Of a stretch of DNA of 21,972 nucleotides, positions 1 to 21,972 are shown one piece after another. Numbering within the stretch: position 1 is the stretch's first letter; every line of letters begins with the position of its first letter. The stretch is from a virus, in the IMG/VR virus record IMGVR_UViG_3300022538_000412, positions 1 to 21,972 of that record, one strand, 5' to 3'. The translations under genes were made by a program, and so were the position numbers. The notes below the pieces were generated by a model. It had not been told where the DNA came from. It saw nothing but the letters and a program-made list of their open reading frames with translations, and ran no database searches.

Positions 1-529
1 AATCAGGATATTAGCTCCTGGAATGTTGGTAATGTAACTGATATGACAGATATGTTTGATTATTGTACTAAATTTAATGGTAATATTAGTTCCAGGGATT
101 TCAGAAATGTAACTAATATGAGAAATATGTTTGGTTCTTTTACTAAATTTAATTAGGATATTAGTTCCTGGAATGTCAGAAATGTAACTGATATGAATGG
201 TATGTTTGTTCATTGTACTAAATTTAATTCGGACATTAGTAAATGGAATGTCAATAAAGTAACTGATATGAGATGGATGTTTTATAAATGTACTGATTTT
301 AATCAGGATATTAGCTCCTGGAATGTTGGTAATGTAACTGATATGAGTTGGATGTTTGCTTATTGTACTAAATTTAATTCGGACATTAGCTCCTGGAATG
401 TTGGTAATGTAACTAATATGAATAAGATGTTTTATCATGCTGATAATTTTAAACAGGATATTAGCAAATGGAATGCCAGTAAAGTAAGATAATATGAGTT
501 GTATATTTGCTCATTGTACTAAATTTAAT
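1..529 (+). pseudogene. Broken DUF285 (BspA-like) repeat gene, 5' end outside window
   Basis: The frame opening at base 1 encodes ~25-aa repeats of the type MFxxCTKFNxDISSWNVxxVTDM, the DUF285/BspA-like leucine-rich repeat. The frame is broken twice. A TAG at 154-156 stands where the other repeats have CAG (Asn-Gln-Asp-Ile), so one C-to-T change explains it. Near 491 one extra T turns AGA-AAT-ATG into AGA-TAA-TATG. Repeat sequence resumes after the shift and stops at about 529, just before a strong hairpin. The stretch 193-492 remains open and could make a 99-aa piece. Paralogues at 9460-9999 and 18037-18870 are intact and show the expected N- and C-terminal caps. DUF285 proteins are known from Mycoplasma and BspA surface proteins, and their repeats mediate binding. 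The start and any secretion signal of this copy are not visible. Confidence 0.85.
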
Positions 530-541
530 ATCAATCATATT

Positions 542-573
542 CTCAAGACGATTTTTAAACAAATCGTCTTGAG
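542..573. terminator. Perfect 13-bp hairpin, possible terminator
   Basis: CTCAAGACGATTT (542-554) is perfectly complementary to AAATCGTCTTGAG (561-573), with loop TTAAAC. It lies exactly where DUF285 repeat homology ends. The nearest T-run (TTTTTT) starts about 10 bases after the stem, so it is not a textbook intrinsic terminator. It may be a terminator or a recombination-scar inverted repeat. Confidence 0.55.
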
Positions 574-670
574 GAAGTGGGGTATTTTTTGGTTTCATTT
601 TTGACAAAATATTTGCAAAGAATTAGAGTATATTTTACCAAAAAGTTGCAATTTTTACCAGTGAAAAAGC

Positions 671-892
671 GTGTTTTATGTTGTTGTGTTGGAGTTTTTT
701 GAGTTATTCAGGTTGGACTATATAGAATACAAACGAGATACGAATGGTCAACTGATCTCTTATACAAAATATATGAAAAGTCTTTCACGAGAACCTTTGT
801 ATAAAGGCGATAAGGATAATCCCAATATTCCAAATCCAAAAGGAAAGATTATTGATATTCTCAAAGATAAATATCCAGAGGAATTTAAATAA
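671..892 (+). pseudogene. Chimeric ORF carrying a DUF285-protein C-terminal end
   Basis: The open frame of 73 codons ends PKGKIIDILKDKYPEEFK, almost identical to the C-terminus of the intact DUF285 protein at 18037-18870 and similar to that of 9460-9999. The first ~54 residues (MFYVVVLEFFELFRLDYIEY...) match nothing else here and contain no DUF285 repeat. No good ribosome site precedes the ATG. I read it as the displaced 3' end of the broken gene at 1-529 joined to unrelated DNA. Bases 838-914 are identical over 77 bp to 18816-18892, covering the C-terminal codons, the stop and the next promoter's -35. Whether it is translated is unknown. Confidence 0.55.
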
Positions 893-896
893 TAAA

Positions 897-953
897 TTGA
901 TTTAAGTATTAAATTATGTTATAATAGAACTATCAAAAGCAGTAATGCTATTG
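897..953 (+). promoter_or_regulatory. Sigma70-like extended -10 promoter with leader hairpin
   Basis: TTGATT (897-902), a 17-bp spacer, then TATAAT (920-925) preceded by TG at 917-918 make a strong housekeeping-type promoter. The leader begins with a stem-loop at 934-953 (CAAAAGCAGTAATGCTATTG): AGCA pairs with TGCT and CAA with TTG, with one mismatch. The same promoter-hairpin module recurs at least seven more times. It drives the small gene at 974. Confidence 0.8.
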
Positions 954-973
954 AAAAAAGGAGTAAAAAAATA

Positions 974-1108
974 ATGAATAAAACTAAAAAGATTTGGTGC
1001 GCATTTTGGACTATGCCGATGTTTATAACGCATACTTTAACCTGCGTTTTAGAAGCCATCAGAACTTTAAGTATTAAAGAAGGTGTATCACGTTTTTTTA
1101 ACACTTAA
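974..1108 (+). CDS. 44-aa hydrophobic small protein
   Basis: The ATG lies about 8 bases after AAAAGGAG (956-963) and downstream of a strong promoter with leader hairpin. The protein has a short basic start (MNKTKKIW), one hydrophobic stretch rich in Phe, Met, Thr and Leu (about residues 9-26), and a polar tail ending SRFFNT. It could be a single-pass membrane peptide. I recognise no family. Promoter, ribosome site and position support it as a real gene despite its length. Confidence 0.5.
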   Translation: MNKTKKIWCAFWTMPMFITHTLTCVLEAIRTLSIKEGVSRFFNT

Positions 1109-1170
1109 AGTAAAATGTCAAAAATTGTTTTAATCCTAGAATTAAAATTTTACAAAAGGAGGAGTAAAAA

Positions 1171-1578
1171 ATGAGAGAAATAAAATTTAGAGCATGGCTT
1201 GAGGGAACACATGACAATTTGACCATACCTAAACCCGTTATGGAGTACGGCGTAGTTTTGTCTACTGAAGGCAATTACTTGTCGGTTGAGGCTGGTTGGG
1301 ACATACAAGGTGAATATCCAACCATTCCAGTTATGCAATTCACAGGTCTTAAAGATAAAAATGGCATTGAGATATACGATGGCGATATTTTGTCAAAAAC
1401 GTATTCAGACGATTTAGATGATGAAACGGAAACTGTTTTAAGAAAGGTAATATGGGATAAAAATCACGCTTGTTTTATTTTGTCAAATGCCCATGTTGCT
1501 TTTGACGTTTATAAGTGTATCGTTGTTGGCAATATCTATGAAAATCCCGAATTGTTTAAAAAAGAGGAGCAAAAATGA
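1171..1578 (+). CDS. YopX-family phage protein
   Basis: This 135-aa protein opens MREIKFRAWLEG and contains QFTGLKDKNGIEIYDGDILS at residues ~56-75, both hallmarks of the YopX family (PF09643), which is widespread in phages and prophages. The C-terminal part, with VIWDKNHACFIL and CIVVGNIYENPEL, also fits the family (usual length about 120-150 aa), so the gene looks complete. An AGGAGG site at 1159-1164 sits at good spacing from the ATG. The biochemical role of YopX proteins is not established. The stop overlaps the next ATG (ATGA at 1575-1578), which implies translational coupling. Confidence 0.9.
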   Translation: MREIKFRAWLEGTHDNLTIPKPVMEYGVVLSTEGNYLSVEAGWDIQGEYPTIPVMQFTGLKDKNGIEIYDGDILSKTYSDDLDDETETVLRKVIWDKNHACFILSNAHVAFDVYKCIVVGNIYENPELFKKEEQK

Positions 1579-1748
1579 AAGCAAAAATGAAAGCAACAAG
1601 ATTGGAAAAAGAAGGAGTTTTGGTAAGTGCAATCATAGCCGAAATTGAACTTGAAAAGTTAAAAAGACTAGGTGTTTATAGTAAAAATGAAGCAGTTATT
1701 GATGATTTAATTAAAAGATTGAAGAATGAATTAGGGTATCTATTATAA
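1575..1748 (+). CDS. 57-aa hypothetical protein, coupled to YopX
   Basis: It starts at the ATG of an ATGA overlap with the YopX stop, with GAGGAG (1564-1569) as ribosome site. The product MKAKMKATRLEKEGVL..., ending ...IDDLIKRLKNELGYLL, is charged and predicted mostly helical, with heptad-like Leu/Ile spacing in the second half. It may be a small DNA-binding or adaptor protein, but no motif proves this. A second in-frame ATG lies at codon 5. Confidence 0.65.
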   Translation: MKAKMKATRLEKEGVLVSAIIAEIELEKLKRLGVYSKNEAVIDDLIKRLKNELGYLL

Positions 1749-1831
1749 TTAAAAAAATGCCAAAACGACTAAAACAAGACAAAAAACAAATAAAAACAGC
1801 ATAATCTTAATCTACTTGGGATAATAAAAAT

Positions 1832-3139
1832 ATGAAAATTACTGAATTTTTTAATGATCAATATGTGGATTTTTCTTCATACGATAACCTACGTAAAATT
1901 GCATCATTAGTCGATGGACAGAAAAACGCTACTAGGAAGATTCTTTATACTATTTTAGAAAAGAATATAAATAATAAAATAAAAGTATCACAACTCGGTT
2001 CTAAAGTATCTGAATTTTCCGAATACCTACATGGTAATTTAGATGGTGTTATCGTTAATTTAGCACAGGATTTTTCCGGTACTAATAATATCCCATTACT
2101 TCAAAAGAAAGGAAATTTTGGTACAAGGTTTTCTCCAGAAGCATCTGCATCACGATATATTTATACATTTGGTACTTCGGAATTTTTTGAACTATTTAAG
2201 AAAGATGACATCCCAATATTAAATCACCAGTTTTTTGAAGGTGAGAAAATAGAACCAATGTTTTACGTGCCATCACTCCCTATGTTATTGATAAATGGTT
2301 CACAGGGTGTATCTTCTGGTTTTGCCCAAAAGATACTACCACGCAATCCAAGGAAATTAAAACAATATATTATCAAAATACTAGAAGGTAGAGATTGTAA
2401 ATTAAGTCTTAAACCATTCTATAGAGGCTTTAATGGAATAATTACGCCGGGTGAACATTCAAGCCAATGGTTAATTAAGGGTATTGTTAAACGTAAAGGG
2501 ATAAATAAAGTTCAAATTACAGAAGTACCAATTGGGTATGATTTGAAAGGATATATTAAAATACTAGATATTCTCGAGGATAAAAAAATTATACAAAGTT
2601 ACTGTGACAAATCTGAAGATGATAATTTTTTATTCGATGTTAATATTGCTAGTAAATTTCTTAAGGAATGGTCTGATGATGAATTACTAATTAAATTGAA
2701 ATTAATTAAGAAAGTTACTGAGAATTATACTGTTATGGATGATAGGAATAAAATTCAAGTTTATACATCTATTAAAGAGATACTTAATAAATATATTAAG
2801 ATAAAGTTAAAATACATGACTAAACGTAAAGAATATCAAATTAGAAAATTTGAAGATGATATTGATTCTAATTTTAGTAAATATACCTTTATTAAAATGA
2901 TTGTTAATGATGAAATAAAAGTAAATAAACGTAAAAAAATAGATATTATATCTGATCTAGATAAATTTGATAAAATCATCAAAAGAGATAATTCTTATGA
3001 TTATCTTCTCAATATGAATATTTTATCATTAACCGAAGAACAAATGTATAAATTAGAAACCTATATTAGAATAAAGAAAAAAAATTTAAATTCTCTAATT
3101 AAAAAATCTATTGAAGAATTATGGAAAGAAGAGATTTAA
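1832..3139 (+). CDS. Type II DNA topoisomerase medium subunit (T4 gp52-like)
   Basis: This 435-aa protein matches T4 gp52, the cleavage-rejoining (GyrA/ParC-like) subunit of the phage topoisomerase (442 aa in T4, so full length). Diagnostic blocks are LVDGQKNATRKILYT (residues 27-41, cf. IDGFKPVQRFV in T4), GNFGTR (94-99), ASASRYIYT (104-112) with Tyr109 as the predicted catalytic tyrosine, MLLINGSQGVSSGFAQKILP, and ITEVPIGYD near 230. The C-terminal part is a Lys-rich coiled-coil region as in gp52. It needs an ATPase partner (gp39/gp60-like), which is not in this window. T4-like phages use the enzyme for replication initiation and relief of supercoils. The ATG has only a weak ribosome site (GGATAA), and no clear promoter is seen in 1749-1831. 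Confidence 0.92.
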   Translation: MKITEFFNDQYVDFSSYDNLRKIASLVDGQKNATRKILYTILEKNINNKIKVSQLGSKVSEFSEYLHGNLDGVIVNLAQDFSGTNNIPLLQKKGNFGTRFSPEASASRYIYTFGTSEFFELFKKDDIPILNHQFFEGEKIEPMFYVPSLPMLLINGSQGVSSGFAQKILPRNPRKLKQYIIKILEGRDCKLSLKPFYRGFNGIITPGEHSSQWLIKGIVKRKGINKVQITEVPIGYDLKGYIKILDILEDKKIIQSYCDKSEDDNFLFDVNIASKFLKEWSDDELLIKLKLIKKVTENYTVMDDRNKIQVYTSIKEILNKYIKIKLKYMTKRKEYQIRKFEDDIDSNFSKYTFIKMIVNDEIKVNKRKKIDIISDLDKFDKIIKRDNSYDYLLNMNILSLTEEQMYKLETYIRIKKKNLNSLIKKSIEELWKEEI

Positions 3140-3222
3140 AGTAACTATATAGGTGTTAGAAAATTTAATTAGTATATTTCCAATTGATTTTAGAATTAAA
3201 AAATATTCTAATTAAACTATAA

Positions 3223-3230
3223 TATAAATA
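3223..3230 (+). promoter_or_regulatory. T4-type late promoter octamer TATAAATA
   Basis: An exact copy of the T4 late promoter consensus lies 29 bases before the ATG at 3260. It overlaps a TATAAT-like string (CTATAATATAAATA), so an ordinary -10 is an alternative. The octamer is not rare in DNA of this composition; position before a capsid-targeted gene is the main support. Confidence 0.5.
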
Positions 3231-3259
3231 AAATAATAATAACAATAAGGAGAAGTAAA

Positions 3260-3613
3260 ATGAGTTTTAAAGATTATTTAAATATAAATGAAGGTGCAAG
3301 TTTAGAAGATATGGATGCTTTTTTATCTAGTTATGAAAATAAATTATTTAAAAAGTTTAAATTTATATCTTATAGATTTAAAGAGCATAATGGTATGAAG
3401 CGTAATATTGTGATTGGTGATTTTAAAAAAATAAAAGGTATACCAAGTATTGATATTGAAGTTTCAAGAAACGAGTTTATAATATCTCAGTCTAGTAGTG
3501 ATTTCACTGAAAAGTCTATAAAGCAATATATTAATATATTAACAGAATTAAGTAAATATTATAAAGAGATAGAAAAATTTTATTTTGATTATGAAAATAT
3601 GAAATATGGTTAA
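3260..3613 (+). CDS. Putative capsid-targeted internal head protein
   Basis: This 117-aa protein begins MSFKDYLNINE|GASLEDMDAF. Its first ~11 residues resemble the T4 capsid-targeting sequence (IPIII MKTYQEFIAE|A): a short amphipathic leader ending in (L/I)xE, where the prohead protease gp21 cuts. By that model INE|G is the cleavage site and the mature part starts at Gly12. The rest has no recognised domain, is rich in Lys, Tyr, Ser and Phe, and ends YFDYENMKYG. It has an AAGGAGAAG ribosome site at 3247-3255 and a TATAAATA box upstream. The next gene is a truncated tandem copy. The role is inferred: packaged with DNA in the head and possibly injected into the host. Confidence 0.6.
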   Translation: MSFKDYLNINEGASLEDMDAFLSSYENKLFKKFKFISYRFKEHNGMKRNIVIGDFKKIKGIPSIDIEVSRNEFIISQSSSDFTEKSIKQYINILTELSKYYKEIEKFYFDYENMKYG

Positions 3614-3614
3614 A

Positions 3615-3710
3615 ATGAGTTTTAAAGATTATTTAAATATAAATGAAGGTGCAAGTTTAGAAGATTTGGATGCTTTTTTATCTAGTTATGAAAATATGAA
3701 ATACGGTTAA
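3615..3710 (+). pseudogene. Truncated tandem copy of the capsid-targeted protein gene
   Basis: It starts two bases after the previous stop and repeats its first 27 codons almost exactly (MSFKDYLNINEGASLEDLDAF). It then jumps from SSYEN straight to MKYG and stops, giving 31 aa. In the parent gene the two joined points both carry the string TTATGAAAAT (around 3330 and 3590). An internal deletion by recombination between these short repeats therefore explains the copy. It retains leader and cleavage motif but almost no cargo. No separate ribosome site is seen, so translation would depend on reinitiation. Confidence 0.75.
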
Positions 3711-3712
3711 AA

Positions 3713-4375
3713 ATGGGTTTTTACACAATTGATCCGTATTACGATAATCAATTTTATAATGAGTGCAAAGAATCACTCAAAAATAACAGAGTAGATTTCC
3801 AAGAATACATAAACATCAAAACACCATTTGAGTGGTATTTTAAGTTGGATAAAGAACCTGTGATAGTTAATTATGATAAAGTATCAGGTTCGTCCTCGCG
3901 TTGGATGGTAAATATTATTAAACCATTAAGACCAAATGAAGAGTATATTTTACTTCGTAGAGATAATGATAAAGGAGCTAAAGCACTTCTAAAATTTATT
4001 GAGAATATACCACTTAGGAAAGCTCGTAAATCTGATTATGCTGTATTTTTTACTGTTAAAAATCGTGAGGAATTAGAACTAATTACAAAGGATTATCCTG
4101 GTCGCATTTGGTTTATGGGTAAGTACTACAATAACAAGTATAGAATTTGTCTTGGTACACATAAATTAATTAAGAACTTTTTAGATACTAAAGATATACT
4201 TCTTGAGAAAACACAAGATTTAAATGAACCTGGGAGATTTGAGGCTGAGTTAAATTGGCGGGTTTTTAGAGGGCAGGATTATTTAATCAAATTCACTGAA
4301 ACACCATACTTTGAAAAAAGCAAATATTTTAGGCCCAGGATTATAGGCGATTACTCGTCAAAATTTAATTTATAA
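3713..4375 (+). CDS. Hypothetical protein, 220 aa
   Basis: A complete frame begins at an ATG three bases after the stop of the truncated leader copy. It has no strong ribosome site of its own, which suggests coupling to the upstream gene. The product MGFYTIDPYYDNQFYNECKE... is soluble, rich in Tyr, Phe, Arg and Lys, and lacks a signal peptide or membrane segment. It contains basic/aromatic blocks (RWMVNIIKPLRP, YPGRIWFMGKYYNNKYRICLG). I recognise no family. Lying inside the capsid-targeted array, it may be another virion-associated protein whose leader was lost or displaced by the truncated copy just upstream, but that is speculation. Confidence 0.6.
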   Translation: MGFYTIDPYYDNQFYNECKESLKNNRVDFQEYINIKTPFEWYFKLDKEPVIVNYDKVSGSSSRWMVNIIKPLRPNEEYILLRRDNDKGAKALLKFIENIPLRKARKSDYAVFFTVKNREELELITKDYPGRIWFMGKYYNNKYRICLGTHKLIKNFLDTKDILLEKTQDLNEPGRFEAELNWRVFRGQDYLIKFTETPYFEKSKYFRPRIIGDYSSKFNL

Positions 4376-4424
4376 TTTAAATATTAAATAGTGTTTTATT
4401 GCTATAATAATAAGGAGAAGTAAA

Positions 4425-4470
4425 ATGAGTTTTAGAGATTTTTTTAAATGAAGGCAAAAGTCACAAATAA
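4425..4470 (+). pseudogene. Frameshifted capsid-targeting leader relic
   Basis: An AAGGAGAAG site precedes ATG AGT TTT AGA GAT followed by a run of T, giving MSFRDFFK and a stop at 4449-4451. Removing one T from the seven-T run (4439-4445) restores MSFRDFLNEGKSHK and a stop at 4468-4470. That peptide has the leader and LNE|G cleavage motif seen in the neighbouring genes. This is a decayed member of the array or a leader-only remnant. Confidence 0.6.
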
Positions 4471-4473
4471 TAA

Positions 4474-4481
4474 TATAAATA
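4474..4481 (+). promoter_or_regulatory. T4-type late promoter octamer TATAAATA
   Basis: An exact octamer lies 39 bases before the ATG at 4521, followed by the same AATAAGGAGAAGTAAAATG start region used by the other members of the array. Chance occurrence is possible in such AT-rich DNA. Confidence 0.45.
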
Positions 4482-4520
4482 TATTATAGTAATAACATTA
4501 TAATAATAAGGAGAAGTAAA

Positions 4521-4832
4521 ATGAGTTTTAGAGAATTTTTAGATACAAGTATGAATGAAGCAAAAGAAAGATATGCCAAGATAAGTTTCTTTCCTGAAGA
4601 TTGGGATAATATAAAAAGTGCAATTCAATCGTTGAAGAAATCAGCAGGTCTCAAGGCTATGGCTGATGGTGAGCAGATTAAAGTATATTTAAAGAATCAT
4701 ATTGATGATATTCAACTGGCTAATTGGATGAAACTAAATAAATACCATAAATCAGAAGTAAAAGATTTCTTAGATGTTATGGATTCAATAGATGATGGAT
4801 ATACTACAGCAGAAAAAGAATATGGTAGATAA
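4521..4832 (+). CDS. Putative capsid-targeted internal head protein
   Basis: This 103-aa protein begins MSFREFLDTSMNE|AKERY: the same leader as at 3260 and 4884, with a gp21-like site ending Met-Asn-Glu. The predicted mature part (about 90 aa) is charged and helical. It aligns with that of the next gene: KSAIQSLKKSAGLKA resembles SKQSLKRSGIESKI, and the acidic end KSEVKDFLDVMD resembles EKEEIEEILKD. The two are therefore paralogues in mature part as well as leader. It has a strong AAGGAG ribosome site (4508-4513). A role as a packaged internal protein is inferred from the leader; no enzyme motif is present. Confidence 0.6.
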   Translation: MSFREFLDTSMNEAKERYAKISFFPEDWDNIKSAIQSLKKSAGLKAMADGEQIKVYLKNHIDDIQLANWMKLNKYHKSEVKDFLDVMDSIDDGYTTAEKEYGR

Positions 4833-4841
4833 TCGAATAAA

Positions 4842-4849
4842 TATAAATA
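4842..4849 (+). promoter_or_regulatory. T4-type late promoter octamer TATAAATA
   Basis: An exact octamer lies 34 bases before the ATG at 4884. The following leader (AAAACAATAATGCTTTTA) also resembles the conserved leader hairpin in part. Third octamer placed before a capsid-targeted gene. Confidence 0.5.
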
Positions 4850-4883
4850 AAACAATAATGCTTTTATAATAGGAGAAGTAAAA

Positions 4884-5150
4884 ATGAGTTTTAGAGATTT
4901 TTTAGAAGGTAGTTTAAATGAAGTTGAATATAAAAAATATATCATTATACCAGTACATGATTTGGAGTATTCTAAACAATCATTGAAAAGAAGCGGAATT
5001 GAATCTAAAATCATCCCAAACCAACCAAATGAGTTAGGGATAGAGATGAAAGATAAATCTAAACTTAAAAAATGGTTGATAAATGATGATGTTTATGAGA
5101 AAGAAGAAATTGAAGAAATTTTAAAAGATACTTTTAAGATGAGATTATAG
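4884..5150 (+). CDS. Putative capsid-targeted internal head protein
   Basis: This 88-aa protein begins MSFRDFLEGSLNE|VEYKKY, the clearest match here to a T4-type capsid-targeting leader with an LNE cleavage site. The mature part (about 75 aa) is paralogous to that of 4521-4832: a beta-like start (YIIIPVHDLE), a Lys-rich middle and an acidic helix EKEEIEEILKD. Small proteins of this build, with a leader then a compact charged domain, are common in T4-like phages, usually without assigned function. Ribosome site is AGGAGAAG (4870-4877). No membrane segment or catalytic motif is seen. Confidence 0.62.
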   Translation: MSFRDFLEGSLNEVEYKKYIIIPVHDLEYSKQSLKRSGIESKIIPNQPNELGIEMKDKSKLKKWLINDDVYEKEEIEEILKDTFKMRL

Positions 5151-5162
5151 AATAAGAAATTG

Positions 5163-5171
5163 TGCTAAAAT
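5163..5171 (+). promoter_or_regulatory. Extended -10 promoter (TGCTAAAAT)
   Basis: TG-C-TAAAAT lies 25 bases before the ATG at 5197, followed by the start of the conserved leader (AGAAATATCAAAAGCAACG). The second arm of the usual leader hairpin is missing. Confidence 0.5.
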
Positions 5172-5196
5172 AGAAATATCAAAAGCAACGATAAAA

Positions 5197-5577
5197 ATGA
5201 TAAAAGTCCCAGAAACAAAAGATTTAACAGAATTCAATCTAGAGAATTTCATTAGGCCAATAGTTGAAAAATATGTAGACAAACGTGGGTATATCTACAT
5301 ATTGTTCAATTCTAAATTTCCCGAATTTATCAAAGTTGGGCGCACCTCAAACTGCAAAAATAGGCTCATTGGATACAATAGCGATTCGCCATATCCAACA
5401 GCTAGGATGTTATATATAAGTAAATTATTTGAAGATGCCAATGAAATAGAGAGACGTGTTCTTGCTTTTATGTATGATTGTACTTCACCAACAACACTAA
5501 CTAGGGAATGGTTTATAATTAAACATAAAAAACTACTTATAGAAATTATAGAAAAGGCAGAGAAAGATAACGAATAA
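5197..5577 (+). CDS. GIY-YIG superfamily protein (T5orf172/MUG113-like)
   Basis: This 126-aa protein has GYIYILFN (31-38), IKVGRTSNCKNRL (45-57) with Arg56, NSDSPYP (61-67), an acidic ANEIERRV (81-88, candidate metal-binding Glu83 or Glu85) and a C-terminal TREWF (102-106). These are the conserved blocks of the T5orf172 branch of GIY-YIG nucleases, common in phages. There is no separate DNA-binding domain, so it is shorter than a free-standing GIY-YIG homing enzyme. It may cut DNA in phage-phage competition, repair or restriction; the substrate cannot be told. The ribosome site is weak although the promoter just upstream is good. Confidence 0.8.
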   Translation: MIKVPETKDLTEFNLENFIRPIVEKYVDKRGYIYILFNSKFPEFIKVGRTSNCKNRLIGYNSDSPYPTARMLYISKLFEDANEIERRVLAFMYDCTSPTTLTREWFIIKHKKLLIEIIEKAEKDNE

Positions 5578-5593
5578 TATTAATTAAAACTAT

Positions 5594-5601
5594 GTTATAA
5601 T
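5594..5601 (+). promoter_or_regulatory. Extended -10 promoter
   Basis: TG-T-TATAAT (TATAAT at 5596-5601) precedes the AAAAGGAAT ribosome site and the small gene at 5619 by a very short leader. The conserved leader hairpin is absent here. Confidence 0.65.
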
Positions 5602-5618
5602 ATATAAAAGGAATAAAT

Positions 5619-5720
5619 ATGGAAATAATACTACTACTGATGCTCTATATATTTTCTTATGTGGTTTGGTACGTTTCAAAATACTATACACTTTGGAGAT
5701 TAAAAAATGAAAAATTGTAA
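5619..5720 (+). CDS. 33-aa membrane peptide
   Basis: The ATG lies behind a good promoter and an AAAAGGAA ribosome site. The peptide MEIILLLMLYIFSYVVWYVS, then KYYTLWRLKNEKL, is one hydrophobic helix of about 18 residues followed by a short basic tail, typical of phage small inner-membrane proteins. Family unknown. The stop overlaps a second ATG (TAATG at 5718-5722). Confidence 0.5.
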   Translation: MEIILLLMLYIFSYVVWYVSKYYTLWRLKNEKL

Positions 5721-5800
5721 TGAAAACACAACAAGATAAAAAATACCGTAACTTACTATGTGACAAAGATTTATCTTTCAATCCAAGGATCTATAGATAA
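5720..5800 (+). CDS. Possible 26-aa peptide coupled to the membrane peptide
   Basis: The TAATG overlap with the upstream stop suggests translational reinitiation. The product MKTQQDKKYRNLLCDKDLSF...YR is short, basic and unrecognised. Evidence is only the overlap and the open frame. Confidence 0.25.
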   Translation: MKTQQDKKYRNLLCDKDLSFNPRIYR

Positions 5801-5817
5801 AAGTCAAGATTCAAATC

Positions 5818-5833
5818 TTTTTACTAGTAAAAA
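5818..5833. repeat. 16-bp perfect palindrome
   Basis: TTTTTACTAGTAAAAA is a perfect palindrome. It directly follows a small stem (AAGAT-TCAA-ATCTT, 5806-5819) with a T-run, so the pair may end transcription after 5800 or bind a dimeric regulator ahead of the promoter at 5868. Confidence 0.4.
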
Positions 5834-5867
5834 ATAAACTTAAATACTATTTATATACGTAAAATTA

Positions 5868-5900
5868 TGATATAATAGAATTATCAAAAGCAATATTGCT
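5868..5900 (+). promoter_or_regulatory. Extended -10 promoter with leader hairpin
   Basis: TG-A-TATAAT (TATAAT at 5871-5876) is followed by AGCAATATTGCT (5889-5900), a perfect self-complementary form of the conserved leader hairpin. The distal arm has changed (ATTGCT instead of ATGCT) while pairing is preserved. Confidence 0.75.
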
Positions 5901-5920
5901 ATTAAATAAGAAGAAATAAA

Positions 5921-6127
5921 ATGACAATAAAAGAATTTAATAATTTAAAAAAAGGTGACAAATTAGTTTCTAACAATGGTAGATATTATAAATTTCTTAG
6001 TACAAATATGTCTAATGATATGATTTCAGTCATATACCAAGAATCATCTTTAATATTAGGTCATACAGAATTTAGTTTTGATTATTTTATGGATAATATT
6101 TCAGTCACTAGAAACTATATGTTATAA
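5921..6127 (+). CDS. 68-aa hypothetical protein
   Basis: It follows a well-formed promoter and leader hairpin and an AAGAAG ribosome site. The product MTIKEFNNLKKGDKLVSNNG... has an N-terminal block that looks like a small beta-barrel opening (LKKGDKLVSNNGRYYKFLS), then a polar aromatic tail ending RNYML. It has no membrane segment. The start resembles the nearby capsid-targeting leaders only loosely (MTIKEF) and has no (L/I)xE site, so I do not assign it to that family. Confidence 0.55.
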   Translation: MTIKEFNNLKKGDKLVSNNGRYYKFLSTNMSNDMISVIYQESSLILGHTEFSFDYFMDNISVTRNYML

Positions 6128-6148
6128 AAAAATAATAAGGAGAAGTAA

Positions 6149-6352
6149 ATGGAGAATGTACAACAAACTGATATTAAGTTGAAAAAATTTAATAATATAA
6201 AAATAATTAAAAGTGAGTATAATAGTATATCAGTTAATTCATCTGAAGACAACAAAACGAGCAAGAATAGCAAGACGTTGGGTTCTATTACTCCAAAATC
6301 ATTATATGTTATAAAGTATATAGCTGAAAACACAGCAATGTTGCATACATAA
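6149..6352 (+). CDS. 67-aa hypothetical protein
   Basis: An AATAAGGAGAAGTAAATG start region like that of the capsid-targeted genes precedes this frame, 22 bases after the previous stop. The product is Lys-, Asn- and Ser-rich (MENVQQTDIKLKKFNN... with DNKTSKNSKTLG) and looks largely disordered. It ends SLYVIKYIAENTAMLHT. No family recognised and no leader cleavage motif. Bases 6353-6440 after it hold no gene. Confidence 0.45.
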   Translation: MENVQQTDIKLKKFNNIKIIKSEYNSISVNSSEDNKTSKNSKTLGSITPKSLYVIKYIAENTAMLHT

Positions 6353-6446
6353 CATATATTTCTGCACACCTTAGAAACACCTTTAATAAACAAAGTATAG
6401 TCTATACTAAAAATAATTTTAAGTAAACTATTAGTACCAAAAAGTA

Positions 6447-6455
6447 TGTTATAAT
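6447..6455 (+). promoter_or_regulatory. Extended -10 promoter
   Basis: TG-T-TATAAT (TATAAT at 6450-6455) lies before an AGAGGCT site and the short ORF at 6488. The hairpin-like string GCAATAATGC appears inside that ORF rather than next to the -10. Confidence 0.6.
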
Positions 6456-6487
6456 ACAATTATAAAAATTAAATAGAGGCTAAAAAA

Positions 6488-6550
6488 ATGAAAACAATTA
6501 AACTTGCAATAATGCTTAACTTGATTAATAAAAGGAATAAAAATGAATAG
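6488..6550 (+). CDS. Possible 20-aa leader peptide
   Basis: The frame MKTIKLAIMLNLINKRNKNE overlaps the next gene's ATG (6543) by eight bases and carries that gene's AAAAGG ribosome site. It could couple translation of the PLD-like gene, or simply be the 5' leader, since it contains the GCAATAATGC hairpin sequence. Confidence 0.3.
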   Translation: MKTIKLAIMLNLINKRNKNE

Positions 6551-7043
6551 TGAAAATGAATATAAAATAAAATTAGAAAAACTTGACGAAGAAACTAGTG
6601 AAGAATTAATTTCAAATGGTACTAGAGACCACGAATTGGCTTTAATTTATCAGTTTTTAAAAACAGCTAAACGGAGTGTTAATATTATTTCTAATAGGTT
6701 ATTTTTTTATGACGATTTGTCAATATTAGAAGTCTTAAATATAGCGTTGAACAGAGGTGTAAAAATAAAAATCCTATTAGATGATTACCAAAACAACAAG
6801 ATAACCAATAACACTTTTTTAAGTAACTGCCTTGATAATGAGAATTGCGAAATCAAAACTTATGACAAACCTTTAAAAGCTCATATTATTACTAGAGATA
6901 ATAACGCATTTAGATATTGTGATAATCCTGGTAGCAATATAGCAGTGGCTAGTTTTTCACGTCCTAGTGTTGTTAAAAATGCGACAGAAAAACTGTTTGG
7001 TGATTTTTTTAATCAACAACCCGAATACAAGCCCATAGTGTAG
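6543..7043 (+). CDS. Phospholipase D-like fold protein (tentative)
   Basis: In this 166-aa protein, residues ~28-110 read like one PLD-type half-domain: ALIYQFLKTAKRSVNIISNR (a helix then strand), LEVLNIALNRGVKIKILLDD (the usual helix-GVxxxILLD strand), then CEIKTYDKPLKAHIITRDNNAFRY. In active PLD enzymes the last block would be HxKxxxxD; here it is H-I-I-T-R-D, so the catalytic Lys is missing. A degenerate, non-catalytic or binding version is likely. Such domains occur in bacterial immunity and phage proteins, with no firm role. The gene has an AAAAGG ribosome site and the promoter at 6447. Confidence 0.45.
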   Translation: MNSENEYKIKLEKLDEETSEELISNGTRDHELALIYQFLKTAKRSVNIISNRLFFYDDLSILEVLNIALNRGVKIKILLDDYQNNKITNNTFLSNCLDNENCEIKTYDKPLKAHIITRDNNAFRYCDNPGSNIAVASFSRPSVVKNATEKLFGDFFNQQPEYKPIV

Positions 7044-7073
7044 TTGACAATATTTTAGTTTAAAATTTCCAAA

Positions 7074-7190
7074 ATGAAATAAAATATCATTGGTGTTCTT
7101 GATAACCAAATTATTGGTTCAGGTGCTCATTTAAAAGGAATACAAGATGAAAGACGTAAATTGCTTCAGGAACTAAATATAGGGGAATGA
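7074..7190 (+). pseudogene. Small gene with stop at codon 3
   Basis: ATG AAA TAA is followed in frame by 35 open codons encoding NIIGVLDNQIIGSG... and ending LLQELNIGE, then TGA. One substitution (AAA to TAA at 7080) would explain the break. The peptide is not recognised. The following short frame (ATG at 7192) begins one base after the TGA. Confidence 0.35.
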
Positions 7191-7207
7191 GATGAATGGA
7201 GAAAAAA

Positions 7208-7363
7208 ATGAATAATGAACACAGTAAAAGAATGAAAAATAAAAGGCATAAGGATTATTGGTCTGACATATTTACTATTTGGGGTTGGGTGTTTGTAATA
7301 CTTATGTATGTAATTACAAATACGGCTGAGATGTGGGAACCAATAAAATCTTTTATAGAATAG
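7208..7363 (+). CDS. 51-aa single-pass membrane protein
   Basis: A GGAG site (7197-7200) precedes the ATG. The protein has a basic N-terminus (MNNEHSKRMKNKRHKDYW), one membrane helix rich in Ile, Trp and Val (about residues 21-38, IFTIWGWVFVILMYVIT) and a short C-terminal tail. By the positive-inside rule the N-terminus should be cytoplasmic. Family unknown. Confidence 0.5.
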   Translation: MNNEHSKRMKNKRHKDYWSDIFTIWGWVFVILMYVITNTAEMWEPIKSFIE

Positions 7364-7394
7364 AGGTACAACAGGTACATTGTTATTTTGGTAA

Positions 7395-7979
7395 ATTACA
7401 GCAAAACCTGATGACTTTGTACTTGAGATAAGATGGGGTCAGCAGAACTGTGTAAACCAAATAAAAACAGTTCCTGTTGAGGAAAATCAAAGTGGCAGAG
7501 ATATTTTTGAGCAATGTGAACTTGAAATGAACCAACGAATTTCAAGAAAGAAACAGCAAGGGTATACAGAGGCAATTCCTAAAGTAGGTGCAAAAATAAC
7601 AAATGCACTTGGTTTACCAAAACCAATGCTTGCTAAAAAATGGGATGGAAAACCATTAAAAGGAACAATTTTTATTCAGCCTAAGTTAGATGGGAACAGG
7701 TGTCTAATTAAAATTGAAGATGGGGTTGTATTCGCATACACAAGAAATGGTAAAGAATTTACAACAATAAATCACATAACAGATGAATTCAAAGGAGTAA
7801 AGAATAGAACGATGATTATTGAAATAAAAGACATGCCAAGTGGACAAAAACTTAAACATATGATCGTGGATATAACATTTTCTGAAACGGGTGATCCTAT
7901 AGTAATATCTACTACATCAACAGAAAAGAAACAAGAAAATACAAATATTCCAAGTGAAATGAAGGATGGAGTATTTTAA
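7395..7979 (+). pseudogene. WGR / ATP-dependent ligase-like fragment
   Basis: The frame is open from 7395 (after TAA 7392-7394) to the stop at 7977-7979. The first ATG is at 7527, inside the WGR-like part, which begins upstream as PDDFVLEIRWGQQN. Then come GYTEAIP, PMLAKKWD and FIQPKLDGNRCLIK. KLDGNR matches nucleotidyltransferase motif I (KxDGxR) of ATP-dependent DNA ligases, with the Lys as nucleophile. Motifs III-V are not recognisable: the frame ends about 70 residues later in an unrelated-looking tail. Upstream, another frame reads VHCYFGKLQQ, which would join PDDF after a one-base shift at an A-run near 7410. I infer a ligase-like gene that has lost its start by frameshift and its catalytic core by truncation. 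A shortened product from 7527 (150 aa) is possible. Confidence 0.55.
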
Positions 7980-7997
7980 TTGCCCCATAAGGAACAT

Positions 7998-8249
7998 ATG
8001 AGTTTCGAATTAATAATAAAATGTTCAAAAGATATCTACAATATACATATTGATTTTTCTGATGGTACTTCAATGGTAACATCTAGCACAAAAAATCCAA
8101 AGGAAAAAAAACATTTAACAAGTAATAATTATCTAAATACTGATGGGAATTTTGATGATATACGACAAGAAATAATTAAACCACCAAAGATTAAAGAACT
8201 CAATAGAAGTGTTAAAATAGCACCCGAACTACAAAATATTGATATATAA
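7998..8249 (+). CDS. 83-aa hypothetical protein upstream of the actin homologue
   Basis: I place the start at ATG 7998, behind an AAGGAA site, rather than the TTG at 7980 that abuts the previous stop. The product MSFELIIKCSKDIYNIHIDF... has a beta-rich N-terminal half and a polar basic C-terminal half with KPPKIKELNRSVKIAPELQN. It could be an adaptor for the actin-like protein that follows, as small ParR-type proteins accompany ParM, but ParR usually lies downstream and no ribbon-helix-helix signature is evident. Confidence 0.5.
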   Translation: MSFELIIKCSKDIYNIHIDFSDGTSMVTSSTKNPKEKKHLTSNNYLNTDGNFDDIRQEIIKPPKIKELNRSVKIAPELQNIDI

Positions 8250-8271
8250 TTTGTAATTTATTAACAAATTA
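8247..8271. repeat. Inverted repeat in front of the actin-like gene
   Basis: TAATTTGT (8247-8254) is complementary to ACAAATTA (8264-8271), with a 9-base spacer. It overlaps the upstream stop and is followed by a T-run at ~8286. It may be a weak terminator or an operator/centromere-like element for the actin gene. Confidence 0.35.
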
Positions 8272-8304
8272 TATTATATAATAAAATTTTTAAATAGGGG
8301 ACTT

Positions 8305-9270
8305 ATGAAAAAAACAGTACTAGGGATAGATATTGGGTATGGAGACGTAAAAATTACGGTCGGAACTTCTGAAGGACGAATTGATAAGCAATTTAAATTC
8401 ACTAGTACTATAGGAATTACTAAAAGAAATGAACATATTAAAGATGCTCGTATTTACGACTACATGGAACATTCATATTATGTGGGCGAAAATGCATTAC
8501 ACCTACCATCTGAAAATCTAATTGATATTAATGATTATAAGAATTTAGAATATTATGCTCCGCTATTTTTATTTGAAGCAATTAAAATGATTGGATTTAA
8601 ACCTGATATTATTGTTAGTGGTTTATCAAAAGCACAGATTGAAAATTCAGGACACTTTAAAGAAAGACTAAAAAACTTTACTGTTAATGACGAACAATTT
8701 ATATTCGATGAAGTTTATATTTTACCACAAGGTGCAGGATCAAAAATATGTATTGATAAATATGGAAATAATTTCCCGCATCTTCAAGAAGAATTTATAG
8801 ACGAAACAACATTCGTTGGATGTGATATTGGCTTCAATACCCTTGATATGTTTTTAGTTACTAATGGCAAGACATCACCGAATTTATTCGAGGGTATTGA
8901 ACGTGAAGGAATAATGAAAATTGCAACTGAGGTAGCTAAGAAAGTTAGGGAACTCTATGGAAGACAAATTACATTACATGAAGCAAAGGAAATAATTGAT
9001 AGTGGAATCTATAAATTACGTGGTGAGAAACATGCATTCAAAGAATATATTGATGAAGTTAAAAAAACATATTTAAAAGATTTACTTGCATTAATTGAAT
9101 CTAAATATGGAAATATTCTTGATAAGTGTGACTTTATTAGTCTTAGTGGTGGTGGAAGTACTATATTTAAAACTACAATTGATGGATTCTTGAGAGTACC
9201 AAAAACTAAACACGAATACTATAATGCCATCGGTTTTTTTCTGTATGGTTTAACTATATTAAATAAATAG
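8305..9270 (+). CDS. ParM-like actin homologue
   Basis: This 321-aa protein has the actin/Hsp70 nucleotide-binding signature: phosphate-1 GIDIGYGDVK (7-16), phosphate-2 CDIGFNTLD (173-181) and an adenosine motif SLSGGGS (279-285). Length and motif spacing fit ParM/Alp plasmid- and phage-type actins (about 320-350 aa), not MreB or FtsA. ParM filaments push replicated plasmids apart; phage versions may position or segregate viral DNA. Ribosome site AGGGGA (8295-8300). A 58-aa gene follows at 9281. No clear ParR or direct-repeat centromere is visible, so the partner is unknown. The gene suggests that the element can persist extrachromosomally, which is inference. Confidence 0.85.
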   Translation: MKKTVLGIDIGYGDVKITVGTSEGRIDKQFKFTSTIGITKRNEHIKDARIYDYMEHSYYVGENALHLPSENLIDINDYKNLEYYAPLFLFEAIKMIGFKPDIIVSGLSKAQIENSGHFKERLKNFTVNDEQFIFDEVYILPQGAGSKICIDKYGNNFPHLQEEFIDETTFVGCDIGFNTLDMFLVTNGKTSPNLFEGIEREGIMKIATEVAKKVRELYGRQITLHEAKEIIDSGIYKLRGEKHAFKEYIDEVKKTYLKDLLALIESKYGNILDKCDFISLSGGGSTIFKTTIDGFLRVPKTKHEYYNAIGFFLYGLTILNK

Positions 9271-9280
9271 GAGAAATAAA

Positions 9281-9457
9281 ATGAATGGTAAAAAGGCAAA
9301 AATGTTGAGAAAACAAGCAGAAAAAATTTCAGCGGGACTACCATTAAAATCATATAAGATAAATAATGATACTACTATTGTTTTAGATAAATGTACTCGT
9401 AAGTATTACAAAATACTTAAACAAGAATATAAAACAAAAAAAAATAATCTATTATAA
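9281..9457 (+). CDS. 58-aa basic phage protein
   Basis: It starts 10 bases after the actin-like gene behind AGGAGA. The product MNGKKAKMLRKQAEKISAGL..., with DKCTRKYYKILKQEY near the C-terminus, is strongly basic. Its build (N-terminal KxAKxLRKxAE, then a late CTRxxYxxLK block) resembles a small uncharacterised protein I recall from various phages. It might bind DNA or the actin-like protein. Position and spacing suggest cotranscription with the actin gene. Confidence 0.6.
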   Translation: MNGKKAKMLRKQAEKISAGLPLKSYKINNDTTIVLDKCTRKYYKILKQEYKTKKNNLL

Positions 9458-9459
9458 AG

Positions 9460-9999
9460 ATGAAAACAGTAGAAATAAGCAATAATAATTTAAAAACTAT
9501 AGTTCTGCAACAAATTGATGAGCATGGTAATAATGTAGACCTTAATCATTTGGATACTAGTAAAGTAACTGATATGTATGAATTATTTAATAGTTCTAAA
9601 TTCAATGGTGACATTAGTAAATGGAATGTCAGTAGAGTAACTAATATGTGTGGGATGTTTTCTTATTGTACTAAGTTCAATGGCGACATTAGTAAATGGG
9701 ATGTTAGTAAAGTAAGAAATATGAATGATATGTTTGCTTATTGTACTAAATTTAATCAGGATATTAGCTCCTGGAATGTTGGTAAAGTAAGAGATATTAG
9801 TAGGATGTTTGCTTATTGTACTAAATTTAATCAGGATATTATTTCCTGGAATGTTAGTAGCGTAACTGATATGGGATATATGTTTGTATATGATAATTTT
9901 AAATATGTAGATATTCTTAAAGAATACTTCAATGGTTCTATTCCAAAAGGAAAGATTATTGATATTCTCAAAGAAAAATATCCAGAGAATTTTATTTGA
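9460..9999 (+). CDS. DUF285 (BspA-like) repeat protein
   Basis: This 179-aa protein has an N-cap (MKTVEISNNNLKTIVLQQID, then NNVDLNHLDTSKVTDM), about four repeats of ~25 aa (MFxYCTKFNxDISSWNVxxVxxM) and a C-cap ending GKIIDILKEKYPENFI. Both caps recur in the 277-aa paralogue at 18037. No signal peptide or lipobox is present, unlike Mycoplasma DUF285 lipoproteins, so a cytoplasmic or virion location is more likely than a cell-surface one. The ATG is two bases after the previous stop, with no strong ribosome site, suggesting coupling. The repeat solenoid implies protein binding; the partner is unknown. Confidence 0.85.
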   Translation: MKTVEISNNNLKTIVLQQIDEHGNNVDLNHLDTSKVTDMYELFNSSKFNGDISKWNVSRVTNMCGMFSYCTKFNGDISKWDVSKVRNMNDMFAYCTKFNQDISSWNVGKVRDISRMFAYCTKFNQDIISWNVSSVTDMGYMFVYDNFKYVDILKEYFNGSIPKGKIIDILKEKYPENFI

Positions 10000-10025
10000 A
10001 TAAACTATTTATATACATAAAACTA

Positions 10026-10034
10026 TGTTATAAT
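10026..10034 (+). promoter_or_regulatory. Extended -10 promoter at the left edge of the host-like block
   Basis: TG-T-TATAAT (TATAAT at 10029-10034) follows AAACTATTTATATACATAAAAC, an upstream sequence shared with the promoter at 5868. The conserved hairpin is absent; after ~10040 the sequence becomes less AT-rich. Confidence 0.6.
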
Positions 10035-10086
10035 ATATCTATTAAAAATGTAACTGCAATTAAATTTAAAGGAAAAAGTTTTAACA

Positions 10087-10323
10087 ATGCACGAATTTAT
10101 TGCAAAGATTATGCTGAAAACAAGCCAAGAATTATTATATTATCCGAATTACTTAAAATTCGACAAAAGCGGTCAAGCATCTTGCCCGTATTGTAGTGCC
10201 ATAAACTTTAATGAGTGGCAATGGCTAAAAAAATTAAAGGTGTTTTACCTTTATAAATGGGCGTTGCCCATTTTAACAGTTGGTAAAAATTATCAACAAA
10301 ATTGTAGGAGTATGAAAAAATGA
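10087..10323 (+). CDS. Doubtful 78-aa ORF, host-like composition
   Basis: An open frame MHEFIAKIMLKTSQELLYYP... with one CPYC pair (residues ~33-36) and a hydrophobic stretch VFYLYKWALPILTV. It has a possible AAAGGAAAAAG site and overlaps the next ATG by ATGA. A perfect hairpin (10255-10273) lies inside it, which argues for a transcription end rather than a coding region there. It may be a fragment of a bacterial gene. No family recognised. Confidence 0.3.
   Translation: MHEFIAKIMLKTSQELLYYPNYLKFDKSGQASCPYCSAINFNEWQWLKKLKVFYLYKWALPILTVGKNYQQNCRSMKK
10255..10273. terminator. 8-bp GC-containing hairpin
   Basis: AAATGGGC (10255-10262) pairs perfectly with GCCCATTT (10266-10273) across a three-base loop, followed by only a short T stretch. 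Possible intrinsic terminator. Confidence 0.35.
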
Positions 10324-10559
10324 AGTTTAAACAATTAACAGTTTTTGGGGTTTCCGCAGGAAAAGACGGACAAAACACGCTGAGATTTGAGGATGGTGAT
10401 ATTTTAAGTGGTCACGAACAAGAACACACTGAATGGGAATTTACATATACCTCAGCCAGCACAGGTTATAAAAACAAAGCACGTTTTTATAAAAATAATA
10501 TATCAGGGGTTGCTTATAATAACGGCGACAGCGTTAATCCGCCTGGAACTGATGCGTAA
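10320..10559 (+). CDS. 79-aa hypothetical protein, host-like composition
   Basis: The frame MKFKQLTVFGVSAGKDGQNT... is polar, beta-rich (EWEFTYTSASTGYKNKARFY) and ends GDSVNPPGTDA. It is visibly less AT-rich than the phage genes. A TAGGAG site (10304-10309) lies 10 bases before the ATG and even closer to a three-codon frame (MKK) overlapping it. I recognise no family. Bases 10560-10729 after it show no convincing gene on either strand. Confidence 0.45.
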   Translation: MKFKQLTVFGVSAGKDGQNTLRFEDGDILSGHEQEHTEWEFTYTSASTGYKNKARFYKNNISGVAYNNGDSVNPPGTDA

Positions 10560-10729
10560 TTCCAGATAACAGAACGCCCATAACCAAGATGAATGCTGAT
10601 TAAAAATATGCAAATAATAATCAGTTAAATTTGCCAAAATTAAGCTCAATAACAACCTAATAGACCATACAAATCTAGTGTTATTGCCAGATTTAGCGGT
10701 AAGTTTTTGTTGCATTTTTACGCCTTTGA

Positions 10730-10806
10730 TGGTGCCCTCGATGCGATTTGAACGCATGACCTGCCGCTTAGGAGGCGGCTGCTCTATCCAGCTGAGCTAC
10801 GAAGGC
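10730..10806 (-). tRNA. tRNA-Arg (anticodon CCU)
   Basis: Read on the minus strand: acceptor GCCTTCG pairs with CGAGGGC, D-arm GCTC/GAGC, anticodon stem GCCGC/GCGGC with loop CTCCTAA (anticodon CCU, decoding AGG), T-arm ATGCG/CGCAT with loop TTCAAAT, and CCA encoded at the 3' end (10730-10732). All arms pair well, so it should be functional. Encoded CCA and composition fit a gammaproteobacterial gene. It points opposite to nearly all genes of the window. Confidence 0.95.
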
Positions 10807-11075
10807 AATGTGATTATTATCCACGATATGACTATCCATTGAAATATTTGCATTATTTTTATCCGTTTTAGTGGAACAAGCCTTGCCCGTTCTTTTGTTT
10901 TTAGAAACGATCAAGGCTCGCTTTGGATAGGTGTTTTGTATGACTTGATATTTTACAAATCTATGTCATTTAAATCACAGTGAGACCTTTGCGTAATCAT
11001 CCCTATTTTATGCAAAGGTCTATCTAATAAAGAAATATGTTTTTTAAAAATCATATAAATGTGTGAGGATAAAAT
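10807..11075. other. Gene-free stretch with two inverted repeats
   Basis: No convincing coding frame on either strand. It holds an inverted repeat AGCCTTG...CAAGGCT (10879-10918) with an inner CGTT/AACG pairing, and a second at 10983-11021. The last ~20 bases supply the GAGGAT ribosome site for the next gene. Confidence 0.6.
10983..11021. repeat. Inverted repeat, possible IS-end remnant
   Basis: AGACCTTTGC (10983-10992) and GCAAAGGTCT (11012-11021) are perfect inverted copies 19 bases apart. The sequence GAGACCTTTGC resembles the terminal repeats of some IS5-family elements (from memory, unverified), so this may be a collapsed IS or a very short non-autonomous element. It could also act as a terminator, but there is no T-run. 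Confidence 0.4.
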
Positions 11076-11810
11076 ATGAACCAAGATAACGATTTAGTAC
11101 AAGATTACCTTCTATCCATAAAAAAAATACAGGATGAGAATAGCCAGATAATTACCAATAGGATAAGCTTTTCTTATGCAAAAATATTGCCAGATTTTTT
11201 AGAAAAAAATGAACTTATAGAAAATAGTGGACCAGTAGAAATTAGCGATAATTCAATATCAAGAACATCTTTAGCACATAAAGCTATGTTTGACTTATGT
11301 GACGGATCCAAAAGTATTAAAATATTTGCCAAAGGTCTTCATAAAAATATATACAGTTCAGATTTTGTAATCGAATCTTTTAAAAGATTTGTAGTAAGGT
11401 TTGTTGCAAAAAAAGATAAAACTACTGATATTCCAATGATATTAATTGTTAAAGAATATAATGAAAAATGTAAGGATAATATTAGCAAATCAAATTTTGT
11501 AAAGGAAGCTTTAAATCTTAAAAAGAAATATTCTAGAGATATTTTAAAGATATTAATGGTTGAAGACCCAAAGAAAGAAATAGAAGTTAATGTATTTGAT
11601 GTAAACGATAAAAACATTACACCTAAACAAGCAAAGGGAAAATATAAGTCGGCTGATATTTGCTCTTTTTCTATTTTTGGGGATTTTTACAGTTTTAGAC
11701 AGACCAATAAGAGTGGTCATAAAGCTTATATTAACCTAAAAGATACATTGGGGATTAAAACATTTAATGAAAATTTTAATACATTAAACAACTTATCCAA
11801 AGCCGTTTGA
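11076..11810 (+). CDS. Hypothetical protein, 244 aa, possibly PLD-like
   Basis: A complete AT-rich frame behind GAGGATAAAAT (11063-11073), lying between two tRNA genes. The product MNQDNDLVQDYLLSIKKIQD... is soluble and Lys-rich. A region SLAHKAMFDLCDGSKSIKIF (about 65-84) and a C-terminal SIFGDFYSFRQTNKSGHKAY then FNENFNTLNNLS resemble the layout of PLD-like binding proteins. In particular the C-terminal block recalls DNNAFRY...ATEKLFGDFF of the protein at 6543. No HKD catalytic motif is present. Similarity is suggestive only. Composition contrasts with the flanking host-like tRNAs, so it looks like a phage or accessory gene inserted here. Confidence 0.5.
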   Translation: MNQDNDLVQDYLLSIKKIQDENSQIITNRISFSYAKILPDFLEKNELIENSGPVEISDNSISRTSLAHKAMFDLCDGSKSIKIFAKGLHKNIYSSDFVIESFKRFVVRFVAKKDKTTDIPMILIVKEYNEKCKDNISKSNFVKEALNLKKKYSRDILKILMVEDPKKEIEVNVFDVNDKNITPKQAKGKYKSADICSFSIFGDFYSFRQTNKSGHKAYINLKDTLGIKTFNENFNTLNNLSKAV

Positions 11811-11866
11811 ATCGTGTTCGGTGTACCACTTCAAGACAAAGAGTATATAGTCAATTATGAATATTA

Positions 11867-11943
11867 GTCACGTTAGCTCCAACTGGTAGAGCAGTGGATT
11901 CCAAATCCAATGGATCGAGGTTCGAATCCTTGACGTGGCGCCA
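11867..11943 (+). tRNA. tRNA-Trp (anticodon CCA)
   Basis: Acceptor GTCACGT/ACGTGGC, D-arm GCTC/GAGC, anticodon stem GTGGA/TCCAA (one terminal mismatch) with loop TTCCAAA (anticodon CCA), variable TGGAT, T-arm CGAGG/CCTTG with loop TTCGAAT, discriminator G and encoded CCA at 11941-11943. It folds as a normal 77-nt tRNA and decodes UGG. Its final CCA overlaps the start of a tRNA-Met remnant. Confidence 0.93.
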
Positions 11944-11984
11944 TAACCTGAAGGTCACGTGTTTAAATACTGTCCTAGCTACCA
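11941..11984 (+). pseudogene. 3' half of a tRNA-Met
   Basis: From CATAA (CAT at 11942-11944 in anticodon position), continuing CCTGAAGGTCACGTGTTTAA and ending TCCTAGCTACCA, the sequence reads as the 3' half of an elongator tRNA-Met (cf. E. coli ...CAUAA...GGUCAC...GUAGCCACCA). The T-stem has mismatches and no 5' half is present. It begins exactly inside the CCA of tRNA-Trp, sharing CCA/CCAT, so it looks like a recombination junction. Possible attachment-site or tRNA-array scar. Confidence 0.55.
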
Positions 11985-12005
11985 ATTAATTTAAATTATA
12001 AATAA

Positions 12006-12788
12006 CTAAAAAAAAAGAGTTACTACGTATATAGAATTACTAATGCATATTCGTATAAGCATTATTATGGATATAGGAGTTGTAATTGTTCTCCCTATGA
12101 AAATCTAGGTAAACATTATTTTAGCTCTAGTAGAGATAAAGAATTCAAAGAAGATCAGAAGCAAAATCCTGAAAATTATAAATATAAAATAATTAGAACA
12201 TTTGACAACAGTAAAGATGCTCTGGAACTTGAAATAAAATTACATAAAAAATTCAATGTTGGAGTAAATGAATCATTTTATAATAAAGCAAAACAGACAA
12301 GTACTGAATTCTCAACACATGGAACAAAACATACCAAAGAAACTAGAGACAAATTATCAGGTAAAATACCTTGGAATAAAGGCATAGGATTAACAGATAA
12401 ACATAAGAAAAAGATTTCTATAGCTGGTAAAGGTAGAAAACAAACTAAAGAAACAAAGAAAAAGATATCCAAATCTATGAAAGACAGAGAACCATGGAAT
12501 AAAGGTAGAACATATTCTGATGTAATTGGATACAAATGTTCTAAAAATGCAACAGCGAAGAAAATAAACATCTATAATGTAGAGGATGAACTAATGTTTG
12601 AGTGCCATGGTAATTTTAAAAAGATTTGTATAGATAATGATTTACCGTTTGCATCACTTAAAACATCATATCAAAACAATAACATAAAATTGTTTGGAAG
12701 CGAAAAAGGATATTCAAAAAAATTAATTGAAAAATATAAAAATTTTTCTGGATGGTATGCTAGAATTAAATTTACAAATAAAAGTTAA
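12006..12788 (+). CDS. GIY-YIG homing endonuclease with NUMOD3 repeats, no start codon
   Basis: The frame is open from 12006 (after TAA 12003-12005) to 12788, about 260 codons. It opens LKKKSYYVYRITN...KHYYGYRSC, the GIY-YIG core (YVY and YYG), followed by ENLGKHYFSSSRDKEF and ALELEIKLHKKFN with the conserved acidic residue. Then come NUMOD3-type DNA-binding segments (SGKIPWNKG; ISIAGKGRKQTKETKKKIS; EPWNKGRTYS) and a C-terminal NUMOD1-like part. This is the architecture of T4 Seg/I-TevI-like enzymes. No ATG, GTG or TTG lies in frame before the catalytic core: CTA stands where the initiator would be, next to a run of A. Either a rare start is used or the 5' end is damaged. ATG 12477 would give only a DNA-binding fragment. 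It is inserted between the tRNAs and dnaK. Confidence 0.8.
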   Translation, partial: LKKKSYYVYRITNAYSYKHYYGYRSCNCSPYENLGKHYFSSSRDKEFKEDQKQNPENYKYKIIRTFDNSKDALELEIKLHKKFNVGVNESFYNKAKQTSTEFSTHGTKHTKETRDKLSGKIPWNKGIGLTDKHKKKISIAGKGRKQTKETKKKISKSMKDREPWNKGRTYSDVIGYKCSKNATAKKINIYNVEDELMFECHGNFKKICIDNDLPFASLKTSYQNNNIKLFGSEKGYSKKLIEKYKNFSGWYARIKFTNKS

Positions 12789-12803
12789 ACATAGGTAAAA
12801 CTA

Positions 12804-12840
12804 TGTTATAATAACTACTAATAGCAATGATGCTTATTAG
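12804..12840 (+). promoter_or_regulatory. Phage-type promoter and leader hairpin in front of dnaK
   Basis: TG-T-TATAAT (TATAAT at 12807-12812) is followed by a stem-loop at 12818-12840: CTAATAGCA pairs with TGCTTATTAG with one bulged T. The outer arms differ from other copies of the module (CAAA/TTG) but still pair. Downstream comes AAAAGGAGAAATAAAATG, like the start region at 9271-9283. No heat-shock (sigma32) promoter is visible. Confidence 0.8.
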
Positions 12841-12862
12841 TTAACTAAAAAGGAGAAATAAA

Positions 12863-14770
12863 ATGTCAAAGATTATCGGTATTGACTTAGGCACAACCAA
12901 TTCATGCGTGGCCATTATGGATGGCGGTAACGTTAAAATTATTGAAAATGGAGAGGGTGATCGCACTACCCCATCTATTATCGCTTATCCAAAAGACTCT
13001 GAAGAGGTTTTGGTTGGTCAGCCAGCAAAACGTCAAGCGGTTACCAATCCTGAAAATACGCTATACGCAATTAAGCGTTTAATTGGTCGTCGTTTTGATG
13101 AGGATGCTGTACAAAAAGACATTAATCTTGTGCCTTATAAAATTGTCAAAGCTGACAATGGTGATGCTTGGGTTGAGGTTAAAGGCAAAAAAATGGCCGC
13201 GCCTGAAATTTCAGCAAAAGTCATTGGTAAAATGAAAAAAACTGCTGAAGATTATTTAGGCGAAGAAGTTACTGAGGCAGTTATCACAGTGCCTGCTTAC
13301 TTTAACGACTCACAACGCCAAGCAACTAAAGATGCAGGCAAAATTGCAGGTCTTAATGTTAAGCGCATTATCAATGAGCCAACCGCAGCAGCATTGGCTT
13401 ATGGTGTTGACAAAGTTAAAGGTGATAAAGTTGTCGCTGTCTATGACTTAGGTGGTGGTACATTTGACGTATCTATCATTGAAATGGAAGACATTGATGG
13501 TGAAAAACATTTTGAAGTACTCTCTACCAATGGGGATACTTTCCTAGGTGGTGAAGATTTTGATCAACGTATTATTGGCTATTTAGTTGATGAGTTCAAA
13601 AAAGACCAAGGTGTTGATTTAACCAATGACCCTATGGCACTACAGCGCTTAAAAGAAGCCGCTGAAAAAGCTAAGATTGAGTTGTCTTCTTCTGAGCAAA
13701 CCGAAGTCAACTTACCTTACGTGACTGCAGATGCTTCAGGTCCTAAACATCTTAATATTAAAATCACTCGTGCCAAGTTAGAATCATTGGTTGAGAATCT
13801 ACTCAAACGCACTATTGAGCCATGCAAAATCGCACTTAAAGATGCAAATTTATCTGCAAGTGATATTGATGAAGTCATCTTAGTAGGTGGTCAAACACGC
13901 ATGCCTAAAGTCACGAAAGTAGTACAAGACTTTTTTGGTAAAGAGCCTAAAAAAGATGTCAACCCTGACGAGGCAGTAGCAATGGGTGCTGCCATCCAAG
14001 CAGGTGTATTAGGTGGTGATGTTAAAGATGTCTTGTTACTAGACGTCACGCCATTATCTCTAGGCATTGAAACCATGGGCGGTGTTATGACCAAACTAAT
14101 TGAGAAAAATACAACCATCCCTACCAATGCAAGCCAAATTTTTTCAACCGCAGCTGACAATCAATCTGCAGTCACTGTGCATGTATTGCAAGGTGAGCGT
14201 GATATGGCTAGTGCCAATAAATCATTAGGTCAATTCAATCTTGATGGCATTCCAAATGCACCTAAAGGTCAGCCTCAAGTCGAAGTAACATTTGACATTA
14301 ATTCTGATGGCATCTTGGATGTATCTGCCAAAGACAAAAATACTGGTAAAAAGCAATCAATCACCATTAAAGCCTCATCTGGTTTAAGTGATGAAGAGGT
14401 TGAGAAAATGATTAAAGACGCTGAAGCACATGCTGATGAGGATAAGAAGTTCCAAGAATTAGTCACTAGTAAAAACATGGCAGATTCCTTAATACACTCA
14501 ACCAAGCAAACGCTAGAAGAGCTAAAAAATGAAGTTTCTGATGATGAAAAATCAGCGATTGAAACGGTCATTACCGAACTTGAAAAAGCCATTAAAGGCG
14601 ATGACAAAGAAGCCATTGATGCCAAGGTTCAAAGTTTAAGTGAAAAAGCACAACCGTTGGCTGAAAAAGCACAAGCCAAAGCAGGTACCGAAAACGCCTC
14701 GCAAGAAAAACCAAACACTGATGATGACGTGCTTGATGCTGATTTTGAAGAGGTTAAAGACGACAAATAA
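12863..14770 (+). CDS. dnaK: Chaperone DnaK (Hsp70)
   Basis: This 635-aa full-length Hsp70 opens [20 protein letters not shown] (phosphate-1). It has [11 protein letters not shown] (~171), [10 protein letters not shown] (~195), VGGQTRMP (~340), the interdomain linker VLLLD (390-394), the beta substrate-binding domain to ~505, a helical lid, and the C-terminal [16 protein letters not shown] (EEVKD-type tail). It binds exposed hydrophobic peptides in an ATP cycle driven by DnaJ and GrpE; no grpE is in the window. The sequence is of gammaproteobacterial type, with a base composition clearly above its AT-rich neighbours, so it looks acquired or host-derived. Its promoter and leader are of the element's own type. 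A terminator separates it from dnaJ. Confidence 0.98.
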
Positions 14771-14791
14771 AAGGTTAAAAACCTAACAACT

Positions 14792-14831
14792 AAAACCTTC
14801 CCTAAGAGACAAAGCTTGAGGAGGGTTTTTT
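14792..14831 (+). terminator. Intrinsic terminator between dnaK and dnaJ
   Basis: AAAACCTTCC (14792-14801) pairs with GGAGGGTTTT (14820-14829) with one G-U pair, and the stem runs into TTTTTT. The loop is 18 bases. It may reduce rather than abolish read-through, as no promoter is seen before dnaJ. Confidence 0.8.
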
Positions 14832-14846
14832 AATAATAAGGCAACT

Positions 14847-15941
14847 ATGTCACAAAGAGATTATTACGAAGTACTGGGTGTTGCAAAAAATTCAGATGCC
14901 AAACAAATTAAAAAAGCTTACAAGCATTTGGCAATGAAACACCATCCTGATCGGGTTAAAGACGACAAGGCATCAGCTGAAAAAAAATTCAAAGAAATTC
15001 AAAAAGCTTATGCCATTTTATCCGATGCCCCAAAACGCCAAGCTTACGACCAATTTGGTCATGCAGGTGTGAACGGCAATGCTGGTGCCGCTGGTGGCAA
15101 TCCATTCAATGGTGGCTTTGGCGATATTTTTGGCGATATTTTTGGCGGTGGCTCTCAACAATCCAACAATCGTGGCTCAGATTTGCGTTATGATTTAGAA
15201 ATTGATTTAAAAGAAGCGGCACAAGGCACTACCGTTAAAGTTCGTATTCCGAAAAATGAAACTTGCGACACCTGCTCAGGCACTGGCGCAAAACCCGGCA
15301 CCAATGTTAAAACCTGCTCAACCTGTGGCGGTGCAGGACAAGTACAAATACAACAAAGATTTTTTGCCGTACAACGCCCTTGTGGCACTTGCTCTGGTAC
15401 AGGTCAAAAAATTGAATCGTCTTGTGGCACTTGCCGTGGACAAGGCGTGGTGCGCAAGCAAAAAACCCTATCAGTCAAAATCCCTGCAGGCGTAGACACA
15501 GGCAATCGCATTCGTTTGAATGGCGAAGGCGAGGCAGGTGCTAGAGGTGGTCCTACTGGTGATTTATACGTGCAAGTTCACGTTAGAAAGCACGCCATTT
15601 TTGAACGTGAAGACAACGATTTGTATTGTGAAGTGCCTATTGACTTTGCAACTGCAGTGCTGGGTGGTTCAATTGAGGTGCCCACACTTGAGAATAAATT
15701 AAAAATTAAAGTCCCAGCAGGCACTCAAACTGGAAAACTATTTCGCTTGCGTGGCAAAGGCATTGCCCATCTTCAGCGTGGTGGCTCTGGCGATTTAATC
15801 TGTCAAGTTAAGATTGAAACGCCTGTCAATCTTAACAAAAAACAACAAGGCTTATTGCAAGAGTTCTCCAGTTCATGTGGCAAAAAGCATTACCCTGAGT
15901 CAGGTTCTTTCTTTGATAAGATGAGGTCATTTTTTGAATAA
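14847..15941 (+). CDS. dnaJ: Co-chaperone DnaJ (Hsp40)
   Basis: This 364-aa type I J-protein has a J-domain at 1-70 with HPD at 33-35, a Gly/Phe-rich linker (~75-115, with [14 protein letters not shown]), and a zinc domain with four CxxCxGxG motifs ([32 protein letters not shown]; ~140-205). Substrate-binding beta domains and a dimerising tail follow. It delivers clients to DnaK and stimulates its ATPase. AAGG (14837-14840) is the ribosome site. All key residues are present. Its last codons contain a 16-base string that recurs at 16654-16669, and part of its zinc-domain sequence recurs at 19381-19421. Confidence 0.98.
15904..15919 (+). repeat. 16-bp direct repeat, copy 1 (end of dnaJ)
   Basis: GTTCTTTCTTTGATAA within the last codons of dnaJ (GSFFDKM) is identical to 16654-16669. 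The two copies bracket the endonuclease/mazF/mazE segment. Confidence 0.7.
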
Positions 15942-16021
15942 CTTTTCTACTTTGTCTATTTTTAGTAAATAATATACAATTTTCAAAATGAAATGGTATC
16001 TTTTCATATTCGAAATGTCAC

Positions 16022-16315
16022 CTATTTTGGAACAGTAAAACATGATATTTTTAGTCTATTTTTAGCACTATTTGACATTAGTTTCTTTGTTGCATTAATA
16101 TGTTTTTTACCATACATAGGATTATTTTCATTAGATTTAGATTCTGACATTTTTCTTTTTGTTTCATCTGAAAATATTCTACCTTTACCAGCAATAGATA
16201 ATTTTAATTTTGTCTTTTCAGACATATTTAATTTACTAACAGACATTTTTCTTTTTTGATTCTTTTGAATGTTTTCTACCTTCTGTTGGTTCAAAATCCA
16301 ACCAAACAATATCAC
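16022..16315 (-). pseudogene. NUMOD3 fragment of a homing endonuclease
   Basis: On the minus strand the frame encodes NUMOD3-type DNA-binding repeats: QKRKMSVSKLNMSEKTKLKL, SIAGKGRIFSDETKRKMSES and NENNPMYGKKH. No GIY-YIG or HNH catalytic part precedes them; the upstream end is mazF sequence read in another frame. The repeats resemble those of the endonuclease at 12006-12788 (SIAGKGR is shared). It is therefore a detached DNA-binding tail, not an active enzyme. Confidence 0.7.
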
Positions 16316-16340
16316 CTCTATTTGGAATATAATTACTCAT
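16236..16340 (-). pseudogene. Truncated MazF-type toxin
   Basis: The ATG (16340-16338) overlaps the stop of mazE, the usual MazEF arrangement. The peptide MSNYIPNRGDIVWLDFEPTE is a clear MazF/PemK N-terminus (GDIVWxDFEPxxG). It then runs into RKHSKESKKKNVC and a stop. KHSKES already looks like NUMOD3 linker, and a one-base change in the following A-run would let it read on into the NUMOD3 repeats (KRKMSVSK). The RNase core (RPALVLS and beyond) is missing, so no toxin activity is expected. Confidence 0.8.
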
Positions 16341-16578
16341 ATTCACTGTTTAACAGGTTAGGTGCTAAATCAGCATGTGCATTACTTACTGTTATATCCG
16401 ACAATAACTCCTGTTCGGTGAATTTTCTATTGGTTGGCTTGACAGCGCTAAAACCATTTTCATTGATGGTTATGGTTAATAAATCACCTTTTTTAAGGTT
16501 TGGGATAGTTCTTAATGCGCCAGACATTCTAAGTGCTAATCCGTTACCCCATTTTTGTACTCGGCTTTCTATTTGCAT
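16333..16578 (-). CDS. mazE: MazE-type antitoxin (AbrB fold)
   Basis: This 81-aa protein opens MQIESRVQKWGNGLALRMSG, the AbrB/MazE swapped-hairpin DNA-binding motif (xxKWGNSxAxRIP). It then has LKKGDLLTITINENGFSAV and an acidic, flexible C-terminus of the kind that blocks MazF. Ribosome site is AAAGGAG on the minus strand. It appears intact while the adjoining toxin gene is cut off after about 20 codons, so it is an orphan antitoxin. It may still autoregulate or neutralise a host MazF. Composition is closer to the dnaKJ block than to phage genes. Confidence 0.88.
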   Translation of the reverse strand: MQIESRVQKWGNGLALRMSGALRTIPNLKKGDLLTITINENGFSAVKPTNRKFTEQELLSDITVSNAHADLAPNLLNSEYE

Positions 16579-16602
16579 TTTAATAAATAACTCCTTTAGA
16601 AT

Positions 16603-16610
16603 TATTTATA
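16603..16610 (-). promoter_or_regulatory. Late-type octamer TATAAATA upstream of mazE
   Basis: On the minus strand TATAAATA lies 24 bases before the mazE ATG, near the spacing seen for the capsid-targeted genes. It may be coincidental in AT-rich DNA. Confidence 0.35.
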
Positions 16611-16653
16611 TTAATAATAATTTACTATTTCATGTAGTTTACCATAAAGTTAA

Positions 16654-16669
16654 GTTCTTTCTTTGATAA
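16654..16669 (+). repeat. 16-bp direct repeat, copy 2
   Basis: An identical copy of the dnaJ-end string at 15904-15919, here in non-coding DNA just before the AT-rich phage-type sequence resumes. Confidence 0.7.
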
Positions 16670-16717
16670 AATTATATTGAATTAATTCAAAATAAACTAT
16701 CTATGATACTAAAACTA

Positions 16718-16754
16718 TGATATAATAGAATTATCAAAAGCAATAATGCTATTG
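16718..16754 (+). promoter_or_regulatory. Extended -10 promoter with leader hairpin
   Basis: TG-A-TATAAT (TATAAT at 16721-16726) and hairpin CAAAAGCAATAATGCTATTG (16735-16754). Bases 16689-16755 match 17949-18015 with a single difference, so this is a duplicated promoter cassette. It drives the peptidase-like gene. Confidence 0.8.
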
Positions 16755-16761
16755 ATTAAAA

Positions 16762-16777
16762 GGAAGGAAGGAAGGAA
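16762..16777 (+). repeat. GGAA tetranucleotide repeat in the ribosome site
   Basis: Four tandem GGAA units lie directly before the ATG at 16778 and form its Shine-Dalgarno region. A further GGAA lies before a second in-frame ATG at 16787. Slippage in the repeat would change spacing to the start. Confidence 0.75.
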
Positions 16778-17272
16778 ATGAAGGAAATGAAAGAAGAATT
16801 ACAATATTCATATAATGATGGTGGACGATCAAAATATTTCAAAGGAAATGCTGGAGATTGTGTAGTTAGAGCATTAGCATTATTCACTAGCTCGGATTAT
16901 AAAGAAATGTATAATTCATTAAAAGATTTTAATATTAAACTAAAACCATTCAAACGCAAAACTAAGAAGCATCTTGCTTTTATAGAAAGAATTAATAATG
17001 AAAGTTCACCAAGAACAGGAATATTTCTTGAAGTATTGAAATTATTTATTGAACAAAAGGGTTATAATTGTTCTCACACTAAAGAACCCCGAAAACTTAA
17101 TACTTTTAAAAAAGGAACTTATTTAATAAAGATTAGAAAACATATTATAACCATCAAAAATGGTGTATTATATGATACTTGGGATAGTAGAAAAAGACCC
17201 GCTGGAACTAATGGTATTGATCATTGGGATGAAGTGTATAGAACTGCAACACAATGGTGGAAACTTAATTAA
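16778..17272 (+). CDS. Papain/C39-like cysteine peptidase-type phage protein
   Basis: This 164-aa protein has NAGDCVVRALALFT (24-37) with candidate nucleophile Cys28, KHIITIKNGVLYDTWD (121-136) with candidate His122 and Asp133 or Asp136, and TGIFLEVLKLF between them. This Cys...His-x-x-x-x-x-NG...D layout is typical of small papain-like proteins found in many phages and prophages (GDCxVRA, then H...G...D). No signal peptide. Substrate unknown; family members may cleave a peptide or be inactive. The start could be 16778 or 16787, since both ATGs have a GGAA-type site. It is expressed from the promoter-hairpin module at 16718. Confidence 0.65.
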   Translation: MKEMKEELQYSYNDGGRSKYFKGNAGDCVVRALALFTSSDYKEMYNSLKDFNIKLKPFKRKTKKHLAFIERINNESSPRTGIFLEVLKLFIEQKGYNCSHTKEPRKLNTFKKGTYLIKIRKHIITIKNGVLYDTWDSRKRPAGTNGIDHWDEVYRTATQWWKLN

Positions 17273-17298
17273 TAATTTTAAAATTATGTTTGAGTATT

Positions 17299-17566
17299 AA
17301 GTAGAAAAAAATGAATGAAAGGTAGATTTGCTTATCTATTAATTAGTTTAAATATTAAATAATTAAATAATTAAATTAACCTATTTATTACTATAACAAA
17401 TAACCTATCAATTAAATAAGTAGAAAAAAATGAATGAAAGGTAGATTTGCTTATCTATTAAATATAAATTTAATTTAATAAATTAACCTATTTATTACTA
17501 TAACAAATAACCTATCAATTAAATAAGTAGAAAAAAATGAATGAAAGGGTAGATTTGCTTATCTGT
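17299..17566 (+). repeat. Three direct repeats, 107-119 bp apart
   Basis: Units start at 17299, 17418 and 17525 with the same ~42 bases (AAGTAGAAAAAAATGAATGA, then AAGGTAGATTTGCTTATCT). The first two continue through a variable A/T spacer into an identical block with two AACCTAT strings and ATTACTATAACAAAT. The third is partial and has an extra G (AAAGGGTAG). Each holds a small stem TAGAT-ATCTA. Bases 17273-17600 contain no convincing gene. The units could be iterons, a regulatory array, or repeated decayed leaders (each has ATGAATGAAAGG, reading MNER-stop in the first two). Confidence 0.85.
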
Positions 17567-17606
17567 AATTAGCCTAAAATAAAAATTATTTACAAAACTA
17601 AAACTA

Positions 17607-17644
17607 TGTTATAATAGATTTATCAAAAGCATTAAATATTATGC
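17607..17644 (+). promoter_or_regulatory. Extended -10 promoter with variant leader hairpin
   Basis: TG-T-TATAAT (TATAAT at 17610-17615) then a stem GCAT/ATGC at 17629-17644 in place of the usual AGCA/TGCT. The stem position is kept while the sequence differs. About 130 bases of leader follow before the gene at 17774, including a doubtful 18-codon frame at 17665-17721. Confidence 0.65.
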
Positions 17645-17737
17645 AATAATAATTGAAAAATCAAATGAAAAAAATAAGTAATTTTAAAAATTATTTTATA
17701 TGCGAAAACCAAATAAAATAAATTATTACAGTAATTA

Positions 17738-17745
17738 TATAAATA
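17738..17745 (+). promoter_or_regulatory. T4-type late promoter octamer TATAAATA
   Basis: Exact octamer 28 bases before the ATG at 17774, the same distance as at 3223. The gene would then have both an early-type (17607) and a late-type promoter. Confidence 0.4.
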
Positions 17746-17773
17746 AATCAAATAATAATAAGGAGTAGTAAAA

Positions 17774-17911
17774 ATGAAGAATTTATTGATTAAGATAAAG
17801 AATTTATTAACTAAAGAAAGGATTATTTTCATACGTGTATTTTTTATGTTATCATGTATAACAGTAATATTTTTTGTATTTACTATATATGCTATGTATA
17901 TTGTGATATAG
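17774..17911 (+). CDS. 45-aa membrane peptide
   Basis: AAGGAG (17760-17765) precedes the ATG. The peptide has a basic amphipathic start (MKNLLIKIKNLLTKERI) and one long hydrophobic helix with Phe, Val, Ile and Met (about residues 20-44) running to the stop. It would be anchored with the N-terminus in the cytoplasm. Candidates include a holin-like or superinfection-type peptide, but nothing specific shows this. Confidence 0.5.
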   Translation: MKNLLIKIKNLLTKERIIFIRVFFMLSCITVIFFVFTIYAMYIVI

Positions 17912-17977
17912 AATCTTTTAACAATATTAGAAATGGTAATTATTATTTAAAATAAACTATCTATGGTACTAAAACTA

Positions 17978-18014
17978 TGATATAATAGAATTATCAAAAG
18001 CAATAATGCTATTG
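17978..18014 (+). promoter_or_regulatory. Extended -10 promoter with leader hairpin
   Basis: TG-A-TATAAT (TATAAT at 17981-17986), hairpin at 17995-18014, then AAAAGGAAAAA before the DUF285 gene. It is the duplicate of the cassette at 16689-16755. Confidence 0.8.
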
Positions 18015-18036
18015 AATAATAAAAGGAAAAATAAAA

Positions 18037-18870
18037 ATGGTAAAAGTAACAAATAAAAATATAAAGAGGATAATTGAAGACCTTATTGATAATTATGGTA
18101 ATAATGTTAATCTTAATCATCTTGATGTTAGTAGAGTAACTGATATGAGTGGTATGTTTTCTCATTGTACTAAATTCAATGGTGACATTAGTAAATGGGA
18201 TGTTGGTAATGTAACTGATATGAGTTATATGTTTGCTTCTTGTTCTAAGTTCAATGGCGACATTAGTAAATGGAATACTAATAAAGTATCTGATATGAGT
18301 TGTATGTTTGCTCATTGTACTAAATTTAATTCGGATATTAGTTCTTGGAATGTCAGTAATGTAACTAATATGAATAGGCTGTTTTCTCATTGTACTAATT
18401 TTAATTTGGATATTATTTCCTGGAATGTCAGTAAGGTAACTAATATGAATGGATTATTTGCTTATTGTACTAAATTTAATTCGGATATTAGTTCTTGGAA
18501 TGTCAGTAAAGTAAGAAATATGAATGATATGTTTGCTCGTTGTACTAAATTTAATTCGGATATTAGTTCCTGGGATGTCAGTAAAGTAAGAGATATGAGA
18601 AGTATGTTTTCTCATTCAGATTTTAATGGTGACATTAGCTCCTGGGATGTTAGTAAAGTAAGAGATATGAATAGGATGTTTTATAAAGCTAAGATTTTTA
18701 ATTCGGACATTAGTAAATGGAATGTCAGTAATGTAACTGATATGGATTATATGTTTGTATATGATAATTTTGAACGTGTAGATATTCTTAAAGAATACTT
18801 CAATGATTCTAATCAAAAAGGAAAGATTATTGATATTCTCAAAGATAAATATCCAGAGGAATTTAAATAA
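18037..18870 (+). CDS. DUF285 (BspA-like) repeat protein, long form
   Basis: This 277-aa protein has an N-cap (MVKVTNKNIKRIIEDLIDNY), nine or so repeats of ~25 aa with the signature MFxHCTKFNxDISSWxVSxVxDM, and a C-cap with VDILKEYFND and GKIIDILKDKYPEEFK. The repeats are nearly identical at DNA level (75-bp period), inviting unequal recombination; the 9460 paralogue has fewer. It has no signal peptide, lipobox or membrane segment. It is probably a binding scaffold; target unknown. Ribosome site AAAAGGAAAAA, own promoter and leader hairpin. Some repeats diverge (for example a shortened SHSDFNGDISSWDV), so the array is not a recent uniform expansion. Confidence 0.88.
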   Translation: MVKVTNKNIKRIIEDLIDNYGNNVNLNHLDVSRVTDMSGMFSHCTKFNGDISKWDVGNVTDMSYMFASCSKFNGDISKWNTNKVSDMSCMFAHCTKFNSDISSWNVSNVTNMNRLFSHCTNFNLDIISWNVSKVTNMNGLFAYCTKFNSDISSWNVSKVRNMNDMFARCTKFNSDISSWDVSKVRDMRSMFSHSDFNGDISSWDVSKVRDMNRMFYKAKIFNSDISKWNVSNVTDMDYMFVYDNFERVDILKEYFNDSNQKGKIIDILKDKYPEEFK

Positions 18871-18874
18871 TAAA

Positions 18875-18932
18875 TTGATTTAAGTATTAAATCAATGTTA
18901 TAATAGAATTATCAAAAGCAATAATGCTAATG
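18875..18932 (+). promoter_or_regulatory. Promoter-hairpin module without a gene
   Basis: TTGATT (18875-18880), an 18-base spacer, TG-T-TATAAT (18899-18904) and hairpin at 18913-18932 are followed by AAAAAGGATAAAATTGG. ATT stands where ATG is expected, and the frame stops four codons later. The unit seems to have lost its gene, or to make a non-coding transcript across 18940-19190. Confidence 0.65.
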
Positions 18933-19190
18933 AATAATAAAAAGGATAAAATTGGTTTAAATTATAATAAATAAATATAAGCACAAAATAAAGAATAAAG
19001 AATAAATTCTTTATATAATCCTTATATTTAAATCTTGGTTTTTTTTATAAACTGAGTTAATTCTTAATAGTTCGGTTATTCTATAAATGTATAGAAATGA
19101 AACTATCGTTGGGTGAGATGCCCAAATCAAATTTGTGCTAAATTAAAAATCAGTAATTCAATTTAGCATAAATAAAATTGGTAAGAATTA
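18933..19190. other. Gene-free stretch with stem-loops
   Basis: No coding frame is convincing. It holds ATAAAGAAT/ATTCTTTAT (near 18990-19012), a TTGGG/CCCAA stem near 19109-19125, and a longer inverted repeat TTTGTGCTAAATT (19132-19144) / AATTTAGCATAAA (19160-19172) with one G-T pair. The last is a candidate terminator or structured RNA. Confidence 0.5.
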
Positions 19191-19193
19191 CTA

Positions 19194-19228
19194 TGTTATA
19201 ATAAAACTATCAATAATGACTAATTATT
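19194..19228 (+). promoter_or_regulatory. Extended -10 promoter with variant leader hairpin
   Basis: TG-T-TATAAT (TATAAT at 19197-19202) then AATAAT-GACTA-ATTATT at 19212-19228. A stem of different sequence stands at the usual leader position. AAGGAAGG follows as ribosome site. Confidence 0.7.
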
Positions 19229-19246
19229 AAATAAGGAAGGAATAAA

Positions 19247-19801
19247 ATGAATATATTTAAACATAAAGTATTTAATATACCATCTATTGGGGATATTAGA
19301 AAGATACGGATTGTAGATTTTATGAAAAGACTAATTAAAGTACCAATATTAAAATCTAATCCATCTACTCTATCTAATCCACCTGCTCAACCCATGGTAG
19401 TGCAGGACAAGTACAAATACACAAAATTAATAACAAAATATATAGTAATTTTTGATCGTGTTATTGGTATATATGAAATTGATGGATATGCGTATATTAA
19501 ACTTGATATTGTATATCCCGAATATAATTATAACATATATATAATTGATCGTTACTCATATATTAACTTTGGTATCGTATATCATGAACCTAATTATGAT
19601 ATATATGAAATTAATAATTACGCGTATATTAAGGTTGATATCGTATACCCAGAATCTAATTATGAGATATTTTGTAAAAGGAAAGATGCATTATTTCAAA
19701 ATTTCTTACAAAAACTTAGAAAAGGTAAACCACTTCAAGATTTCAAAAAATCTAAAAATTATAATTATTATGTTAAAAGATTAAAGAAATATAGAGTTTA
19801 A
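19247..19801 (+). CDS. Tandem-repeat protein, 184 aa, with an embedded dnaJ fragment
   Basis: Complete frame with its own promoter and AAGGAAGGAA site. Residues ~75-145 are three 22-aa repeats (pattern xIYEIDxYAYIKxDIVYPExNY), 66 bp at DNA level and rich in Tyr and Ile, probably beta-strands. A basic tail follows (KSKNYNYYVKRLKKYRV). Just before the repeats, PPAQPMVVQDKYKYTK (46-61) is encoded by a 41-bp stretch (19381-19421) nearly identical to part of dnaJ but read in a different frame. No known family. The repeat unit suggests a binding or structural role; a virion or host-interaction function cannot be shown. Confidence 0.65.
   Translation: MNIFKHKVFNIPSIGDIRKIRIVDFMKRLIKVPILKSNPSTLSNPPAQPMVVQDKYKYTKLITKYIVIFDRVIGIYEIDGYAYIKLDIVYPEYNYNIYIIDRYSYINFGIVYHEPNYDIYEINNYAYIKVDIVYPESNYEIFCKRKDALFQNFLQKLRKGKPLQDFKKSKNYNYYVKRLKKYRV
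19381..19421 (+). repeat. 41-bp dnaJ-derived segment
   Basis: Ungapped alignment with 15312-15352 (zinc domain of dna[15 protein letters not shown] region) gives 37 of 41 identical bases, including a run of 22 (19400-19421). It stands out as GC-richer than the surrounding gene. The dnaJ frame is not kept. Confidence 0.85.
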
Positions 19802-19814
19802 TTAACTAATGATA

Positions 19815-19823
19815 TGTTATAAT
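19815..19823 (+). promoter_or_regulatory. Extended -10 promoter of the sliding clamp gene
   Basis: TG-T-TATAAT (TATAAT at 19818-19823) lies 25 bases before the clamp ATG, followed by ACAATAAGGAATG. No leader hairpin is evident. Confidence 0.7.
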
Positions 19824-19848
19824 ATAACAAACAATAAGGAATGATATT

Positions 19849-20553
19849 ATGTTTAATAAAGACATTGTAGATGTACTAACTCAAATTAATGGAGTTACAA
19901 ACTCTATTATTTTAAAATACCCTCAAACAGTTGCAGTTTCAGATGCGCAAGATGTTATGGTATTGATTGATATTTCAGATCTTGATTCTGATAAATTTCC
20001 AGATATAGGTTTAAAAGATTCATTGGGTGATTTACTAAATTTATTTAAATTATTCCCAGATGGGCGAAATGTATCAATTGAAGGTAATACTATCAATATT
20101 TCTAATGGTAATATAAGTTCATCTTATATTGTAGATAATATTGCTTTAATGGATGCCTATGATAAAGATGCTAATCAATTTGATAAGACTGAAGGCGCAC
20201 CAAATGTAGCAACATTTAATTTAACTATTAATGACATTAAAAATATTAAATCTGCTACAGGTGTATTTAAAGATTTATCAGAGGTATTATTTACTTCAAA
20301 AGATGGCGATATAAAAGTTAGTCTTGGTGCTACAAATAAATTTAATGCTAAAAGTAATACATATAGCGTAAATAAAAATGCAAAGACAACAAAAGAATTT
20401 GAAGTTAAAATCCCAGTTGAGAATTTTAAAACAATACCAGTATCAGATTACACAGTCAATATAAAATATAATTCAAATAAAGATTCTTATAGAATTTTTA
20501 TGCAGAATAACTCTCTGGCTAAATTAAAAATTATTATGAGTATGAAAGTATAG
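19849..20553 (+). CDS. Sliding clamp (T4 gp45-like)
   Basis: This 234-aa protein is close to T4 gp45 (228 aa) in length. It shows the same two-fold clamp layout: an N-terminal helix then GVTNSIILKYPQTVAVSDAQ (cf. INSGIMLKSGQFIMTRA in gp45), ISDLDSDKFPDIGLKDSLGDLLNLFKL (cf. ISDVIDFDVAIYDLNGFLGI), a middle linker with ATFNLTINDIKNI, and FEVKIPVENFKTIPVSDYTVNIKY (cf. FNFIINMANMKMQPGNYKLLLW). Trimeric gp45 tethers the phage polymerase and, with gp33/gp55, also activates T4 late promoters. That fits the TATAAATA boxes seen in the window. Ribosome site AAGGAA (19836-19841). Confidence 0.85.
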   Translation: MFNKDIVDVLTQINGVTNSIILKYPQTVAVSDAQDVMVLIDISDLDSDKFPDIGLKDSLGDLLNLFKLFPDGRNVSIEGNTINISNGNISSSYIVDNIALMDAYDKDANQFDKTEGAPNVATFNLTINDIKNIKSATGVFKDLSEVLFTSKDGDIKVSLGATNKFNAKSNTYSVNKNAKTTKEFEVKIPVENFKTIPVSDYTVNIKYNSNKDSYRIFMQNNSLAKLKIIMSMKV

Positions 20554-20585
20554 ATTAATATATTTGAGTAATGTAGAACCAAGTC

Positions 20586-20593
20586 TATAAATA
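20586..20593 (+). promoter_or_regulatory. T4-type late promoter octamer TATAAATA
   Basis: Exact octamer between the clamp stop and the endonuclease; the first ATG downstream is at 20675 and the likely GTG start at 20712. Homing genes in T4 often carry their own late promoter, so the placement is plausible. Confidence 0.4.
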
Positions 20594-20711
20594 GTGAGTA
20601 GGTGTTGATAAATTATTAGAGTAGAATATGTTATTTTGAATAGTTAAAGACAATAAGTAAAACTATAAATTAAAATGGCAAAAAAATTACTTATCCAATG
20701 GAGTAAAATGA

Positions 20712-21972
20712 GTGATATTTATTGGTTCTAAACGTTCTAAAAGACGTTTTAAAAGTATTGAATCTGATTTTATTAATATTCACGAACAAAATTATGATTA
20801 TTCTAACACAGTTTATACTAGTTTTAAAGATTTGATATCTATAAATTGTCATAAACATGGTGATTTTAAAATTACACCCAAACGTCATATTGAAGGTCAA
20901 GGTTGCTCAGTTTGTTCAAATATTTTAAATTTTGGTCATATTTCTATATCAAAAAGTAATTTAAACAATTATCCTCGTTTATTAAAAGAATATCTAACTT
21001 CTAAATATCCAAATTTTACCTTTAGTAATTTTAATATATTAGATGGATTCCATTTTAATTGTAAAAAACATGGTTATATACATTCTAAATGGTTAATATG
21101 TAAAAAATGTACAGAAGAGCAGAGAGAATCTAAAAAATTAGAAACAATATATAGATTAGTTTTGAAAAGACTAGAACATGTTAAATCATTGACATATAAT
21201 CATATCATTTTAGAATGTGAACATGGTGTAAATAACTATAATAATATACAATTATATCAAAATGTTCAATTGTGTAAAAAATGTTCAAATAATTCTATAA
21301 ATCAAATATCACAAAGTGAGTTTATAACTAGAGCAATTAAAAGAATTGGTGATCATTATAATATAAGTAAAACAACATATATTAATGCATGTACAAAAAT
21401 ACCATTATTCTGTGATAAACATGGTGAATTTAGTATGTTCCCAGCAAATGTCTATAAAGGACAAGGTTGTAGGCATTGTTCATATACTATCAGTAAAGTA
21501 GAGAATGATATCTCTAGGTTGTTTAAAGATTTTAAACAAAGTGATAGAAATTTAATATCACCATTCGAATTAGATCTTATAAACCATAATAAGAAGATTG
21601 CTATTGAGTATAATGGATTGATGTGGCATAGTGATGGTAATTCAAAAAGTGCAAAATTTAATCATAAAAATAATAAAAATAAACACTTGAATAAAACTGA
21701 ATTAGTTGAAGAAACTGGATATCAATTATTCCATATATTCGAGAATGAATGGATTAATAATAAAGAAAAATGGATTTCTGTAATAAACAATAAATTAAAT
21801 AATTCAAAGAAACTTTTTGCTAGAAAATGTACTATAGAAGAAATTGGTGCAACGAAATGTTCTGCATTCGAGGAAGCTAATCATCTTCAGGGTAAAGGTC
21901 TTAGTTCTATTAGAATTGGATTATTCTACAATAGTGAAATTGTTTCTGTTATGACATTTGGAAAAAGTAGAT
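20712..21972 (+). CDS. Vsr-like homing endonuclease with zinc-finger repeats, 3' end outside window
   Basis: The frame is open from GTG 20712 to the window edge (420 codons). It has DUF723-type Cys/His repeats: YDYSNTVYTSF...INCHKHGDF...GQGCSVCS; CKKHGYI...CKKC; CDKHGEF...GQGCRHCS. These are followed by a nuclease core SPFELDLINHNKKIAIEYNG then LMWHSD (residues ~283-308) and HIFENEW, typical of phage Vsr/EDxHD-type homing enzymes. NHLQGKGLSSIRIGLFYN follows, as in that group. The start is uncertain: ATGs at 20675 and 20708 give a different frame that stops at 20729. GTG 20712 has GGAG nine bases upstream, but a 5' frameshift is possible. It lies directly behind the clamp gene, a replication locus where homing enzymes often insert. 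Confidence 0.82.
   Translation, partial: MIFIGSKRSKRRFKSIESDFINIHEQNYDYSNTVYTSFKDLISINCHKHGDFKITPKRHIEGQGCSVCSNILNFGHISISKSNLNNYPRLLKEYLTSKYPNFTFSNFNILDGFHFNCKKHGYIHSKWLICKKCTEEQRESKKLETIYRLVLKRLEHVKSLTYNHIILECEHGVNNYNNIQLYQNVQLCKKCSNNSINQISQSEFITRAIKRIGDHYNISKTTYINACTKIPLFCDKHGEFSMFPANVYKGQGCRHCSYTISKVENDISRLFKDFKQSDRNLISPFELDLINHNKKIAIEYNGLMWHSDGNSKSAKFNHKNNKNKHLNKTELVEETGYQLFHIFENEWINNKEKWISVINNKLNNSKKLFARKCTIEEIGATKCSAFEEANHLQGKGLSSIRIGLFYNSEIVSVMTFGKSR

Follow-up and report, generated by a model that had tools for sequence, protein, structure and literature searches.

Gene content of the locus

The window, that is, the whole stretch of DNA analyzed here (virus record IMGVR_UViG_3300022538_000412, 21,972 bases), carries a gene for an actin-like ATPase with two small genes, A and B, upstream and with genes for a topoisomerase II subunit and a sliding clamp on either side (Table 1). 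The topoisomerase subunit was taken to be of the gp52 type. The first-pass annotation had placed an actin-like segregation gene at 8247-9457; these positions enclose more than the actin gene, whose open reading frame lies inside them. The A frame is open upstream into ORF 7527-7979, which encodes a truncated ATP-dependent DNA ligase fragment in frame with A (Pfam DNA_ligase_A_M, positions 1-55 of 204; phrog_114). Further upstream, the product of 6543-7043 is PLD-like by Pfam (PLDc_2, E 1.3e-6) and shows weak DrmC matches in PADLOC (E 4e-5).

Table 1. Positions and assignments of the main features of the window
Feature	Position	Strand	Description	Basis
Topoisomerase II subunit gene	1832..3139	+	Left anchor of shared gene order	Pfam, PHROGs, comparison with pv27
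Adaptor candidate A	7812..7979	+	55 aa from internal ATG; MIIEIKDMPSG..IPSEMKDGVF	Paralog of B
Adaptor candidate B	7998..8249	+	83 aa; N-terminal segment MSFELIIKCSKDIYNIHIDFSDG, linker, C-terminal tail ..RSVKIAPELQNIDI	Directly upstream of actin
B-actin gap	8250..8304	+	TATAAT-like box and imperfect palindrome (8259-8296); candidate promoter/operator; not conserved	Sequence
Actin-like ATPase gene	8305..9270	+	321 aa	ALP_N and MreB-like_C; phrog_691
Sliding clamp gene, gp45 type	19849..20553	+	Right anchor of shared gene order	PHROGs, comparison with pv27

The inverted repeat in the B-actin gap has arms at 8259-8280 and 8275-8296 that are 86% complementary. It was the only one in the window under the criteria used, and none arose in 8 shuffles of the window or in 400 of the local 126 bases; a second test with looser criteria gave a p of 0.035. 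The repeat noticed beside the actin in the first-pass annotation is real by the local shuffles, though not conserved. Across relatives, the looser test gave p < 0.05 in 3 of 21 B-actin gaps, with no sequence common to the three by eye, and because only these gaps reached this level the palindrome was not regarded as a conserved element. A role as a centromere was rejected on the same count and on the alignment of the gaps. No centromere-like (parC) repeat array was found beside the cassette in the loci of four relatives, and between 7000 and 11000 of the window there was no repeat array apart from coding repeats. A TATAAT-like box was present in 19 of 21 gaps, a count made without a chance control in DNA that is AT-rich.

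Genes of a DUF285-type repeat family, whose name comes from Mycoplasma, lie at 1-892, 9460-9999 and 18037-18870 (Pfam E 2.2e-72 for the gene at 9460; the others by similarity). tRNA-Arg(CCT) is encoded at 10730-10806 (minus strand) and tRNA-Trp(CCA) at 11867-11943 (plus strand), and the GC content over 10000-11070 is 0.34.

Downstream of the actin, the 9281-9457 product matched phrog_36059, a phage family without known function (E 1.1e-6), and gave one weak match in the phage collection (E 0.04), in a phage outside the actin list. With no conserved link, it was rejected as an actin partner. The actin had been described as lying between two unknown small genes; the gene at 7998-8249 proved to encode a conserved partner and the one at 9281-9457 did not. 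As baits for the DNA pull-down proposed with that description, the 7998 product is supported and the 9281 product is not, while the 7812-7979 product was missing from the proposed pair.

Between the actin and the clamp, 12863-15941 holds full-length dnaK and dnaJ genes at a GC content of 0.41, compared with about 0.26 in the surrounding DNA, and looks as if it had been taken from a bacterium. These two genes are absent between actin and clamp in Vibrio phage pv27. The stretch is identical in contig L004 (16,526 of 16,526 bases compared), and an assembly error shared by the two is possible. ORFs flanking it at 12477-12788 (plus strand) and 16022-16315 (minus strand) resemble homing-endonuclease fragments by eye and may be mobile boundaries. 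Elsewhere, a GIY-YIG-like ORF (by eye) lies between B and actin in contig L176 (532-1671), and phiKT1024 (L027) has an annotated homing-endonuclease gene just past the actin (5057-5878).

The actin-like protein and its genomic setting

Judged by its sequence and predicted fold, the 8305-9270 product is a full-length member of the ParM-like actins. It scored over cut-off for two Pfam families, MreB-like_C (E 5.4e-11) and ALP_N (E 4e-10), and phrog_691, annotated as 'partition protein', was matched over residues 1-319 (E 5.9e-40). When the protein of the window was aligned with 30 relatives (31 rows), D9, G11, K16, Q142-G143, D174-I175-G176, T179, D181 and G282-G284 were invariant. These residues, which we take to be the actin nucleotide motifs, together with the Pfam and PHROG matches bear out the initial description of a ParM-type protein with all nucleotide motifs. 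The AF2 model, built from an alignment of 31 sequences, had a pLDDT of 91.4 and a pTM of 0.88. Foldseek ranked archaeal Ta0583 first among solved folds (E 4.3e-18), followed by pCBH ParM and pSK41 ParM; CorM and Alp7A were also among the closest, below Ta0583 and pCBH ParM. Pentatricopeptide-type proteins, the sole matches in a phmmer search against PDB sequences, were taken as spurious. The protein is predicted to bind ATP and probably to form filaments.

In the fold comparison the model scored nearly as high against Hsp70-type ATPases (Z about 23) as against Ta0583 (Z 27), as would fit an actin-fold ATPase without a cytoskeleton, in an enzymatic or regulatory role and with A and B as its regulators or clients. 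We consider this quite unlikely, given that the Pfam and PHROG classes are actin-like or partition and that the nearest folds are Ta0583, CorM, ParM and Alp7A.

Relatives of the actin were found by tblastn in 38 of 50,697 phage records: 6 Vibrio records near pv27 and Va1 (74-75% identity), 15 Campylobacter (51-52%), 10 Rhizobium (44%), 1 Acinetobacter (42%), 3 other Vibrio (37-39%), and 1 Cobetia and 2 Bacillus phage G records (about 22%). The gene is thus no oddity of this contig, whereas its absence from relatives, in a clearly lytic-only genome, had been named beforehand as counting against a segregation or positioning role. Relatives in Campylobacter, Vibrio and Rhizobium phages are annotated as 'MreB-like ATPase' or 'partition protein'. 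Beyond phages, relatives were found among plasmid ParM/StbA proteins (13 records, 23-30% identity) and at 21 loci in prokaryote genomes (22-30%). In a tree of 25 actin rows, the 20 phage rows formed one separate group with 99/99 support; the plasmid, Cobetia and phage G rows were long-branched or unplaced. When six proteins of the window were compared with those of pv27, the actin was the most conserved (75% identity), followed by the clamp (65%), a 126-aa protein at 5197 (64%), the topoisomerase subunit (62%), a 220-aa protein (47%) and B (34%), which points to strong constraint on the actin sequence.

The window shares with pv27 the order topoisomerase, actin, clamp, and the genes in between differ. 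In pv27 the topoisomerase II subunit gene is followed by a dozen genes (including those for a PhoH-like protein and a protease), the actin, eight small genes and the clamp. Of 13 actin-bearing records, 11 matched the T4-type head protein Gp23, 8 of them over cut-off. Together with the phage-type topoisomerase II subunit and clamp in the window, these results uphold the T4-like setting recognized in the first-pass annotation. Its statement that T4-like phages do not normally need plasmid segregation was too strong, since a whole lineage with T4-type genes has the actin.

The first-pass annotation had also raised a phage-plasmid lifestyle, to be checked by looking for integrase, repA or toxin-antitoxin genes, and this lifestyle was not supported. 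Phage_integrase matched 0 of 13 actin-bearing records and 14 of 14 control genomes; PF01051 (Rep_3) matched 0 of 13 and 2 of 14 controls; and the annotation of pv27, a complete record in which most genes are hypothetical, lists no integrase, RepA or repressor. A MazE-like ORF in the window (16333-16578, minus strand) fell under the Pfam cut-off (E 0.088). Plasmid-type partition of a phage-plasmid prophage would agree with the relatedness of the plasmid ParM/StbA proteins and with the mention of ParM-like genes in excerpts of papers on Bacillus plasmid prophages. Because Phage_integrase and Rep_3 are missing in the 13 actin-bearing records, a phage-plasmid was judged unlikely, and plasmid-type partition is very improbable: Gp23 was matched in most of these records, no ParR-like gene was recognized, and the 20 phage rows stand apart in the tree.

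The A/B family and its linkage to the actin

Sequence comparison identifies A and B as paralogs in an unnamed family. Members have about 55-116 residues; a short segment at the N-terminus and a conserved C-terminus are separated by a linker whose length varies. A typical A ends in [IV]PxEMx[ND]xE[FL] and a typical B in V[KNS][VI]AxE[LM]QN[LFM][DE][FI], with exceptions. By hhalign the two tails are homologs (29 columns, E 1.6e-8), and in L059 and L066 single proteins combine an A-like start with a B-like tail. B-type N-termini occur directly upstream of the actin in Rhizobium TM2_3B and in Vibrio Va2, 150E35-1 and 1.031.O, the B stop overlapping the actin start in the latter three. Acinetobacter Ab1-TPeters has one 2.4 kb before the actin (HMM E 4.6e-6, outside the training set). 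In the phage records read, A and B are annotated as 'hypothetical protein' or not at all. No known DNA-binding domain was recognized in A or B with Pfam or PHROGs, the best match being phrog_12674, of function not known (E 0.0037). As to a ParR-type ribbon-helix-helix, A and B gave no informative Pfam or PHROG family, and the N-terminus was modeled as two strands with a block pLDDT of just 56-67.

Sixty loci with the actin (the window, L006 and L034-L091) were assembled for counting; L033 was dropped as having the same sequence as the window. Loci with a strong actin and 600 bp or more of upstream sequence were eligible (46), and the 14 with under 600 bp upstream or a weak actin were left out (L037, L054, L055, L057, L064, L068, L077, L081, L084, L086, L088, L089, L090, L091). 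Of the 46 eligible viral loci, 39 (30 of 34 clusters at 95%) have A or B in the roughly 2.2 kb preceding the actin, with B in 37 and A in 31; these counts rest on the ORF calls and HMMs of this analysis and on viral contigs that are often fragments, and about eight of the 46 contigs had their own A or B in the training of the HMMs used for counting. The seven loci without A or B were L046, which has only 885 bp upstream, the fragment contigs L073, L074 and L076, and L078, L079 and L085, which are Campylobacter-type phages with an unlinked adaptor. In Cobetia Carin-5 and Bacillus phage G (one phage G record), the 9 kb read around the actin likewise gave no A or B.

A reverse search with B alone as query gave 38 loci, 32 on contigs known from the actin search and 6 new. 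An actin match was present in all 38, with its open frame starting 253-1875 bp past the B start in 37 and as an actin fragment upstream of B in L186. When four adaptors were searched against the 50,697 phage records (tblastn, E <= 1), matches were obtained in actin-bearing groups only (15 Campylobacter, 6 and 3 Vibrio, and 10 Rhizobium records); 13 of the Campylobacter records are the same as the actin records and two are other segments of phage IBB_35. An adaptor was found in this way in 34 of 38 actin records or their phage and in one more by HMM, and none was found in the stretches read of the other three (phage G twice, Cobetia). As each adaptor query found its own group only, this search was counted as insensitive, and A or B without actin elsewhere is possible.

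Profiles of the last 11 residues of the tails were trained without the rows of pv27, G001, G003 or CPt10. In pv27 (331 ORFs), G001 (315 ORFs; the last 11 residues of its B are identical to training rows) and G003 (208 ORFs), the A profile ranked A first and the B profile ranked B first. In Campylobacter phage CPt10 (210 ORFs), which has no adaptor beside the actin, both profiles were topped by ORF 126789-127085 (98 aa), with scores of 12.4 versus -4.5 for the next ORF by the B profile and 2.8 versus -0.6 by the A profile. This ORF lies about 60 kb from the actin and starts with MIIEIKDFPLN, an A-type N-terminus, which is absent from the search profile. No convincing match was obtained in Rhizobium phage TM2_3B, whose adaptor tip has diverged. 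By genetic linkage and by co-occurrence, A and B track the actin in the sequences compared.

Possible targets of the tails and known systems

The reading we favor, held with moderate confidence, is that the phage encodes a segrosome-like module, made of the actin and its own adaptors, that serves lytic growth. A and B would be dedicated adaptors in which a variable, flexible linker joins a conserved N-terminal segment to a conserved C-terminal tail. The tail would most likely dock on the actin, by analogy with the ParR tail on ParM. The site for cargo would be the N-terminal half or the tip itself, and the likeliest cargo would be DNA of the phage or its replication complex. A and B would in this way connect the actin with the cargo, much as AlpA does for AlpC and CGP3 DNA, and the filament would thereby hold or move replicating phage DNA in the cell. 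In a model of a read-through B-actin protein (L036), the B linker block had a pLDDT of 23-29, residues 81-110 (which include the B tail) 76, 73 and 64, and the junction less than 50; these block averages from one model are weakly consistent with docking of the tail on the actin. That many large T4-like phages have an actin-like gene along with one or two of these small partners suggests that such viruses, lytic as they appear, make a cytoskeleton of their own with which to hold or move DNA in the infected cell. Intracellular positioning remains, we infer, the best class of explanation.

A different target for the tails is the clamp. T4 gp43, gp55 and gp33 bind gp45 by short hydrophobic-acidic C-termini, in gp55 after a divergent linker (excerpt of PMC2988020). 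The T4 tips read were ..ASLDFLFG (gp43) and ..PSLDFLYEAND (gp55), and ..QNLDF of B and ..DLEF of A have a similar look. The tips of A and B would then bind the sliding clamp gp45 and not actin, and the proteins would either tether something to the clamps on phage DNA, perhaps actin by way of the N-terminal segment, or be clamp ligands merely sharing an operon. It would agree with this that in pv27 the actin is followed by the clamp gene at a distance of 2.6 kb. Because PF02916 missed every clamp, phrog_223 was the sole profile informative on gp45. It found a clamp in 5 of 13 records (G001, G002, G003, CPt10, pv27), all with strict or near-strict tips, and detected none in Rhizobium TM2_3B, Va2, 150E35-1, 1.031.O and Ab1-TPeters, in which the tips have diverged. 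Among the 11 records with a known tail, a gp45-type clamp was detected in 5 of 6 with strict or near-strict tips and in 0 of 5 with diverged tips, and therefore a clamp target fits as well as an actin target. However, no clamp was detected in the sixth record, G004, although its tip is near-strict, and clamp absence is read from one profile. DNA polymerases of the same genomes (three read) carry other tips, ..SLDDW in pv27, ..TLEEW in CPt10 and ..YDEW in G003; moreover, the conserved A/B tail is longer than a clamp motif, and the part before the tip is kept, by eye, in phages without a phrog_223 match. We regard binding of the clamp in place of actin as possible but less likely than docking on the actin; the observations would fit either target for the tails, or one of each.

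Ends resembling the polymerase tips were seen on other proteins. In L073 (2643-3731), L074 (1-780) and L076 (2944-3882), actin loci without A or B, the upstream gene is glycosyltransferase-like by eye and ends in ..LTDEW or ..VNEEW; pv27 ORF 146112-147245 ends in ..SDLDDW and the pv27 methyltransferase in ..PNDEW. Ends of the form ..DEW, ..EEW or ..DDW are possibly a clamp-tip class of this clade.

The two targets could also be combined, which we hold to be unlikely. A and B would then have two binding parts, a tail segment for docking on actin, present in all lineages, and a C-terminal tip for the clamp, strict mainly where there is a gp45-type clamp, and would couple the actin filament to sliding clamps on replicating DNA. 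Segregation could then proceed without a centromere, because the moving clamp would be the handle.

Among the matches listed in a search of mainly open-access literature, no paper dealt with A and B or with this actin of T4-like phages. The new point appears to be the A/B partner family beside an actin of known type. If the segrosome-like reading is true, actin-based organization of lytic infection would be widespread and testable in culturable phages; the groups concerned are T4-like phages of Vibrio and Campylobacter, many environmental viruses, and other large phages of Rhizobium and Vibrio. The A/B family, short, so far 'hypothetical' and directly testable, would provide a handle. To our knowledge, phage cytoskeletons are known mainly as PhuZ tubulins and one prophage actin.

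The phage system, with its ParM-like actin, may work like the ParM or AlpC segrosome. With ParMRC (type II; ParM, ParR and parC, including the ParM/StbA of Campylobacterota plasmids) it shares an actin-like fold and a small co-encoded partner with a variable region. It differs in that the partner in phages is encoded upstream of the actin, often by two paralogs in tandem, and has a short N-terminal segment, whereas three plasmid relatives have a small ParR-like gene just downstream that overlaps parM and looks ribbon-helix-helix-like by eye; parC-like repeats were also not found in four phage loci. With an adaptor of different appearance, no centromere detected and nothing that points to a plasmid state, it is not established as a ParMRC system. 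Corynebacterium prophage CGP3 encodes the actin AlpC and the adaptor AlpA, which links CGP3 DNA to AlpC and binds alpS sites in its own promoter, with a role in viral DNA replication (excerpts of PMC4446434, PMC5539076). CGP3 differs in being a prophage with alpS sites, whereas no repeat array was found in the phage loci here, and is alike in pairing a phage-borne actin with a co-encoded adaptor. PhuZ of jumbo phages is a tubulin and not an actin, but, like the filament proposed here, it is a phage cytoskeletal filament that serves infection (excerpts of PMC4244570, PMC7950403).

Follow-up and report, generated by a model that had tools for sequence, protein, structure and literature searches.

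An out-of-frame fragment of dnaJ ahead of a conserved phage gene: a probable recombination junction

A sequence that encodes one protein can yield a new peptide when it is read in another frame, a process known as overprinting or gene extension. Chaperone genes are among the cellular sequences carried by viruses. For example, large aquatic 'moraphages' are reported to carry dnaK and dnaJ of host origin (PMC12619734). Pestivirus genomes with an inserted cellular DnaJ (Jiv) sequence are described in two sources (PMC4333670, PMC3983300), one of which presents an insert as encoding DnaJ (PMC4333670). Our literature searches found nothing specific on out-of-frame host fragments in phages.

Here, we describe such a fragment in a viral record of 21,972 bases (IMGVR_UViG_3300022538_000412), which was analysed whole and is called the window below. 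A 41-nt piece of dnaJ lies near the start of a 184-aa ORF and is read in a frame other than that of dnaJ. This fragment is probably a junction scar that now links a new N-terminus to an older gene, and host (or resident) dnaJ would have been its partner in an illegitimate recombination.

The phage and its host-derived DNA

The record is probably a fragment of a larger genome. Its genes include a topoisomerase subunit, a parM-like actin, a sliding clamp and HNH/homing endonucleases; together with 30 relatives found via the clamp, this gene set identifies a T4-like phage. The closest named relatives by clamp are Vibrio phages of 191–196 kb, such as pv27 and Va1 (64–65% identity). The dnaKJ genes, a tRNA-Arg and other pieces of the window match Candidatus Ruthturnera/Ruthia symbionts. 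These matches point to a host most likely within that group, probably a deep-sea sulphur-oxidising bacterium of the Ruthturnera type. A sister contig of the same phage is 100% identical to the window and stops at position 17426, leaving one contig to cover the fragment site. It ends within a non-coding repeat (17298–17571) of three copies spaced 107–119 bp apart.

The window's dnaKJ cassette matches a Ca. Ruthturnera MAG at 98.6% identity, with 22 synonymous differences over ∼667 sites (3.3%); the match opens at the dnaK start codon and closes with the dnaJ stop codon. Beyond these ends, phage and MAG diverge at once, apart from a common ribosome-site motif, and the cassette is preceded by a promoter-like repeat of phage type together with a ribosome site. 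Fragments of a NUMOD3-type endonuclease flank it in opposite orientation (12410–12477 and 16138–16205, inverted repeat I1) and are perhaps related to its insertion.

Several further pieces of host DNA are present. A 446 bp stretch (10576–11021, 97%) carries a tRNA-Arg(CCT) on the minus strand and derives from a host intergenic stretch adjoining a pyrF-like gene. Similar ORFs occur in phage and host at 6182–6380 (93%) and 6578–7029 (84%). The stretch at 16272–16581 is 82% identical to Ca. Ruthia Cpac and holds a toxin–antitoxin piece: a MazE-like antitoxin ORF is whole (16333–16578, minus strand), and a MazF/PemK-like toxin gene is represented in the matched stretch by its start only. This piece may be a phage-borne antitoxin. 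Finally, a host repeat-like stretch (524–724, 86%) separates the repeats of a DUF285 gene from the gene's C-terminal end and looks like an interruption of it. DUF285 genes with a 25-aa repeat occur three times in the window (1–890, 9460–9999 and 18037–18870), and a relative of these genes lies on a Ruthturnera contig at about 70–74% nucleotide identity.

As a weak control, the corresponding region of a related phage, one with no known host, gave no host pieces in a search of ten SUP05-type genomes. A first-pass annotation of the window, made from the sequence alone, had proposed that DnaJ-coding DNA had for some time been in contact with the element. The differing divergence of the pieces described above supports long contact with host DNA. 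The window illustrates repeated uptake of host DNA by a T4-like phage, the smallest piece being 41 nt and the largest a full dnaKJ cassette.

Table 1. Coordinates of the features discussed in the text
Feature	Position in window	Strand	Basis or remark
parM-like actin gene	8305..9270	+	in relatives, adjacent to the small gene on its upstream side (gene order)
∼10 kb region between parM and the small gene	9271..19246	+	absent from relatives at this site
dnaK, host-derived	12863..14770	+	cassette with dnaJ; match to host
dnaJ, complete, host-derived	14847..15941	+	match to host
dnaJ stretch matching the fragment	15312..15352	+	zinc-finger CxxCxGxG region; in-record alignment
184-aa ORF with the fragment	19247..19801	+	TATAAT-like element at ∼19195–19203 and purine-rich AAGGAAGG ribosome site before the ATG
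N-terminal extension, residues 1–61, lineage-specific	19247..19429	+	no homologue found; pLDDT <50 over residues 1–69
dnaJ-derived fragment	19381..19421 (gapped to 19425)	+	37/41 to dnaJ; +1 frame of dnaJ
Conserved family part, residues 62–181	19430..19789	+	family profile; repeated unit D11
Sliding clamp (DNA polymerase processivity factor)	19849..20553	+	clamp relatives

The match to dnaJ and its possible donors

The fragment aligns with dnaJ free of gaps and in the same orientation, with 37 of 41 identities and an exact run of 22 bases. A one-base gap lengthens the alignment to 19425/15357, where 41 of 46 columns are identical. The match, the run and the later gap had all been noted in the first-pass annotation, and they are confirmed here at E = 5.8e-12 within the record. 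When dnaKJ was compared with the rest of the window in ungapped +1/−1 scoring, the top score was 34; 60 second-order Markov shuffles gave a mean of 17.7 and a maximum of 21. The longest exact dnaKJ run elsewhere in the window was 22 bases, against at most 16 in the shuffles. These controls reject chance similarity. Coverage of the site by a single contig would suit an assembly chimera. However, a chimera would normally hold an exact copy of dnaJ rather than one with four substitutions, and an open frame running into a conserved gene would hardly be expected of it. An origin by chance or chimera is thus highly improbable.

A search for other short dnaK or dnaJ pieces, which the annotation had proposed, found none of comparable significance in the window. 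One candidate, a possible second scrap from the 3′ end of dnaJ at 16639–16672 (16 identical bases), was rejected at E 0.03, with a run inside the range of the shuffles. Other viral contigs did not contain the fragment, save for dnaJ itself in the same phage. Comparison with host dnaJ had been suggested as a route to the closest donor. The fragment is 90% identical to dnaJ of the phage and of two host genomes (L006 and L007), and four whole host genomes held nothing closer than dnaJ itself.

All four mismatches (19393, 19394, 19398 and 19399) are transitions. Phage and MAG dnaJ are identical across the 41 bases, and the fragment differs from both at these four sites. At 19398 its base is that of the Cpac symbiont, although this symbiont differs at another site; the shared base is a hint, not proof, of a different donor allele or of an event further back in time. 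Four changes in 41 are more than would be expected from the synonymous difference of 3.3% that separates the dnaKJ genes of phage and MAG. However, the numbers are small and the donor may have been another allele, and the claim that this is not a brand-new copy is only weakly supported.

These comparisons also bear on a variant of the junction scar that differs in its donor alone. Once the cassette had been acquired, template switching inside the phage genome may have copied the fragment from the resident dnaJ, in place of direct capture from the host. The two sequences have the same orientation and lie 4 kb apart, and the identity of phage and MAG dnaJ over the 41 bases makes the two donors indistinguishable by sequence. 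However, set beside the cassette's 22 differences in ∼667 synonymous sites, 4 in 41 means that a copy younger than the cassette must have changed fast, and one of the four differences is common to the Cpac allele. We give this variant a fairly low probability, and either donor would fit a junction scar.

The annotation had also raised sense homology to dnaJ mRNA or DNA as a role, for which we found no evidence. The fragment could in principle act as a homology arm that helps the dnaJ genes of phage and host to recombine, or regulate dnaJ by nucleic-acid pairing, and its 22 perfectly identical bases in direct orientation would suit such uses. However, an RNA transcribed from the fragment has the same sense as dnaJ mRNA and is therefore unable to pair with it, and the complete phage dnaJ already gives 1.1 kb of homology. 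Both roles are very unlikely.

A conserved small gene and its N-terminal extension

The ORF reads the fragment as PAQPMVVQDKYKY, the +1 frame of dnaJ and not the DnaJ peptide. It had been annotated as an unrelated gene. It indeed has no relation to dnaJ, but the C-terminal two thirds of the protein belong to a conserved phage family found next to the clamp gene. A family profile built from 13 relatives matches the ORF at E 3.7e-17 over residues 62–98 and 117–181 and not over residues 1–60; the match is carried by residues 117–181 (E 1.3e-16) and is weak over 62–98. A unit of 22 aa (66 nt) is repeated in the middle of the protein. The TATAAT-like element upstream belongs to the promoter-like repeat family D8. 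The 184-aa ORF has no Pfam or PHROG match, and the PHROG matches of its relatives are all weak.

In relatives, tblastn located homologues of the C-terminal part upstream of the clamp. About a dozen related viral contigs carry the family, of ∼86 aa, in the interval from parM to the sliding clamp. Vibrio phages have it at the corresponding place, as a 99-aa CDS between the partition gene and the clamp. The relatives' homologues are stand-alone ORFs of about 84–97 aa whose starts coincide with that of the domain or lie close to it. The window shares the downstream order, with the clamp beginning (19849) just after the ORF ends (19801). The 184-aa ORF differs from the short form that begins at the domain next to parM, which is usual and not universal in the family.

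Family homology begins only downstream and the relatives' homologues have no such extension, so the gene is conserved and its N-terminal 60 residues are new. The extension of ∼60 aa occurs in the window ORF only, and the searches made found neither a homologue nor a second sequence of it. The fragment encodes residues 46–58, the last part of the extension, and ends (19421–19425) 5–9 nt ahead of the first homologous codon (19430). Its place within an extension that relatives lack supports two suggestions of the first-pass annotation, that it is a recombination scar and that it is a source of new protein sequence. The alternative of an ancient peptide conserved in homologues is rejected; we looked for it, and it is absent from all of them.

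The start codon of the 184-aa ORF is predicted. In simulations that joined 134 bases of like composition to the real fragment, the extension stayed open in frame in 1.4% of sequences, which lends mild support to translation of the predicted extension. When the four changes are read in the frame of the ORF, one altered codon is silent, two give conservative replacements (V to M and A to V) and no stop arises. The open frame and the nature of these changes would fit an extended N-terminus, dnaJ-derived peptide included, that was selected for a new protein function by exaptation of out-of-frame host sequence. However, four changes are too few by far to test for selection, and the extension has no homologue for a test of conservation. 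The low pLDDT in Table 1 comes from a structure model based on an alignment of 16 sequences; confidence for the extension is very low in this model, and a specific function for it is thus unsupported. We consider exaptation unlikely.

Origin of the junction and comparison with known systems

In the window, ∼10.2 kb separate parM from the small gene; in many relatives the two overlap or touch. The overlap is 4 nt in five relatives and 1 nt in a sixth, and a few nucleotides lie between the genes in two more, giving at least eight relatives in which they overlap or nearly touch. The interval in the window contains DUF285 repeat proteins, tRNA-Arg, tRNA-Trp, NUMOD3/HNH-like fragments and host DNA. 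Other sequence also separates the two genes in relatives L107 and L109. Insertions thus happen at this site anyway, which counts against the junction scar as an explanation.

Nonetheless, we favour a junction scar that would have arisen as follows. The ancestor would have carried a gene of ∼86 aa directly after parM, as in the relatives with a 4-nt overlap. This overlap suggests that translation of the small gene was probably coupled to that of parM. A host-DNA-rich region of ∼10 kb, including the dnaKJ cassette, would then have come to part the two genes, and a non-homologous join at its downstream edge would have set the dnaJ piece immediately before the point where the small gene once started. 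Further upstream, an ATG equipped with a promoter-like element and a ribosome-binding sequence would later have opened a frame that crosses the dnaJ piece in the +1 frame of dnaJ and runs into the old gene, giving the new ∼60-aa N-terminus. The location of the fragment on the border of the conserved stretch, together with the many host pieces, favours non-homologous joining during phage replication, perhaps guided by microhomology. The data contain no intermediate form, and the order of events is thus not observed. Most likely, the fragment would have no role other than to connect the older gene with its new start. In a bolder version, a host-DNA-rich insertion cut a conserved gene from its translational coupling, fusion to a new start by way of an out-of-frame piece of a host chaperone gene rescued it, and the N-terminus is now functional; this version seems rather unlikely.

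The locus offers a base-resolution view of a step that is usually erased, in which a scrap of host DNA becomes new coding sequence fronting a conserved phage gene. It resembles the mosaicism of tailed phages, where illegitimate recombination likewise joins non-homologous sequences at gene edges or close to them and host genes are carried. Unlike the captured host genes of mosaic phages, the piece described here is 41 nt long and is read in another frame within a conserved phage gene. The Jiv insertions of pestiviruses, as those sources present them, also place a piece of a cellular DnaJ-type gene inside a virus gene. However, the inserts they describe span hundreds of nucleotides in RNA viruses, whereas here a DNA phage carries 41 nt that are out of frame. 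Overprinting uses two frames at one site, whereas here a duplicated fragment lies in another gene; in both, an alternative frame yields a new peptide.
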